64,000 bases of DNA, taken from NCBI RefSeq assembly GCF_016862115.1, contig NZ_BOMI01000123.1, positions 1 to 64,000 of the forward strand. Direction: 5' to 3'. The first letter of the stretch is position 1. Each line of letters opens with the position of its first letter. The notes under the pieces were generated by a model, which was given only the letters and a program-made list of their open reading frames with translations, was not told where the DNA came from and searched no databases. A program made the translations under genes and the position numbers. Of the stretch, positions 1 through 64,000 are shown piece by piece. This DNA is from Paractinoplanes deccanensis. GTDB taxonomy: Bacteria; Actinomycetota; Actinomycetes; Mycobacteriales; Micromonosporaceae.

Positions 1-37
1 GGCGTGGCGGCGCGGCAGCGCGGCGGGACGACGTGGC

Positions 38-200
38 GGGGTGGTGGCGTGGCGTAGCGGGGTGGTGGCGTGGCGTAGCGGGGTGGCGGCGGGACGGCGG
101 GGCGTGGCGGCGGGGCGTGGCGGCGGGGCGGGGTGGCCACGCGGCGGGGTGGCCACGCGGCGGGGTGGCCACGCGGCGGGACGGCGTGGCGGGACAGCGT
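38..200. repeat. G-rich short tandem repeats
   Basis: The top strand is strongly G-rich and built from short direct repeats. A 21-bp unit starts at 41 and again at 62, and three exact head-to-tail copies of the 16-bp unit GTGGCCACGCGGCGGG occupy 133-180. Frames are open in several phases only because of composition; I see no credible start or ribosome binding site. From about 200 to the hairpin at 358 I see no gene. Confidence 0.7.
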
Positions 201-357
201 GGCGGGGTGGCGGGAGGGCGTGACGGCGCGGCGACGGGGCGGCGCGGCGAATGCCACCGCAAAGGCCGAAGGCCAAGCAACCGCAAGCGAGCAAGACCGG
301 CGCAACCACCGCACCGTGGGGGTCTGGGGGGTCGCCCCCCAGGCAGATATGCGAAAT

Positions 358-390
358 GACCCCTGTCAGCGCACTCCGCTGACAGGGGTC
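358..390 (-). terminator. Hairpin terminator after tRNA-Glu
   Basis: A perfect 14-bp inverted repeat (arms 358-371 and 377-390, 5-nt loop) lies 11 bp past the 3' end of the tRNA-Glu gene, with a short T-rich stretch following on the minus strand. It most likely ends the tRNA transcript. Confidence 0.75.
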
Positions 391-401
391 ACCCCAAAAT
401 G

Positions 402-474
402 TAGCCCCGAAGGGATTCGAACCCTCGCTACCGCCTTGAGAGGGCGGCGTCCTAGGCCGCTAGACGACGGGGCC
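402..474 (-). tRNA. tRNA-Glu (anticodon CTC)
   Basis: A complete 73-nt cloverleaf reads on the minus strand. The acceptor arm is GGCCCCG / CGGGGCT with discriminator A, the anticodon stem CCGCC/GGCGG presents CTC, and the T-loop is GGTTCGAATCC. No CCA is encoded. The tRNA-Gln gene lies 100 bp upstream in the same orientation, so the two may be co-transcribed. Confidence 0.95.
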
Positions 475-574
475 AGGACTTGCTTTGTACTGCTTTGTGC
501 TTCCGCTCTCGCGTTTGCGACGGGCCGAACTCTATCAGAAGTCCAGCGCCGCCTCTCCCGCGGGAGTGTCAGCG

Positions 575-646
575 CTGGGGTACCAGGACTCGAACCTAGA
601 CTAACTGAACCAGAATCAGTCGGGCTGCCAATTACCCCATACCCCA
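575..646 (-). tRNA. tRNA-Gln (anticodon CTG)
   Basis: A complete 72-nt cloverleaf reads on the minus strand. The acceptor arm is TGGGGTA / TACCCCA with discriminator G, the anticodon loop is TTCTGGT (anticodon CTG), and the T-arm is GGTTCGAGTCC. In organisms without GlnRS this tRNA is first charged with Glu and then amidated by GatCAB, whose three genes are at the right end of this window. Confidence 0.95.
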
Positions 647-734
647 TTGGCCTGGCCTCTTGGCTTTCGCCTCGTTGCCGTGCCGAGAAAGAACTCTACC
701 TGACCCCCGGTTGGCCAACAAATCGGGTTCCGGG

Positions 735-1532
735 TCAGCGGAAGATCTCCTGGTGGCGGCGGGCCCATTGCTCGTAGGTGAGGGCGGGCCGGCCGGTGAG
801 GTCGGCGACGGTGGTGACGGCCGGTTGGGGGTGGCCGCGGGAGGCGGCGAGGCCGTCGAGGTACCACTGGGCGTAGTCACCCATGGCCTGTTCGAACTGG
901 GCGAGGGCTTCGCCGGGTGGCAGTTCGATGTAGGTCAGGTCACGGCCGAGGGCTCGGCCGATGGCGGCGACCTTTTCGCGGCGGGTGAGGGTTTCGGGGC
1001 CGGTGAGCTCGTACGACTTGCCGTCGTGGCCTTCTTCGAGGATCACTCGTGCGGCGACGGCGGCGATGTCTTCCTGGGCGATGGCCGCGTTGGCGACGTC
1101 GCCGTAGGCGTCGCGGACTTCGTCGCCGGCGCGGATCTGGGCGGCCCAGATGCCGGCGTTGGCCATGAACTCGCCGGGTTCGAGGTGGGTGTGGGGCAGG
1201 CCGGAGGCTTCGACGGCGTCTTCGATGGCCTGCCAGTGGTCGCCTTTGGCGCCGGCGAGGTCGACGATGCGCCCGACGCCGGCTTCGGCGGCCAGCCGGC
1301 AGGTTTCCCTCGCCGTGGGGATGTGGGGAGCGAGGTACATCACGTCGACGCCGGCGAAGGGGATCGCCTCGGGGCGCCCTACGAAGCCTCGGACCACTTC
1401 GACGCTGTCGGGCAGGGCCGCGCGGGCGGGGTCGACGGTGAGGGCTCTCACATCGTCGGCGCCGAGGGCCAGGAGTTCGTCGACGACCATCCGGCCGATG
1501 TTTCCGGTGGCGCCGGTGACGAGGATCTTCAT
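735..1532 (-). CDS. NmrA-like NAD(P)-binding reductase
   Basis: The 265-residue protein opens with a Rossmann dinucleotide motif, MKILVTGATGNIGRMVVDEL, typical of atypical short-chain dehydrogenases of the NmrA / quinone oxidoreductase-2 type. These are soluble NAD(P)H-dependent reductases or redox-sensing regulators. The ATG at 1532 was chosen because the Rossmann motif begins there; the upstream extension runs into the regulator gene. It is transcribed divergently from the TetR gene at 1579 across a 46-bp gap holding an inverted repeat, so TetR control is likely. The substrate cannot be read from sequence. Confidence 0.85.
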   Translation of the reverse strand: MKILVTGATGNIGRMVVDELLALGADDVRALTVDPARAALPDSVEVVRGFVGRPEAIPFAGVDVMYLAPHIPTARETCRLAAEAGVGRIVDLAGAKGDHWQAIEDAVEASGLPHTHLEPGEFMANAGIWAAQIRAGDEVRDAYGDVANAAIAQEDIAAVAARVILEEGHDGKSYELTGPETLTRREKVAAIGRALGRDLTYIELPPGEALAQFEQAMGDYAQWYLDGLAASRGHPQPAVTTVADLTGRPALTYEQWARRHQEIFR

Positions 1533-1541
1533 TACCTTACC

Positions 1542-1566
1542 CCCTACGGAAACTCTTTCCCGTAGG
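1542..1566. promoter_or_regulatory. Inverted-repeat operator between reductase and TetR genes
   Basis: CCCTACGG and CCGTAGGG form a perfect 8-bp inverted repeat with a 9-bp spacer, filling much of the 46-bp gap between two divergent starts. Size and position are typical of a TetR-family operator; binding by the adjacent TetR protein is an inference. Confidence 0.6.
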
Positions 1567-1578
1567 GTATACGGAATC

Positions 1579-2313
1579 ATGGAGGAATTCAGCCCGCGGA
1601 TCCTTCCGCTGCTCTGGAGGCGTTCGGCGCCGGCGCGCAAGGCGGTCGGCCGCCCGCCGAGGCTCACGGTCGACGCCGTGGTGGACACCGGCATCCGGAT
1701 CGCCGACGCCGAGGGCCTGGAGGCGGCCTCGATGGCCCGTGTGGCGAGCGAGCTGTCGGTCGCGACAATGAGCCTTTACACGTACGTGCCGTCCCGGCCC
1801 GAGCTGGCCGACCTGATGGTGGACGAGGTGCTCGGCCGCCGGGAGCTGCGAAGCGAGGGCCCTTGGCGGGAGCGGATCCGGCGGTACGCCGAGCAGACGT
1901 TCGCGATGTACCGGGCGCACCCCTGGCTGGCGCGGGTGTCGCAGCACCGGCCGCCGATCGGGCCGGGCATGCTGGCCGAGCGCGAGTTCGTGATCGCCGC
2001 CGTCGCCGAGGTGGGTCTGCCGACCGGGATGGTGAACACGGCGGCCCTGACCGTGTCGAGCTGGGTCACCTCGGCGGCGCGGGGCGAGGCGGAGAGCATC
2101 CTGCTGCGCCGGTCGACCGGGCTCGGCAACGACGACTGGTGGCTCCAGCGCAACGAGCTGTGGGAGAAGTGGTTCGACGTCGAGGCGCATCCGGCGATGA
2201 CCGCGCTGTGGAACGCGGGCGGCTTCGACCGGGGCGCCGACGAGCAAGCCCAGGACGCGTACGCGTACGGCCTGGGCTTGCTCTTGGAAGGCATCGAGAG
2301 GTCAGTCGAGTGA
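1579..2313 (+). CDS. TetR/AcrR family transcriptional regulator
   Basis: A 244-residue regulator. After a basic stretch ending GRPPRLT, the N-terminal helix-turn-helix is recognisable (VDAVVDTGIRIADAEGL, then MARVASELSVATMSLYTYV at about residues 55-75). The remaining ~150 residues are a helical ligand-binding domain, with the WF/DV-rich segment seen in TetR_C-type regulators. The ATG at 1579 gives an N-terminal tail of about 20 residues before the DNA-binding domain; a later start is possible. It probably controls itself and the divergent reductase. Its 3' end overlaps the next, convergent gene by 12 bp. Confidence 0.85.
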   Translation: MEEFSPRILPLLWRRSAPARKAVGRPPRLTVDAVVDTGIRIADAEGLEAASMARVASELSVATMSLYTYVPSRPELADLMVDEVLGRRELRSEGPWRERIRRYAEQTFAMYRAHPWLARVSQHRPPIGPGMLAEREFVIAAVAEVGLPTGMVNTAALTVSSWVTSAARGEAESILLRRSTGLGNDDWWLQRNELWEKWFDVEAHPAMTALWNAGGFDRGADEQAQDAYAYGLGLLLEGIERSVE

Positions 2314-3093
2314 GACGACCGGATTGCGGAGCTCGCCGATGCCCTGGATGCTCACCGAGACGGTGTCGCCGGACGTGATCTCGCTGACGCCCGCCGGGGT
2401 GCCGGTGAGGATGATGTCGCCGGGCAGCAGGGTCATGACGTGCGACACGTATGACACGAGGGTCGGCACGTCGAAGACCATGTCCTTGGTGCGGCCGATC
2501 TGGCGCACCTCCATGGCGTCGGGGTTGCGGCCGACCTCGCAGCGGATCTCGAGGTCGCTGACGTCGAGGCCGGTGACGATCCACGGGCCGATCGGGCAGA
2601 ACGAGTCGAAGCCCTTGGCCCGGGTCCACTGCGGGTCGCTGCGCTGCAGGTCGCGGGCGGTGACGTCGTTGCCGATGGTGTAGCCGAAGATCGCCTTTTC
2701 GGCGCCGGCCCGGTCGACGCGGCGGGCGCCGGTCGCGCCGATCACGACGGCGAGCTCGGCCTCCTCCTCGACGCGCTGCGACTGCGGGGGGAGCCGGATC
2801 GCGTCGTTCGGGCCGATCACGGAGGTGGACGGCTTGATGAAGATCAGCGGCTCCTTGGGCACCTCGTTGCCGAGCTCGGCGGCGTGGTCGGCGTAGTTGC
2901 GGCCGACACCGATGACCTTGCTGGAGAAGATCGGGGCGAGCAGCCGGACGTCGGCGAGGGCCCATCGCTGGCCGGTGAAGCGGACCTCCTCGAACGGCAG
3001 CGAGGAAATCTCGGCGATGGTCAGGCCGGACGCGTCACCCTCGACGACGCCGAAGGAGACCCCACCTGCATGGACAAAACGGGCGAAACGCAC
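2302..3093 (-). CDS. Fumarylacetoacetate hydrolase family protein
   Basis: A 263-residue enzyme of the FAH / 2-hydroxyhepta-2,4-diene-1,7-dioate isomerase superfamily. Visible signatures are KVIGVGRNYADHAAELG, the acidic metal ligands in EEEAELAVVIG, the YTIGNDVTARDLQ loop and LLPGDIILTGTPAGV near the C-terminus. These Mg2+-dependent soluble enzymes cleave or isomerise beta-diketo acids in aromatic catabolism; some are oxaloacetate or acylpyruvate hydrolases. The GTG start is supported by AGGAG five bases upstream. It follows the XRE gene by 40 bp and may be the last gene of the ABC transporter operon. Confidence 0.88.
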   Translation of the reverse strand: MRFARFVHAGGVSFGVVEGDASGLTIAEISSLPFEEVRFTGQRWALADVRLLAPIFSSKVIGVGRNYADHAAELGNEVPKEPLIFIKPSTSVIGPNDAIRLPPQSQRVEEEAELAVVIGATGARRVDRAGAEKAIFGYTIGNDVTARDLQRSDPQWTRAKGFDSFCPIGPWIVTGLDVSDLEIRCEVGRNPDAMEVRQIGRTKDMVFDVPTLVSYVSHVMTLLPGDIILTGTPAGVSEITSGDTVSVSIQGIGELRNPVVSLD

Positions 3094-3133
3094 GATGATC
3101 TCCTGTTCGCGGCTGTAGAGCTTCCCTCGAAAT

Positions 3134-3388
3134 CTACGCCGGGCGCTGCACGTCGTCCGCCGTCGCACCGAGACGGGGAAACGGGTCGAGCGAGAAGACC
3201 ACCTCGACCGGGACCTCGAAGTACCGGCCGATCTTGAGGGCCAGGTGGAGGCTCGGGCTGAACTCGCCGCGCTCGATGTAGCCCACGGTCTGGTAGTGGA
3301 CCCCGACGGCGTCGGCGAGCTGCCGCCGCGAGATGCCGCGCTCGGCGCGCAGCATCGCGATCCGGTTGTACGTGACCTCGTTGCCCAA
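3134..3388 (-). CDS. Small XRE-type transcriptional regulator
   Basis: An 84-residue protein that is essentially one Cro/CI helix-turn-helix: ISRRQLADAVGVHYQTVGYIERGEFSPSLHLALKIGRYF, followed by VPVEVVFSLD. This is the compact regulator often found inside ABC-transporter operons. The start appears to be TTG, 4 bp after the permease stop codon, which implies translational coupling. It is probably an autoregulator of the upstream exporter genes. Confidence 0.82.
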   Translation of the reverse strand: MGNEVTYNRIAMLRAERGISRRQLADAVGVHYQTVGYIERGEFSPSLHLALKIGRYFEVPVEVVFSLDPFPRLGATADDVQRPA

Positions 3389-3392
3389 TGTC

Positions 3393-4231
3393 CTACCGCC
3401 CGACCGTGCTCATCATCCGCTCGCGCCGCGCCGCGACGGCCGAACCGGACTCGCGGCGCGCCATCCGCCGCAGCAGCGCCGGCGCCAGCGCGAGGCCCAC
3501 GACCGCCCAGGCCGCCAGCACGCCGAACGTCTCCAGCTGACGCCAGGAGTCGCCCAGCTCGACCGAGGCTAACGCGTCGGGCAGGAACGCCGACCGCATG
3601 CCCAGCCCGAGCCAGTAGATCGGGAAGACCTGGGCGATGCCCTGGATCCAGCCGGGCAGCGGGCTGATCGGGTAGAAGACGCCGGAGATCGCGATCACCC
3701 CGAAGATCGGCAACATGATCACCGGGAAGGCGCGCGGGCTCTCGAAGATCGAGCCCAGCGCCGCGCCGATCGGCATCGTGGCCAGCAGCGCCAGCGGCAT
3801 CAGCCAGAGCAGGGTCAGCCAGCCGCTCGGGCCGACCTCGAGCCCCTCGACCAGGAAGGCGCCGGGGATCAGCACGGCGATCAGGGACACCAGCGTCATG
3901 CCGCCGACCGCGACCACCTTGCCGACCAGGTAGCTGCTCATCCCGTTCGGCGTGGCCTTGGCCCGCAGCAGCGTGCCGTCCTCGCGCTCCACGACCAGCA
4001 GCTGCGCGATGGTGATCAGGCCGCCGAAGGCCAGGTTCATGCCGAGCATGCCGGGCAGGGCGCTGGCGCCGAGCGAGAAGTCGGTGCCGGGGACGGTGGC
4101 GCCGCGCATGAAGATGAGCACGCCGAGCAGCAGCACCGTCGGGAACAGGTAGCCCCAGAGGTCGAGCGGGGTGGTCAGCGTGTGGCGCAGCTCGATGAGG
4201 CCGCGGGACACACCGTTCCTCAGCGTCTCGG

Positions 4232-4235
<4 letters not shown>
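3393..4235 (-). CDS. ABC-2 type transporter permease
   Basis: A 280-residue integral membrane protein with about six hydrophobic segments, beginning LWGYLFPTVLLLGVLIFM and ending in a basic tail. The arrangement fits the ABC-2 permease family (drug or lipid exporters such as DrrB). Its ATG overlaps the stop region of the ATPase gene by 4 bp, and the XRE gene follows after 4 bp, so the three form a tight operon. The transported substrate is not evident. Confidence 0.85.
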
Positions 4236-5167
<932 letters not shown>

Positions 5168-5187
5168 GTCCGGGACGTTATCAAGGA

Positions 5188-5205
5188 TGTAGTAGATGTA
5201 CTACA
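5188..5205. promoter_or_regulatory. Perfect dyad TGTAGTA-N4-TACTACA upstream of ABC operon
   Basis: TGTAGTA and TACTACA are exact 7-bp inverted arms around GATG, 21 bp upstream of the ATPase start. The shape resembles YtrA-type GntR operators, but no GntR gene is nearby; the operon's own regulator is of XRE type. The region from here to 5341 otherwise shows only promoter-like, locally AT-richer sequence. Confidence 0.6.
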
Positions 5206-5341
5206 CCTATGAGCATTTCTATGGTGTCGGAAAATTTAACGATCCGAATTGAACTGATATGCCCGGAGTGAGCACCGTGGCGCGGCTCATTAGCGCGTGA
5301 CGGTGATCGTGTTGATCGCTTCGGCTGGATACGCTGGTGCG

Positions 5342-6283
5342 ATGGGGATCAAGCAGGTGAGGACGCTCACCACGACGCTGCCCTCGGTCACCTGGATTCC
5401 CCTCGCCCGAGCGCACGCCGAGCGCGCCGACGAGATGACCGCGGGCCACCGCGCCCGCCGTGCCACCGGCGAGAAACACGCCATCGAAGACTTTCTGTAC
5501 GACTACTACGGCACCCGCCCGTCGGTGCTGCGCCGCTGGCACCCCGGCGTCGGCACCGGGCTCTCCCCCGCGCCCGACGGCGTGGCCGAGCACGCGGCGT
5601 GGAAGTTCTACATGACCTACCCCGACGGGGTGGTGACCCTCGACGAGGTCGCCTTCATGCACGCGCGCGGCGAGAGCGTGCGCTACATCCACGGCCTGCT
5701 GACGGCGACCGCGTCGCGGCCGGTGTTCTCGGGCTGCTTCGGGCTGCACGAGTGGGCGATGGTCTACCGCGACCCCGAGCATCGCCACCCGCTGCCGCTG
5801 CGCCTGGGCCAGGCCGAGACCGACCGGGTGGTCGAGCAGCACCCGATCCGGTGCACCCACTACGACGCGTTCCGCTTCTTCACCCCCGAGGCGGTCGGGC
5901 TCAACCGGCTCCAGCCCACCCGCGCCACCCAGGTCGACCTCGACCAGCCCGGCTGCCTGCACGCCGCGATGGACGTGCACAAGTGGGCGACCAAGCTCGG
6001 CCCCGCGGTCCCCGGCGCGCTCGCGCTCGACTGTTTCGCTCTTGCGGGTGACATCCGGCTCCTCGACATGCAGGCGAGTCCGTACGATTTGTCGTCCTAC
6101 GGCCACGAACCGGTGAAGATCGAAACCCCCGAGGGCAAGGCCGAGTACGTGGCCCGCCAGCGCGAGTTCGCCCGGCGGGCCGCGGCCCTGCGCGCCCGCC
6201 TGATCCGCGTCTGCGAGGAGCTCCTCGGCCCCGAGGACGCCGCCCGCAACCGCGAGGCGGTCGCACCCTTCAACCATCGCTGA
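5342..6283 (+). CDS. Conserved actinobacterial protein, often named 3-methyladenine DNA glycosylase
   Basis: A 313-residue protein. It carries a segment GEKHAIEDFLYDYYGTRPSVLRRWHPG-type (read in two parts at about residues 45-72) that I recognise from a large actinobacterial family commonly labelled 3-methyladenine DNA glycosylase. I see no helix-hairpin-helix or other glycosylase catalytic motif, so that label should be treated with caution. It is rich in His, Trp and Tyr and looks soluble. ATG 5342 was chosen because a TACGCT -10-like element lies 6 bp upstream, suggesting a leaderless transcript; no Shine-Dalgarno is seen. Its end overlaps the convergent gene by 14 bp. Confidence 0.7.
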   Translation: MGIKQVRTLTTTLPSVTWIPLARAHAERADEMTAGHRARRATGEKHAIEDFLYDYYGTRPSVLRRWHPGVGTGLSPAPDGVAEHAAWKFYMTYPDGVVTLDEVAFMHARGESVRYIHGLLTATASRPVFSGCFGLHEWAMVYRDPEHRHPLPLRLGQAETDRVVEQHPIRCTHYDAFRFFTPEAVGLNRLQPTRATQVDLDQPGCLHAAMDVHKWATKLGPAVPGALALDCFALAGDIRLLDMQASPYDLSSYGHEPVKIETPEGKAEYVARQREFARRAAALRARLIRVCEELLGPEDAARNREAVAPFNHR

Positions 6284-6527
6284 GCGGCTCATCCCCGTCC
6301 GGGGCGAGCCCCTCGGCGGCGGGGCGCAGACCGGAGATCTGCACGAATATGGAGCGGCGCTCCAGCGCATCGCCGACCTCGTCGAGCTCGTAACCATCGA
6401 TCCAGACCCACCCGGCGTACGTCTGCCAGTCGTGGACACAGATGACCCGGAACCGGATCGGCGTCACGAATTGCACGCTTGCCGACCGGCCCACACTCAG
6501 CACATCCCCAGGTTGAGGCAGCATCAC
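6270..6527 (-). CDS. Conserved hypothetical protein, small
   Basis: An 85-residue soluble protein with a central segment FVTPIRFRVICVHDWQTYAG followed by WVWIDGYELDEVGDALERRS. I recognise this pattern from short actinobacterial proteins of unknown function. It has no signal peptide, membrane segment or catalytic motif that I can name. It converges on the preceding gene with a 14-bp overlap and starts opposite the XRE gene at 6638. Confidence 0.65.
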   Translation of the reverse strand: MMLPQPGDVLSVGRSASVQFVTPIRFRVICVHDWQTYAGWVWIDGYELDEVGDALERRSIFVQISGLRPAAEGLAPDGDEPLSDG

Positions 6528-6563
6528 ACAGGACCCTCACTCCACATCGGACTAGGCGAGGGA

Positions 6564-6622
6564 CTATAGTCGCGCAAGCAGTTGGCGCGTGTTGCCAAAG
6601 TCAACGCGCGAATTGGCAACAC
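6564..6622 (+). promoter_or_regulatory. Promoter and operator region of XRE gene
   Basis: GACTATAGTC, a perfect 10-bp palindrome containing a TATAGT -10-like box, lies around 6562-6571. A perfect 10-bp inverted repeat follows, GTGTTGCCAA (6589-6598) and TTGGCAACAC (6613-6622), 16 bp before the XRE start codon. Autoregulation by the XRE protein is the simplest reading. Confidence 0.5.
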
Positions 6623-6637
6623 CATCGAGGAGGCGCT

Positions 6638-7159
6638 GTGGAATCATTCGGCCAGACCGCCCGGCGGCTACGCGGCGATCGCCCGCTGAGAGAGGCCGCC
6701 CGCGAGGCCCACATCGACCCGGGTCATCTCTCGCGCCTCGAGCGGGACATGCGCTCCCCGACCCTCGCCGTCGCACGTGCGCTGGACGACCTCTACGGCG
6801 CGAAGGGCGAACTCGTGGCGGTCGCCGATCTCTCCCCCGCCGCCCGGCGCCTACTGGCCGTCCTCGGCCGTCCGCCGGCGCCGCTGAGCGCGACCGATGA
6901 CGAATGGCGCGGCTCAGCGCGAACAGCTGAGGACAGCGCGGACGTCGGCCGCCGATCGGCAACGGATCAGCCGCGACTCGGACGAGGCGAGGAACAGGGC
7001 CAGCGTTCGGGTGCTGTTGGCACTGTCGCGGGCGGCGAGATCGGCCGGGGTGGCGGCGGGGCGTGTGCGGTAAGCGCGGGCGCCCCGGGCAACGCGGCGG
7101 ATCGAGGCAAGGTCCCAGTCGTCGCCGCCGCGGAGGCGGTGGACGGCCGCTCGGCGTAG
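6638..7159 (+). CDS. XRE-family regulator with odd C-terminal extension
   Basis: A 173-residue reading frame. Residues 1-90 hold a clear helix-turn-helix (LREAAREAHIDPGHLSRLER) and the AVARALDDLYGAKGEL dimerisation-like tail. The GTG start follows the strong binding site GAGGAGGCGCT. From about residue 92 the frame becomes Gly/Arg/Ala-rich and lies entirely antisense to the kinase-like gene at 6914-7471, so this C-terminal half looks like read-through rather than an evolved domain. A frameshift or lost stop near 6900 is possible. Confidence 0.65.
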   Translation: MESFGQTARRLRGDRPLREAAREAHIDPGHLSRLERDMRSPTLAVARALDDLYGAKGELVAVADLSPAARRLLAVLGRPPAPLSATDDEWRGSARTAEDSADVGRRSATDQPRLGRGEEQGQRSGAVGTVAGGEIGRGGGGACAVSAGAPGNAADRGKVPVVAAAEAVDGRSA

Positions 7160-7471
7160 GACCCGCGGCACGGCGACGAAGGCGGGCAGATCCAGCCAGA
7201 CGACGGTGTCGGCGGCGTCGCGCAGCGGTGCAGTCCAGCCCGCGTAGAGACCGTCGGCCACCCAGCCGGCGGTGGCCGGCAGGATCTGGGCGGCCACGAG
7301 GCGACGCTCGGCGGGTACGCGGGTCCACTGCCAGAAAGGGGCGTCCGGGGCAGTCGGCTCGTAGGCGATGCGGTCCAGGTCATGGTGCGGGACGTCGAGA
7401 GTGGCGCTCAGACGGCGCGCGAGGGTGGTCTTGCCCGTGCCAGGGCCACCCACCACCAGAACACGCCGCAT
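6914..7471 (-). CDS. P-loop nucleotide kinase-like protein
   Basis: A 185-residue soluble protein starting MRRVLVVGGPGTGKTTLARR, a textbook Walker A at residues 9-16, followed by LDVPHHDLDRIAYEP and VVWLDLPAFVAVPRVLRRA. This pattern belongs to adenylate-kinase-like P-loop proteins of unknown substrate. ATG 7471 was chosen because the P-loop begins immediately after it. It is the last gene of a run arfB, small membrane protein, kinase, with gaps of 25 and 11 bp. Its last 246 bp are antisense to the XRE frame. Confidence 0.8.
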   Translation of the reverse strand: MRRVLVVGGPGTGKTTLARRLSATLDVPHHDLDRIAYEPTAPDAPFWQWTRVPAERRLVAAQILPATAGWVADGLYAGWTAPLRDAADTVVWLDLPAFVAVPRVLRRAAVHRLRGGDDWDLASIRRVARGARAYRTRPAATPADLAARDSANSTRTLALFLASSESRLIRCRSAADVRAVLSCSR

Positions 7472-7482
7472 GGGCAGGGAGC

Positions 7483-7668
7483 TTACGGTCGCAGACGGGT
7501 GGCCGCGACGAGCATGGTGGTTGCGATCAGAGCGCAGACAGCGACCAGACCGGCGAGGACTGCGCGGTCGCCCAGGCCGAGGATGACGGCCAGCATGAGG
7601 ATCGCGGTGATGCTGCATGTGAAGCTGCCGCCGGCGACCAGGGCGGCGGCGAGTCGGGTCGGGTTCAC
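7483..7668 (-). CDS. Small two-helix membrane protein
   Basis: A 61-residue protein with two hydrophobic stretches (about residues 8-31 and 36-56) separated by a short loop GLGDRAV, ending in a basic tail. It sits between arfB and the kinase-like gene with short gaps and the same orientation, which supports it being expressed. No family is recognised. Confidence 0.5.
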   Translation of the reverse strand: MNPTRLAAALVAGGSFTCSITAILMLAVILGLGDRAVLAGLVAVCALIATTMLVAATRLRP

Positions 7669-7693
7669 CGCTCGATTATCGGGGCAGAAGGGG

Positions 7694-8134
7694 TCAATCC
7701 GAGGGGAAAGACCGGCGGTTCTGCTTGGTCTGGGCGCGGCGCTTCTTGTCAGCGATACGGCGCTCGACCGAGCCGCGCGACGGCCGGGTGGCCTTACGGT
7801 TCTTGGGCGGCGGGGCGACGGCCGAGGCGACCAGCGCGGCCAGGCGCATGACGGCAGCCTCGCGGTTGCGCAACTGGGAGCGAAACTCGGAGGCCGTGAC
7901 CGTCAGCACGCCGTGCACCAGACGATTCGACAGGTAGGCGAGAGCACGTTCCTTGAGAAAGTCGGGCAGAGCCCGCGAGCCGGCCACATCCCAGGACAAC
8001 TCGACCCGCGAGTCGGTGGTGTTCACGCCCTGGCCACCGGGCCCGCTGGAACGCGAGAAGCGCCACGCGAGCTCAGCCGCCGGGATGCTCAGGCGGTCGT
8101 TGACCCGCACGTCCTCTGACACGCCGCCCAGCAT
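7694..8134 (-). CDS. arfB: Peptidyl-tRNA hydrolase ArfB (ribosome rescue)
   Basis: A 146-residue release-factor-like hydrolase. The GGQ-containing motif FSRSSGPGGQGVNTTDSRVE lies near residues 27-46, and the C-terminus is a long basic tail (KNRKATRPSRGSVERRIADKK...) that in ArfB enters the empty mRNA channel. It frees peptide from ribosomes stalled without a stop codon. The start may be ATG 8134 or GTG 8122; the family usually begins close to the second. It is upstream of the small membrane protein and kinase-like genes and diverges from the RloA-like operon. Confidence 0.88.
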   Translation of the reverse strand: MLGGVSEDVRVNDRLSIPAAELAWRFSRSSGPGGQGVNTTDSRVELSWDVAGSRALPDFLKERALAYLSNRLVHGVLTVTASEFRSQLRNREAAVMRLAALVASAVAPPPKNRKATRPSRGSVERRIADKKRRAQTKQNRRSFPSD

Positions 8135-8191
8135 CGCACTCGGCGAGGGCTTCAGCCACTGAGTTCTTGATCGCCACCGACAAATCCCATG

Positions 8192-8205
8192 TGCAGTATG
8201 CTGCA
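8192..8205. promoter_or_regulatory. Imperfect dyad upstream of RloAB-like operon
   Basis: TGCAGTATGCTGCA is a 14-bp palindrome with only its central positions mismatched, in the 140-bp gap between arfB and the RloA-like gene. It could be an operator or part of a promoter; nothing in the sequence identifies the binding protein. Confidence 0.3.
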
Positions 8206-8274
8206 ATCTACTGGCCGAAAGCGTCAGAAGTTGACGCGGATGACACCATACTTGCACGAGCTTGAGGAACAGCC

Positions 8275-9540
8275 ATGCTGTTGAGGTTCGAAGTGGCCAA
8301 CCATCGCTCGATCAAGGAGACGGTCGAGCTCTCGATGATCGCCGTCGACGAGGATCGAGTGGCCGCTCGCAGTTTCGATCGCCTTCAGGAGAAGGTCCTG
8401 ACCTTGGCGAGCATCTATGGCGCCAACGCCTCGGGGAAGACAAATGTCCTCAAGGCACTCGCGTGGCTGTCCGAGGCGGTGGGTTCTTCGCTACGGCAAT
8501 GGGGCGATTTCGTACCTCGTGAGCCGTTCCGATTCGGCGAGGGCGAAACCCGAACATCGGCTTTTGAGGTCGAATTCATGACCAACGACATCCGATACGC
8601 GTACCACCTTGAGGTCAGCGATTCGGAAGTTGTGTTCGAGAGCCTCGCCAGCTACCCCGAGCGGCGCCGGCGGGTTCTGTTCGAGCGTGACGGGATGGAT
8701 CTTCATCTTCGCCGCGGCCTGACCGCTGCGGTGGGTGCTCGAACATTGCTGACTCCGACCACGCTCGCCCTCTCGGCTGCCATGCGGTTCGAGGAACCCG
8801 AGATCTCGTCGTTCGGGCGCGACCTGTCCGGCATCTCCCACCTCAATCTCCACCGGTCGCCGTACCGGCGGCGCGGCGCCGACTCGCGCAGGCGGTTCCC
8901 GAGCACGACTTCGATCTTCGATTACTCGGCCGACGATGCCGTAGAGGATGTCGGGCCCGCTCTTTCCAAAGACCGCGAATTGGCGATCAGCATGCTTCGC
9001 CTGGCCGATCTGGGGATCGATGATGTCGACGTTCTGGACATTGAGGGCGCGAGAGGTGTCGGAGTCCGCAAGAGCCTCCAACTCGTACACCGTGCGGGCG
9101 AGCATCGGTCTTCCTTCCACATGAGCGAGGAGTCCGACGGAACAAGAGTCTGGTTCTCGTTGATCGGGCCAGTCCTCGGTGTCCTCCGCACCGGAGGCGT
9201 GCTCCTCCTCGACGAGATCGACGCCAGCCTTCACCCCCTGCTGTCCGCGCATCTGCTCACGCTCTTTCAGGATCCTGAGACGAATCCGCGGAACGCGCAG
9301 CTGATCTTCACCACCCATGACACGAGCTTGCTCAACCATCTGAACCGCGACGAGGTCTGGCTTACCGAGAAAGGCGAGGACGGCTCTACCAGCCTGACAG
9401 CCCTCGCGGAGTACGGCGGCGACAAGGTCCGGCGGTCGACGAACCTGGAGCGGGCCTATCTTCAGGGCCGTTTCGGGGCGGTGCCGCAAGTAGACCAGTT
9501 CGCTCTGCGACATGCCCTGGGATTGCTCGGAGAAGGGTGA
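8275..9540 (+). CDS. AAA15-type ATPase, RloA / AbiLi-like
   Basis: A 421-residue ATPase of the ABC/SMC-related AAA15 class found in RloAB, AbiL, PARIS and OLD-type defence modules. Seen: N-terminal LRFEVANHRSIKETVELS, Walker A IYGANASGKTNVLKAL (about 48-63), a signature-like SEESDGTRVWFSLIGP (about 284-299), Walker B GGVLLLDEIDASLHP (about 307-321) and H-loop FTTHDTSLL (about 343-351). The ATG follows TGAGGAA. Third codon positions are less GC-biased than in flanking genes, which suggests acquisition. Translation is coupled to the RloB-like gene by a TGATG overlap. Confidence 0.88.
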   Translation: MLLRFEVANHRSIKETVELSMIAVDEDRVAARSFDRLQEKVLTLASIYGANASGKTNVLKALAWLSEAVGSSLRQWGDFVPREPFRFGEGETRTSAFEVEFMTNDIRYAYHLEVSDSEVVFESLASYPERRRRVLFERDGMDLHLRRGLTAAVGARTLLTPTTLALSAAMRFEEPEISSFGRDLSGISHLNLHRSPYRRRGADSRRRFPSTTSIFDYSADDAVEDVGPALSKDRELAISMLRLADLGIDDVDVLDIEGARGVGVRKSLQLVHRAGEHRSSFHMSEESDGTRVWFSLIGPVLGVLRTGGVLLLDEIDASLHPLLSAHLLTLFQDPETNPRNAQLIFTTHDTSLLNHLNRDEVWLTEKGEDGSTSLTALAEYGGDKVRRSTNLERAYLQGRFGAVPQVDQFALRHALGLLGEG

Positions 9541-10178
9541 TGGGGCGGAAGTCTCAAACGCCGAAGCCTCTGCGGCGCCGGGTCGCGGTTCGAGCGCCGC
9601 GCAAGACACTTCTCGTGTTCTGTGTGGGAGAACGGACGGAGCCGGACTACCTCGCCGCGCTCCGCTCGCAACGGGAGATCCGGGATGTCGCGTCAGTCGA
9701 CATCCAGATCGAGATGGCCACGACGGGTTCCGCTCCGCTCACCCTGGTACGGGCTGCCGTCGCCGCTAAAGCGAAAGCCGCGAGGGAGCAGGCCGAGATT
9801 GATGAGGTGTGGTGTCTCTTCGACGTGGAATGGCCACGAAACCATCCTCATCTGAACGAAGCGATCACTCTGGCGGCCCAGAACGACATCAGGCTGGCTG
9901 TCTCGAACCCCTGCTTCGAGATCTGGCTGGCGCTACATTTCGCCGATCACGGCGCCTGGGTGGACAACGGCGGAGCGCGGCAGCTCAGAAGGAAGCACGA
10001 CGGCCAGCTCGACAAGGGCTTGAACGGCAGCCTCTACATGCCTCACCGCCATGCCGCGGCGGCGCGAGCCGCCCGGCTGGACGAGAGGCACCGGCGCGAC
10101 GGCACGGCTTTTCCGGACAACAATCCGTCGAGCGGGATGCACCTCCTGCTCGCCTCCGTGGAGCGGAACGGTCGGTAA
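9540..10178 (+). CDS. RloB-like protein, putative toxin/nuclease effector
   Basis: A 212-residue protein matching the RloB family: LLVFCVGERTEPDYLAAL (about 24-41), DEVWCLFDVEWPRNHP (about 88-103), SNPCFEIWLALHFADH (about 122-137), then a helical region ending SSGMHLLLASVE. RloB has a Toprim-like fold and is the presumed effector partner of the RloA ATPase; in AbiL the two genes together give phage abortive infection. Two positions usually acidic in such folds look changed: Val in CVGE and Glu rather than Asp in FDVE. Its ATG overlaps the stop of the ATPase gene. Confidence 0.85.
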   Translation: MGRKSQTPKPLRRRVAVRAPRKTLLVFCVGERTEPDYLAALRSQREIRDVASVDIQIEMATTGSAPLTLVRAAVAAKAKAAREQAEIDEVWCLFDVEWPRNHPHLNEAITLAAQNDIRLAVSNPCFEIWLALHFADHGAWVDNGGARQLRRKHDGQLDKGLNGSLYMPHRHAAAARAARLDERHRRDGTAFPDNNPSSGMHLLLASVERNGR

Positions 10179-10230
10179 GCCCAGCCACCTTTCGCGATGC
10201 GCACGTTGACCCAGGAGGCAATATGGGTGG

Positions 10231-11538
10231 GTGACGTCCCCAAGCGCGCCGGTTGTCGCGACCGGCTACCCGTGGCCCATCGAAACCACGCGACTCGCCA
10301 ACGGCCTCCGGGTCGTGGTGAGCGAGGACCGGACAGCACCGGTCGTCTGTGTCAATCTCTGGTACGACGTCGGCTCGCGGCACGAGCCGGCCGGGCAGAC
10401 GGGCTTCGCGCATCTGTTCGAGCATCTGATGTTCGAGGGCTCGCAGCACGTGGCCAAGACCGAGCACATGCGCCTCGTGCAGGGCAACGGCGGCTCGCTG
10501 AACGCCACCACCAACCCGGACCGCACCAACTACTTCGAGACGATGCCCGCCGAGCATCTGGAGCTGGCCCTCTGGCTGGAGGCCGACCGGATGGGCGGTC
10601 TCGTCCCGGCGCTCACCCAGGAGACGCTCGACAACCAGCGCGAGGTGGTCAAGAACGAGCGCCGCCAGCGCTACGAGAACGTGCCGTACGGCGACGCCTG
10701 GCTGCGCCTGCTGGAGCTGCTCTACCCGCCCGGCCACCCGTACCATCACGCCACGATCGGGTCGATGGAGGACCTGAACGCGGCGAGCCTGGACACCTTC
10801 AAGGCCTTCCACCAGCAGTATTACGCGCCGAACAACGCCGTGCTGACGGTGGCCGGTGACGCCGGGCCGGCCGAGGTGTTCGCGCTCGCCGAGAAGTACT
10901 TCGGGGCGATCGAGCCGGTGCCGAGCATCCCGCCGGCGCCGAGCGGCCAGGTCGGCGAGCAGCCGGCGAGGCGCGAGACGGTCACGGCCGCCGTTCCGGC
11001 GCCGCGGATCTACCTGTCGCACCGGACCCACCCGTTCGGCACCAAGGGGTACGACGCGATCACCGTGCTCGCCGCGGTGCTCGGCAACGGCCGCGGCAGC
11101 CGCCTCTACCAGCGTCTCGCCGACGGCAAGCGGATCGCCCAGCCGGACTACATCGGCTCGTACGGCGTCGACCTGGCGCACGCGCCGGCCCCGCTGATCA
11201 TCACGGCGACCGCGAAGGACGGCGTGCCCGTCGAGGAGCTCGAGGGGGGCCTCGGCGAGGTCGTCGGGAGCCTGGTCACCGAGCCGGTCACCGAGGACGA
11301 GCTGGCGCGCGCCAAGGCGCTGCTCACCACCGCCTGGTGGCGGCAGGTCTCCACGGTCGGCGGCCGCGCCGACACCCTGAGCCGGTACGCGACCCAGTTC
11401 GGCGAGCCGGAGGCGGCCGCGTACCGCCTGCCGCAGTGGCTCTCGATCACCGCCGACGACGTGACCGAGGCCGCCGAGCTCACCCTGAAGCCCGAGTCGA
11501 GGGTCACCCTCACGTACGTCCCCGAGGAGAAGGCATGA
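10231..11538 (+). CDS. M16 zinc peptidase, catalytic subunit
   Basis: A 435-residue pitrilysin-family protein. The inverted zinc motif HxxEH is present as FAHLFEHLMFEG (about residues 64-75), with the downstream Glu in the region NQREVVKNERRQRYEN. The insulinase-like N- and C-domains are complete. No signal peptide is seen. GTG 10231 is used; AGGAGG lies rather far upstream. The 4-bp overlap with the next gene, which lacks the zinc site, indicates a two-subunit peptidase of the processing-peptidase type. The natural substrate is unknown. Confidence 0.88.
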   Translation: MTSPSAPVVATGYPWPIETTRLANGLRVVVSEDRTAPVVCVNLWYDVGSRHEPAGQTGFAHLFEHLMFEGSQHVAKTEHMRLVQGNGGSLNATTNPDRTNYFETMPAEHLELALWLEADRMGGLVPALTQETLDNQREVVKNERRQRYENVPYGDAWLRLLELLYPPGHPYHHATIGSMEDLNAASLDTFKAFHQQYYAPNNAVLTVAGDAGPAEVFALAEKYFGAIEPVPSIPPAPSGQVGEQPARRETVTAAVPAPRIYLSHRTHPFGTKGYDAITVLAAVLGNGRGSRLYQRLADGKRIAQPDYIGSYGVDLAHAPAPLIITATAKDGVPVEELEGGLGEVVGSLVTEPVTEDELARAKALLTTAWWRQVSTVGGRADTLSRYATQFGEPEAAAYRLPQWLSITADDVTEAAELTLKPESRVTLTYVPEEKA

Positions 11539-12881
11539 CCCTCATCGCCACCCGCCCGGAGCCGGGCGAGGCCCGTCCGTACACGTTCCCCGACCTTCAG
11601 CGGGTCACCGTCGCCGGCGGCACCGTGATCGGCGCGCACCTGCCGGGCCAGCTGCTGGCGAGCGCGATGCTGATGCTGGACGCGGGCGCGGCCCGCGAGA
11701 CGGCGGGCCGCGAGGGCACCGCCACGGTGCTCGCGAAGTCGCTCGAGGAGGGCACCCGGCGGCGCGACTCGGCGGCGTACGCGATCGCGCTGGAGAGCCT
11801 CGGCGCCGAGCTGTCCCCCTCGGTCGACTGGGACACGTTCCGCGTCGGCGTCTCGGCGCCCGTGCCGCAGCTGCTCGACGCCGTACGCCTCGCCGCGGAG
11901 GCCGCGCGCACCCCGAAGCTCGACCCGGCCGACGTCGCGCGCGTGCGCGACGACGAGGTGACCGCCCTGCGGATGGACTGGGCGCAGCCCGGCCCGCGGG
12001 CCGACGCCGCCCTGCGCGCCGACCTGTTCGGCTCGGCCGAGCGGTTCGGCCGGCCGATGCACGGCGACCCCACCTCGGTGGCCGCCGTGACGGTCGACGA
12101 CGTGCTCGCCTTCCACCAGAGCTGGATGCGCCGTCCCGGCGTGCTGCTCGTGGCCGGCGACCTCGACACGCTCGACCTGGCCGCGCTGGGCGAGGCCGCC
12201 TTCGCCGGCACCGAGGGCGACCCGCTGCCGGTGGAGCCGCCGCTGGGTGTGCCGGTGCGCGATCACCGCCGGGTCATCCTGGTCGACCGGCCCGGATCGG
12301 TGCAGTCGACGCTGCGCATCGGGCACCGCTCCCCCGAGCGGGCCACGCCCGACTACGTGGCGATGACGCTGGCCGCCACGGTGCTGGGCGGCGCGTTCAC
12401 GTCCCGGCTCAACCACCTCATCCGCGAGGTCAAGGGCTACACGTACGGCATCCGGGGCTCGTACGCGATGTCGCGCCGCTTCGGCCGGTTCGAGGTGGCC
12501 GCGGGCGTGCAGACGGCGGTGACCGTGCCGGCGATCGTCGACACGCTCGGCGAGATCGGCCGCACCCAGCGGGACGGCGTGACCGAGGAGGAGCTCGCCG
12601 TGGCCCGCTCGTGGCGCGCCGGGCAGCTGAGCGTGGAGATGCAGACGCCGGGCTCGATCGTGGGGGCGCTGAGCACGCTGGTCCTCTACGGCCTGCCCGA
12701 CGACTACTACCCACGGCTGCGCCGCAGCTACCTGGAGACGCCGATCGCGGAGGTCTCCGCCGCCGCGGCCGGCCATCTGCACCCGCACGGGCTCACACTC
12801 GTGGTCGAGGGCGACGCCGCGATCATCCGCGACGAGCTGGTGGCGGCCGAGATCGGCGAGATCGTCGACGCCCAGCTCTAG
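11535..12881 (+). CDS. M16 peptidase partner subunit lacking zinc site
   Basis: A 448-residue M16 homologue in which the HxxEH position is replaced by TVLAKSLEEGT, so it cannot bind zinc. The C-domain keeps GGAFTSRLNHLIREVKGYTY and RGSYAMSRRFGRFEV, the segment that in paired M16 enzymes supplies substrate-binding Arg/Tyr residues. It is translated from an ATG overlapping the stop codon of the catalytic subunit (ATGA), so the two should form a heterodimer. Confidence 0.85.
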   Translation: MTLIATRPEPGEARPYTFPDLQRVTVAGGTVIGAHLPGQLLASAMLMLDAGAARETAGREGTATVLAKSLEEGTRRRDSAAYAIALESLGAELSPSVDWDTFRVGVSAPVPQLLDAVRLAAEAARTPKLDPADVARVRDDEVTALRMDWAQPGPRADAALRADLFGSAERFGRPMHGDPTSVAAVTVDDVLAFHQSWMRRPGVLLVAGDLDTLDLAALGEAAFAGTEGDPLPVEPPLGVPVRDHRRVILVDRPGSVQSTLRIGHRSPERATPDYVAMTLAATVLGGAFTSRLNHLIREVKGYTYGIRGSYAMSRRFGRFEVAAGVQTAVTVPAIVDTLGEIGRTQRDGVTEEELAVARSWRAGQLSVEMQTPGSIVGALSTLVLYGLPDDYYPRLRRSYLETPIAEVSAAAAGHLHPHGLTLVVEGDAAIIRDELVAAEIGEIVDAQL

Positions 12882-12956
12882 CCGCGCAGATGGAGATCGT
12901 GTGAGTTAGGGCGCGATCTCAGGGTGCGGCAAGGTGGGGCCGATACCTTTGCCGCC

Positions 12957-13958
12957 ATGACGATCACCACGACGCCGGCCGGGGTCCGGCCGGGACGGCG
13001 GGTGAGGCGCACCGCGCTTCTCGCCCTGCTGACCCTGCCGGGCCTGGTCTGGGGGGTCTTCCGATCGCTCGGCTGGGAGCCCGGCTACGCCGTGATGGTG
13101 ATGGCCTTCACGCCGTACGTGGCGGCCTGGACCCTGGTGCCGCTGGCCGCGGCGCTGGTGGCCCGCAAGTGGCTGATCGCCGCCGTCGCCGCGGTGGCGG
13201 CGGTCCTGCTCGGCGTCGCCGTCCTGCCGCGCGCGCTGCCGGGGTCGAGCCCGGGCACGGGCGTTCCGCTGACCGTCATGACGATCAACATGTTCGTCGG
13301 CCAGGCCGACCCGGCGGCCGTCGTGAAGCTGGTCCGCGAGCACGACGTGGCCGTGCTCGCGGTGCAGGAGTTCACCCCGGCCGCCGCCGACGGCCTGGCC
13401 GCGGCGGGGCTCGGCGAGGTGCTGCCGTACCGGGCGCTCGCCGACGAGGTGGGCACGACCGGGTCGGGGCTCTACTCGCGATACCCGATGACCGCTCAGG
13501 GGTCGCAGCGGTTCCACGGCGACAACCTCCAGCCGGGCAACCTTCAGGCGTACGCGACGATCCAGGTCCCGGGGGCGGCGCCGATCGTCGTCGAGTCGGC
13601 TCACCCGCTCGCCCCGTACTCGAAAGAGGCCCTGCCGTCCTGGAGGGCGGACCTCGAGGAGGAGCCGCGGGCGGACCGGAACGGCGCGCCGCGGGTGCTG
13701 CTCGGCGACTTCAACGCGACGCTCGACCACGAGCCGCTGCGCGATCTGATCTCCGGGGGCTATCGCGACGCGGCGGACACCGTGGGCAAGGGGCTGATCG
13801 CGACCTGGGGCCCGTACGCGGGCCGGCCCATCCCGCCGGTGACCCTCGACCACGTGCTGGTGGACGAGCGCGTCGGGGTCCGCGACGTGCAGGTGCACGG
13901 CGTCGAGGGCAGCGATCACCGCTCGGTCCTCGCGGTGCTCACGGTGCCGGCGGCGTAG
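12957..13958 (+). CDS. Endonuclease/exonuclease/phosphatase family membrane protein (copy 1)
   Basis: A 333-residue protein. Three hydrophobic segments occupy roughly residues 17-90 (TALLALLTLPGLVW, MAFTPYVAAWTLVPLAAAL, VAAVAAVLLGVAVLP), so the catalytic domain is probably exported. The EEP domain shows LTVMTINMFVG, LAVQEFTP, LLGDFNATLDH, TLDHVLVDE and GSDHRSVLAVL, the Asn, Glu, Asp and His residues expected for Mg2+-dependent phosphoesterases. ATG 12957 was preferred over an upstream GTG because a -10-like box sits close by. A paralogue follows 14 bp after its stop. Confidence 0.82.
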   Translation: MTITTTPAGVRPGRRVRRTALLALLTLPGLVWGVFRSLGWEPGYAVMVMAFTPYVAAWTLVPLAAALVARKWLIAAVAAVAAVLLGVAVLPRALPGSSPGTGVPLTVMTINMFVGQADPAAVVKLVREHDVAVLAVQEFTPAAADGLAAAGLGEVLPYRALADEVGTTGSGLYSRYPMTAQGSQRFHGDNLQPGNLQAYATIQVPGAAPIVVESAHPLAPYSKEALPSWRADLEEEPRADRNGAPRVLLGDFNATLDHEPLRDLISGGYRDAADTVGKGLIATWGPYAGRPIPPVTLDHVLVDERVGVRDVQVHGVEGSDHRSVLAVLTVPAA

Positions 13959-13972
13959 TGAGGAGGACCGCG

Positions 13973-14914
13973 ATGACTGTGCTCTTCTGGTTCCTGGTCG
14001 TGCCCGGCCTGCTCTGGGCGGCCGTCCGCCTCGGCGGGTGGGAGCGCGGGCCGCTGGTGCAGCTGTTCGCCTTCACGCCGTACGTGGCGGCGTGGTCCTG
14101 GCTGCCGGCTGTCGCGGCCCTCGCCACCCGGCGCTGGACCGTCGGCGCGGTGGCGCTGGTGGCGGCCGTCGCGCTCGCCGCGTGTGTGCTGCCGCGCGCG
14201 CTGCCCGACCGCGATCGTGGCCCGGCGCGCGGCGTCAAGCTCACCGTGATGACGAGCAACATGCTCTTCGGCGGTGCCGACCCGGCCACGATCGTCAAGC
14301 TGGTCAGCGAGCGCGACGTCGACGTGCTGGCCGTGCAGGAGTTCACCCCGCAGGGCCGGGAGGCACTGGCCGCGGCCGGGCTGGGCGCGCTGCTGCCGCA
14401 CTCGTCGCTCGCCGACGAGCCGGGGGCGAGCGGTTCCGGGCTCTACTCCCGCTTCCCGATCACCGAGGGCGGTGCCGCGCGCAACGCGGGTGGCTTCATG
14501 CAGGCGTACGCGACGGTGCACCCGCCGGGCGCCGGCGCGGTGATCGTCGAGTCGGCGCATCCGCTCGCTCCCGCCTCCCGGGCGGTTCTCGGCAAGTGGC
14601 GTGGGGACCTTCTGGCCGAGCCGTACGCGGAGGGGAGCGCGACGCCGCGGATCCTGCTCGGTGATTTCAACGCGACGCTCGACCACACGCCGATGCGTGA
14701 GCTGGTCGCGCGCGGATACCGGGACGCCGCGGACGCGACCGGCAAGGGCCTGATCGGCACCTGGCCGTACGACGGGCACCCGATCCCGCCGGTCACCATC
14801 GATCATGTACTGGTGGACGAGCGCATCGGCGTACAGGAGGTCAGCGTGCACACCATCCCCCGGAGCGACCACCGCGCGATCGTGGCGGAGCTGACCGTGC
14901 CGTCCGGCTCGTGA
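13973..14914 (+). CDS. Endonuclease/exonuclease/phosphatase family membrane protein (copy 2)
   Basis: A 313-residue paralogue of the preceding gene with the same layout: hydrophobic segments (LFWFLVVPGLLWAAV, FTPYVAAWSWLPAVAAL, VALVAAVALAACVLP), then an EEP domain with LTVMTSNMLFGG, LAVQEFTP, LLGDFNATLDH, TIDHVLVDE and RSDHRAIVAEL. GAGGAGG precedes the ATG. The two copies share motif wording almost exactly and clearly arose by tandem duplication. It overlaps the acetyltransferase start (TGATG). Confidence 0.82.
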   Translation: MTVLFWFLVVPGLLWAAVRLGGWERGPLVQLFAFTPYVAAWSWLPAVAALATRRWTVGAVALVAAVALAACVLPRALPDRDRGPARGVKLTVMTSNMLFGGADPATIVKLVSERDVDVLAVQEFTPQGREALAAAGLGALLPHSSLADEPGASGSGLYSRFPITEGGAARNAGGFMQAYATVHPPGAGAVIVESAHPLAPASRAVLGKWRGDLLAEPYAEGSATPRILLGDFNATLDHTPMRELVARGYRDAADATGKGLIGTWPYDGHPIPPVTIDHVLVDERIGVQEVSVHTIPRSDHRAIVAELTVPSGS

Positions 14915-15462
14915 TGGCCGCGACGACCCGCCTGATCGAGCTGGGCGACGCCGCCGAGGTCGCGGAGCTGCTGCGTGCGAACCGGGAGTTCCTGGCCCCG
15001 TGGGATCCCGTCCGCCCGGACGAGTACTTCACCGACGACGGTCAGCGCGCGCTCATCAAGGAGGTGCTGCGGCAGCACGACGGCGGCACGGCGCTGCCGC
15101 ACGTGATCGTCGAGGACGGCGGCATCGTCGGCCGGATCACGCTCACCGGCATCGCGCGGGGCCCGTTCCAGTCGTGCCACCTCGGCTACTGGGTGGCCGC
15201 GCACGCCAACGGCCGCGGTGTCGCTTCGGCCGCGGTCGCCCGGATCACCGGCTTCGCCTTCGCCGAGCTGGGGCTGCACCGCGTCGAGGCGGGCACGCTG
15301 GTGCACAACGCCGCCTCCCAGAGGGTGCTGGAACGCAACGGCTTCCGCCGGTACGGCCTGGCCCCGCGCTACTTGAAGATCGCCGGGGAGTGGCAGGACC
15401 ACGTCCTCTTCCAGCTGCTGGCGGAGGATTATTCGGATGCCGGCTCGCGGGAGCGGGCCTAG
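14914..15462 (+). CDS. GNAT acetyltransferase, RimJ-like
   Basis: A 182-residue GCN5-related N-acetyltransferase. It shows HLGYWVAAHANGRGVASAAV (acetyl-CoA pyrophosphate loop), FAELGLHRVEAGTLVHNAAS and VLERNGFRRYGLAPRYLKI, the pattern of ribosomal-protein-alanine acetyltransferases. The acceptor could be a protein N-terminus or a small molecule. The ATG overlaps the upstream stop codon, placing it in the EEP operon. The TAG stop lies inside a TAGCAT box that may be the -10 element of the next unit. Confidence 0.87.
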   Translation: MAATTRLIELGDAAEVAELLRANREFLAPWDPVRPDEYFTDDGQRALIKEVLRQHDGGTALPHVIVEDGGIVGRITLTGIARGPFQSCHLGYWVAAHANGRGVASAAVARITGFAFAELGLHRVEAGTLVHNAASQRVLERNGFRRYGLAPRYLKIAGEWQDHVLFQLLAEDYSDAGSRERA

Positions 15463-15472
15463 CATCGGCGAC

Positions 15473-15526
15473 ATGAGCTTCCACGGTCAGCAGCTGACGA
15501 CGCCGGGACCACCCGGCGCGCGCTGA
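15473..15526 (+). CDS. Possible leader peptide MSFHGQQLTTPGPPGAR
   Basis: A 17-codon frame starts 7 bp after the -10-like box TAGCAT (15460-15465), so it could be translated from a leaderless transcript. It contains two adjacent Thr codons (ACG ACG) and is followed 8 bp after its stop by a strong hairpin and then by the threonyl-tRNA synthetase-like gene. This is the arrangement of a ribosome-mediated attenuator sensing threonyl-tRNA. Two Thr codons is a modest signal, so confidence is limited. Confidence 0.4.
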   Translation: MSFHGQQLTTPGPPGAR

Positions 15527-15534
15527 CCTCACGC

Positions 15535-15564
15535 AACGGCCCGGGCGGGATCGCCCGGGCCGTT
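15535..15564 (+). terminator. Strong hairpin before ThrRS-like gene
   Basis: A 13-bp perfect GC-rich stem (15535-15547 / 15552-15564) with loop GGAT ends in TTT. It lies between the possible leader peptide and the synthetase-like gene, so it could be an attenuator or simply the terminator of the acetyltransferase operon. Confidence 0.65.
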
Positions 15565-15606
15565 TCCGGTCGTCCCGTCGGGCCTTTCACCCGAAGGAGA
15601 CCTGTC

Positions 15607-16809
15607 ATGATCGTCGATCACCGCCGGCTCGGGCGCGAGCTGGACCTCTTCGACTCCGACCCGCTGATCGGCGCCGGCCTGCCGTTCTGGCTTCCCGGCG
15701 GCGCCGCGGCACGCCACGCTGTCGAGTCCTATCTGTACGAGCTGGAGCGCCGCGCCGGATACCGCCACGTGCACTCCCCCGCCCTCGGCAAACGCCAGAT
15801 GTACGAGATGTCGGGGCACTGGCGCAACTACGCCGAGGACATGTGGCCCTCGATGCGCGTCGGCGGCGACGAGCTGGTGCTGCGGCCCAGCCAGTGCCCG
15901 CACCACGCGCTGATCTTCAAGTCGCGGCAGCGGTCGTACCGGGATCTGCCGCTGCGCATCGCCGAGCTCGGGCCGATGTACCGGTCGGAGCGCTCCGGTG
16001 TGATCGGCGGCCTCGGCCGGGTGCGGTCGATCCAGCTCAACGACGCGCACATCTTCTGCGCCCGCGACCAGGTGAGCGCGGAGGTGGCCGGGGTGCTGCG
16101 GCTGATGCGCGAGGCACACGCCGCGCTCGGCTTCGAGCCGTCGTCCTACCGGCTCTCGCTGCGCGGCGAGGGCGGCAAGTACGCGGGGGACGACGCCATG
16201 TGGGATCTGGCCTCGGCCCTGCTCCGCGAGGCCCTGGACGGCGTCGACTACTCCGAGGCGCCGGGCGAGGCCGCGTTCTACGGCCCGAAGATCGACGTGC
16301 AGATCGCCGACCCGCTGGGCCGGGAGTCGACCCTCGCCACCATCCAGGTCGACTTCCACCAGCCGGCGGCCTTCGATCTGGAGTACGTGGACGCGCGCGG
16401 CGGGCGGTCCCGGCCGGTGATGGTGCACCGCAGCCTTGTCGGCTCGATGGAGCGGCTCTTCGGCCACCTGATCGAGGTGCACCGCGGCGCCTTCCCGGTC
16501 TGGTACGCGCCGGTGCAGCTCGCGGTGCTGCCGGTCGGCGAGGAGCAGGACGGCGCCGCGCGCGCCCTGGCCGCGGCGGCGGTCGAGGCCGGGCTGCGTG
16601 CCGAGGTGCACGCCGAGGGGTCGATCGGCGCGCGAGTGCGGGCCGTGGCGGAGCGCAAGATCCCGTACGGGGGCGTGATCGGCAGCCGCGAGGCGCCGGA
16701 CGGCCTGGTCGCCCTCCGGCACCGCGACGGCCGTCAGGTCCCGGCCAGGCCGGTCGCCGCGGCGCTCGACGAGATCAGGGAAGCCGCGCGTCCACCTCGA
16801 TCTCGATGA
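15607..16809 (+). CDS. Threonyl-tRNA synthetase-like protein lacking TGS and editing domains
   Basis: A 400-residue class II synthetase. It begins directly in the catalytic domain and keeps motif 2 (MYRSERSG...GRVRSIQLND), the three zinc ligands of ThrRS (Cys in RPSQCPHH, His in NDAHIF, His in VMVHRSLVGSMERL) and a C-terminal anticodon-binding domain (APVQLAVLPVGEEQD..., EGSIGARVRAVAERKIPYGGVIG). Standard bacterial ThrRS is about 640-690 residues with N-terminal TGS and Ser-editing domains, absent here. Threonine activation seems possible without Ser-tRNA editing. It may be a starvation or inhibitor-resistant second ThrRS. GAAGGAG precedes the ATG. Confidence 0.85.
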   Translation: MIVDHRRLGRELDLFDSDPLIGAGLPFWLPGGAAARHAVESYLYELERRAGYRHVHSPALGKRQMYEMSGHWRNYAEDMWPSMRVGGDELVLRPSQCPHHALIFKSRQRSYRDLPLRIAELGPMYRSERSGVIGGLGRVRSIQLNDAHIFCARDQVSAEVAGVLRLMREAHAALGFEPSSYRLSLRGEGGKYAGDDAMWDLASALLREALDGVDYSEAPGEAAFYGPKIDVQIADPLGRESTLATIQVDFHQPAAFDLEYVDARGGRSRPVMVHRSLVGSMERLFGHLIEVHRGAFPVWYAPVQLAVLPVGEEQDGAARALAAAAVEAGLRAEVHAEGSIGARVRAVAERKIPYGGVIGSREAPDGLVALRHRDGRQVPARPVAAALDEIREAARPPRSR

Positions 16810-17149
16810 GCATCCGGGGGTCCGCCAGGCCGCACACCTGCATGGTGGCGGCCGGGCGGACCTCGCCGAAGTACTTGCGCAGCACCGGCCAGCACGGCTC
16901 GAAGTCGTCCCGGTTCGGCAACAGGTAGCGGACCCGCACCACGTCGGCGAAGGAGCAGCCGGCCTCGGCCAGCGCGGCGCCGATGTTGCGCAGGCACTGC
17001 TCGGCCTGCTCCACCACGCCGTCCGGGATGGTCATCGTCGCGTAGTCGAAGCCGGTGGTGCCGGAGACGTGCACGCGGTCGCCGTCGACCACCGCACGGG
17101 CATAGCCGATCTCCTCCTCGAACGAGGAGCCGCTGAAGATCCTTCTCAT
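16775..17149 (-). CDS. RidA/YjgF-like protein
   Basis: A 124-residue Rid-family protein: HVSGTTGFDYATMTIPDGVV, EQAEQCLRNIGAALAEAG, VRVRYLLPNRDDF, YFGEVRPAATMQV and LIEIEVDA. Classic RidA deaminates reactive enamines released by PLP enzymes of Ile synthesis. Here the usual catalytic Arg position reads VCGLADP, so it may belong to a Rid subgroup without imine deaminase activity. Its ATG overlaps the cimA stop by 4 bp, linking it to isoleucine precursor synthesis. It overlaps the convergent synthetase gene by 35 bp. Confidence 0.85.
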   Translation of the reverse strand: MRRIFSGSSFEEEIGYARAVVDGDRVHVSGTTGFDYATMTIPDGVVEQAEQCLRNIGAALAEAGCSFADVVRVRYLLPNRDDFEPCWPVLRKYFGEVRPAATMQVCGLADPRMLIEIEVDARLP

Positions 17150-18717
17150 TCCGCCAGACCGTAGGTGAGGGCGTCGACCAGCGCCACCCAGCTCGCCTCG
17201 ACGATGTTCTCGTGCACGCCGACCGTGGTCCAGTCGCGCTCGCCGTCGGTGGTCTCGAGCAGCACCCGGGTCACCGCGTTCGTGCCGTGGCTGCCCTCCA
17301 GGATGCGCACCTTGAAGTCGCTCAGCTCGAACGTCTTGAGCTGCGGGTACTGCGCGGTCAGCGCGGCGCGCAGGGCCTCGTCGAGCGCGTTGACCGGGCC
17401 GTTGCCCTCCGCGGTGGCGATCACGCGCTCGCCGTTCACCCGTACCTTGACGGTCGCCTCGGAGACCACGGTGCCGTCCTCGCGGTGCTCGACCTGCACG
17501 CGGTACGTCTCGAGGGAGAACGGGCGAGCGTACCCCTCACCGGGCAGCTCCCCGCGCACCAGCAGCTCGAACGACGCGTCAGCGGCCTCGAACGACCAGC
17601 CCTCCGCCTCGAGGTCCTTCACCTTGCGGGTGACCGCCGAAAGGGTGTCCGGGTGGCCGGCCAGGTCGAGACCGAGTTCGCGGCTCTTGAGCTCGATGCT
17701 GGCCCGGCCGGCCATCTCCGTCACCAGGATCCGCATGTCGTTGCCCACAACCGCCGGGTCGACGTGGTTGTAGAGCAGCGGATCCACCTTGATCGCGCTC
17801 GCGTGCAGCCCCGCCTTGTGGGCGAAGGCGGCGGCCCCGACGTAGGCCTGGTGGGTGTCGGGGGCGATGTTGGCGATCTCGGCGAGCGCGGTGGAGACCC
17901 GCGTCGCCTTCTCCAGGCAGCCCTCCGGTAGGACGGGCAGCCCGAGCTTGAGCTGAAGGTTGCTGACCGTGGCGAACAGGTCGGCGTTGCCGGGCCGCTC
18001 GCCGTAGCCGTTGGCCGTGCACTGGAAGTGCTTGACGCCCGCCTCGACCGCGGCGACGGTGTTCGCGACAGCGCACGAGGTGTCGTTCTGGCAGTGGATG
18101 CCGAGCCGGTCCGCGGGCACGCCGGTGCGCTCGACCACCTCGTTGATCGCCTTCGTGATCATCGAGGGCAGCATGCCGCCGTTGGTGTCGCACATGACGA
18201 CCCGCTCGGCGCCGGCCTCGATCGCGGTCTTGACGACGCTCGCCGTGTAGTCGGGGTCGTAGCGGAAGCCGTCGAAGAAGTGCTCACAGTCGACGAAGGC
18301 CCGGCGGCCGTTCGCGACCAGGTGACGCACCGTGTCGCGGACCATCGCGAGGTTTTCGTCGCCGGTGGTGCGCAGCGCCCGTTCGACGTGCCGGATGTCG
18401 CTCTTGGCGACCACGCAGACGACCGGGGTCTCGGCGTCGAGCAGGGCCCGGACCTGCGGATCCTCGTCCACCTTCGCGCCGGCCTTGCGGGTCGCGCCGA
18501 AGGCGACCAGGACGGCGTTCTTGAGGTCGAGCTCGGTCTTGGCCCGCTCGAAGAACTCGGTGTCCTTGGGCATCGCGCCGGGCCAGCCGCCCTCGATGAA
18601 GCCCACGCCGAACTCGTCGAGCAGCTTCGCGACCGCCAGCTTGTCGGCGACCGAGTAGCTGATCCCCTCACGCTGCCCGCCGTCGCGCAGCGTGGTGTCG
18701 AAGACCTGGTACTCCAT
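17146..18717 (-). CDS. cimA: (R)-citramalate synthase
   Basis: A 523-residue enzyme of the isopropylmalate/citramalate synthase family. The N-terminal HMGL-like barrel starts YQVFDTTLRDGGQREGISYS and has FIEGGWPGAMPKD, HCQNDTSCAVANTVAAVEAG and HKAGLHASAI; the C-terminal LeuA-type regulatory domain holds FELSDFKVRILEGSHGTNAV. It condenses pyruvate and acetyl-CoA to citramalate, a threonine-independent route to 2-oxobutyrate and isoleucine. FIEGGWPGAMPKD rather than the LeuA sequence supports CimA. A leader peptide and terminator precede it. It is co-translated with the RidA-like gene. Confidence 0.92.
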   Translation of the reverse strand: MEYQVFDTTLRDGGQREGISYSVADKLAVAKLLDEFGVGFIEGGWPGAMPKDTEFFERAKTELDLKNAVLVAFGATRKAGAKVDEDPQVRALLDAETPVVCVVAKSDIRHVERALRTTGDENLAMVRDTVRHLVANGRRAFVDCEHFFDGFRYDPDYTASVVKTAIEAGAERVVMCDTNGGMLPSMITKAINEVVERTGVPADRLGIHCQNDTSCAVANTVAAVEAGVKHFQCTANGYGERPGNADLFATVSNLQLKLGLPVLPEGCLEKATRVSTALAEIANIAPDTHQAYVGAAAFAHKAGLHASAIKVDPLLYNHVDPAVVGNDMRILVTEMAGRASIELKSRELGLDLAGHPDTLSAVTRKVKDLEAEGWSFEAADASFELLVRGELPGEGYARPFSLETYRVQVEHREDGTVVSEATVKVRVNGERVIATAEGNGPVNALDEALRAALTAQYPQLKTFELSDFKVRILEGSHGTNAVTRVLLETTDGERDWTTVGVHENIVEASWVALVDALTYGLAE

Positions 18718-18753
18718 GGCGCGTTCCCTTCAAGGATTTTTACGACCCCCAAC

Positions 18754-18782
18754 AAAAAGACCCCCCGCGGATGCGGGAGGTC
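18754..18782 (-). terminator. Attenuator terminator of cimA
   Basis: On the minus strand GACCTCCCGC-ATCC-GCGGGGGGTC forms a 10-bp stem with one G-T pair, followed at once by TTTTTGTT. This is a full intrinsic terminator 37 bp upstream of the cimA start, where termination would prevent cimA expression. An alternative pairing is visible upstream: GCGCGCCGGC at the leader end with GCCGACGCGC, 9 of 10 positions. Confidence 0.85.
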
Positions 18783-18800
18783 TGCGCGTCGGCGAAAACG

Positions 18801-18845
18801 TCAGCCGGCGCGCTGGGTGCCAATAATCAGCACGAGGTGGGTCAC
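18801..18845 (-). CDS. Branched-chain leader peptide MTHLVLIIGTQRAG
   Basis: A 14-codon frame, GTG start and TGA stop, contains Leu-Val-Leu-Ile-Ile in succession. It ends 18 bp before the terminator hairpin in front of cimA. Consecutive codons for all three branched-chain amino acids, the stop codon next to competing stems, and the U-tract are the signature of ribosome-mediated attenuation. Low Ile, Val or Leu charging would stall the ribosome and allow cimA transcription. No Shine-Dalgarno is seen; a -10-like CACACT lies 7 bp upstream, so the transcript may be leaderless. Confidence 0.85.
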   Translation of the reverse strand: MTHLVLIIGTQRAG

Positions 18846-18948
18846 GTAGCGAAGTGTGCCACGGACAATCGTTGCTGGGACGAGAAATCCACCAGCTGGG
18901 ACGCTGTCCCTCGACAGGGGGATCGACAGCGCGGGTTAGGTTGGGTCC

Positions 18949-19698
18949 GTGGCTGTGGAACAGTACCCCCGCAATCTCGGTTTCTCCGCTACCTACAACT
19001 TCCGCGACGTCGGCGGCTATCGAGGTCTGGACGGCCGCTCGGTGCGCTGGCGGCGGCTCTTCCGATCGGACGCGCTGCACCGGCTCGGCGAGGCGGACGC
19101 CTCCGCGTTCGAGGCCCTGGGCGTCCGCACGGTGATCGATCTGCGCCGTCCGCACGAGATCGAGAAATTCGGCCGCGTCTCCGCCTCGCACGGGCTCGAC
19201 TATCACAACATCGTGCTCAAGCACGTCGACTGGGAAGAGGTCGGGCACCCCGGCGACGTGGTGCACGAGCGGTGGCTGGCCGACCGCTACCTCAACTTCG
19301 CCGAGGACGGCCGCGACGGCCTGCTCGAGTCGCTGCGGCTGATCGCCGACCCGGGCAGGTCACCGGTGATCGTGCACTGCATGGCCGGCAAGGACCGCAC
19401 GGGCACGGTCTGCGCGCTCACGCTGGCCCTGCTCGGCGTGTCCGACGAGGACATCACGGCCGACTACGCGCTGACCACGTCGGCGATGGCGCCGCTGACG
19501 GCGTACCTGCTGAGGAAGAATCCCGAGGCGGTGAAGGGCAACGAGCACATGTTCGACTCGCCGCCGGAGGCGATGCAGCTCTTCCTCGACGACCTGCGCG
19601 CGCTGCACGGCTCGGTGGAGGGCTTCGTGCGCGACATCGGCCTCACGGGCGATGAGATCGCCTCGCTGCGGGAGCACATGCTCGAGCCCACCCCATGA
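18949..19698 (+). CDS. Tyrosine-protein phosphatase, PtpB-like
   Basis: A 249-residue soluble phosphatase. N-terminal NFRDVGGYRG is the usual opening of this family, and the P-loop VHCMAGKDRTGTVCALTLAL (about residues 141-160) gives the CX5R active site with Cys and Arg. A general-acid-bearing helix follows (DEDITADYALT). Relatives include the Mycobacterium PtpB type with mixed phosphotyrosine and phosphoinositide activity. A TAGGTT box 7 bp before the GTG suggests a leaderless transcript. It is divergent from the cimA leader. Confidence 0.88.
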   Translation: MAVEQYPRNLGFSATYNFRDVGGYRGLDGRSVRWRRLFRSDALHRLGEADASAFEALGVRTVIDLRRPHEIEKFGRVSASHGLDYHNIVLKHVDWEEVGHPGDVVHERWLADRYLNFAEDGRDGLLESLRLIADPGRSPVIVHCMAGKDRTGTVCALTLALLGVSDEDITADYALTTSAMAPLTAYLLRKNPEAVKGNEHMFDSPPEAMQLFLDDLRALHGSVEGFVRDIGLTGDEIASLREHMLEPTP

Positions 19699-19702
19699 CG
19701 TC

Positions 19703-20821
19703 TCACGCCGGGCGCGCGTGCCGGAGGCCGGCCCAGAGCAGCAGGACGCACAGGCCGATCAGCACCGGCTCCAGCGCGAAGGCGACGGTCAGCCCGTGCC
19801 GGTCGGCGAGACTTCCCAGCAGGTACGGCGAGGCGGCCGCGACCACGCCGAGCACCAGCTGGGAACGGGCGTTGGCCTGGTCCTCGCGCCCGTCCGACGC
19901 GTCGAGGGTGAGCGAGAGCGCGATCGGATAGAGGTTCGCGATGCCCGCCCCGCAGAGGAAGAGCCCGGCGACGGCGAGGGCCGGGTGGCCGGCGAGCCAG
20001 AAGAGCACGAAGGCGGCGCCGGTGAGCGCGAGCGACCCGTACAGCAGGGGAACTCCCCGCCCGGCGCGGCGGGTGATCCGCGCACCGAGCAGGCGGCCCA
20101 CCAGGATGCCGAGGTAGTTGGCGCTCAGCGCGGTGCCGGCGGCGGCCGCGGACAGGCCCGTGCCGAGGAGCATCTGCGGTCCGAAATAGACCAGGCAGAA
20201 CTCGATCGCGGAGCTGACCGCGGTCAGCACGGCGAAGAGCCAGCAGGCCAGGGGCAGCCGCCCTCGCCGGCCCGCCGCGTGGCTGCGCGGCACGGCCGGC
20301 AGTGACGCGCGGCGATAGCGCAGGTAGAGCACGACAAGGACGACGCCGGGCAGCGCGAAGGCGGCACGCCAGCCGAGCACGGTCGCGGCCAGCGCGCCGA
20401 GCACCAGCGGGGCGACCACCGCGGAGGCGCCGGCCCCGATGTTGGCCTCGGTCAGCGCCCGATCGCGGCGGCTGCCGTGCCGGTCCGAGAGGATCGCCTG
20501 GGTGACGGTCAGCAGGGTCGCTCCCGCCAGGCCGAAGAGCGCGGCGGCGAGCAGGGTGGCCGGCACCGACCGGGTCAGGGTGAACAGGGCCGCGCCGCCG
20601 ATAGTCGCCGCGGCCGACGACCACAAGAGCACACCCCGCGTGGTACGGCGAGCCACCTGCGCGAATGCGGCACCGGCGACGGCGGCGCCCAGCGACCAGA
20701 CGACGGAGTAGACGCCGAGCAGCGTGTAGGAGAACCCCAGCTCCTCGCGGAGCAACGTCACGGCCGGGCCGAACGCGTACAGCCAGAAGGTGAAGCAGCC
20801 CAGCACCGCGTACGACAGCAC
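19703..20821 (-). CDS. Major facilitator superfamily transporter
   Basis: A membrane protein of about 372 residues with some twelve hydrophobic helices in two halves, starting VLSYAVLGCFTFWLYAFGP. The cytoplasmic loop motif is visible as ILSDRHGSRRDRAL. The 6+6 helix pattern fits an MFS exporter. The start is uncertain: GTG 20821 is used because the in-frame ATG at 20893 would place a 20-bp operator inside the gene and overlap the divergent LacI start codon. Control by that LacI regulator is likely. The substrate is unknown. Confidence 0.82.
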   Translation of the reverse strand: MLSYAVLGCFTFWLYAFGPAVTLLREELGFSYTLLGVYSVVWSLGAAVAGAAFAQVARRTTRGVLLWSSAAATIGGAALFTLTRSVPATLLAAALFGLAGATLLTVTQAILSDRHGSRRDRALTEANIGAGASAVVAPLVLGALAATVLGWRAAFALPGVVLVVLYLRYRRASLPAVPRSHAAGRRGRLPLACWLFAVLTAVSSAIEFCLVYFGPQMLLGTGLSAAAAGTALSANYLGILVGRLLGARITRRAGRGVPLLYGSLALTGAAFVLFWLAGHPALAVAGLFLCGAGIANLYPIALSLTLDASDGREDQANARSQLVLGVVAAASPYLLGSLADRHGLTVAFALEPVLIGLCVLLLWAGLRHARPA

Positions 20822-20858
20822 GGTCGGCTCGTCGCGCGTGAACGTCTGCTCTTCGGCG

Positions 20859-20878
20859 CTTGTGTATCGATACACAAG
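20859..20878. promoter_or_regulatory. Perfect 20-bp palindromic operator between MFS and LacI genes
   Basis: CTTGTGTATCGATACACAAG is a perfect 20-bp palindrome with a central CG step, the usual form of a LacI-family operator. The adjoining TACAGT (20879-20884) is a good -10 box 7 bp before the LacI ATG, so bound repressor would cover both promoters. Confidence 0.75.
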
Positions 20879-20891
20879 TACAGTCTGTGCC

Positions 20892-22190
20892 ATGACCCGC
20901 CCCGCCCGCAACCCGAAACGGCCGACGATGAGCCAGGTGGCCCGCGCCGCCGGCGTCTCGACGATGACGGTCTCGTACGCGTACTCCCAGCCGGAGCGGG
21001 TCTCGCCGGAGACCGCGGCCAAGGTCCGCGCGGCCGCCCAGGAGCTGGGATATCCGGGCCCCCACCCGGCCGCCCGCTCGCTGCGCCGGGGCCGGGTGGG
21101 CTCGCTCGGGGTCGTGCTCGGCGAGCGGTTGAGCTACGCCTTCGAGGACCCGCAGGCGGCGCGCTTCCTGGCCGGGGTCTCGGACGTGTGCGCGGCCGAG
21201 GGGGTGGGGCTCACCCTGGTCCCGATCAGCGGGTCGCCCTCCGACGCGCGGAGGGTCACCGAGGCGGCCGTCGACGGGTTCGTCGTCTGGACCACCAGCG
21301 ACGACGACCCGGTCCTGGAGGCGGTGGCCGAGACCGGGCTGCCCGCGGTCATCCACGCGGGGCCGGCTTCTCCCGCCGCCGCGGCCACCTCCTCGGGCGC
21401 GGGCTCCCCGTCGCGCGCGGCCTTCCCCGCCAGCGCGGCCTCCCCCGCCAGCGCGGCCTCCCCCGCCAGCGCGGCCTCCTCCACCCGCGCGGCCTCCTCC
21501 GCCGGCGCGGCTCCTCCCGCCGGCGCTGCCCTCCGCTCCTTTTCGGCGGCCTTGCCCTCCTCCTCGTCCTCCCCCTCTTCACGGCCGGTGTTCGTTTCCC
21601 GCTCGGGGCGGGAGATCCCGGTGATCGGCATCGACGACCGGGCGGCGGCCGCGGCGATGGGAGCGGTGGCGTTCGCCGGTGCGCGGCGGCCGCTCGTGCT
21701 GGGCTTCCCGCTCGACCGGGCACGCGAACGGCTGCTGCTCGACGGCGACCAGGTGGGCGAGGTGCGGTTCCCGGTGACGCGGCACCGCTGGGAGGGTTTC
21801 CTCGACGCCTGGAGGGCGGGCGGGCACGCTGAGGACCGGCTCCGGCTGGCGGTGTGCCCGGTCAACCACCTCACCGAGGGCGAGCGCTTCACCGCCGAGC
21901 TCCTGGACGGCACCGACCCGCCGGACGCCATCGCCGCGATGAGCGACGAGCTCGCCCTGGGCGCCCTGCGCGCCGTGGCCGGCGCCGGCCTGCGAACCCC
22001 CGGCGACGTGGCCGTCACCGGCTGGGACGACAGCGGCACGGCCGCCACCGACGGGCTCACCACGCTGGCACAGTCACTGCGCGAGCAGGGAGCACACTGC
22101 GCCCGCGCGGCGCTCGGCCTGCCCACGACGGCCTCCGCGATGCACGAGTGGCGGGTCGTGATCCGGGGAACGAGCCGGCAGGCGCGCTGA
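20892..22190 (+). CDS. LacI-family regulator with Ala/Ser-rich insertion
   Basis: A 432-residue regulator, about 90 longer than usual. Residues 15-40 hold the LacI headpiece (TMSQVARAAGVSTMTVSYAY), followed by the periplasmic-binding-type domain (IPVIGIDDRAAAAAM, LAPRLA-type C-terminal lobe GDVAVTGWDDSGTAA). Between HAGP (about residue 158) and VFVSRSGREIPV (about 235) lies a low-complexity Ala/Ser/Pro insertion encoded by an 18-bp tandem repeat. Leaderless initiation at ATG 20892 is suggested by the TACAGT box. It probably represses itself and the divergent transporter. Confidence 0.85.
   Translation: MTRPARNPKRPTMSQVARAAGVSTMTVSYAYSQPERVSPETAAKVRAAAQELGYPGPHPAARSLRRGRVGSLGVVLGERLSYAFEDPQAARFLAGVSDVCAAEGVGLTLVPISGSPSDARRVTEAAVDGFVVWTTSDDDPVLEAVAETGLPAVIHAGPASPAAAATSSGAGSPSRAAFPASAASPASAASPASAASSTRAASSAGAAPPAGAALRSFSAALPSSSSSPSSRPVFVSRSGREIPVIGIDDRAAAAAMGAVAFAGARRPLVLGFPLDRARERLLLDGDQVGEVRFPVTRHRWEGFLDAWRAGGHAEDRLRLAVCPVNHLTEGERFTAELLDGTDPPDAIAAMSDELALGALRAVAGAGLRTPGDVAVTGWDDSGTAATDGLTTLAQSLREQGAHCARAALGLPTTASAMHEWRVVIRGTSRQAR
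21421..21528 (+). repeat. 18-bp tandem repeat inside the LacI gene
   Basis: Six contiguous 18-bp units based on CCTCCCCCGCCAGCGCGG start at 21421, 21439, 21457, 21475, 21493 and 21511. Units 2 and 3 are identical; the later ones drift. They preserve the frame and encode the 6-residue unit A-S-P-A-S-A and variants. The in-frame period makes copy-number change harmless to the reading frame. Confidence 0.85.
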
Positions 22191-22202
22191 GGCGATGGGC
22201 CG

Positions 22203-23183
22203 TCAGGCGGAGCCGCGGATGAGCAGGCGCGGCTCCACCACAGACAGACCGGGGGGCTCACCGGCCAGGAGTCGTTCGGTCTCGGCGACGGCCAGCTCGC
22301 CCATGCGGCGCTTGTCCAGGGCGATCGTCGTCAACGGCGGGTCCAGCAGCTCGCCGATGCCGAGGCCGTCGAAGCCGACCACGGCGATGTCGCCCGGGAT
22401 GTCGAGGCCGAGGCGGCGGGCGGCGCGGTAGGCGCCGAGCGCTACCAGATCGTTGAAGGCGACCACGGCGGTGAGGCCGGGGTTCTCGGCGTGCAGGCGC
22501 TCGAAGCCGGCGCCGCCGCCGGTCAACGACTGCTCCACCGGGACGATCGCTTCGGCGGGCACGGTGAGGCCCTGGCCGGCAGCCTCCGCCAGGAAGCCGG
22601 CGCGGCGGCCCGGGTCGGCCGCGGCGGGGCAGTCGATCATGCCGATGCGCCGGTGGCCGCGGGCGACCAGATGTCGTACGGCGGCGCGGACGCCCGCCTC
22701 CACGTCGATGTCGACGGCGCCGAAGCTCTGGCCCTCGTTGCGACGGCTCATCACTACCAGCGGCACGCCGGACACGGCCGCGGTGATCACGTCGTTCGGC
22801 TGGAAGAGGTAGGCGATCACGGCGTCGGCCTGCCCCGAGAGTGAGCGCAGCAGGTCCGCCTCGCGGCCGGGGTCGTCCTGGCTGCTGCTCACCACCACCT
22901 GCCAGCCGCGCCGCTCCGCCGCCTCGATCACGCCGGCGATCAGCTCGGGGAAGAACGGGTTCACCACGTCGTAGACGATCAGGCCGATCGTGGTGGTGTC
23001 CGGCTTGACCAGCCCGCGGGCGAAGCGGGACGGCCGGTAGTTCAGCTGCTGGGCCGCTTCGAGGACGCGCCTGCGGGTCTCGGGATCGATCTCGCCCTTG
23101 TCGTTTATGGCTCGGGACACGGTCTGGTGCGAGACGCCGGCCAGCCGAGCCACGTCCCGCAGGGTCGCCCGTTTGTTCTCCAC
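22203..23183 (-). CDS. LacI-family transcriptional regulator
   Basis: A 326-residue regulator with headpiece TLRDVARLAGVSHQTVSRAI and hinge RPSRFARGL, then a sugar-binding-protein-like domain (TIGLIVYDVVNPFFPELIAG, GHRRIGMIDCPAA, VVAFNDLVALGAYRAA, GDIAVVGFDGLGIGELLDPP). GTG 23183 was chosen because a TACGAT -10-like box lies 8 bp upstream; an ATG further up is possible. A 28-bp palindrome lies upstream, but the stretch beyond it, where the target operon would be expected, holds no recognisable transporter or enzyme. The effector is unknown, probably a sugar. Confidence 0.87.
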   Translation of the reverse strand: MENKRATLRDVARLAGVSHQTVSRAINDKGEIDPETRRRVLEAAQQLNYRPSRFARGLVKPDTTTIGLIVYDVVNPFFPELIAGVIEAAERRGWQVVVSSSQDDPGREADLLRSLSGQADAVIAYLFQPNDVITAAVSGVPLVVMSRRNEGQSFGAVDIDVEAGVRAAVRHLVARGHRRIGMIDCPAAADPGRRAGFLAEAAGQGLTVPAEAIVPVEQSLTGGGAGFERLHAENPGLTAVVAFNDLVALGAYRAARRLGLDIPGDIAVVGFDGLGIGELLDPPLTTIALDKRRMGELAVAETERLLAGEPPGLSVVEPRLLIRGSA

Positions 23184-23241
23184 GATGCGCAAATCGTAGA
23201 CCGAACCCCCTTGACGCCTCCGGACCATGACGCGCACGATG

Positions 23242-23269
23242 CCGTTAACGGTCACGTGACCGTTAACGG
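23242..23269. promoter_or_regulatory. 28-bp perfect palindrome with two CGTTAACG boxes
   Basis: A perfect 28-bp palindrome centred between 23255 and 23256 contains CGTTAACG twice around TCACGTGA. It sits about 60 bp upstream of the LacI gene start and just before the reading frame at 23288. It is most likely the LacI operator for itself and a divergent unit. Confidence 0.7.
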
Positions 23270-23287
23270 AGCGAGAGAGGAACGATC

Positions 23288-23908
23288 ATGAACTGGGGAG
23301 CACTGGTGTTGAGCGTTGAGGCAACGCGCCGGGAGGCCTGCTCGGCCCTGCCGAACGCCGCGGTCAGACCGCCGCGCCGCCGATGGTGGCACCGCTGGGG
23401 CCGGGCACAGGGCGGCGCCGAAGACATCGGGCAGACATCGCCGGAGCCCTGGGAGACCCACGGGCGTGCTGGTGCCGGTGGCGGCCGATCCGCTGGCGCT
23501 GACGTTGCTGCGGGCGCCGGGGGAGATCGGCGACGTGGCGGGGGCCTCAACGCCCCACGCGAGAGCGACGGAGGGCAGACTCGGCCTGACCGGGATCGCA
23601 CTAGCAGGAACGCGGCCCGCGATCACGGTGAGGACGACTGCGGCCCGCCCGAGACCAGCGGGAACAGGAACATCGCGGGCAAGGAGGCCAGGCGCGACAG
23701 CAGCCCGATCGAGACCAGCGGGAGCAGGAACATCCCGGCCAAGGACGCAAGGAGCGACGGCGGCCCGGCCGATACGAGCGCAAGCGGAAACAGCGCGGCC
23801 AACAGAGCCACGAGCGAGCGCAACCGGTCCGAGACCGGCACGAGCAGAGACGTGAGCGAGAGGGGCGTGGGCGCGGACGCCGTGGCAGCGGCCGAGAGGC
23901 CGCGCTGA
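23288..23908 (+). other. Unassigned region with 60-bp repeats; no confident gene
   Basis: From 23270 to 23961 no recognisable gene is seen. An open frame starts at ATG 23288, preceded by GAGAGAGGA, but after about 30 residues the translation is Arg/Gly/Asp-rich and unlike any family. From about 23641 to 23845 there is a direct repeat with a 60-bp period (copies beginning near 23651, 23711, 23771, 23831). On the minus strand these repeats read as hydrophobic 20-residue units (LASLAGMFLLPLVSIGLLSR type), so a decayed membrane-protein gene on that strand is possible. Confidence 0.35.
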
Positions 23909-23961
23909 CACGCAGGGCGGTGGGCCCGGCCGGCCCGAGGAAGGGGGCCGGCCGGGAACCG

Positions 23962-25059
23962 TCAGATGACTCGGTGGACCCAGCCGAAGGGGTCCTCGGC
24001 GCGGCCGCGCTGGATGTCGACGAGCTGCTTGCGCAGGGCGGCCGTGACCTCGCCCGTGCCGCCGTCGGCCACGGTGAACTGGGAGTCGGCGCTCTTCACC
24101 GTGCCGATCGGGGTGATCACGGCGGCGGTGCCGCAGGCGAAGGCTTCGCGGATCTTGCCGGAGGCCGCGCCGGTGCGCCACTCCTCGAGGCTGACCGGGC
24201 GCTCCTCGACCTTGTGGCCGGCGCGCCCGGCGAGCTTGATGACCGAGTCGCGGGTGATGCCGGGCAGGATCGTGCCGGTCAGCGGCGGCGTCACCAGGGT
24301 GCCGTCGTCGAGCACGAAGAAGACGTTCATGCCGCCGAGCTCGTCGATGTATTTGCGCTCGACCGCGTCGAGATAGACCACCTGGTCGCAGCCGTTCTCG
24401 ATCGCCTCGGCCTGCGCGGAGAGGCCGGCCGCGTAGTTGCCGCCGCACTTGGCCGCGCCCGTGCCGCCCGGGGCCGCGCGGGTGTAGTCGGGGGTCACCC
24501 AGACCGACACCGGCTTGACGCCGCCCGAGAAGTAGGGGCCCACCGGGGAGGCGATGACCAGGTAGAGGTATTCCATCGCGGGGCGGACGCCGAGGAAGAC
24601 CTCGCTCGCGTACGCGAAGGGGCGCAGGTAGAGGCTGCCCTCGTCGCTCTGCGGGATCCACTGGCGGTCGATCTTGATGATTTCGTGCAGCGACCGGAGG
24701 AACGTCTCGACGGGCAGCTGGGGCATGGCCATGCGCTGGGCCGACTCGGCGAAGCGGGCCGCGTTCGCATCGGGGCGGAACATCGCGACGCCGCTGTCGG
24801 GCAGCGTGTAGGCCTTCAGGCCCTCGAAGATCTCCTGGGCATAGTGCAGCACCGCCGCGGCGGGGTCCATCGGGATCGGCGCCCGCGCTTCGACGCGCGG
24901 CTCGTACCACCCCTTGCCGTCCGCGTAGCGCACGGTGACCATGTGGTCGGTGAAGATGCGGCCGAAGCCGGGGTTGGCGAGCAACGCGGCGCGCTCGGCG
25001 TCGCCCACGGGTGCCGGGTTCGGACGGATCTCGAAATCGAGGTTGTCACCACCACTCAT
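23962..25059 (-). CDS. ilvE: Branched-chain amino acid aminotransferase
   Basis: A 365-residue fold-type IV PLP aminotransferase. Seen: HYAQEIFEGLKAY, FRPDANAARFAESAQRMAMP, YLRPFAYASEVFLGV, CGGNYAAGLSAQAEA, the catalytic Lys in LDAVERKYIDELGGMNVFFV and ACGTAAVITPIG. It performs the last step of Val, Leu and Ile synthesis with Glu as amino donor. The 149-bp gap to leuB contains a 7-bp hairpin (GAAGCAC/GTGCTTC, 25100-25118) and a weak stem at 25158-25172 that may end leuB transcription. Confidence 0.93.
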   Translation of the reverse strand: MSGGDNLDFEIRPNPAPVGDAERAALLANPGFGRIFTDHMVTVRYADGKGWYEPRVEARAPIPMDPAAAVLHYAQEIFEGLKAYTLPDSGVAMFRPDANAARFAESAQRMAMPQLPVETFLRSLHEIIKIDRQWIPQSDEGSLYLRPFAYASEVFLGVRPAMEYLYLVIASPVGPYFSGGVKPVSVWVTPDYTRAAPGGTGAAKCGGNYAAGLSAQAEAIENGCDQVVYLDAVERKYIDELGGMNVFFVLDDGTLVTPPLTGTILPGITRDSVIKLAGRAGHKVEERPVSLEEWRTGAASGKIREAFACGTAAVITPIGTVKSADSQFTVADGGTGEVTAALRKQLVDIQRGRAEDPFGWVHRVI

Positions 25060-25208
25060 GACAGGTGGACCTGCTTTCTCTTCAAGAATTAGGCATGCGG
25101 AAGCACCCGTAGTGCTTCAAGAATCTACCCCGAACGGTCGTTAAAACAATGACCGCGGGTGGAGAAGCCACCTGTCCCCTTGGACGAGCGGCGTGCGGAA
25201 AAGTTCAG

Positions 25209-26240
25209 TCAGAGGGCGGCGGCGACGCGGTCGCCGACTTCGGCGGTACGCAGCGGCGCGCCCGCGACGCGGGACGCGACCTCGGCCGCGACCGCCTCGG
25301 ATACTCGCCGGGCCTCGTCGTGGTGGCCCAGGTGCTCGAGGAGCAGCGAGGCGGAGAGGATGGCGGCCGCCGGGTCGGCGATGCCCTGACCGGCGATGTC
25401 GGGCGCGGAGCCGTGCACCGGCTCGAACGTCGACGGGTAGGCGCGCTCCGGGTTGACGGAGCCGCTGGCCGCCATGCCGATGCCGCCGGTAACGGCAGCG
25501 GCGATGTCGGTGAGGATGTCACCGAAGAGGTTGTCGGTCACGATCACGTCGTACCGCTGCGGGTTGCTGACCATGAACATGCTGGCCGCGTCGATGTGCT
25601 GGTATTCGGTGGTGACCTCGGGGAACTCGGCCGCGACGGCCGTGAACGTGCGCGCCCAGAGGCTGCCGGCCTTGGTCAGCACGTTGGTCTTGTGGACCAG
25701 GGTGAGGTGGCGGCGCTCGCGGCGCTGGGCGCGCGCGAAGGCGTCGCGGACGACCCGCTCGACGCCGTGCCGGGTGTTGAGGCTCTCCTCGGTCGCGATC
25801 TCGGCGGGGGTGTCCTGGTGGAGGACGCCGCCGGCGCCGACGTAGAGACCCTCGGTGCCCTCGCGGACCACCACCATGTCGATCTCGCCGGGCTTCACGC
25901 CGGCGAGCGGGCTGGTGGTGCCGGGCCAGAGCTTCGACGGGCGCAGGTTCACGTACTGGTCGAAGTCGAAGCGGAGCTTGAGCAGCAGGCCGCGCTCGAG
26001 GACGCCCGGCGGGACGCTGGGGTCGCCGATCGCGCCGAGCAGGATGGCGTCGTGGCCGGCCAGCTCGTCCTCGACGGACTGGGGCAGGACCTCGCCGGTG
26101 CGGTTGTAGAAGCGCGCGCCCAGGTCGTAGTCCTGGAACTCGGCGCCGGGGAGCACGGCCTCGATCACCTTGCGGGCCTGCGCGGTCACCTCGGTACCGA
26201 TGCCGTCGCCGGCCACCACCGCGATCCGCGCCACGCTCAC
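25209..26240 (-). CDS. leuB: 3-isopropylmalate dehydrogenase
   Basis: A 343-residue NAD+-dependent beta-decarboxylating dehydrogenase. It begins [20 protein letters not shown], has the substrate loop [34 protein letters not shown], the active-site region [28 protein letters not shown] (positions ~205-232) and [19 protein letters not shown]. It catalyses the third leucine step. The GTG start follows GAGGAG at good spacing. It is upstream of ilvE and downstream of serA on the same strand, with its own 5' region. Confidence 0.93.
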
Positions 26241-26372
26241 GTCTGCTCCTCAGGGTCGGGTCCTTCGAGGCTCAATCTAGCGCGCCAGTCTCGATCTTCG
26301 GTACAGCGGTCCCACCTGATGGGCCGTTAAGGAGGCTGACCGGGGGAAGGAGAGCAAGGGTGCGGAAGCGAA

Positions 26373-26408
26373 CAGCCCCCGGACCGCGGCAAACGGTCAC
26401 GGGGGCTG
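26373..26408. promoter_or_regulatory. Long hairpin in the leuB 5' region
   Basis: CAGCCCCCG...CGGGGGCTG plus inner GACCG/CGGTC form a 14-bp stem with one bulge (26373-26386 / 26394-26408), about 130 bp upstream of leuB. On the minus strand no U-tract follows. It could be a leader structure, an attenuator or a bidirectional terminator. The rest of 26241-26597 shows a TAGATT -10-like box near 26278 on the minus strand and no other gene. Confidence 0.45.
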
Positions 26409-26597
26409 ATGCGACGAGTACGCGTGGCTCGGTCCCGCCGAAATTTCCTCAAACCGCGCACACGGCAGCGGACACGTCACCCGAAGACGGGCCCGCCGAG
26501 GAACGCGGCAGGGACAACGCTAGCGATGCGGACTAAAGACGCGCAAGACGCATCCCCCGCGTGTCGGCGACGTAGTTCGCACGCGCCGGATGGCAGC

Positions 26598-26969
26598 ATG
26601 CGCCGGGTGAGTTTCGACCTCGTGGTGTGGGCGATGGACCAGACGGACCTGCCGGACGCCGTGCGGGCCGCCAACGCGCGCTGCGCGCGCGGCGAGCACC
26701 CGCAACGCCCGGCCGACCCGCGTGTCGTCGCCTTCTATGACGCCCTGACCAGCGACTATCCCGACCGCGGCCCGCGCGCCTCGGCGCCCGGCTCCCCCTG
26801 GGCGCACGCGCCGCTGCATGCTGCCGCCGACCACATCCAGATGAGGCTGGACGAGAACTGCCCGGACGTCGTGCTGGAGACCATCGAGCGGCTGGCCGCC
26901 GAGCTCAACCTCGACCTGCTCGACCTCCAGGACGGCACCGTCTATCCGCCGCCGCTCAGGACCCGTTGA
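26598..26969 (+). CDS. Conserved hypothetical protein
   Basis: A 123-residue acidic, soluble protein: VSFDLVVWAMDQTDLPDAVR, PRVVAFYDALTSDYPD, HIQMRLDENCPDVVLETIER, then AELNLDLLDLQDGTVYPPP. The opening phrase (S-F-D-L-x-V-W) is common in small actinobacterial proteins of unknown role, some of which resemble immunity proteins. The start may be ATG 26598 or the in-frame GTG 26607. It converges on serA with a 14-bp overlap. No function is assigned. Confidence 0.6.
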   Translation: MRRVSFDLVVWAMDQTDLPDAVRAANARCARGEHPQRPADPRVVAFYDALTSDYPDRGPRASAPGSPWAHAPLHAAADHIQMRLDENCPDVVLETIERLAAELNLDLLDLQDGTVYPPPLRTR

Positions 26970-28560
26970 TCCGCAGATCGACGACGTGTCCGCGGCTCGA
27001 CCCGATGGCGGAGGCCACGGTGGAGAGCAGCTCGGCGCCGACCGAGGAGTCCACGGTCAGCGTCATCAGCGCCTCGCCACCGGCCGAGCGCCGCGCCACC
27101 TGCATCGCCGCGATGTTCACCCCGGCCTCGCCGAGGATCGTGCCGATCGCGCCGACCACGCCGGGCCGGTCGCTGTAGCGGAAGAAGAGCAGCACCCCGT
27201 CGGCGTTCAGGTCGAGGTCGAAGTCGTCCACACCGGTCAGCTTGGCGATCTCCCGGGCACCCGTGACGGTCAGCGTGCCGGCGACACTGACCCGGCGGCC
27301 GTCCGGCAGGGCGCCTCGCACGGTCAGCAGGTTCTGATGCTCGCAGGGCTCCTCGCTGACCACGAGGTCAACCTCCACTCCCCGGTCGGCGGCGAGCTGG
27401 GGCGCGTTCACGTACGTCACCCGCTCGTCCACCACCGAGGTGAACAGGCCCTTGGTGGTCGCCAGCCGCAGCACCGCCACGTCGTGCGAGACGATCTCGC
27501 CACGCACCTCGACGGAGACGCCGGCGGCCACCCCGCCGGCCACCGCGGTGAAGACCCGGCCGAGCTTCTCGGCGAGGGACAGCAGCGGCCGCACGTCCTC
27601 GTCCACCACGCCGCCGGCCTGCACGTTCACCGCGTCCGGCACGAACTCGCCGTCGAGCGCCAGCTTGACGCTGCGGGCCACCGAGAGCCCCGCCTTGTCC
27701 TGCGCCTCGACGGTGGAGGCGCCCAGATGCGGCGTGACCACGACGTTGTCGAACGAGAAGAGCGGCGACGAGGTCAGCGGCTCGGTGACGAAGACGTCGA
27801 GCCCCGCGCCGGCCACCCGGCCCTCGCGCAGCGCCGCGGCCAGGGCGTCCTCGTCGATCAGGCCGCCGCGGGCCGCGTTGACGATCCGCACGCCCGGCTT
27901 GACCAGCGCCAGCTCCTTGTCGCCGAGCAAACCCATGGTCTCCGGGGTGCGCGGCAGGTGCACCGAGATGAAGTCGCTCTCCCGCAGCAGCTCCGCCAGG
28001 CCCACCAGGCGCACGCCGAGCTGAGCGGCCCGGGCCGGCTGGACGTACGGGTCGTACGCGATGAGGCGGGTCCCGAACGCGGCCATCCGCTGGGCGAAGA
28101 GCACGCCGATGCGCCCGAGCCCGATCACCCCCACGGTCTTGCCCTGCACCTCGACCCCGGTGAAGCGGGACCGCTCCCAGCGCCCGCCCCGCAACGCCGT
28201 CGCGGCGCTGACCGTGTGCCGCGCGACGGCGAGCAGCAGCGCGATCGCCTGCTCCGCCGCCGAGACGATGTTGCTGGTCGGCGCGTTCACCACCAGCACG
28301 CCCCGGGCGGTGGCGGCGGCCACGTCGATGTTGTCGAGCCCGACCCCGGCCCGGGCCACCACCCGCAGCCGCGGCCCGGCGGCGAGCACCGCGGCGTCGA
28401 CCGTGGTGGCGCTGCGCACGATCAGCGCGTCGGCCTCCCCGACCGCGGCGAGCAGGGCGGTGCGGTCGGCGCCGTCCACCCGCCGCACGTCGTAGTCGTG
28501 CGCGAGCACGCTGATGGCGGACGGTGCGAGTTCCTCGGCGATCAGGACGACGGCTGCCAT
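26956..28560 (-). CDS. serA: D-3-phosphoglycerate dehydrogenase
   Basis: A 534-residue long-form PGDH. Order: substrate domain (LIVRSATTVDAAVL), NAD domain (GKTVGVIGLGRIGVLFAQRM, with Arg in VRIVNAARGGLIDEDAL and His in NVVVTPHLGAST), the intervening ASB domain, and an ACT domain (LLFFRYSDRPGVVGAIGTIL). It oxidises 3-phosphoglycerate in the first serine step and is usually inhibited by serine through the ACT domain. GGATGGAG precedes the ATG. The neighbouring gene mpgS uses the same substrate, 3-phosphoglycerate. Confidence 0.93.
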   Translation of the reverse strand: MAAVVLIAEELAPSAISVLAHDYDVRRVDGADRTALLAAVGEADALIVRSATTVDAAVLAAGPRLRVVARAGVGLDNIDVAAATARGVLVVNAPTSNIVSAAEQAIALLLAVARHTVSAATALRGGRWERSRFTGVEVQGKTVGVIGLGRIGVLFAQRMAAFGTRLIAYDPYVQPARAAQLGVRLVGLAELLRESDFISVHLPRTPETMGLLGDKELALVKPGVRIVNAARGGLIDEDALAAALREGRVAGAGLDVFVTEPLTSSPLFSFDNVVVTPHLGASTVEAQDKAGLSVARSVKLALDGEFVPDAVNVQAGGVVDEDVRPLLSLAEKLGRVFTAVAGGVAAGVSVEVRGEIVSHDVAVLRLATTKGLFTSVVDERVTYVNAPQLAADRGVEVDLVVSEEPCEHQNLLTVRGALPDGRRVSVAGTLTVTGAREIAKLTGVDDFDLDLNADGVLLFFRYSDRPGVVGAIGTILGEAGVNIAAMQVARRSAGGEALMTLTVDSSVGAELLSTVASAIGSSRGHVVDLRINGS

Positions 28561-28604
28561 GCGGCTCCATCCATTGCGGACATCGATGTCCGCGATGGTA
28601 AGCG

Positions 28605-29816
28605 CTAAGCCACCCTCCGTGGTATCGAGGCGCGGTCGATCGGCGGGGACGGCGGCCGGCCGGTGAGGGCGAGGCCGTCGGGCTGACGGAAGCTGAGCGC
28701 CTCGGCGTCGAGCGCGTCGTAGAGAAGGTCCAGGTCGAGCGTGCCGACGGGCGGGTAGACGCGCTCGCGCGGCGGTTCCTGGCCGGTGGCGAGGGCGCCC
28801 TGCTCGACCATGAAGTCGAGGATCGCCTGACGGACCGAGGGCAGCGTCACCGGCGAGTGGTAGAGGACGTTCAGCGCCTGCATGCGCATGCCCTGCACGT
28901 GCTCCTCACCCTTGTTGTCGTGGAAGTGCGGGTTACGGGTCTCGATCTGGAGCACCGGCACCGAGGTCGCCATCACGTCCGGGTCGGTGCTCTCCAGCAC
29001 GCCGCCGAACTGCTCGAAGAGGTCGAGGTACTCGTACGGCTCGACGGCGAAGCCGCCGGCGAGCCGCAGCTTGAGGCCGAGGTCGAGGGTCATCGCGTGC
29101 TCGCCGGCGTTGCCGGTGGCGATCACCTCGGTGCCGAAGCCGGAGTACTCGGCGAGGAAGCGGTTGAGCCATTCGTTGGTGATCTGGGAGCTGCGGCCCC
29201 TGCGGCTGAAGAACAGCCGGCCGTCGCGCAGCTTCGGCTTGGAGTGCCAGGAGATCCGGACCATGGCGTACGGGGAGCCGGCCTGCGCCAGCCCGGCCGC
29301 GTAGACCTTGCAGTACTCGTGCACCGAGCCGGGCACGTAGTTGTCGGCGTCGACGTAGCCGATGTAGCGGCGCCCGGTCATCGCGGCGAGCGCCATGCCG
29401 AGCAGCATCGCCTCGCCCTTGCCGGCGCGCACGAGCCCGTCGTCGTCGATCAGCTCGGGCATGCCGGCCGCCTTCACGGCCGCGGCCACGCCGGGATCGC
29501 GCTGGTGCACGGTGATCGCCGAGCGGCCGGCGAGACGGCAGAATTGCTCGACCGTCTGGGCCTCGCTCTCGTAGCGGTCGACCGGCTGCCGGTCGCTGTT
29601 CGAGACCAGCACGATGAGGCAGTCGTGCGGAATTCCGGAAAGGACACCCTCGATGACGGAGCGTGTCTCATTCATGCACGGAACGACGACAACCATTTGC
29701 GACTCGACCGCGCGCAGCGCCTCCGAGCTGCCGGAATCCAGCTCGATGACCCTCTGGAGCTCGTGGATCCGGACCGCCCCGAAACGCTCACTCCGGAAAG
29801 AATCAGCCAGTCTCAT
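28605..29816 (-). CDS. mpgS: Mannosyl-3-phosphoglycerate synthase (GT55-like)
   Basis: A 403-residue soluble glycosyltransferase. Recognisable MpgS signatures: ERFGAVRIHELQRVIELDSG, VSNSDRQPVDRYESEA, GKGEAMLLGMALAAM, the metal-binding YVDADNYVPGSVHEYCKVYA, RRGRSSQITNEWLNRFL, FGTEVIATGNAGEHAMTLDL and NPHFHDNKGEEHVQGM. It transfers mannose from GDP-mannose to 3-phosphoglycerate, forming the phosphorylated precursor of the solute mannosylglycerate. The phosphatase MpgP is not next to it. Family assignment is by eye; the exact donor and acceptor are inferred. Confidence 0.85.
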   Translation of the reverse strand: MRLADSFRSERFGAVRIHELQRVIELDSGSSEALRAVESQMVVVVPCMNETRSVIEGVLSGIPHDCLIVLVSNSDRQPVDRYESEAQTVEQFCRLAGRSAITVHQRDPGVAAAVKAAGMPELIDDDGLVRAGKGEAMLLGMALAAMTGRRYIGYVDADNYVPGSVHEYCKVYAAGLAQAGSPYAMVRISWHSKPKLRDGRLFFSRRGRSSQITNEWLNRFLAEYSGFGTEVIATGNAGEHAMTLDLGLKLRLAGGFAVEPYEYLDLFEQFGGVLESTDPDVMATSVPVLQIETRNPHFHDNKGEEHVQGMRMQALNVLYHSPVTLPSVRQAILDFMVEQGALATGQEPPRERVYPPVGTLDLDLLYDALDAEALSFRQPDGLALTGRPPSPPIDRASIPRRVA

Positions 29817-29895
29817 GTCGCGAGGCTACCTGCGGAAATCCACTCCTACATGGCCCCACGTAAATGCCGCGTAACAGAGCTGTTTCGACAATGAA

Positions 29896-29927
29896 AATGC
29901 CCGGCCCGGGAAATAGGGCCGGGCATT
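29896..29927. terminator. Terminator after ilvBNC
   Basis: A 12-bp perfect stem AATGCCCGGCCC / GGGCCGGGCATT with an 8-nt loop lies 11 bp past the ilvC stop and is followed on the minus strand by ATTTTC. It separates the ilvBNC operon from mpgS. Confidence 0.85.
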
Positions 29928-29938
29928 CAGGACGAGAA

Positions 29939-33317
<3,379 letters not shown>

Positions 33318-33365
33318 GGCAACTCACAAACCTTTACGGGTCAGTCGGTCCGGTACTTGAGCAAC

Positions 33366-33399
33366 AAAAAAGGCCCTCGTGCGGGAAAGCACGGGACCT
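33366..33399 (-). terminator. Attenuator terminator of ilvBNC
   Basis: On the minus strand AGGTCCCGTGC pairs with GCACGAGGGCCT (one bulge, one mismatch) around TTTCCC, and is followed by TTTTTTGTTG. It lies 49 bp upstream of ilvB and downstream of the leader peptide. Termination here would shut off the whole operon. Confidence 0.8.
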
Positions 33400-33400
33400 G

Positions 33401-33438
33401 GCGCACTCTGGTCGGCAGCTCAGCCGACGGGAGTGCGC
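33401..33438 (-). promoter_or_regulatory. Pause/anti-attenuator hairpin of ilvBNC leader
   Basis: GCGCACTC / GAGTGCGC (8 bp) and the inner GTCGGC / GCCGAC (6 bp) form one long stem around AGCTCA. It begins at the base next to the leader-peptide stop codon and ends one base before the terminator stem, as expected for the first structure of an attenuator. A ribosome stalled at the Val-Leu codons would disturb it. Confidence 0.75.
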
Positions 33439-33468
33439 TCACATAAGTACTCGGGACGCGAAGCACAT
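33439..33468 (-). CDS. ilvBNC leader peptide MCFASRVLM
   Basis: A 9-codon frame (ATG to TGA) preceded by the strong binding site GGAAGGTGG five bases upstream. It contains Val (GTA) and Leu (CTT), both codons rare in this GC-rich genome, just before the stop. Downstream are the pause hairpin and the terminator ahead of ilvB. Slow decoding of the rare codons under branched-chain amino acid shortage would favour read-through into ilvBNC. Confidence 0.75.
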   Translation of the reverse strand: MCFASRVLM

Positions 33469-33521
33469 GGGAACCACCTTCCCGCATCTCACGCGGTGAG
33501 TCAACTGATCCCACATTTTGA

Positions 33522-35864
33522 TCACTCGGTGGGCTCACCCGTTCGGGCGTCGAACGCGGGGTCGGTCGGCAGCAGGGCCCTGAGCTGCCGCATCCCGGGC
33601 CCGAGGGCCACCACCTGACTGCGCGCGGGCAGGTCCTTGGGCGGCGCCGGCTTGGGCGCGGGGAGGGTTCTTGTGCCCGTGCGCAAGGTCTGCAACTGCG
33701 CCTCGAGATGCTCGGCCGGCACGCCCCAGCCGAACAGCGAGCCCTGCCCGAGCCGGCAGCCCGCCTCCTCGACCACGGCCCGCTGCGCCGGGGTGCCGAT
33801 GCCCTCGGCCAGCACCTCGAGCCCGAGCCGGTGCCCGATGCGCACGACGACGTCGACCAGGGGCGCGGCCGTGCCCGTGCGCGACTCGGGCTCCGCCACC
33901 AGCGCATGGTCGATCTTGAGGATGTCGACCGGCAGCGTGCGCAGCTGACCGAGCGACGAATAGCCCGCGCCGAAGTCGTCGAGCGCGATCCGCACACCGG
34001 TCGCGCGCAGCTCGGCGAGGCGGCTGATCAGCTCCTCCATGTCGGTGGCCACCGCGTGCTCGGTCACCTCGAGCACCAGCCGCTGCGCCGGGACGCCGTG
34101 CTCGGCCAGCACGTCGGCGACCTGCCCGGCGTAGTCGACGGCGTGCAGCTCCTTGGGCGACAGGTTGACCGAGACCCAGACGTCGTGCCCCCGCGACAGC
34201 CAGTCGGCGAGCTGCACGCAGGCCTGTTCGAGCACCCAGGCGCCGATCCGGTTGATCAGGCCGGACTCCTCGGCGACCGGGATGAACTCGTCGGGGCGCA
34301 CCGCGCCGAGCGTGGGATGGTGCCAGCGCAGCAGCGCCTCGGCGCCGACCGGGCGCATCGACGGCAGCGCCACCACCGGCTGGAAGACCAGGCGCAGCTG
34401 GTCGCGGTCGATGGCGTGGCGCAGCTCGCTCTCGAGCGTGCCGCGGCGGCGCAGCAGCTCGTCGTAGCGGGCCTGGTAGCGCTCCACCCGGTTCTTGCCG
34501 CGCTGCTTCGCGTAGCGCAGGGCGAGGTCGGCGTCGCGGATCAGCTCGCCGGTGTCGGCCACGCCGATGCTCGCCGACAGGAAGACCGAACCGCCGTCCA
34601 CCTCGTACGGCTCGCAGAGCACGGCGAGCAGCCGGTGGGCGGTCAGCATCGCCTCGTCGGCCGTGCCGCGCATGAGCACCGCGAACTCGTCGCCGCCGAG
34701 CCGGGCCGCCACGTCGCCGTCGAGCAGGTTGCGGCGCAGGCGCTCGCCCACCTCGACCAGCACCGCGTCGCCCACGTCGTGGCCGCGCATGTCGTTGACC
34801 GTCTTGAAGCCGTCGAGGTCGATGCCGACCAGCACCTGGGGCTCCTCGGCGGCGGCGAGCGCCTCGCGCAGGCCGCGGCGGTTGGCCAGCCCGGTGAGCG
34901 GGTCGGTGTGCGCGAGCTCGCGGAAGTGGGCCTCGCGCTCGCGCAGCTCGAGCGTGTAGTGGCGTACGTCCCGAAGGGCCAGCCATTGCCGCCCGACCAG
35001 GGCCAGCCCCACGACGCAGATGCCGAGGTAACCGTAGAGGTCGAGGGTGCCGCCCCGGGCGAGGTGATAGCCGAGCGCGGACACGCCGGCCACGATCGGC
35101 ACGACCGCGAAGGCCGGGTTGCTGCGGTCGGGCACGTCGCCGACCACCTCGACCGGCCGGTCGGCCACCTCGACGGCGCGGGCGATCACGAAAAGGCCCG
35201 CCGGGAGCAGGAGGGCGCCGGCCAGCACCACGCCGTCCTGGTCCTGGCAGATGCCCGAGGCGATGGCGACGGCGGCGAAGGCGACGAACGTGACGCCGCT
35301 CGCCACCCGTACGGTGATCAGGCGGGGACGGTGCGCGTGCATCGCCAGGACGATGGTCAGGCCGAGCGAGGCGACGGCGAGGCCGGCCGGCACCACCACC
35401 GACAGGCAGGCCATCGGCGTGGCGTCGCCCAGGACGCGGGTCGGCTCGACCAGCAGCACCCAGCCGACGAACCAGATCGCCGCCGCGACGACCAGCCCGT
35501 CGAGCAGGCGCCGGACGGCCACGCCCGGTGTCTCGGCGGCACCGGGCAGCACGGCCGTGCCGACGAGCAGCACGAGGACGCCGATGGCGGTGCCCGCGGC
35601 GACCGCGGTGCCGAGGCTGATGCGCGGCGGCTGGGCCGTGGTGATCAGCACACTGATGACGCCGGCCAGGGCCGCGGCGGTGACGATCGCGCCGCCGGCG
35701 GCCAGCATCAGGTGGGCCCGGCGGGCGGCTCCCGTGTGCCGGCGGCCCGAATTGCCCAGCAATGCGACGGCCGGGACCGCGACCAGAAGGCCGAACAGCC
35801 CGGCCAGCTCCACGCCGGACGGTGATTGCACGGAGACACTATGCTCGATCTCCGTCGATTTCAC
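33522..35864 (-). CDS. Membrane-anchored GGDEF-EAL protein
   Basis: A 780-residue protein. Residues 15 to about 290 hold seven or eight hydrophobic segments. The GGDEF domain follows ([46 protein letters not shown] at about 388-397), then the EAL domain (GAEALLRW at about 507-514, [32 protein letters not shown]). All motif residues for c-di-GMP synthesis and hydrolysis that I can check are present. No PAS or other cytoplasmic sensor is seen, so the membrane part may sense the signal. It is divergent from ilvD and lies upstream of the ilvB leader. Confidence 0.9.
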
Positions 35865-35932
35865 GACCCCTCACGTCCCGATCCGTGGACTTCCGCGGTC
35901 GATCACGTCCCGAGCAGTGGCACTATGAGGGG

Positions 35933-37780
35933 ATGCCTGACCTGCGTTCCCGGACCTCGACCCATGGTCGGACCATGGCCGGCGCGCGTGCCCTGTGGCG
36001 CGCCACCGGGATGACCGACGACGACTTCGGCAAGCCCATCGTGGCGATCGCCAACAGCTATACGCAGTTCGTACCGGGTCACGTGCATCTCAAGGACCTC
36101 GGCGGACTGGTCGCCGACTCCGTCAAGAAGGCCGGCGGTGTCGGTCGCGAGTTCAACACGATCGCGGTCGACGACGGCATCGCGATGGGCCACGGCGGCA
36201 TGCTCTACTCGCTGCCCAGCCGCGAGCTGATCGCCGACGCCGTCGAGTACATGGTCAACGCGCACTGCGCCGACGCCCTGGTCTGCATCTCGAACTGCGA
36301 CAAGATCACGCCGGGCATGCTGATCGCCGCGCTGCGGCTCAACATCCCGACCGTCTTCGTCTCGGGCGGCCCGATGGAGGCCGGCAAGACGGTCGCCATC
36401 GAGGGCATCGTTCACGAGAAGCTCGACCTGATCGACGCGATGAGCGCCAGCGCCAACGAGAAGGTGACCGACGCCCAGCTCGACACCATCGAGCGCTCGG
36501 CCTGCCCGACCTGCGGCTCCTGCTCCGGCATGTTCACCGCCAACTCGATGAACTGCCTGACCGAGGCGATCGGCCTGGCCCTGCCGGGCAACGGCTCGAC
36601 GCTCGCGACCCACGCCTCCCGCAAGGCGCTCTTCGAGAAGGCCGGCGAGCTGATCGTCGACATCGCCAAGCAGTACTACGAGCAGAACGACGAGTCGGTC
36701 CTGCCGCGCGCCATCGCCAACCGGTCCGCGTTCGAGAACGCCGTGGCGCTCGACGTGGCGATGGGCGGCTCGACCAACACGGTGCTGCACCTGCTGGCCG
36801 CCGCCCGCGAGGCCGAGCTCGACTTCAGCGTGGCCGACATCGACGCGATCTCGCGCCGGGTGCCGTGCCTCTCCAAGGTCGCGCCCAACAGCGTGAAATA
36901 CCACATGGAGGACGTGCACCGCGCGGGCGGCATCCCGGCCCTGCTCGGCGAGCTGCACCGCGGCGGCGCCCTCAAGACCGACGTCCGCTCGGTGCACTCC
37001 CCCGACCTGACCACCTGGCTCGGCGAGTGGGACATCCGCGGCGACAGCCCGTCCGAGGCGGCGCTGGAGCTGTTCCACGCGGCTCCCGGCGGCGTGCGCA
37101 CCACGCAGCCGTTCAGCACGGAGAACCGCTGGGCGACGCTCGACACCGACGCCGAGAACGGCTGCATCCGCTCGATCGACCACGCCTACACCGTCGACGG
37201 CGGCCTGGCGATCCTCTTCGGCAACCTCGCGCCCGACGGCTGCGTCGTCAAGACCGCCGGCGTGGACGAGTCGCTGTGGAAGTTCACCGGCCCGGCCCGC
37301 GTCTACGAGTCGCAGGACGCGGCCGTCGAGGGCATCCTCGGCAAGGAGGTCGTCGAGGGCGACGTCGTGGTGATCCGCTACGAGGGCCCCAAGGGCGGCC
37401 CCGGCATGCAGGAGATGCTCTACCCGACGAGCTTCCTCAAGGGCCGCGGCCTCGGCAAGGCGTGCGCGCTGATCACCGACGGCCGCTTCTCCGGCGGCAC
37501 GAGCGGGCTCTCCATCGGCCACGTCTCGCCCGAGGCGGCGGCCGGCGGCCTGATCGCGCTGGTCCGGACCGGCGACGAGATCACCATCGACATCCCGGGC
37601 CGCAGCATCACGCTCAACGTCCACGACGACGAGCTCGCCCAGCGCCGGCACGAGGAGGAGCGGCGCGCCAAGCCGTACACCCCGGTCGACCGGCAGCGCC
37701 CGGTCTCGGCCGCGCTGCGCGCCTACGCCTCCATGGCCACCAGCGCCAGCGACGGCGCGTACCGCCGCGTCCCGGAGTAG
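35933..37780 (+). CDS. ilvD: Dihydroxy-acid dehydratase
   Basis: A 615-residue Fe-S dehydratase. Cluster Cys residues are seen in [11 protein letters not shown] and [19 protein letters not shown]; further family motifs are [46 protein letters not shown]-type [14 protein letters not shown] and [20 protein letters not shown]. It dehydrates the products of IlvC. The length matches the long (E. coli-like) form. GAGGGG precedes the ATG. It is separate from ilvBNC, and I see no leader peptide in its 68-bp upstream gap. Confidence 0.95.
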
Positions 37781-37799
37781 GAGCCGGAGAGCAGCACCC

Positions 37800-37832
37800 C
37801 GAGGCCTCGCACCGACCCGGTGCGGGGCCTCG
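37800..37832 (+). terminator. Terminator after ilvD
   Basis: A 14-bp stem with one wobble pair (37800-37813 / 37819-37832) and loop GACCC lies 19 bp past the ilvD stop codon. No clear U-tract follows, as is common for actinomycete terminators. Confidence 0.75.
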
Positions 37833-37929
37833 GCCGTTCCCGGGGTCCGGTGTGACATGGGTAACGGCCGTTCATGGCCGGCGCGGCCATCTCGTCTCCT
37901 TCGCAGGCAGCAAGCGAACGGAGAAGCTC

Positions 37930-38874
37930 ATGAGGATCTTCGTAGCCGGAGCGTCCGGCGCGATCGGCCGTCACCTCGTGCCCCAGCTGGTGGCGCACGG
38001 CCACGAGGTCGTCGGCACCACCCGCTCGGCATCCCGGACCGGCGCCGTGCGCGCCCTCGGCGCCGAGCCGGCCGTCGTCGACGCCCTCGACCCCGACTCG
38101 GTGGCCGACGCGGTCGCCAAGGCCGCGCCCGAGGTCGTCGTCCACCAGCTGACGGCGCTGAGCGGCCCGCCGAACTTCCGGCGAGCCAAGCAGATGGCGG
38201 CCGCCACCAACCGGCTCCGCACCGAGGGCACCGATCACCTGCTGGCGGCCGCCCGGGCCGTCGGCGTGCGGACCTTCGTGGCGCAGAGCAACGCCATGTG
38301 GATGGAGCGCGCCGGGGCACGGGTCGCCGACGAGAACGGCCGGATCGAGCCGAACCCGCCCGCCGACGCGGCGGAGGCCGTGGCCGCGCTGCGCCACCTG
38401 GAGGACGCGGTCACCGGCATCACCTGGGCCGAGGGCATCGCGCTTCGCTACGGTGCCTTCTATGGGCCGGGCACAGGCATCGAGACCGCTCCGGGCAGCG
38501 TCATGGCCGACCTGATCCGCGGGCGCAAGTTCCCCGTCGTGGGCGGTGGCACCGGGGTGTGGTCGCTGGTGCACATCGCCGATGCCGCCTCGGCCACGGT
38601 CGCCGCGATCGAGAAGGGCAGGCGGGGCGTCTATCACGTCGCCGACGACGAACCCGAGCCCATCGGGGTCTGGCTGCCCGAGCTGGCCCGCGCGCTCGGC
38701 GCCCCGCCGCCCCGGCGCCTGCCGGCCTGGCTCGTGCGGCTGGTGGCCGGCCCCGGCCCGGTCGACATGATGACCCGGGCGCCCGGCATCTCCAGCGAGA
38801 AGGCCAAGCGCGAGCTGGGCTGGACGCTGCGCTACCCGAGCCGGCGGCAGGGCTTCGCCGAGGGCCTGGGCTGA
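37930..38874 (+). CDS. NAD-dependent epimerase/dehydratase-like protein
   Basis: A 314-residue extended short-chain dehydrogenase-like protein with Rossmann motif MRIFVAGASGAIGRHLVPQL, followed by PEVVVHQLTAL and a substrate region LRYGAFYGPGTGIE, VGGGTGVWSLVHIADAASAT, YHVADDEPEPIGVW. The usual YxxxK active site is not obvious, so it may be a reductase of the NmrA/isoflavone type. It is coupled by a TGATG overlap to the ECF41-type sigma factor, and oxidoreductases or epimerases are known typical targets of ECF41 sigma factors. Confidence 0.82.
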   Translation: MRIFVAGASGAIGRHLVPQLVAHGHEVVGTTRSASRTGAVRALGAEPAVVDALDPDSVADAVAKAAPEVVVHQLTALSGPPNFRRAKQMAAATNRLRTEGTDHLLAAARAVGVRTFVAQSNAMWMERAGARVADENGRIEPNPPADAAEAVAALRHLEDAVTGITWAEGIALRYGAFYGPGTGIETAPGSVMADLIRGRKFPVVGGGTGVWSLVHIADAASATVAAIEKGRRGVYHVADDEPEPIGVWLPELARALGAPPPRRLPAWLVRLVAGPGPVDMMTRAPGISSEKAKRELGWTLRYPSRRQGFAEGLG

Positions 38875-39779
38875 TGTCCGCCCCGGATCTCTTCGAGGAG
38901 CTGCGGCCGCGGGCGACTGCCATCGCGTACCGGATGCTCGGCAGTGTCAGCGAGGCGGAGGACGTGGTGCAGGAGGCCTTCCTGCGCCTGCACCAGACCT
39001 TGGGCCGCGACGAGGAGATCGCCTCACCGCGGGCGTACGTCGCCACGCTGGTGACCCGGCTCGCCATCGACCAGCTGCGCTCGGCGCGGGCGCGGCGGGA
39101 GCGGTACGTCGGCGAGTGGCTGCCCGAGCCGGTGGTCGGCGAGCCCACGCCGGACGAGCGGGCGGAGACGGCCGACTCGCTGTCGCTGGCGTTCCTGGTG
39201 CTGCTCGAGAGCCTGTCGCCGGCGCAGCGGGCCGCGTTCCTGCTGCACGAGGTCTTCGACTACCCGTACCCCGAGGTGGCCGAGGTTCTCGGGACGGATG
39301 TGGACAGCAGCCGCCACCTCGTCGCGCGGGCCCGCGCCCACGTCCGCGAGCGCCGGCCCCGCTACTTCGCCTCGGCGCGGCAGCGGGAGGAGCTCGCCGA
39401 GCGCTTCTTCGCCGCCGCCGGCCGGGGCGACCTGCCGGCGCTGGAGGCGATGCTGGCCCAGGACGTGGCGCTGCACGCCGACGGCGGCGGGAAGGTGCCC
39501 GCGCTGGGCCGCACGGTCGCCGGCCGCGAGCGCGTCGCGCGCACCCTCGCCGCGGGGATCGCGGCGATGGCGCGCCTCGGCGTGCGGGTGGCGATCGCCG
39601 AGGTGAACGGCCAGCCGGGCGCGATGGCGTACGACGACCGGCACCTGCTCGTCGGCGTCCTCGCGCTCGACATCGCCGACGGCCGGGTGCGGGCGGTCCA
39701 CTCGATCGTCAACCCCGACAAGCTGCGGCACCTCGGGCCGGTCAGTGACCTAGGGCTCCGGCTGCGCGGGCGCCGCTGA
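38874..39779 (+). CDS. ECF41-type sigma factor with SnoaL-like C-terminal domain
   Basis: A 301-residue sigma factor. Region 2 (LFEELRPRATAIAYRMLGSV, EDVVQEAFLRLHQ) and region 4 (LSPAQRAAFLLHEVFDYPYP, then a helix-turn-helix EVAEVLGTDVDSSRHLVARA) are followed by an SnoaL/NTF2-like domain of about 120 residues. ECF41 hallmarks are visible: the linker WLPEP, then DGGGKVPA and NPDKLRHL in the C-terminal domain, which replaces an anti-sigma factor. It overlaps the epimerase-like gene, its likely target. The 3' end overlaps the convergent LacI gene by 30 bp. Confidence 0.9.
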   Translation: MSAPDLFEELRPRATAIAYRMLGSVSEAEDVVQEAFLRLHQTLGRDEEIASPRAYVATLVTRLAIDQLRSARARRERYVGEWLPEPVVGEPTPDERAETADSLSLAFLVLLESLSPAQRAAFLLHEVFDYPYPEVAEVLGTDVDSSRHLVARARAHVRERRPRYFASARQREELAERFFAAAGRGDLPALEAMLAQDVALHADGGGKVPALGRTVAGRERVARTLAAGIAAMARLGVRVAIAEVNGQPGAMAYDDRHLLVGVLALDIADGRVRAVHSIVNPDKLRHLGPVSDLGLRLRGRR

Positions 39780-40799
39780 GCCGGGCTGGCGCGGTGGGGC
39801 CGTGCTGCCCCGCGGGGTGAGGTGGGCGGCGCCCGCTTCGACGTTGCCGACCTGCTTGCCGTCGATCGCGGCCAGCAGCTCGCGGGCCGCGTGGGCGCCG
39901 TACTCGGCGATGTCGCGGGTCAGGGCCGTGAGCGGCGGGTGGACCAGGCTGCACAGCGGCGAGTCGTCCCAGGCGACGATGGACAGGTCGCCGGGGACGG
40001 CCAGGCCCATCTCCTGGGCGACGGCGAGGCCGGCCACCGCCATCACGTCGTTGTCGTAGATGATCGCCGTGGGCCGGTCGTTGCCGATCAGCAGGCGCCG
40101 GGTGGCCCGGCCGCCCTCCTCGCCGGTGTAGTCGGACGGCACCGTGACCGCCTCGTTGAGCCCGAGCGACGCGCACACCTCGTGGAAGGCCCTCGTGCGC
40201 GTCTGGGTGTGCAGCAGGTCGGGCAGGCCGCTGACCCGGGCGATGCGCCGGTGGCCGAGCGCGACCAGGTAGCGGACCGTCTCGGTGATCGCGCCGGCGT
40301 CGTCGGACCAGATCTGGGCGATGCGGCCGGTGTCGCCGGGACCGCCGATCACCACGGCGGGCAACTGGAGCTGCTGGAGCACCTGGATGCGGACGTCGTT
40401 CTCGCGGAGGTCGGTGACGATCACACCGTCGATGCGGCGCTCGCCCCACCAGCGGCGGTAGACCTCGACCTCGAGCTCGGGGGTGGCCACGACCTGGAGG
40501 GTCAGCGCGTAGGACCGGGCGGCGAGCTCGGACTCGAAGCCGCTGATCAGGCCCATGAAGAACGGCTCGATGCTGAGCATGCGCGCGGGCCGGCACAGGG
40601 TGAGGCCGACGGCGCGCGCGCTGGCGCCGGACAGCGCCCGGGCAGCGCTGTTCGGGTTGAAGCCGATCTCCTGGGCGATCGCGACGATGCGCTGCCGGGT
40701 CGCCTCGGAGACTCCCGGCTGCCCGTTGAGCGCGTACGAGACGGCGCCCTTCGACACTCCGGCACGCCGCGCGATGTCGGCGATCGTCGGCCGCTTCAC
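39750..40799 (-). CDS. LacI-family regulator of the beta-mannoside operon
   Basis: A 349-residue regulator with headpiece PTIADIARRAGVSKGAVSYA, hinge NPNSAARALSG and a ligand domain (GLTLCRPARMLSIEPFFMGL, RRIDGVIVTDL, AIIYDNDVMAVAGLAVAQE, SIVAWDDSPLCSLVHPPLTA). The GTG start follows AGGAG; upstream frame extension is ignored. It is divergent from an ABC uptake operon ending in a beta-mannosidase, so it most likely represses that operon in response to a mannose-containing oligosaccharide. It may bind the AGAGCGCTCT palindrome 58 bp upstream. Confidence 0.88.
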   Translation of the reverse strand: MKRPTIADIARRAGVSKGAVSYALNGQPGVSEATRQRIVAIAQEIGFNPNSAARALSGASARAVGLTLCRPARMLSIEPFFMGLISGFESELAARSYALTLQVVATPELEVEVYRRWWGERRIDGVIVTDLRENDVRIQVLQQLQLPAVVIGGPGDTGRIAQIWSDDAGAITETVRYLVALGHRRIARVSGLPDLLHTQTRTRAFHEVCASLGLNEAVTVPSDYTGEEGGRATRRLLIGNDRPTAIIYDNDVMAVAGLAVAQEMGLAVPGDLSIVAWDDSPLCSLVHPPLTALTRDIAEYGAHAARELLAAIDGKQVGNVEAGAAHLTPRGSTAPPRQPGSAAPAQPEP

Positions 40800-40857
40800 T
40801 CGGTCTCCTCTGTTCCCGCCGAGCTTACCGGCGGAGCACGCCTTTGCACGGATCGGT

Positions 40858-40867
40858 AGAGCGCTCT
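40858..40867. promoter_or_regulatory. Palindrome AGAGCGCTCT, candidate LacI operator
   Basis: A perfect 10-bp palindrome with central CG, flanked by T and C, resembles the GAGAGCGCTCTC operators of actinobacterial LacI regulators of oligosaccharide genes. It is in the 311-bp gap between the LacI gene and the transport operon. The rest of that gap is promoter sequence without a gene. Confidence 0.6.
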
Positions 40868-41030
40868 CACGGAAACGCGTGGCGGTCTGGGCGAGTGGCG
40901 GCCCGTCGACTTGATCGGTTAAGTGTCGCGGCCCACAGCTCCCTTTGTAAACGCCGATCACCTACTAAGACCTAATTGTCCCGCTTACCGGCAACTGACA
41001 ACGATGCCAGATCACCGCCGTAACACGGTA

Positions 41031-41060
41031 TTGACACTCATCGAGGTCCGGCTTTAGCGT
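41031..41060 (+). promoter_or_regulatory. Promoter of the sugar-uptake operon
   Basis: TTGACA (41031-41036) and TAGCGT (41055-41060) are separated by 18 bp, upstream of the binding-protein gene at 41111. The -35 box is a perfect match to the vegetative consensus. Confidence 0.6.
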
Positions 41061-41110
41061 CTCCACCACTTATCCGGTTCAGTGAATTCTCTCTCCGTCA
41101 TGGAGGCGCA

Positions 41111-42397
41111 ATGGAACGGCTGGGCAAACGGACTCTGCGTGCCACCGCAGCGGGCGTCGCGGCGACTCTCGCGATCGCGGGGTGCAGCGGACAGGATCTC
41201 GAGGGCGGCAACGAGGACAACGCGAGCGGCGGTCAGGTGACGCTCAAGGTCGCGTTCTGGGGCGACATGGGCCTCGACAAGCTCAAGGCCGCGTACGAGA
41301 AGGACCACCCGAACGTCAAGATCGTGCTGAACTCGGGCGAGTACAACGCCCAGCACGAGGACCTGCAGAAGAAGCTGGTGGCCGGCAGCGGCGCGCCGGA
41401 CATCTCCGCGATCGACGAGGGCTTCATCGTCCAGTTCCGCAGCCAGGCGGACAAGTTCGTCAACTACCTGGACAAGGGCGGCGCCGAGTTCGAGTCGAAG
41501 TACCTGCCCTGGAAGTGGAAGCAGTCGCTGTCGCCGGACGGCAAGCAGATCGGCCTCGGCACCGACGTCGGCGGCCTCGCCATGTGCTACCGCACCGACC
41601 TGTTCCAGAAGGCCGGCCTGCCCACCGACCGCGACGCCGTCTCCAAGCTCTGGCCCAACTGGGACGCCTTCCTCAACGTCGGCAAGCAGTACGTGGCCAA
41701 GACCGGCAAGAAGTTCGTCGACTCCGGCACCAACATGTTCAACCCCGTGCTCGCCCAGCAGCCGGTCGGCTTCTACAACGAGCAGGAGCAGCTCCAGATG
41801 GAGGGCGGCCCCAAGGTCGCCTTCGACGTCAGCATGAAGGCGATCGAGGCCGACCTCTCCGCCGACCTCGCCAGCTTCCAGCCCAACTGGGACCAGGGCT
41901 TCAAGAAGGACCAGTTCGCCGTGCTCGCCTGCCCGGCGTGGATGCTCGGCCACATCCAGGACACCGCGCCCGAGCAGAAGGGCAAGTGGGACATCGCCGC
42001 GATCCCCGGCGGCGGCGGCAACTGGGGCGGCTCCTGGTGGACCGTGCCGTCGCAGGGCAAGAACGTCGACGCGGCGGTCGACTTCGTGAAGTGGATGGTC
42101 CAGCCGGAGCAGCAGATCGAGGTCTTCAAGACCGTCGGCAACCTGCCCTCGCAGCCGGCGCTCTACAAGGACCCGGCGGTGCTCGACTACAAGAAGGAGT
42201 TCATGAGCAACGCCCCGACCGGGCAGATCTTCGCGGCCACGGCGGAGAACCTCCAGCCGCAGTACCTGGGCAAGAAGAACGGGCCGACGCGCGTGGCGGT
42301 CGAGAACGTCATCACCCGCGTACAGCAGGGGGGCCTGAAGCCCGAAGCGGCCTGGGCCGAGGCGGTCAAGGAAGCCGAGAAGGCCGCCAAGTCCTGA
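41111..42397 (+). CDS. ABC sugar transporter substrate-binding lipoprotein
   Basis: A 428-residue extracytoplasmic solute-binding protein. The signal peptide ends in lipobox LAIAGC (Cys about 25), so it is lipid-anchored. The mature protein has the family-1 opening VTLKVAFWGDMGLDKLKAAY and later FAVLACPAWMLGHIQ, WWTVPSQGKN and AVDFVKWMVQPEQQIEVFKT. It should deliver oligosaccharide to the two following permeases. No ATPase gene is present; such importers in actinomycetes usually share the MsiK-type ATPase. GGAGG precedes the ATG. Confidence 0.92.
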   Translation: MERLGKRTLRATAAGVAATLAIAGCSGQDLEGGNEDNASGGQVTLKVAFWGDMGLDKLKAAYEKDHPNVKIVLNSGEYNAQHEDLQKKLVAGSGAPDISAIDEGFIVQFRSQADKFVNYLDKGGAEFESKYLPWKWKQSLSPDGKQIGLGTDVGGLAMCYRTDLFQKAGLPTDRDAVSKLWPNWDAFLNVGKQYVAKTGKKFVDSGTNMFNPVLAQQPVGFYNEQEQLQMEGGPKVAFDVSMKAIEADLSADLASFQPNWDQGFKKDQFAVLACPAWMLGHIQDTAPEQKGKWDIAAIPGGGGNWGGSWWTVPSQGKNVDAAVDFVKWMVQPEQQIEVFKTVGNLPSQPALYKDPAVLDYKKEFMSNAPTGQIFAATAENLQPQYLGKKNGPTRVAVENVITRVQQGGLKPEAAWAEAVKEAEKAAKS

Positions 42398-42453
42398 CCT
42401 CCAGTCGAGCGGCGGGGCGGCGTGGGCCGCCCCGCCCGTACCTAGGAGTGGCC

Positions 42454-43437
42454 GTGTCCCTCACTCAGCTCCGGCCGTCGGCGCAGCACCGGGCCGAACC
42501 GCCCAGGACCCCGAACAAGGTCAAGCTCTGGCTCTACCGCTTCGACACCAAGACGGTTCCGTACGCGCTGATCGCGCCGTTCTTCCTGCTCTTCGGCGTC
42601 TTCGGGCTCTTCCCGATCATCTTCAACGGCGTCGTGGCGCTGCGGAACTGGCGACTCGACGATCCGACCCTGACCGGCTGGGCCGGCTTCGGCAACTTCA
42701 CCAAGCTGCTCTCCGACGAGGACTTCTGGAACGCGCTGGGCAACACGTTCGGCATCTTCCTCCTCTCGACGGTGCCGCAGCTGCTCGCGGCGCTGATCGT
42801 GGCGAGCGTGCTCAACCGCAGGCTCCGCGCGACCACCTGGTGGCGCATCGGCGTACTGCTGCCGTACCTGACCCCGGTGGTCGCCTCGACGCTGGTCTTC
42901 GCGGTCTTCTTCTCCCGGGACTACGGGATGGCCAACTGGTTCCTCTCGCTCGTCGGCTTCGGCGAGAGCGACCCGCTCGACTGGCGGGCCGCGAAGTGGA
43001 GCAGCTGGATCGCGATCGCCACGATGGTCAACTGGAAGTGGATCGGCTACAACGCGCTGCTCTACCTGAGCGCGATGCAGACCATCCCCAAGGACGTGTA
43101 CGAGGCCGCGGCGGTGGACGGCGCCGGGCCGTGGCGGCAGCTGTGGCGGATCACCGTACCCATGATCCAGCCGGTCGTGGTGTTCACGGTGATCCTGTCG
43201 ACCATCGGAGGGCTGCAGCTGTTCAACGAGCCGATGATGTTCGACGAGAACCCGCAGTCGGCGAGCGGCGGCTCCGACCACCAGTTCCAGACCATCGCCC
43301 AGCTCATCTACAAGGTCGGCTGGAAGGACCTCAACCTCGGGTACGCGGCCGCGATGTCCTGGGCGCTGTTCCTGATCATCCTGATCGTGGCCGGCGTCAA
43401 CGCCCTGCTCACCAAGCGCATCGGAGGTGACCGGTGA
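42454..43437 (+). CDS. ABC sugar transporter permease 1 (MalF-like)
   Basis: A 327-residue membrane protein with six helices. The EAA loop is EAAAVDGAGPWRQLWRITVP. The N-terminal tail of about 35 residues precedes the first helix (YALIAPFFLLFGVFGLFPII). GTG 42454 follows AGGAG. It overlaps the second permease gene by 4 bp. With the binding protein it forms a carbohydrate CUT1-type importer. Confidence 0.9.
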   Translation: MSLTQLRPSAQHRAEPPRTPNKVKLWLYRFDTKTVPYALIAPFFLLFGVFGLFPIIFNGVVALRNWRLDDPTLTGWAGFGNFTKLLSDEDFWNALGNTFGIFLLSTVPQLLAALIVASVLNRRLRATTWWRIGVLLPYLTPVVASTLVFAVFFSRDYGMANWFLSLVGFGESDPLDWRAAKWSSWIAIATMVNWKWIGYNALLYLSAMQTIPKDVYEAAAVDGAGPWRQLWRITVPMIQPVVVFTVILSTIGGLQLFNEPMMFDENPQSASGGSDHQFQTIAQLIYKVGWKDLNLGYAAAMSWALFLIILIVAGVNALLTKRIGGDR

Positions 43438-44294
43438 CCTCGCACCGCTACGCCCTGCGCGCGCCGCAGGACACGCCCGGCTCGTGGAAGACCTATCTCG
43501 GCCTCGCCGCGATCATGGCCTTCTCGGCGTTCCCGGTCTACTGGATGTTCGTGATCGCCACGAGCACCGACGAGGCGGTCACCCAGATGCCGCCATCGGT
43601 CATCCCCGGCAATCAGTTGCTGGTGAACCTGAACGAGGTGTTCACGCTCCAGGACGTCTACTTCACGGCCTCGCTGATCAACAGCTTCATCACCGCCCTC
43701 ACGATCACGGTGGCGACGCTGTTCTTCTGCTCGCTGGCCGGGTTCGCCTTCGCCAAGCTGCGCTTTCGCGGGCGCAACGCGCTGATGGTCGTGGTGATCC
43801 TGACCCTGACCGTGCCCAACCAGCTCGGCGTGGTCGCGCTCTACATCGTGATGGGCAAGCTCCAGTGGAACGGCACCCTGCTCGCGGTGATCGCGCCCGG
43901 GCTGGTCAGCGCGTTCGGCGTGTTCTACATGCGGCAGTTCATCGCGCACGCCGTACCGGACGAGCTGGTCGAGTCGGCCCGCATCGACGGCGCGCTCACC
44001 ATGCGCGTCTACTGGAACATCGTGCTACCCGCGATCCGGCCGGCGCTGGCCGTGCTGGGGCTGCTCACCTTTGTCATGGCCTGGAACGACTTCCAGTGGC
44101 CGCTGATCACGCTGAACGGCACCGAGTTCCCGACGTCCATGGTCGCCCTGTCGGACCTGGCCAGCGGAAACTACGTGATCTACCGGCGGGTGCTGGCCGG
44201 CGCGTTCGTGGCGACGGTTCCGCTGATCGTTCTGCTCCTGATCGGCGGGCGGCAACTCGTCCGGGGGATCATGGAAGGCGCCGTCAAGTCCTGA
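43434..44294 (+). CDS. ABC sugar transporter permease 2 (MalG-like)
   Basis: A 286-residue membrane protein with six helices and EAA loop ESARIDGALTMRVYWNIVLP. It starts at a GTG overlapping the stop codon of permease 1 (GTGA). FAFAKLRFRGRNALMVVVIL and the C-terminal LVRGIMEGAVKS are typical of MalG-type CUT1 permeases. The beta-mannosidase gene follows after 27 bp. Confidence 0.9.
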   Translation: MTSHRYALRAPQDTPGSWKTYLGLAAIMAFSAFPVYWMFVIATSTDEAVTQMPPSVIPGNQLLVNLNEVFTLQDVYFTASLINSFITALTITVATLFFCSLAGFAFAKLRFRGRNALMVVVILTLTVPNQLGVVALYIVMGKLQWNGTLLAVIAPGLVSAFGVFYMRQFIAHAVPDELVESARIDGALTMRVYWNIVLPAIRPALAVLGLLTFVMAWNDFQWPLITLNGTEFPTSMVALSDLASGNYVIYRRVLAGAFVATVPLIVLLLIGGRQLVRGIMEGAVKS

Positions 44295-44321
44295 CGCTGT
44301 TCCGCGTTGCGAAGGAGAGCC

Positions 44322-46796
44322 GTGACCTCGTACCGATCCCTGCACGAAGGTTGGACCGTCTCGGGAGGTGACCTCTCGGACATCCCGGCGACCGTCCCCG
44401 GCTGCGTGCACACCGACCTGCTCGCGGCCGGGCGGATCGACGACCCCTACCTGGACGAGAACGAGAACAAGCTCGCCTGGATCGGCCGGACGGACTGGGA
44501 CTACGCGACCACGTTCTCCTTCGCACCCGGCGCCCTCCCGCTCGGCGGCGACCGCACCGACCTGGTCTGCGAGGGGCTCGACACCATCGCGTCGATCACC
44601 CTCAACGGCTCGCCCGTCGGGTCGACCGCCAACATGCACCGCGGCTACCGCTTCGACGTCGGCTCGCTGCTGCGCGAGGGCGCCAACACCCTCGAGATCA
44701 AGTTCACCAGCGCTTACGCGTACGCCGAGGCGGAGCAGCGGAGGCTCGGCCACCGCCCCAACGCGTACGACGAGCCGTTCAACTTCATCCGCAAACAGGC
44801 CTGCAACTTCGGGTGGGACTGGGGACCGATCCTGGTGACCGCCGGCATCTGGCAGCCGATCGGGCTCGAGACCTGGACGGTCGCGCGGCTCGCCGAGGTG
44901 CGCCCGCAGGTGACCGTCGCCGACGGCACCGGCCGCGTCGAGCTGCGCGTGCGCCTGGAACGCGCCTCGGACGAGCCGGTCACCATCACCGCGACGGTCG
45001 CCGGCCGCAGCGCTCAGGCCACAGTGGACGGCACCGAGGCGTTGCTGATCCTCACCGTCGACGACCCGTCGCTGTGGTGGCCGCGCGGCTATGGCGACCA
45101 GCCCCTGTACGACCTCGACGTCGTCGCCACCTCCCCGTCCGGCGCCGAGCTGGACCGCTGGTCGCGGCGCATCGGCTTCCGCTCGGTGCGGGTCGACACC
45201 TCCGGCGACGGCTACACGCTGATCGTCAACGACGTGCCGGTCTTCGTGCGCGGCGTCAACTGGATCCCCGACGACGTCTTCGACAACCGGGTCACCCGCG
45301 ACCGGCTGGCGGCCCGCTTCCGGCAGGCGGCCGACGCGAACGTCAACTACCTGCGCGTCTGGGGCGGCGGCCGGTACGAGTCCGGCGACTTCTACGACCT
45401 CGCCGACGAGATGGGCTTGCTGGTCGGGCAGGACTTCCTGTTCGCCTGCGCGGCGTACCCGGAGGAGGAGCCGTTCCGCTCGGAGATCGAGGCGGAGGCG
45501 CGGCACAACGTCCTGCGGCTCGCGTCGCACCCGAGCCTCGTGGTCTGGACCGGCAACAACGAGAACCTGTGGGGCCACGAGGACTGGGACTGGAAGCCGG
45601 TCCTGAACGGGCTCTCCTGGGGTGCGGCGTACTACTACGAGCTGCTCCCCCGCGTCGTGGCGGAGCTCGACCCGACCCGGCCGTACTGGCCCGGCAGCCC
45701 GTACTCGGGCACGCCCGGCCGGCACGCGAACGATCCGGCGTACGGCACGTCGCACATCTGGGACGTCTGGAACACCGACGACTACACGAAGTACGCCGCC
45801 TACCGCCCGCGCTTCGTGGCCGAGTTCGGCTTCCAGGGCCCGCCGACCTACTCGACGCTGCGACGGTCCATCTCGGACGATCCGCTGGCGCCCGACTCGC
45901 CCGGCATGCGGCACCACCAGAAGGCGGGCGACGGCGACCTGAAGCTCGCCCGCGGCCTCGCCAACCACCTGCCGCAGCCGCGCGACTTCGACGACTGGCA
46001 CTACCTGACCCAGCTCAACCAGGCCCGCGCGGTGTCCTTCGGCATCGAGCACTTCCGGTCGCTGCGCCCGCTCTGCACGGGCGCGATCATGTGGCAGCTC
46101 AACGACTGCTGGCCGGTGACGTCCTGGGCCGCCGTCGACGGCGACGGGCACAAGAAGCCTTTGTGGTACGCGATGCGCGACGCCTACGCCGACCGGCTCG
46201 TCACCCTCCAGCCCCGCACCGGCGCCCCGCTGGAACCCGGGGGCCCGCTCACCGAGATCGAGCCGGGCGCGGTGGTCCCGCCGGCCGGCGACCCGTGGCT
46301 CGTCGCGGTGAACGACAGCCGTACCCCCTGGGCCTTCTCGGCCACGGTGACCCGCCGCAATCTCGCGGGCGACGTCCTGGCCTCGGCGGTGCTCGACGCG
46401 ACGGCGGGGCCCTCCGAAGCGGTGACCCTGCCCCTGCCCGCCGACCTGATCACCCCGGGCGACCGGGCGACGGAGTTCGTGATCGCCGAGATCGAGGGCC
46501 GGCGGACGTGGTGGTTCTTCGCCGCGGACAAGGACATCGCATGGCCCGCCCCCGACTACACGGTCTCGGTCGAGAGCGGCCGCTCCACACGGGTCACCGT
46601 GACGGCGGCGACGATTCTGCGCTCGCTGACCCTCTTCCCGGACCGCCTCCACCCCACCGCGGAAGCCGACCGGGCGGCGGTGACCGTGCTCCCGGGCGAG
46701 TCGGTCACCTTCACGATCGACTCGGACGTGGACCTGGACCCGGCGGCCCTGTCCCGCCGTCCCGTCCTGCGCTGCGTCAACGACGTGGTGCACTGA
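44322..46796 (+). CDS. GH2 beta-mannosidase
   Basis: An 824-residue cytoplasmic glycoside hydrolase (no signal peptide). The jelly-roll N-domain contains IRKQACNFGWDWGPILVTAG, characteristic of beta-mannosidases. The barrel carries FVRGVNWIPDDVF, the acid/base Glu in VVWTGNNENLWGHEDW and the nucleophile in RFVAEFGFQGPP. It removes terminal beta-mannose from imported manno-oligosaccharides or N-glycan cores. GTG 44322 follows GAAGGAGA. Being last in a LacI-controlled ABC operon defines a beta-mannoside import and cleavage unit. Confidence 0.92.
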   Translation: MTSYRSLHEGWTVSGGDLSDIPATVPGCVHTDLLAAGRIDDPYLDENENKLAWIGRTDWDYATTFSFAPGALPLGGDRTDLVCEGLDTIASITLNGSPVGSTANMHRGYRFDVGSLLREGANTLEIKFTSAYAYAEAEQRRLGHRPNAYDEPFNFIRKQACNFGWDWGPILVTAGIWQPIGLETWTVARLAEVRPQVTVADGTGRVELRVRLERASDEPVTITATVAGRSAQATVDGTEALLILTVDDPSLWWPRGYGDQPLYDLDVVATSPSGAELDRWSRRIGFRSVRVDTSGDGYTLIVNDVPVFVRGVNWIPDDVFDNRVTRDRLAARFRQAADANVNYLRVWGGGRYESGDFYDLADEMGLLVGQDFLFACAAYPEEEPFRSEIEAEARHNVLRLASHPSLVVWTGNNENLWGHEDWDWKPVLNGLSWGAAYYYELLPRVVAELDPTRPYWPGSPYSGTPGRHANDPAYGTSHIWDVWNTDDYTKYAAYRPRFVAEFGFQGPPTYSTLRRSISDDPLAPDSPGMRHHQKAGDGDLKLARGLANHLPQPRDFDDWHYLTQLNQARAVSFGIEHFRSLRPLCTGAIMWQLNDCWPVTSWAAVDGDGHKKPLWYAMRDAYADRLVTLQPRTGAPLEPGGPLTEIEPGAVVPPAGDPWLVAVNDSRTPWAFSATVTRRNLAGDVLASAVLDATAGPSEAVTLPLPADLITPGDRATEFVIAEIEGRRTWWFFAADKDIAWPAPDYTVSVESGRSTRVTVTAATILRSLTLFPDRLHPTAEADRAAVTVLPGESVTFTIDSDVDLDPAALSRRPVLRCVNDVVH

Positions 46797-46803
46797 GCCG
46801 GCT

Positions 46804-46834
46804 CGGCGCTCCCAGTCCCACCCTGGGAGCGCCG
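46804..46834 (+). terminator. Terminator after beta-mannosidase operon
   Basis: A 12-bp perfect stem (46804-46815 / 46823-46834) with a 7-nt loop lies 8 bp after the beta-mannosidase stop codon. No U-tract follows. Confidence 0.75.
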
Positions 46835-46911
46835 GGTCCCACCTCGCCTCTGGGCCGGCCTCCCGTTTCACGCCGCCTTCTGTGGCCCCTCGAACTCTTT
46901 GTGGCCTTTGC

Positions 46912-47022
46912 CCAGCCGCCCTCGCTGCCGCACCTCCGCGGCCCTTGACCAGCCACCCTCGCTGCCGCACCTCCGCGGCCCTTGACCAGCCACCCTCGCT
47001 GGCGCACCTCCGCGGCCCTTGA
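46912..47022. repeat. 37-bp tandem repeat, three copies
   Basis: Three head-to-tail copies of a 37-bp unit begin at 46912, 46949 and 46986 (each starts CCAGCC and ends CGCGGCCCTTGA), with a degraded fourth from 47023. They lie between the beta-mannosidase terminator and the MarR gene end. No coding function is seen; 37 is not a multiple of three. Confidence 0.85.
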
Positions 47023-47067
47023 CCGGCGGCCCTCGCCCCTTCGCCCCGCGTTCCTGCCTCGCGCGCC

Positions 47068-47517
47068 CTATTCCTCCCGGTCGCCGCTGAGGGCCGCCAC
47101 GCAGCCGGCCAGATCGGCGAGCAGGCGCCGCTTCTCGGCCGCCGACAACGCGGCGGTCATCCGCCCCTCCACGGCCGCGACGATGCCGCTCGCCTGGGCG
47201 AGAATCTCGCGCCCGGCCTGCGTCAGCTGTGTCGGCAGGGCCCGGCCCTGCGGAGCCGCCGCGGCCCGTTCCAGCAGCCCGCGCTCCTCCAGCCCCAGCA
47301 GGACGGCGTGCATCGACTGCCGCGTCACGAAGGTGCCCCGCGCCAACTCGGCCGCGGACAGGCCGGGCCGTTGCCCGAGCAGTTCGAGGCACGAGTACTG
47401 CGACACCGACAGCCCCAGCGGCCGCAGCCCCGCGTCCATGGCCGTGCGCAGCGCGACCGCCGCCTGCTTTAACGCGTAGCCCACCGACAGGTCGAGGTCG
47501 CCCACTCCTTGCGTCAT
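47068..47517 (-). CDS. MarR-family transcriptional regulator
   Basis: A 149-residue winged-helix regulator: LGLSVSQYSCLELLGQRPGL, AAELARGTFVTRQSMHAVLL, LEERGLLERAAAAPQGRALP, then LTQAGREILAQASGIV. The ATG at 47517 was chosen because the palindrome TGTCAG-N4-CTGACA overlaps it, and upstream codons would run through the operators. It is divergent from the glyoxalase gene and probably represses both. Confidence 0.88.
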   Translation of the reverse strand: MTQGVGDLDLSVGYALKQAAVALRTAMDAGLRPLGLSVSQYSCLELLGQRPGLSAAELARGTFVTRQSMHAVLLGLEERGLLERAAAAPQGRALPTQLTQAGREILAQASGIVAAVEGRMTAALSAAEKRRLLADLAGCVAALSGDREE

Positions 47518-47562
47518 GTCAGCATCCTGACATAGTGTGGCTATGTCAGGACCCTGACATAG
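47517..47562. promoter_or_regulatory. Double MarR operator
   Basis: Two palindromes with the same core are present: TGTCAG-CATC-CTGACA (47517-47532) and CTATGTCAG-GACC-CTGACATAG (47541-47562, 9-bp arms). Both fit MarR dimers and together fill the gap between the divergent MarR and glyoxalase starts. Confidence 0.8.
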
Positions 47563-47581
47563 CCACGTAAGGAGAACTCCC

Positions 47582-47953
47582 ATGCCGGTCACCGGACCCG
47601 ACTTCCTCGCCCTGCAGGTGCGCGACCTCGACGCCGCCGCCGACTTCTACGAGAAGCGCCTCGGCCTGCGCCGCGCCCCGGTCAGCCCGCCGCACGCCGT
47701 CGTCTTCGCCACCACCCCCATCGCCTTCGCCGTGCGCGAGCCCCAGCCCGGCGTCGACCTCGACGCCGCCACCCCACACCCCGGCACCGGCGTCGCCCTG
47801 TGGCTGCACGCCGACGACGCCCAGTCCCTGCACGACAACCTCGCCGCCACCGGCGTGCCGATCGTCGCCGCCCCCATCGACGGCCCGTTCGGCCGCACCT
47901 TCACCTTCCGCGACCCCGACGGCTACGCCATCACCATCCACGACAAGGCATAG
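47582..47953 (+). CDS. VOC/glyoxalase family protein
   Basis: A 123-residue single-module pair protein: DFLALQVRDLDAAADFYEKR, GTGVALWLHADDAQSLHDNL, then FRDPDGYAITIHDKA. This is the vicinal-oxygen-chelate fold used by glyoxalases, dioxygenases and antibiotic-binding proteins; the activity cannot be settled. TAAGGAG precedes the ATG. Control by the divergent MarR regulator suggests a response to a small toxic ligand. Confidence 0.85.
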   Translation: MPVTGPDFLALQVRDLDAAADFYEKRLGLRRAPVSPPHAVVFATTPIAFAVREPQPGVDLDAATPHPGTGVALWLHADDAQSLHDNLAATGVPIVAAPIDGPFGRTFTFRDPDGYAITIHDKA

Positions 47954-48109
47954 GGCGCCGCCTCCAGCAACCGGGCCCAGGGACGGCGGACCCCACCCTG
48001 GCGCCCGTCCTCAACCTTCCGGCCAGCGCGCCCCGGCCCTCCCCACGTCCGGACACGAACCAGCCCGCCTCCGGCCACCCGCTCCCAAACCCAGACGCAG
48101 AAACGAGCG

Positions 48110-48530
48110 CGCATCTCCGGCCCCGCCGCACACCCAAACCAGCGCACGTCCGCGACCCGCCGCCACACCGGGCCAGCGCGCTCCCCCGCCCCGCCGCCAC
48201 ACCCGGCCAGCGCACATCCCCGACCCGCCGCCACACCGGGCCAGCGCACCTCCGCGACCCGCCGTCACACCGGGCCAGCGCGCATCCCTCGCCCCGCCGC
48301 CACACCGGGCCAGCGCACATCCCCGACCCGCCGCCACACCCGGCCAGCGCACATCCCCGACCCGCCGCCACACCGGGCCAGCGGGCATCCCCCGGCCCGC
48401 CGCCAAATCCGGGCCAACGGAACCTCCCCGGACCCACCGCCACCCCGACCAACGCGCCTCCCCGAACCCACCGCCACACCCCCACCAACGGGCCTTCCCC
48501 ACCCGCCGCCACACACGGACACAGAGCCAG
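48110..48530. repeat. 36-bp degenerate minisatellite, about 11 units
   Basis: Roughly eleven contiguous units of about 36 bp share the core CCGCCGCCACACCGGGCCAG plus a variable second half (CGCACATCCCCGACC or similar). Because the period is a multiple of three, long open frames with 12-residue repeats appear on both strands, but codon usage, start sites and composition do not support a gene. The 1.2 kb between 47954 and 49171 holds this array, less ordered related sequence, and the gene-tail repeats from 48790 on. Confidence 0.8.
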
Positions 48531-48789
48531 TGCACCTCTTGTCACCCGCCCGCCATCCGGACACAGAACCAGCGCTTCCTCCACGGACCCGCCTCCACAT
48601 CCGGACATAGCGTCGGTGCGCCCTTCCCTTCACCCCGCCTTCCACATCCCGCGCGCCGCGTCGGCGAACTTCGGGCACCCACTGGAGGACGTCGACCGAG
48701 GCCCGCCGATCCAGCGCGTTCGAGGAGAACGGCGATCGCGGTTGCGGATTGCAGGTCGGATGGGGGTACTGATAGCGCCAGGTCTGCAC

Positions 48790-49171
48790 CTCGCCCGCAC
48801 GACACGGGGCCCAGTTAGGGCGCGGCGGCTCGCCAGGGAGTCACCAGTGCGTTCCGCGGCGGATCAGCGCGAACTCCCTGGCCGTCGTGGACACGGCTCA
48901 CAAGCCCGCTGCGGGCACCGCGCCCGCGCCGCACCCGCACGACAAGGCGCCCGGATCAAGCGCGCCGCCCGCACGACAAGGCGCCCGGATCAAGCGCGCC
49001 GCCCGCACGACAAGGCGCCCGGACCAAGCGCGCCGGCTCTCCAGGTAAGCCTCGATACGTTCCGCGACGACTGGGCAGCCCAACCCGAACCCCTGGCCGC
49101 CGTGAACACAGGTCACACGTTGGCTGAGAGCGCCACACCTGCGCCCCGCCCGCACGACAAAGGCGCCCGAC
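48790..49171 (-). pseudogene. Duplicated 3'-end fragments of the PAS-GGDEF-EAL gene with 34-bp repeats
   Basis: Two degraded copies of the end of the gene at 49172 lie just downstream of it. Copy at about 49031-49096 reads GQGFGLGCPVVAERIEAYLE on the minus strand, against GQGFALGRPAPAERIEAYLE in the intact gene. An older copy is at about 48827-48890. Between them a 34-bp unit (GCCCGCACGACAAGGCGCCC core) is repeated with starts spaced exactly 34 bp (core near 48937, 48971, 49005); it derives from the sequence that follows the intact stop codon. No start or complete domain remains. Confidence 0.75.
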
Positions 49172-51811
49172 TCAGGCGCGGTGGCTCTCCAGATAGGCCT
49201 CGATGCGTTCCGCGGGGGCGGGGCGCCCCAGCGCGAACCCCTGGCCGTAGAGGCAGCCGGCCTGGGCGGCGCGATCGATCTGCTCGGGTGCTTCCAGGCC
49301 CTTGGCGACGATCTCCAGGCCGAGGCGGCGGCCGAGGCTCACCACGACGTCGATGACCGCGGGGCCGCTGCCGGGGGTGGCTTCGGGCGCGGTGTTGGTG
49401 AGGGAGGCGTCGAGCTTGAGCATGTCGACCGGGAGCCGGCGCAGGTGGGACAGGGACGCCTGGCCGGCGCCGAAGTCGTCGAGCGCGGCTCGTACGCCCA
49501 GCTTGCGCAGGCCGGAGAGCGACGCCACGATCGCCGGGACGTCCTCAGCGATCCATGTCTCGGCGACCTCGATGACCAGGCGCTCGGGCGTGATGCCGTA
49601 GCGGCGCAGGGTGGCGGCGACCCGGTCGGGGAAGCGGGCCGTCAGTAGCTCGCGCGGGGCCACGTTGATGGAGAGCCAGAAGCCGTTGTCTCCGGTCGAC
49701 CACGCTGACAGGTGTTTGCAGGCCGTGTCGAGGACCCATTCGTCGAGATCGGCGGCGATGCCCACGGCCCGGGCGATCGGGAGGAGCTCGTTCGGCATGA
49801 TGGTGCCGAGGGTGGGGTGGCGCCAGCGCAGCAGGGCCTCGACGCCGGCCGGCTGGTCGTCGCGCAGGCCCACGACGGGCTGGAAGACCAGGTCGAGCTC
49901 GCCTCGCTCGACCGCGCCGAGCACCTCGCGCTCCAGGTCCATCCGGCGGTTGAGCTTCATCTCGACGTCGGGGTCGTACCACTCCACGCGGTCGAGGCCC
50001 AGCTGACGGGCGCGCTTGCGGGCCAGGTCGGCGTGGCGCAGCACCTCGTCGGAGTCGGCGCCACCGGCCAGCTCGGCCAGGCCGATGCTGGTGTGCACCT
50101 CGACGACCGCGCCGGGCAGTTGGTGGGGCTCGGCCAGGACGGTCGCGATGCGGGTGGCGAGCGCGTAGGCCAGCACCGCGCCGTCGGCGGTGAGCACCGC
50201 GAACTCGTCGCCGCCGAGCCGGGCGGGCACGTCGTCGTCACCGAGGAGCGCGCGCAGGCGGCGGCCCACCTCGATGAGGACCGCGTCGCCGGTCTCGCGG
50301 CCGCGCGCGTCGTTGATCTCGCCGAGGCCGTGCAGGTCGATCACGAGCAGCGTGCCCTGCCGGCCCGCGCGGCGCCGGTATGCCAGCAGGTCACGCATGA
50401 GCGCCCGCCGGTTCGCGAGCCCGGTGAGCTGATCGGTGTACGACAGCTTGTGCAGCGCCCGCTCGAGGTGACGCCGCTCGCCGATGTCGCGCACGTGCAC
50501 GACGAGGGCCGCCACCTCGGGCACCGACCGCTGGTCGGCGATGGTCGACTCGGTGTCGCGCCACAGCTCGGCGCCGTCTCGCAGGCGGGCGGTGACCAGC
50601 GCGGGCGGGCCGTCGGCGTGCTCGCCGGCCAGCACCGAGTCGATCACCTCCTGGGCGTCCGCCACGTCGTCGGGGTGGATCAGGTCGCGGAACGCCTTGC
50701 CCACCACCTCGTCGTCGGAGAGGCCGAACAGGCGGGACGCGGCCGGCGACTGCCAGCGGATGCGCAGCTGTTCGTCGAGCACGAGGGTGAGGTCGGTGGC
50801 GCCGGCCACCAGCGAGCGGAAGTGCGCCTCGGCGGTCTGGAGCTGTCCCGCGTATTTGCGGATGTCGCGGACCACGAGCAGCTCGCGCAGCACGAGCACG
50901 GCGACCATCGCGATGCCGAGGATGATGCTGGTCGGGTCGAAGCTGCGGACCTCGACGAGATGCCAGATCGCCGCGATCACGCCGACCGCGGCCGGGACGG
51001 CGAGCAGCGGGTAGCTCGCCAGGTATTGGTCGGGGTTGCGCGGTTCGAGCGGCGGCAGCGGCAGGTCGCGGCGGGAGCCGCCGTCGGCCGTCAGCGCGAG
51101 CCCGGCCACCAGCGGCACGCCGATCAGGGCCAGCGCGGCCGTGTCGCCGCGGCCCAGGGTGACCAGCGTGGCGACGGCGGACAGCCCGATGAGCACGGTG
51201 ATCGCCCCGGCGCCGCAGCGGATGGCGGGACGCCGGTGCGGCGTGCCGCGCAGCACCGAGACCAGCACGATCGCGATGCCCGTGGCGGTGATGAGCGTGA
51301 CCGGCAGGGTGGCCGCGTGCGCGTCCTTGACCGGCGGGATGAGATATCCGGCGAAGGCGATGCTGACGCCGAGGCCGAGCCCGTCGAAGGCGCGCCGGCT
51401 GTGCAGCGCCCAGCCGCGCCCGGCGCCGGGGAGCAGCAGGGTGCCGACGGAGTAGCACGCCGCGGCCACACCTAGCCCGGCCGTCGCCCACACTCCCGCC
51501 CCCGGCGGCGGCCAGGCGGGCACGATCGCCGTGAGGGCCGTCGCGAGGCCGCCCATGCCGACGAAGCCCGCACCGCGGCACGCCACGAACGTGCCGTCGG
51601 CGTGGTGGATCGCCAGGGCGGCGCGGACGAGGACCGCGGCGGCGACGAGCCCGTAGCCGCCGACCGCCACGGCCAGCGCGACCCGGCCCGGGACAAGCCC
51701 GGTCGCACCGGCCAGCAGAATGATCATGGCGAGGGCCGCGGGCACACCGAGCACCATCACCCGGCGATGAGACAACCGGGTGGCAGGTGCGGTGGGGGGC
51801 GGCACTGCCAA
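49172..51811 (-). CDS. Membrane PAS-GGDEF-EAL protein with degenerate motifs
   Basis: An 879-residue protein. About nine hydrophobic segments fill residues 18-320. A PAS domain follows (LVAGATDLTLVLDEQLRIRW to about 450), then GGDEF ([10 protein letters not shown] near 530-540) and EAL (GVEALLRW near 656). The GGDEF metal/nucleotide loop reads DLHGLGEIND instead of DxDxFKxIND. The EAL domain has DDFGAGQASL and, at about residue 837, Lys in VAKGLE where the AEGVE Glu is expected. Phosphodiesterase activity is therefore doubtful and cyclase activity uncertain; it may act as a receptor. The start is TTG 51811, or GTG 51805. Confidence 0.88.
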   Translation of the reverse strand: MAVPPPTAPATRLSHRRVMVLGVPAALAMIILLAGATGLVPGRVALAVAVGGYGLVAAAVLVRAALAIHHADGTFVACRGAGFVGMGGLATALTAIVPAWPPPGAGVWATAGLGVAAACYSVGTLLLPGAGRGWALHSRRAFDGLGLGVSIAFAGYLIPPVKDAHAATLPVTLITATGIAIVLVSVLRGTPHRRPAIRCGAGAITVLIGLSAVATLVTLGRGDTAALALIGVPLVAGLALTADGGSRRDLPLPPLEPRNPDQYLASYPLLAVPAAVGVIAAIWHLVEVRSFDPTSIILGIAMVAVLVLRELLVVRDIRKYAGQLQTAEAHFRSLVAGATDLTLVLDEQLRIRWQSPAASRLFGLSDDEVVGKAFRDLIHPDDVADAQEVIDSVLAGEHADGPPALVTARLRDGAELWRDTESTIADQRSVPEVAALVVHVRDIGERRHLERALHKLSYTDQLTGLANRRALMRDLLAYRRRAGRQGTLLVIDLHGLGEINDARGRETGDAVLIEVGRRLRALLGDDDVPARLGGDEFAVLTADGAVLAYALATRIATVLAEPHQLPGAVVEVHTSIGLAELAGGADSDEVLRHADLARKRARQLGLDRVEWYDPDVEMKLNRRMDLEREVLGAVERGELDLVFQPVVGLRDDQPAGVEALLRWRHPTLGTIMPNELLPIARAVGIAADLDEWVLDTACKHLSAWSTGDNGFWLSINVAPRELLTARFPDRVAATLRRYGITPERLVIEVAETWIAEDVPAIVASLSGLRKLGVRAALDDFGAGQASLSHLRRLPVDMLKLDASLTNTAPEATPGSGPAVIDVVVSLGRRLGLEIVAKGLEAPEQIDRAAQAGCLYGQGFALGRPAPAERIEAYLESHRA

Positions 51812-51941
51812 ATCGACGATCCTCTGTGATTCTCGCCGGGTGGGGGTGGTCGGGGCGTTGCACCGGTTAAACGACGCGTCCCTCGAACAGGTTACGGCCG
51901 AGTGAACCAGGCGCGCACGCCCAGATCGTCTGCTATGGACA

Positions 51942-52217
51942 TCAGCCCCCGGCGACCGACGGCAGCACCTGGATCTCGGAGCTCGCGGTCACCGGGGTCT
52001 CGAGCCCCGCGGTGCGACGGCTGTCCTCACCGTCCACGTAGACATTGACGTAGCGCCGCACCGCGCCCTGCTCGTCGCGGATGCGCCGGGCGAGCCGGGG
52101 CCATCGCTCGTCGACCTCGGCGAACACGGCCGCCAGCGTGCCCGACGCGGTGATCTCCAGCCGGGACGCGCCACCCGCCTCGGCGCGCAGCACGCCCGGC
52201 ACGAGGATGACCGGCAT
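51942..52217 (-). CDS. MoaD/ThiS-like ubiquitin-fold protein
   Basis: A 91-residue beta-grasp protein: MPVILVPGVLRAEAGGASRL, TLAAVFAEVDERWPRLARRI, RYVNVYVDGEDSRRTAGLET and the C-terminus ILQVLPSVAGG-type ending in Gly-Gly. A terminal GG is required for thiocarboxylate formation in MoaD, ThiS and related sulfur carriers. The ATG shares one base with the stop codon of the BNR-propeller gene (TGATG), so the two are co-translated. No E1-like (MoeB/ThiF) gene or molybdopterin gene is nearby. Confidence 0.85.
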   Translation of the reverse strand: MPVILVPGVLRAEAGGASRLEITASGTLAAVFAEVDERWPRLARRIRDEQGAVRRYVNVYVDGEDSRRTAGLETPVTASSEIQVLPSVAGG

Positions 52218-53290
52218 CAGACCGACACCGCCCGCACGGAAAGGACGTCGGGCAGGTGGGCGGCGACCATGGTCCACGTCTCGCCCTCGTCGTGACTCGC
52301 GAAGACCTCGCCGGCCCGGGTGCCGAAGTAGACGCCGGCCGGGCTGCCGTCGTCGGCGCACATCGCGTCGCGCAGCACCACGGGGTAGTAAGGCCCGTCG
52401 GGCAGCCCCGTCTCCTGTGCCTCCCACTTGTCGCCGCCGTCGGTCGAGCGGAAGACGCGGCAGCGCAGCTCGGTGGGATGCCGCTGGGAGTCGGCGGTCA
52501 GCGGGAAGTTCCAGATCACGCCGGGCCGGGAGGGATGGGCCACCATCGGGAAGCCGAAGTCGCTGGGGAGCGTGTCGGCGATCGACTGCCACGAGTCGCC
52601 GCCGTCGGTGGAGCGGTAGACACCGTGATGATTTTGCGCGTAGAGCCGGTCGGGGTCGGCGCCGTCGCGGGCCACCCGGTGCACGCACTGGCCGAACTCG
52701 GGCCAGGGGTCGGGCATGAAATACGCCTTGATGCCCTTGTTGGCGGGCGCCCAGGTCTCGCCGCCGTCGGAGGTGCGGTAGACGCCGCCGGTGGACATGG
52801 CCACGAGCACGCGGGCGGGGTCGGTGGGGTGCGGCAGGATCGTGTGGATGGCCTGCCCGCCGAAGCCGGCGCCCCACTCGGTGCGGTGGGGGTGGTCCCA
52901 CAGGCCGCGCACGAGCTCGAAGGAGCGGCCGCCGTCGGTGGAGCGGAAGAGCGCGGACGGCTGGGAGCCCGCGTAGATCACGCCGGGCTCGCCGGCGACG
53001 ATCTGCCAGATGCGCTCGACGGAGACGCCGGTGTCGGCGGGGAAGGCGATGGGTGCGGAGTCGGGCTCTGCCCAGGTCTCGCCCAGGTCGTCGCTCACCG
53101 CGACGCTCGGCCCGAAATGTGAGTTGTCCACCGCGGCGAGAAGCCGCGGCCGGGAACCCCGGTTGTCCACGCCGATCGTGTAGATCGCCGTGCCGGAGAA
53201 CTGTGCCGGTCCCACTTGCCAGGTCCGGCGGTCGTCGCTGGTGGCCAGGAACAGCCCTTTCTGCGTTCCGATCGCGAGCAGCGTTGTCAT
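52217..53290 (-). CDS. BNR/sialidase-like beta-propeller protein
   Basis: A 357-residue protein made of repeated Asp-box-type units: VSDDLGETWAEP, FRSTDGGRSFELV, YRTSDGGETWAPA, YRSTDGGDSWQSI, FRSTDGGDKWEAQ and FASHDEGETWTMV, spaced 45-60 residues apart, which fits a six- or seven-bladed propeller. It starts MTTLLAIGTQKGLFLATSDD without a signal peptide, so it is probably cytoplasmic. Catalytic Arg triad and Tyr of true sialidases are not evident; the sialidase name should not be taken as function. It is coupled to the MoaD-like gene. Confidence 0.85.
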   Translation of the reverse strand: MTTLLAIGTQKGLFLATSDDRRTWQVGPAQFSGTAIYTIGVDNRGSRPRLLAAVDNSHFGPSVAVSDDLGETWAEPDSAPIAFPADTGVSVERIWQIVAGEPGVIYAGSQPSALFRSTDGGRSFELVRGLWDHPHRTEWGAGFGGQAIHTILPHPTDPARVLVAMSTGGVYRTSDGGETWAPANKGIKAYFMPDPWPEFGQCVHRVARDGADPDRLYAQNHHGVYRSTDGGDSWQSIADTLPSDFGFPMVAHPSRPGVIWNFPLTADSQRHPTELRCRVFRSTDGGDKWEAQETGLPDGPYYPVVLRDAMCADDGSPAGVYFGTRAGEVFASHDEGETWTMVAAHLPDVLSVRAVSV

Positions 53291-53354
53291 GCCGATGAGT
53301 ATGCGCCGAGGGTCCGACATAAATGGCGCACAAGGCGGGTGGGAGAATGAACGG

Positions 53355-53768
53355 GTGAGCTCTAAGCCCCTTCTCCGCGTCCGCAAGACCGGCGCACTGC
53401 TGGTCGCGGCCGTGCTGGCGTTCCTCGGCGCCATCCCGTTCGCCGGCGCCCGGTGGGAGCTCACCCCGATCCTGCTGATCCCCGTCGTCTTCTTCGTCTG
53501 GGCGTGGCGGGCCGGCACCGATGTCTACGAGGACGAGCTGCGCGTCAAGGCGCTCGTGGGCAGCACCCGGGTGCCGTGGCCGCGGATCGCCGAGCTGGCG
53601 CCCGACGAGCGCGGCCAGGTCTCCGCCCTGCTCGACAACGGCAACGTCATCAAGCTGACCGCCGTGACCACCCACAACCTGCCGAACGTGCTCGCCGCGG
53701 GCAAGCAGAAGATCTCCGCCGACGGCCAGGAGATCACCGGCGACGAGGAGATCAAGGACGCCGACTGA
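53355..53768 (+). CDS. PH-domain-like membrane protein
   Basis: A 137-residue protein with two close hydrophobic segments (TGALLVAAVLAFLGAIPF and LTPILLIPVVFFVWAW) and then a soluble domain DVYEDELRVKALVGSTRVPW PRIAEL type, characteristic of small bacterial PH-like (bPH6) proteins of Actinobacteria. Role unknown. GTG 53355 is used. It is divergent from the propeller gene and precedes the dehydrogenase lipoprotein by 48 bp. Confidence 0.78.
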   Translation: MSSKPLLRVRKTGALLVAAVLAFLGAIPFAGARWELTPILLIPVVFFVWAWRAGTDVYEDELRVKALVGSTRVPWPRIAELAPDERGQVSALLDNGNVIKLTAVTTHNLPNVLAAGKQKISADGQEITGDEEIKDAD

Positions 53769-53816
53769 CTCAGGTTGCGCCGCTACCCTGGGGTGCGTCG
53801 AGATCGAGGAGGTCGA

Positions 53817-54995
53817 GTGATCGTGCGTTCCCGCCGAGGCCGGGCCGGCGCCGCCGCGCTGGTCGCCGTGCTCGCGCTCACCGCGGGGTGCAGCTTCGGG
53901 CCGCCCGATCCCGATCAGCAGGGCGCCCCGCCCAACCTGCCCAAGCCCTCGGCCGCCGTGCCGTCCGGCGAGGCCGGCGAGCCCGAGGGCGGCACCCAGG
54001 AGGTCGCCATCACGGTGCTGGCCAGGGCGCTCGACGTCCCGTGGGGCATGGCCTTCCTGCCCGACGGCGCGGCGCTGGTCACCGAGCGCGACACCGGCCG
54101 CATCCTCGAGATCGGTCCCGACTCCAACGCGGACGGCCTGACCATCACCGAGGCGCAGCGCCTCGCCGAGGTGCAGGCGTCGGGCGACGGCGGCCTGCTC
54201 GGCATCGCGGTGTCGCCGAAGTACGAGAGCGACAAGACCGTCTACGTCTACTACTCGACGGCCAAGGACAACCGGATCGGCAAGCTCACCCTCGGCGGCA
54301 AGCTCACCCCGATCCTCACCGGCATCCCGCGCTCCGTCGACGCCAACGGCGGCGCGCTCGCCTTCGGCCCCGACAATTTCCTGTACGCGGGGACGGGCGA
54401 CGGCACGAGCGCTGGCACGCTCGCGCAGGACCCGAAGAGCCTCGGCGGCAAGATCCTGCGCATGACCACCGCCGGCAAGCCCGCACCGGGCAACCCGGTG
54501 GCGACCTCGCTCGTCTGGTCCTCCGGTCACCACAACGTCCAGGGCATCACCTGGGACAAGACCAAGAGGATGTACGCGACGGAGACCGGCCAGAAGAAGT
54601 CCGGCGAGCTCAACGTGATCGTCAAGGGCAAGAACTACGGCTGGCCCAAGGCCGACGGCGCGGCGACCGACCCGAAGCTGACCAACCCGATGGTCAGCTG
54701 GCCGATCGCCGAGTCCTCCTGCTCCGGCGTGGCCGCGCTGGAGCAGACAGTGGCCACGGCCTGCCTGGCCGGCAAGCGGGTCTACCTGCTGAGCGTCACC
54801 GGCAACGGCACCGTGCTCGGCACCCCGCAGTCGGTGCTCACCGACGAGTACGGCCGGCTGCGCGGCATCGTCGCCGCCCCCGACGGCTCGCTCTGGGTGA
54901 GCACGTCCAACCGGGAGGACGACGGCAATCCCGCGACCGACGACGACCGCATCATTCGGCTGGTCTTCTCCGATGGTGGCGCCGGCCGCAGTTGA
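53817..54995 (+). CDS. Glucose/sorbosone dehydrogenase-family lipoprotein
   Basis: A 392-residue lipoprotein. The signal peptide ends at lipobox LTAGC (Cys about 25), followed by a Pro-rich linker. The beta-propeller domain has VPWGMAFLPDGAALVTERDT, DGGLLGIAVSPKYESDKTVY, GGALAFGPDNFLYAGTGDG, SSGHHNVQGITW and the family's GELNVIVKGKNYGWP. Relatives are PQQ-dependent aldose sugar dehydrogenases (YliI type), but the substrate is unknown. The His of HHNVQG fits the active-site His. GAGGAG precedes the GTG. Confidence 0.88.
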   Translation: MIVRSRRGRAGAAALVAVLALTAGCSFGPPDPDQQGAPPNLPKPSAAVPSGEAGEPEGGTQEVAITVLARALDVPWGMAFLPDGAALVTERDTGRILEIGPDSNADGLTITEAQRLAEVQASGDGGLLGIAVSPKYESDKTVYVYYSTAKDNRIGKLTLGGKLTPILTGIPRSVDANGGALAFGPDNFLYAGTGDGTSAGTLAQDPKSLGGKILRMTTAGKPAPGNPVATSLVWSSGHHNVQGITWDKTKRMYATETGQKKSGELNVIVKGKNYGWPKADGAATDPKLTNPMVSWPIAESSCSGVAALEQTVATACLAGKRVYLLSVTGNGTVLGTPQSVLTDEYGRLRGIVAAPDGSLWVSTSNREDDGNPATDDDRIIRLVFSDGGAGRS

Positions 54996-55042
54996 CCGGT
55001 GACACGGTTTGACGGGAAGCGGGTGGGGGCAGGGAGCCGACG

Positions 55043-56680
55043 ATGACCGAGCACAAGGCCTCGGCGGCGACGTGGCGCCGCGGGTGGGCAGCAGTTGACC
55101 GATACGCGCGGGCGACCGCCCGGTTCGCCGGACGGGTGCGCCGCAGCCGCTGGACCCGCAGGGTGCGCACCGGCGCGGCGATCGCGCTGGTCGGTGTCGG
55201 CGGCGTGGTGGTCGGCACGATGCTCTTCGCGCACGCCGACCTCAACGTCGGCCCGTTCCGCGCCGAGATGTCGATCAGCCCGTCGCTGTTCGGCGGCACC
55301 GAGGTCGACCTGCCGCCGCTCGGCTCGCTCCACCTCGACAGCCACAGCGGCCCGATCCACCTCAAGGTCAACCTGGCGTCGCTCGACCAGAGCCGCACCG
55401 AGGCGCTGATCGACGATCCCACGGCGATCAGCTCGGCCGGCGAGAACGCGGTCGAGGACGTCCGCACCGGCGTGATCCGGCTCGGCGTGCGCACGCTCGG
55501 CATCGCGGTGCTCAGCGCGCTGATCCTCTCGGCCCTGATCTTCCGGAACGTGCGCCGGGTGGCCGCCGCGGGCGTGACGGCCCTGGTGGTGACCGGGGGC
55601 AGTCTCGGCCTGGCGGCCGGCACGCTGCGCCCCGACTCGATCGCCGAGCCACGATACGAGGGCCTGCTCGTCAACGCGCCCGCCGTGGTCGGCGACGCTC
55701 GCCGCATCGCGGACAACTACGGCAAGTACGCCGACCAGCTCCAGCAGATCGTCAGCAACGTGAGCCGCCTCTACACGACGGTCTCCGCGCTCCCGGTCTA
55801 CGAGCCGGCCGGCAACACCACCCGCATCCTGCACGTCTCGGACCTGCACCTGAACCCGTCGTCGTGGGGCCTGATCCGCACGGTGGTGCAGACCTTCGAG
55901 ATCGACGCCGTGATCGACACCGGCGACCTGGTCGACTGGGGCAGCAGCGCCGAGACGGGGTACGCGGCCTCGATCCCCTCGGTCGGCGTCCCGTACATCT
56001 GGGTCCGCGGCAACCACGACTCGGCAGCGATCCAGGCCGCGGTGAAGCGCCAGGACAACGCGATCGTGCTGGACAACCAGATCACCGAGGTGGACGGCCT
56101 GACCATCGCGGGCATCGGCGACCCGGAGTTCACCCCCGACAAGAGCGAGACCCCGGCGGCGGAGGACCCGGCCGCCACGGCCGACGACCCGCTGCTGCGC
56201 GCCGGCACCCAGCTCGCCGACACGGTCCGCGCCTCGGGCAAGACGGTCGACGTCGCGCTTGTGCACGACCCGGCGATGGCGCCCCCGCTCTCCGGGGTGG
56301 TGCCGCTGGTGCTGGCCGGCCACAAGCACCAGCGCGAGGTGAGCCTGCTGCCCGCGCCGGCCGCGGAGCCGGGCGCCTCCGTGTCGCCCTCCCCGGCGCC
56401 CTCCGCCGACGGCGCGGCGCAGCAGCCGATGGAGACCCGCCTGATGGTCGAGGGTTCCACGGGCGGCGCCGGCCTGCGCGGCCTGGAGAAGGAGGAGCCG
56501 ACCCCGTTGAGCCTGTCGGTCCTCTACTTCGACGAGAATCGCCAGCTCAAGGCATACGACGACATCCAGCTGGGCGGCACCGGCGAGTCCAACGTCGAGA
56601 TGCAGCGCAACGTGGTCGGCGCCGAGCCCGAGGAGACGGAGTCCCCGTCCCCCTCGACGTCGGTGGTGCCGCAACGCTGA
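55043..56680 (+). CDS. Membrane-anchored metallophosphoesterase
   Basis: A 545-residue protein. Hydrophobic segments lie at about 45-66 and 150-200, separated by an extracytoplasmic region of about 85 residues; the C-terminal half is a calcineurin-like phosphoesterase: ILHVSDLHLN, VIDTGDLVDWG, WVRGNHDSAA, ALVHDPAMA and VLAGHKHQREV, giving the two-metal ligand set. Long Pro/Ser-rich linkers (EPGASVSPSPAPSADGA; SPSPSTSVVPQR) frame the last part. It may act on an envelope phosphoester or nucleotide. ATG 55043 follows the preceding stop by 47 bp. Confidence 0.87.
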   Translation: MTEHKASAATWRRGWAAVDRYARATARFAGRVRRSRWTRRVRTGAAIALVGVGGVVVGTMLFAHADLNVGPFRAEMSISPSLFGGTEVDLPPLGSLHLDSHSGPIHLKVNLASLDQSRTEALIDDPTAISSAGENAVEDVRTGVIRLGVRTLGIAVLSALILSALIFRNVRRVAAAGVTALVVTGGSLGLAAGTLRPDSIAEPRYEGLLVNAPAVVGDARRIADNYGKYADQLQQIVSNVSRLYTTVSALPVYEPAGNTTRILHVSDLHLNPSSWGLIRTVVQTFEIDAVIDTGDLVDWGSSAETGYAASIPSVGVPYIWVRGNHDSAAIQAAVKRQDNAIVLDNQITEVDGLTIAGIGDPEFTPDKSETPAAEDPAATADDPLLRAGTQLADTVRASGKTVDVALVHDPAMAPPLSGVVPLVLAGHKHQREVSLLPAPAAEPGASVSPSPAPSADGAAQQPMETRLMVEGSTGGAGLRGLEKEEPTPLSLSVLYFDENRQLKAYDDIQLGGTGESNVEMQRNVVGAEPEETESPSPSTSVVPQR

Positions 56681-56684
56681 CGCA

Positions 56685-56951
56685 TTGACAAGGTCCACTT
56701 CGCGGCCGTACGTTTCCCCGCCCGCGTCGTTCCTGCTCTTCGTCAACGCGGACGACTCCTACGCCGACGATCCGGCCGCCGGCCTGGGCATGCACGCCCT
56801 CCGGATGGGAATCAGGGTGGCCGGTGTGGTGCTGCTGCTGTTCGGTGTCTGGCAGATCCGCGAGCAGATCCACCGTGCGGTCGCCGCCGCGGGCGTGACC
56901 TTGCGGGTGGCGGATCTGTGCCCGCGCGCCGCCCCGCCAGCTGGCGCCTGA
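56685..56951 (+). CDS. Doubtful small membrane protein
   Basis: An 88-codon frame from TTG 56685, or shorter from ATG 56790, contains one hydrophobic stretch (VAGVVLLLFGVWQIREQI) flanked by basic residues. It lies just downstream of the phosphoesterase gene. There is no good ribosome binding site and no family is recognised, so it may be spurious. Confidence 0.3.
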   Translation: MTRSTSRPYVSPPASFLLFVNADDSYADDPAAGLGMHALRMGIRVAGVVLLLFGVWQIREQIHRAVAAAGVTLRVADLCPRAAPPAGA

Positions 56952-57277
56952 CCGCCCACGCGGGACCACAACGGCCCACCCTCGTCGGATCGGCAGCCAC
57001 CCGAGCCCGCCCGCCGGCGCCCACGCGGGCCCACACCGCCCACCCTCGTCATACCGGTAGCCACGCTGACCCCGCCGGGCGGCGTCTGACCCCCCCGCCG
57101 GGCGCACACCGCCCGGCCGGCGGCAACCGCCCGGGGCGCCGCCGGACCAACTCGGGTGCGCGGCCGCAGGGGTTGCCCTCGTTGCAGGACAACCCGGCGG
57201 CCGCGGCAGGAGGCCGGGACGGCACGGCCCGGGCTCGGTGGCCGAGGGCTGTTCGGCCGCCCGTACCTCTTCTTGAT
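56952..57277. other. Gene-free stretch with degenerate direct repeat
   Basis: This 326-bp gap holds two imperfect copies of a roughly 60-bp unit (containing CCCACGCGGG and CGGCCCACCCTCGTC or close variants, near 56955 and 57020) and a small hairpin GGGTTG...CAACCC near 57171-57196. It contains no convincing gene. It may hold the terminator of gatB, which ends at 57278 on the minus strand. Confidence 0.5.
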
Positions 57278-58771
57278 CTAGGAGAGACGCTGGAGGATCA
57301 GCTCGCGGACGGACTTGGCGTCGGCCTGGCCGCGGGTGGTCTTCATGACGGCGCCGACCAGGGCGCCGGCGGCGGCCACCTTGCCGTCGCGGATCTTGGC
57401 GGCGATGTCGGGGTTGGCGGCGATGGCCTCGTCGACGGCGGCGGTCAGGGCGCCGGTGTCGGAGACGACCTCGAGGCCACGGGCGGCCATGACCTCGGCC
57501 GGGTCGCCCTCGCCGGCCACGACGCCCTCGAGCACCGTGCGGGCCAGCTTGTCGTTGAGCTTGCCCTCGTCGACCAGCTTTTGCAGGGCGGCGACCTGAG
57601 CGGGCGTGGCGCCGACGTCGGCGAGCTCCACACCGGTCTCGTTGGCGCGGCGGGCCAGCTCACCCATCCACCACTTGCGGGCGCCCGCGGGCGACGCGCC
57701 GGCGGCGATGGTCTCCTCGATCAGCTCGACGGCGCCCGCGTTGGCCACGGACTGCATGTCGATCGCGCTGATGCCCCACTCCTCGCTCAGCCGGGCGCGC
57801 TTGGCGCTCGGGCGCTCGGGCAGGGCCGCCTTGAGCTCGGCCACCCACGCCGGGTCGGGCGCGATCGGCACCAGGTCGGGCTCGGGGAAGTAGCGGTAGT
57901 CGGTCGCCGTCTCCTTGGAGCGGCCGGGGCTGGTGTCGCCGCGGTCCTCGTGGAAGTGGCGGGTCTCCTGCACGATGCGGCCACCCTCGTCGAGCACCGA
58001 CGTCTGCCGGATGATCTCGGAGCGGACGGCGCGCTCGACGGAGCGCAGCGAGTTGACGTTCTTGGTCTCGGTGCGGGTGCCCCACTCCTCGCCGGGCTTG
58101 TTGAGCGAGGTGTTGACGTCGCAGCGCAGCGAGCCCTGCTCCATGCGCACGTCGGAGACGCCGAGCGAGCGGATGATGTCGCGCAGCTCGGTCACGTAGG
58201 CCCGGGCCACCTCGGGGGCGAGCGCGCCGAGGCCCGGCACCGGCTTGGTGACGATCTCGACCAGCGGGATGCCGGCGCGGTTGTAGTCGACGAGCGACTC
58301 GGTGGCGCCGTGGATGCGGCCGGTCGCGCCGCCCACGTGCAGCGTCTTGCCCGTGTCCTCCTCGAGGTGCACGCGCTCGATGCCGATGCGGTAGGTCTTG
58401 CCGTCGAACTCGACGTCGACGTAGCCGTCGGTGCACAGCGGCTCGTCGTACTGCGAGGTCTGGAAGTTCTTCGGCATGTCGGGGTAGAAGTAGTTCTTGC
58501 GCGCCATGCGGCACCAGGTGGCGATGTCGCAGTTGAGCGCCAGGCCGATCCGGATGGTCGCCTCGATGCCGGCCCGGTTGGCCACCGGCAGCGCGCCGGG
58601 CAGGGCCAGGCAGACCGGGCAGACCTGAGTGTTGGGCTCGGCGCCGAAGTCGGTGCGGCAGCCGCAGAACATCTTGGTGGCCGTGCCCAGCTCGACGTGG
58701 GTCTCCAGGCCGATGACCGGCTCGTAACGCGAAACGGCGTCCTCGTATGAGGGCAGCACGGTGGTGGTCAT
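57278..58771 (-). CDS. gatB: Aspartyl/glutamyl-tRNA amidotransferase subunit B
   Basis: A 497-residue GatB. The cradle domain begins [20 protein letters not shown], with zinc ligands in [19 protein letters not shown], and shows [27 protein letters not shown] and [15 protein letters not shown]. The C-terminal YqeY-like tail domain ends [20 protein letters not shown]. GatB phosphorylates and positions misacylated Glu-tRNA-Gln (or Asp-tRNA-Asn). ATG 58771 follows GGGAG. In this locus gatA and gatC are separated from gatB by an M1 peptidase gene on the opposite strand. Confidence 0.95.
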
Positions 58772-58899
58772 GCGGTGAGCTCCCAGGTGAAGGACTGGCG
58801 ACTGAACGGCTTTAAGACTAGTGGGCCCCACCGACAGAAATTCCGGTGACCCAGGACCCGCCCCCACGGCGGATGATCATTTAGGTACCGTTCGCGGCC

Positions 58900-60357
58900 A
58901 TGCGACGCGTTCCCCTCGCCGTCGTCGCCCTCACCGCGGCATCTCTGCTCGCCGGTTGCGACGGCACGCCCACCCCCGAGCCGGTCACGCCGACGGCCTC
59001 CGCCCCACCCTCGGCCCCCGCCAAGGCCGCGATCGACTACTCCGCCTGGCAGGCCGGCTCGTCGCGGCCGGTCGCCGACAAGCTCTACCCCCAGCACGGC
59101 ACCGCCGCCCTCGACGTCCTGCACTACGACCTCCAGCTCGCCTGGCAGCCCAAGACCAAAACGCTCACCGGCAAGGCCACGCTGCGCATCCGCCCCACCG
59201 CCGACGCGCCACAGATCAAACTCGACTTCAAGCCGTACGCGCTGGGCGAAGTCACCGTGGACGGCGCCGCGGTGTCCGGCGCCAAGGTGACCGGCGAAAA
59301 GCTTGTCGTACCGGCTGCCGTGAAAAGCGATGAACCGGTCACCCTGGCCGTCGACTACCACGGCAAGCCGGCCACGACCCCGATGCCGTCACACCGCAGC
59401 GACGTGGAGCCGCTCGGCCTGACGATCACCAAGGACGGCGGCCTCTGGACGATGCAGGAGCCGTTCGGGGCCTTCACCTGGTACCCGGCGAACGACCAGC
59501 CGTCCGACAAGGCGCTCTACGACATCGCGGTGACCGTGCCGGCGGGCTGGTCGGCGATCGCGGCGGGCACCCCGGTGGGCCAGAGCGGCACCACGTTCCG
59601 CTACCGCAGCACCGACCCGATGGCGTCCTACCTCCAGACGCTGGCCGTCGGCAAATACAAGAAGGTCACCGCCAAGGGCCCGCACAACCTGCCGCTGACG
59701 TACTGGTACCGCCCCGGCGTCGACGAGCGGCTGCTGCCGTCGATGAAGAAGTCGCCGGCGTTCCTGAGCTTCCTGGAGAAGCGCTTCGGCCCCTACCCGT
59801 TCCCCACCGGCGGCATCGTGATCGTCGACTCGGCCTCCGGCATGGAGACCCAGCAGATGATCACGATGGGCGGCAAGCCGGCGAAGTTCGACCCGGCCGC
59901 CTACGAGGAGGACCTGCTCCACGAGTACGCACACCAGTGGTTCGGCGACTCGGTGACCCCGAGCACCTGGACCGACCTGTGGCTCAACGAGGGCTGGGCG
60001 ACCTACGTGCAGTTCCTCTACCAGCAGAGCATCGACCACTTCAGCGACGCGGAGCTGGAGCGCTACCTGCGCGAGGCCGACGCGTCGCTGCGCGCCAAGC
60101 TGGGCCCGCCCGGCTCGCCCAAGGCGGCGAACTTCGCGGAGAGCAACGTCTACCTCTGCCCGGCCGCGATGCTCAAGGAGCTGAACGACGCCCTCGGCGA
60201 CGCGAAGTTCTTCGCGCTCGGCAAGGCGTGGGTCCAGACGCAGAAGAACACCCAGCAGAACCGGGCGTCGTTCATCGCCTTCGTCAACAAGCAGACCGGC
60301 AAGGACTTCACCAAGCTGATCAACAGTTGGCTGGACGCGAGGTCCACCCCGAAGTAG
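58900..60357 (+). CDS. M1-family metallopeptidase lipoprotein
   Basis: A 485-residue exported protein: lipobox LLAGC (Cys about 20), a Pro/Thr linker, then the M1 beta-domain and catalytic domain. The zinc site is complete: HEYAHQWFGD (HExxH) and the third ligand Glu in DLWLNEGWATYVQFLY, 18 residues on. The exopeptidase motif GAMEN reads SGMETQ, so peptide-N-terminus recognition may differ from classical aminopeptidases. It is inserted between gatB and gatA on the other strand and converges on gatA. Confidence 0.9.
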   Translation: MRRVPLAVVALTAASLLAGCDGTPTPEPVTPTASAPPSAPAKAAIDYSAWQAGSSRPVADKLYPQHGTAALDVLHYDLQLAWQPKTKTLTGKATLRIRPTADAPQIKLDFKPYALGEVTVDGAAVSGAKVTGEKLVVPAAVKSDEPVTLAVDYHGKPATTPMPSHRSDVEPLGLTITKDGGLWTMQEPFGAFTWYPANDQPSDKALYDIAVTVPAGWSAIAAGTPVGQSGTTFRYRSTDPMASYLQTLAVGKYKKVTAKGPHNLPLTYWYRPGVDERLLPSMKKSPAFLSFLEKRFGPYPFPTGGIVIVDSASGMETQQMITMGGKPAKFDPAAYEEDLLHEYAHQWFGDSVTPSTWTDLWLNEGWATYVQFLYQQSIDHFSDAELERYLREADASLRAKLGPPGSPKAANFAESNVYLCPAAMLKELNDALGDAKFFALGKAWVQTQKNTQQNRASFIAFVNKQTGKDFTKLINSWLDARSTPK

Positions 60358-60375
60358 GGGCGGACCTCGCGCACC

Positions 60376-61839
60376 TCACAGCGCGGGCGGGGTGAGGGTG
60401 CCGACCGCCGACTCCAGGGCCGCGGCGACGCGGTACATGCGGTCGTCGGCCATGGTCGGCGCCATCACCTGGAACCCGACGGGCAGGCCGTCGGCGAGGC
60501 CGCACGGGACCGAGATCGCCGGGCCGCCGTACAGGTTGGTGGGAATCGTGAAGAGGTCCGCCAGGTACATCTGGTAGGGGTCGCTGGTGCGCGAGCCGAA
60601 CGGGAACGCGACGAACGGGGTGGTCGGCGAGACCAGCACGTCGACGCGCTCGAAGGCGGACTCGAAGTCGCGGGTGATCAGCGTGCGGACCTTCTGGGCC
60701 TGCCCGTAGTAGGCGTCGTAGTAGCCGGAGGACAGCGCGTAGGTGCCGAGGATGATGCGGCGCTTCACCTCGGGGCCGAAGCCGGCCTCGCGGGTCAGCG
60801 ACATGACCTCCTCGAGCGAGCGGTTGCCGTCGTCGCCGACGCGCAGGCCGTAGCGCACGCCGTCGAAGCGGGCCAGGTTGGACGACGCCTCGCTCGGGGC
60901 GATCAGGTAGTAGGCCGGCAACGCGTACTGGAAGTGGGGGCAGGAGACCTCCACGACCTCGGCGCCCAGCTTGACCAGGGCCTCGAGCGACTCGTGGAAG
61001 GCGGCCAGCACGCCCGGCTCGGAGCCGTCGCCGGCGAACTCCTTGACCAGGCCCAGCTTGACGCCGGCCAGGTCGCCCGAGCCGCCGCGGCGGGCCGCGG
61101 CCACGACGTCGGGCACCGGCTGCGGGATCGAGGTGGAGTCGCGCGGGTCGTGGCCGGCGATCACCGAGTGGAGCAGGGCCGCGTCCTCGACCGTGCGGGC
61201 GCAGGGGCCCGGCGTGTCGAGCGACGAGGAGAACGCGATGAGGCCGTAGCGGGAGGTGCCGCCGTACGTCGGCTTGGCGCCGACCGTGCCGGTGACCGCG
61301 CCGGGCTGGCGGATCGAGCCGCCGGTGTCGGTGCCGATGGCGAGCGGGGCCTCGTACGCCGCGAGGGCCGCCGCGCTGCCGCCGCCCGAGCCGCCGGGGA
61401 TGCGCCCGAGGTCCCAGGGGTTGTTCGTGGCGCCGTACGCCGAGTATTCGGTGGAGGAGCCCATCGCGAACTCGTCCATGTTGGTCTTGCCGAGCATCAC
61501 CGTGCCGGCCGCGCGCAGCCGCTCGACGAGCGTCGCGTCGTAGGGCGGCACCCAGCCCTCAAGGATCTTCGAGGCGGCGGTGGTGGGCACGCCCTTGGTG
61601 GCGATGACGTCCTTGACAGCGACGGGCACGCCGGCGAGCGGGCCGGTGACCTCGCCCTTGTCGACCCGCTCGGCGGCGGCGAGCGCGCCCTCGCGGTCGA
61701 CGTGGAGGAAGGCGTGGACGCGGTCGTCGACGGCCTCGATGCGGTCGAGGTGGGCGGTGGCGACCTCGACGGCCGAGGTCTCCTTGTCGGCGATCGCCTT
61801 GGCGAGCTGAGCCGCCGACATCCTGATCAGATCGGTCAC
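60376..61839 (-). CDS. gatA: Glutamyl-tRNA(Gln) amidotransferase subunit A
   Basis: A 487-residue amidase-signature enzyme. The Lys of the Ser-cis-Ser-Lys triad is in [19 protein letters not shown], the serines in [20 protein letters not shown] and [34 protein letters not shown] follows. It releases ammonia from glutamine for transfer to Glu-tRNA-Gln. The start is GTG 61839 (or ATG 61821), 5 bp after the gatC stop. It converges on the M1 peptidase gene, 18 bp apart. Confidence 0.95.
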
Positions 61840-61844
61840 GGCGG

Positions 61845-62144
61845 TCAGTCCTCCTCGTCCAGGATCCGCGGTACGCGGAAGCGGCCCTCGTACGCGTCGG
61901 GAGCCCCGGAGAGCGCCTCGTCCTGCGTGAGGCACGGCTGCGGCACGTCGTCGCGGTACACGTTCGTCAGCGGCACGGAGTGTGAGGTCGGCGGGATGTC
62001 CTCCGCGGCCACCTCACCGACCCGGGCGACGGACTGGAGGATCACGTCGAGCTGGCCCGCGAACCGATCCAGTTCCTCCTCGGTCACGGCGAGCCGCGAC
62101 AGGCGCGCCAGGTGGGCGACCTCTTCGCGGGAGATGGCGGCCAT
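61845..62144 (-). CDS. gatC: Glutamyl-tRNA(Gln) amidotransferase subunit C
   Basis: A 99-residue Gat[21 protein letters not shown], then [20 protein letters not shown] and [12 protein letters not shown]. It stabilises GatA within the complex. It is the first gene of gatCA, and an AT-richer segment at 62150-62190 (ACTTTCTCGAATGCG) may contain the promoter. Confidence 0.92.
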
Positions 62145-62244
62145 CCTGCCCCTACTTTCTCGAATGCGACGCTGACTGGTGGAGTCTATTTCGCCCGCGG
62201 ATGGCGGCGGCTGGCGGGACCGCCGCGGCGCGGCGCGTGCCCCG

Positions 62245-64000
62245 CTACTTGCTGGGCAGGGCGGCCCGCGGCAGGCGCAGCGGCCGGTATCGGGACAGCC
62301 AGCCCAGCAGCTCCGGGGCGGGCATCGGGCGGGCGTGGAACCAGCCCTGCGCGGCGTGGCAGCCGGCCTCGGCGAGCAGCCGCCACGTGCGCTCGTCCTC
62401 GACGCCCTCGGCGACCGCGCGCAGCCCGAGCGCCTCGGCCAGGTCGATCACCGAGCGCACGATGGCCGCGTCGCCCCGGTCGGTGGCCATGCCGAGCACG
62501 AACGAACGGTCGATCTTCACCTCGGCCAGCGGCAGCCGGCGCAGGTGCTGAAGGCTCGAATAGCCGGTGCCGAAGTCGTCCAGCGAGATCGCGATGCCCA
62601 TCCGGTCCAGCCGCGTGATCGTGTTGAGCACGCGGTGCGGGTCGGCCATCAGCGCGCTCTCGGTGATCTCCAGCTGCAGCAGGTCGGCCGGCACGGCGTA
62701 CCGCCGCAACAGCTCGTCGACCCGGTCGGCGATGTCACCGGCGTGCAGGTCCCGCGCGCTGACATTGACCGCGGCCCGGATCGGCCGTCCCGCGTCGCGC
62801 CACTCGGCGAGCTGGGCGACGACCTCGTGCAGCACCCGGCCGGTGAGAAGCCGCATCACCGGGGTCGGCTCGGCCACCCGGATCAGCTCCTCGGGCCCGA
62901 CCAGGCCGCGCTCCGGGTGCCGCCAGCGCAGCAGCGCCTCCACGCCGACCATCTCACCGGTCGCGATGGCGATCTGCGGCTGGTAGAAGAGCGTGATCCC
63001 GTCGTCGGGCGCGTCCGCCCGCAGCGCGTGCCGCAGGTCGGCGAGAAGAGTAAGGCGGTCGGGTGAGTGGTGTGCGGCGTCGGGCCCGTAGACGGCGATC
63101 TGGTCGCCGCGCTGCTTCGCGTCGTACATGGCGGTCTCGGCCTGCCGCAGCAGGGTCGCCCCGTCGCCGCCCGGCTCCCGTTGCAGCGCTATCCCGATCG
63201 AGGCGGTCACGTCGACCGGCGTGCCGTCGAGGGCGAACGGCCGGTTGAGGGCCTCGGCGAGGTGATGCGCGATGCGCCGCGCACCGGGCGCGCCGTCGAC
63301 CCGGGTGGCCAGCACGGCGAACTCGTCGCCGCCCAGCCGTACGACAAGATCGTGGGAGGGAACGACGGCCGCGAGCCGCCGGGCGACCTCGACGAGCAGG
63401 CGGTCCCCCACGCCGTGCCCGAGCGCGTCGTTGACCGTGCGGAAGCGATCCAGATCGAGGAGCAGAAGCGCGAGCCGCTTGCCACGGCCGTGCGAGAGGA
63501 CGGAGGCGTGCAGGGCGCGCCGATCGGGCAGACCGGTGAGAGCGTCGACCCGTTCCAGGTCCCCCGCGGACCGCACCATCCGGTGGACGGCGTGCAAAGC
63601 GAGCAGGACAAGGGGTACGAAGGCCAGCCCGACCTGCGCGGTGGCGAGCACCACGGGACCGAGCAGCAGCAAAGCCCCGGTGGCCAGGAACCCGGCCCCT
63701 CGCCGCTGTCCCGGCCGCTCCCCCGTCGCCCGGGCCACCATCGCGGCGAGCCCGTAGCGCGCGACGACCCAGGCCCCGGCGGCGGCCACGATGAGCAGGG
63801 CATCGTCCCAGTCGTAGGTGGGCCCGCCGCGCAAACTGGCGACAGCCGCGGCAACACCAAGGGCGACACCATGCTGTACGCCGAGAAGCACCGTCCGCCG
63901 AACCGGCTGCCGCAGCCGGGCGCCCGCGACGGCCACCGCGACCACCTGCACGGCGAGCGCCGCCCCGAACCCCCAGGCCAGCACGGTCGCGAAGGTGAAA
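62245..64000 (-). CDS. GGDEF-EAL membrane protein, N-terminus outside window
   Basis: At least 579 residues; the frame stays open to the window edge, and the first codons ([18 protein letters not shown]) already form a membrane helix, so the true start is probably beyond 64000 (an internal GTG is at 63984). About five or six hydrophobic segments precede GGDEF ([46 protein letters not shown]) and EAL ([41 protein letters not shown]). All checked catalytic residues are present, so both activities are possible. Confidence 0.88.

Follow-up and report, generated by a model that had tools for sequence, protein, structure and literature searches.

Attenuators of the trp and leu operons of Escherichia coli combine a leader peptide, begun at a Shine–Dalgarno start, with few or rare regulatory codons and a terminator. 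The ilvBNC operon makes branched-chain amino acids, in a bacterial group known for many natural products. Candidate ilvB leader peptides and terminators were predicted in 2005 for Corynebacterium, Mycobacterium and Streptomyces (PMC1262725; here and below, papers with a PMC number are cited for excerpts of their text), and an ilvB uORF motif has been described for Corynebacterium (PMC10272879). In the logic set out in the excerpts of PMC13236596 and PMC11857589, a stalled ribosome allows a hairpin to arise, with read-through as the outcome; one that has reached the stop codon prevents that hairpin, and transcription terminates. In M. tuberculosis, changing four codons (LVVI) to Ala abolished induction (PMC13236596), and in C. 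glutamicum, where the ilvB leader is handled as a leaderless mRNA, the closest homologs share the control codons CUU and GUA (PMC11857589). The ilvL leader of S. lividans (MRTRILVLGKRVG) gives a leaderless transcript by RNA-seq (PMC8079986), and substituting possible regulatory codons in the S. coelicolor ilvB leader left regulation unchanged, as cited in PMC1262725.

The window analysed here, a whole stretch of 64,000 nucleotides, carries on its minus strand ilvB (acetolactate synthase large subunit, 31485..33317, ATG start at 33317; NCBIfam PRK07789, 1123.8 bits), ilvN (acetolactate synthase small subunit, 30973..31491; NCBIfam PRK11895, 233.8 bits) and ilvC (ketol-acid reductoisomerase, 29939..30976; NCBIfam PRK05479, 559.3 bits). 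The closest named IlvB proteins among the matches listed, those of Paractinoplanes ovalisporus and Actinoplanes solisilvae, show 94% identity, and by these listed matches the host is assigned to Actinoplanes or a close relative. Upstream on the same strand, a GGDEF-EAL gene (33522-35864, minus) stops at 33522, with 53 bases left to the leader ATG; ilvD lies beyond it on the opposite strand. Between the end of this gene (33522) and ilvB (33317), the minus strand holds promoter-like boxes, a nine-codon ORF, a hairpin and a terminator. The ORF, MCFASRVLM (33439..33468, minus), reads ATG TGC TTC GCG TCC CGA GTA CTT ATG TGA from 33468 down to 33439, a rare Arg codon, CGA (33451..33453), preceding the presumed regulatory codons GTA for Val (33448..33450) and CTT for Leu (33445..33447). 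Hairpin 1 (33401..33438, minus), a candidate antiterminator or pause hairpin of 8+6 bp around a 2x2 internal loop (GCGCACTC-CC-GTCGGC-TGAGCT-GCCGAC-CA-GAGTGCGC), has its first base right after the TGA, 12 nt past the first base of GTA. One base 3' of it comes an intrinsic terminator (33366..33399, minus), with arms AGGTCCCGTGC..GCACGAGGGCCT in a hairpin at 33399-33371 and a run of six U (T run 33371-33366). For the 183-nt leader stretch the folding energy is -80.4 kcal/mol, whereas 200 dinucleotide shuffles average -61.2 (sd 4.3), giving z -4.5. A plain scan reports one terminator-like site, that of the ilvB leader (shuffles average 0.5), and none between the end of the GGDEF-EAL gene and this leader. 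Against Rfam, the window yielded two tRNAs at gathering score and nothing else, no leader family being among the hits. Re-reading of the minus strand confirmed all the letters described in the original prediction at their places, including the hairpin adjoining the leader stop codon and the six-U terminator before ilvB; its main claim, that a short leader peptide serves an attenuator of ilvBNC, is upheld by the ORF, the hairpins, the operon genes and the leaders of relatives.

Judged from its letters, the window leader is thus an actinobacterial ilvB leader-peptide attenuator, of a kind already known, and what we add is the extension of this switch to Actinoplanes and its family. The resemblance to ilvL of Streptomyces lividans and S. 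coelicolor extends to the gene, the operon, the GTA CTT core, the order of hairpin and terminator, and the promoter spacing, with 7 nt from the -10 box to the start and a leaderless start as published (PMC8079986, PMC1262725, excerpts). Differences lie in the length of the peptide (13 codons in Streptomyces, nine in the window), the codon before GTA (Leu CTC there, Arg CGA here) and the stop codon, which precedes hairpin 1 in the window but lies inside it in a Streptomyces locus (L062). The MRTRILVLGKRVG peptide with its 7-base spacing recurs in many Streptomyces loci of the named set (best 80 of 584). The ilvBNC leader of Corynebacterium, with its ilvB-II motif, likewise has a short leader, GUA with a neighbouring Leu codon, and a hairpin followed by a terminator; the model published for it, on which the likeness rests, comprises three hairpins overlapping at GCC, whereas the window and its relatives have no clear exclusive overlap (PMC11857589, PMC10272879, in the parts cited). 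As for M. tuberculosis ilvB1, it too has a uORF with GUA, a hairpin and a terminator, and its regulatory codons were shown to be needed, but it displays a run of four (LVVI) where the window has V-L, and its U run ends at +126, against about +103 in the window if the RNA starts at the ATG (PMC13236596, excerpt). The hairpin that published models term antiterminator has the position of hairpin 1. The trp and leu attenuators of E. coli have the leader peptide, the few or rare codons and the terminator in common with the window, but their exclusive pairing of a shared segment is not seen there.

Relatives were represented by 224 loci: 144 stretches from the window organism's own family (window + 29 + 114) plus a named set of 80 ilvB loci (best 80 of 584). 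The named set is not confined to other families, since about ten of its members are of this one; some family stretches and named loci come from one genome (L090/L004 and L212/L006, for example), and as the loci are related the counts below are not independent events. Leaders were delimited by a parser for which the -10 box had to contain an A and a T; it allowed only spacers of 16-19 and start distances of 4-10, and took ORFs with GTA first. It found TTGAC, 17-18 nt and xAxxxT in 213 of the 224 loci; no promoter-to-start fit was obtained for the other 11 (L199, L218, L223, L009, L013, L015, L032, L056, L065, L068 and L070), among which L009, L015 and L065 have fewer than 60 bases before ilvB and L013 has 186, L199 being shortened by the coordinates chosen. 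Among 200 family genomes, DNA similarity matched the leader in 146 at E <= 0.01, and a covariance model built from 50 aligned family leaders, nearly all taken from these same 200 genomes, matched it in 196 (182 of the 184 that are complete and clean), twice in two genomes and once in all the others matched. The four family genomes without a match to the model are G005, G025, G030 and G054. The first two are incomplete (69% and 80%), G025 having a short DNA match to the leader; G030 and G054 are 98% and 95% complete, and their attenuator may be absent or altered. Without any choice of ORF, GAGTACTT followed by the T run occurs exactly once in 129 of the 144 family stretches (the window having been entered by hand). 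The same layout is present in 72 of the 80 named loci (best 80 of 584), which include Actinoplanes, Micromonospora, Salinispora, Dactylosporangium, Blastococcus, Pseudonocardia, Amycolatopsis and Nocardia, as well as Rhodococcus, mycobacteria, Streptomyces, Kitasatospora, Actinomadura, Planomonospora and Nocardioides. Given the DNA and RNA-model matches across family genomes, the element is, by these sequence comparisons, not a product of chance. Some family loci (L204, L210, L211, L212, L213 and L214, with L006, which comes from the same genome as L212) have a leader peptide of 22 codons, the usual length being 9-12; these long leaders share the R-V-L end, so that the end of the peptide alone is kept.

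We consider it quite probable that the locus works as a ribosome-mediated transcription attenuator of ilvBNC, with its leader peptide read from a leaderless RNA. The first transcribed base would be that of the ATG at 33468 or lie one or two bases from it; a ribosome would load at this 5' end and translate the nine codons. Were branched-chain aminoacyl-tRNA in short supply, this ribosome would stall with GTA (then CTT) in its A site. Its leading edge would extend no further than the foot of hairpin 1, leaving hairpin 1 free to form, and the polymerase would read through. With a good supply, the ribosome would move on to the stop codon and there mask the 5' arm of this hairpin, so that transcription would end at the terminator before ilvB. 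The parts, their conservation and their fixed spacings are directly visible in the DNA. Ribosome stalling and the direction of control would follow by analogy with the mycobacterial and corynebacterial publications, and both fixed spacings fit their logic of stall, hairpin and read-through (PMC13236596, PMC11857589, excerpts). The identity of the attenuator is well supported, although the ineffective codon substitutions in S. coelicolor (PMC1262725, excerpt) and the weak -10 box of the window count against the reading; the antitermination step ascribed to hairpin 1 is a proposal.

Conservation of the codons is strict. GTA is present in 211 of 213 leaders, a best-case count as the parser favoured ORFs with GTA, whereas it makes up 57 of 3992 Val codons (1.4%) in ilvB itself (about 1,700 bases from each of the 80 named loci, best 80 of 584); the two exceptions have GTT (L201) and GTC (L075). 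Of the 211 leaders with GTA, 172 continue with CTT and 209 with some codon for V, L or I, so that the two regulatory codons are constrained even at the third base, and the free drift to non-Val/Leu codons that the original prediction had named as contrary evidence is absent. The second codon after GTA is variable in the family: ACC (77), ATC (32), ATG (9), AGT (9), ATT (4), CTT (4), CTC (3) and others (2). GTA and CTT are indeed rare in this genome, as had been claimed: in six reading frames of the window they account for 4 of 288 Val and 6 of 314 Leu codons. The further step, that rarity adds sensitivity where there are only two codons, finds no support. The longest V/L/I run is two in 91 of 140 family leaders and in 5 of 71 named ones (from the best 80 of 584), but GTA is also present in 59 of the 60 leaders with at least four such codons in a row; rarity is therefore no compensation for having two codons. 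That step is opposed, too, by the retention of CGA, an Arg codon, by the tRNA that CTT shares, and by the theory of Elf and Ehrenberg, which, in the excerpt of PMC1183508, calls the rare-codon rule an oversimplification and derives sensitivity from tRNA supply versus demand, rarity as such giving none. A structural reason for GTA at the RNA level was rejected: in the free leader its mean pairing is at most 0.5 in 133 of 211 cases, and, GTA being not consistently paired, a reason tied to decoding is favoured.

One such reason would be that GTA, CTT and CGA, if decoded slowly, set the time that the ribosome spends on these three codons before the hairpin, rather than refining the sensing of Val and Leu. 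All three core codons of the family are rare synonyms, including CGA, which codes for no branched-chain amino acid and stands before GTA in 129 of 140 leaders of the family, its place being taken by CTC in the remaining 11. The draft assembly codes for tRNA-Val with anticodons UAC, CAC and GAC; in it, neither tRNA-Leu(AAG) nor tRNA-Arg(UCG) was found, so that CTT would be read by tRNA-Leu(GAG), shared with the common CTC, and CGA by tRNA-Arg(ACG). Against this explanation, the named loci (from the best 80 of 584) mostly have the common CTC before GTA (54 of 71), and slow decoding is itself predicted from tRNA genes and codon counts. We take it as a tentative idea, with somewhat less than an even chance of being right.

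Geometry, too, is constrained. In the 211 leaders with GTA, to which the hairpin statistics apply, the distance from the first base of GTA to the start of hairpin 1 is 11 bases in 123 and 10-15 bases in 207, while the stop codon varies in position from 9 to 48 nt from GTA. The gap between hairpin 1 and the terminator is 0-1 nt in 207 of 211 (35% in shuffled regions), and the region of hairpin 1 is stabler than its shuffles (z < -2) in 204 of 211. A consensus fold supports both hairpins, with changes on both sides in 4 of 11 pairs, all of them in hairpin 1, the five terminator pairs being nearly invariant; it derives from an alignment of 50 of a non-redundant list of 52 loci drawn from 140, in which leaders longer than 125 bases were excluded, two outliers (L215, L224) were left out and one row (L190) was shortened by the T-run rule. 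A ribosome's footprint ends some 12 bases past the first base in its A site. A ribosome at GTA would consequently end at the foot of hairpin 1, and one at the stop codon would cover bases of its 5' arm. The retention of GTA across dozens of genera, and of set intervals between it, the hairpin and the terminator, places precise and testable constraints on how such leaders function. Neither this broad rule for GTA nor either of the fixed spacings was found stated in the parts of the literature searched, mostly non-subscription papers. The RNA-seq work of Wolf et al. in 2017 reportedly concerns Actinoplanes SE50/110 and may already report the leader in a relative.

How hairpin 1 would act on the terminator is where readings diverge. 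In one version of attenuation, the base of hairpin 1 extends into the first 3-4 bases of the terminator, so that completing either hairpin precludes completing the other; such an overlap, GCC, has been proposed for C. glutamicum (PMC11857589, excerpt). Upstream bases do pair with the base of the terminator better than chance: -4.75 against -3.68 (sd 0.28) for shuffles in the family (32 distinct pairs), and -3.69 against -3.04 (sd 0.23) in the named set (36 distinct pairs, from the best 80 of 584), 0 of 50 shuffles reaching the real pairing in either. Before the 3' arm emerges, moreover, the terminator base in the window has an occupancy of 0.36 when the ribosome sits on GTA and of 0.002 when it sits on the stop codon, the family medians being 0.24 and 0.10. 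Yet cognate partners pair no better than swapped ones (-4.75 vs -4.82 in the family, -3.69 vs -3.75 in the named set), and in 71 named loci (from the best 80 of 584) the median occupancies are alike, 0.12 at the stall and 0.13 at the stop. The full transcript retains its terminator in all ribosome states at nearly all loci. The mean pairing probability of the terminator base exceeds 0.5 in 208 of 211 leaders when the ribosome is placed on GTA (family 138 of 140, named 70 of 71), in 211 of 211 when it is placed on the stop codon and in 204 of 211 without a ribosome, although the hairpins, having been located by folding, are paired by construction. The equilibrium folds of the 211 leaders thus give no sign of an exclusive antiterminator. 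An overlapping base is accordingly a possible account of the antitermination step, but one that we rather doubt.

The fixed distances themselves call into question the need for an exclusive antiterminator, and another account dispenses with it: with the ribosome halted at GTA, a hairpin lying flush with the terminator would block the last pairs of the latter in the RNA exit channel, the spacings acting as a ruler. A ribosome at the stop codon would melt hairpin 1 and thereby free the terminator. If true, one device would serve ilvB across Actinomycetes, but we hold this account to be unlikely.

Less likely still is that the leader is a largely constitutive partial terminator, amino-acid control being exerted elsewhere, for example at the conserved promoter. 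The absence of any effect of codon changes in S. coelicolor (PMC1262725, excerpt) goes in this direction, as does the conservation in the family of TGGGATCAGTTGACTCA-N5-TGAGATG around the -35 box. The strict conservation of GTA followed by a V/L/I codon goes the other way, and so does the loss of induction upon codon change in M. tuberculosis (PMC13236596, excerpt). Further, TTGACTCA-N5-TGAGATG has its sole full match in the genome at the ilvB leader (three places at no more than two mismatches), so that no regulon is seen.

The promoter boxes bear upon where the ribosome begins to read the leader. The -35 box TTGACT (33499..33504, minus) is followed after 17 nt by the -10 box GAAGGT (33476..33481, minus), itself 7 nt before the start codon. 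Among the fitting loci the spacer is 17 bases in 161 and 18 in 52 (213 of 224, the named loci being the best 80 of 584), and xAxxxT lies 6-8 nt before the start codon in 212 of 213. The promoter-to-start pattern passes in 1.3-1.4% of dinucleotide shuffles (TTGAC to GTA in the 211 fitting loci with GTA). Family -10 boxes (n=141) are CAGGCT in 63, CAAGGT in 20, CAGTCT in 16, CAAGCT in 15 and others; elsewhere TACCGT is found in many mycobacteria and Nocardia, and TAACGT in several Pseudonocardiaceae. To be sure, GAAGGT shares only two of its six letters with TATAAT, and scanning 33300-33700 for the consensus reported neither this box nor any other sigma-70-like promoter. The same letters belong to GGGAAGGTGG, which resembles a Shine–Dalgarno sequence (anti-SD energy -12.1 kcal/mol) and had been taken for a strong ribosome site. 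In family leaders, the median energy at this place is -2.5, and it is -8 or lower in only 2 of 141, so that GGGAAGGTGG is not conserved as a ribosome site; its letters sit where relatives have their -10 box. Such a spacing is the one that separates a -10 box from the first transcribed base, which most likely places the 5' end of the RNA on the start codon or one or two bases away; the leader peptide is then probably translated from a leaderless RNA, as this spacing and the two relatives with a published leaderless start suggest. Comparison with relatives thus turns an apparent ribosome site into a promoter box, a correction that we offer for the start of the leader. That the RNA instead comes from further upstream or from the GGDEF-EAL gene, whose nearby same-strand end without a terminator would let read-through RNA carry GGGAAGGTGG as a working Shine–Dalgarno sequence, is very doubtful despite the strong pairing of the site and the poor fit of the -10 box to consensus, given that the site is unconserved, that the promoter-to-start spacing is kept far outside the family and that leaderless starts are in print for two relatives (PMC8079986, PMC11857589, excerpts).

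Around the -35 box, at 33485-33515 (minus), TGTGGGATCAGTTGACTCA-N5-TGAGATG is conserved in the family beyond what a plain promoter displays, the columns of AGTTGACTCA and TGAGATG being kept at 90% or more. CTCA..TGAG forms an inverted repeat between the -35 and -10 boxes.

Another helix, which joins the codon and stop region (33435-33453, minus) to 33353-33362 in the minimum free energy fold of the leader, was dropped as having a general role, there being no gain over shuffles: -7.07 against -8.53 in the rest of the family, and -9.47 against -9.44 in named loci outside the subgroup. That subgroup consists of the Actinoplanes-like leaders, in which GCTCAAGTAC, immediately 3' of the U run, is a possible partner for the codon and stop region, at a mean of -12.9 kcal/mol against -8.0 in shuffles (25 distinct leaders, a comparison biased by defining the group through GTTGCTC). 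In these folds the GCTCAAGTAC helix would arise in read-through RNA only, and it is kept as a lead.
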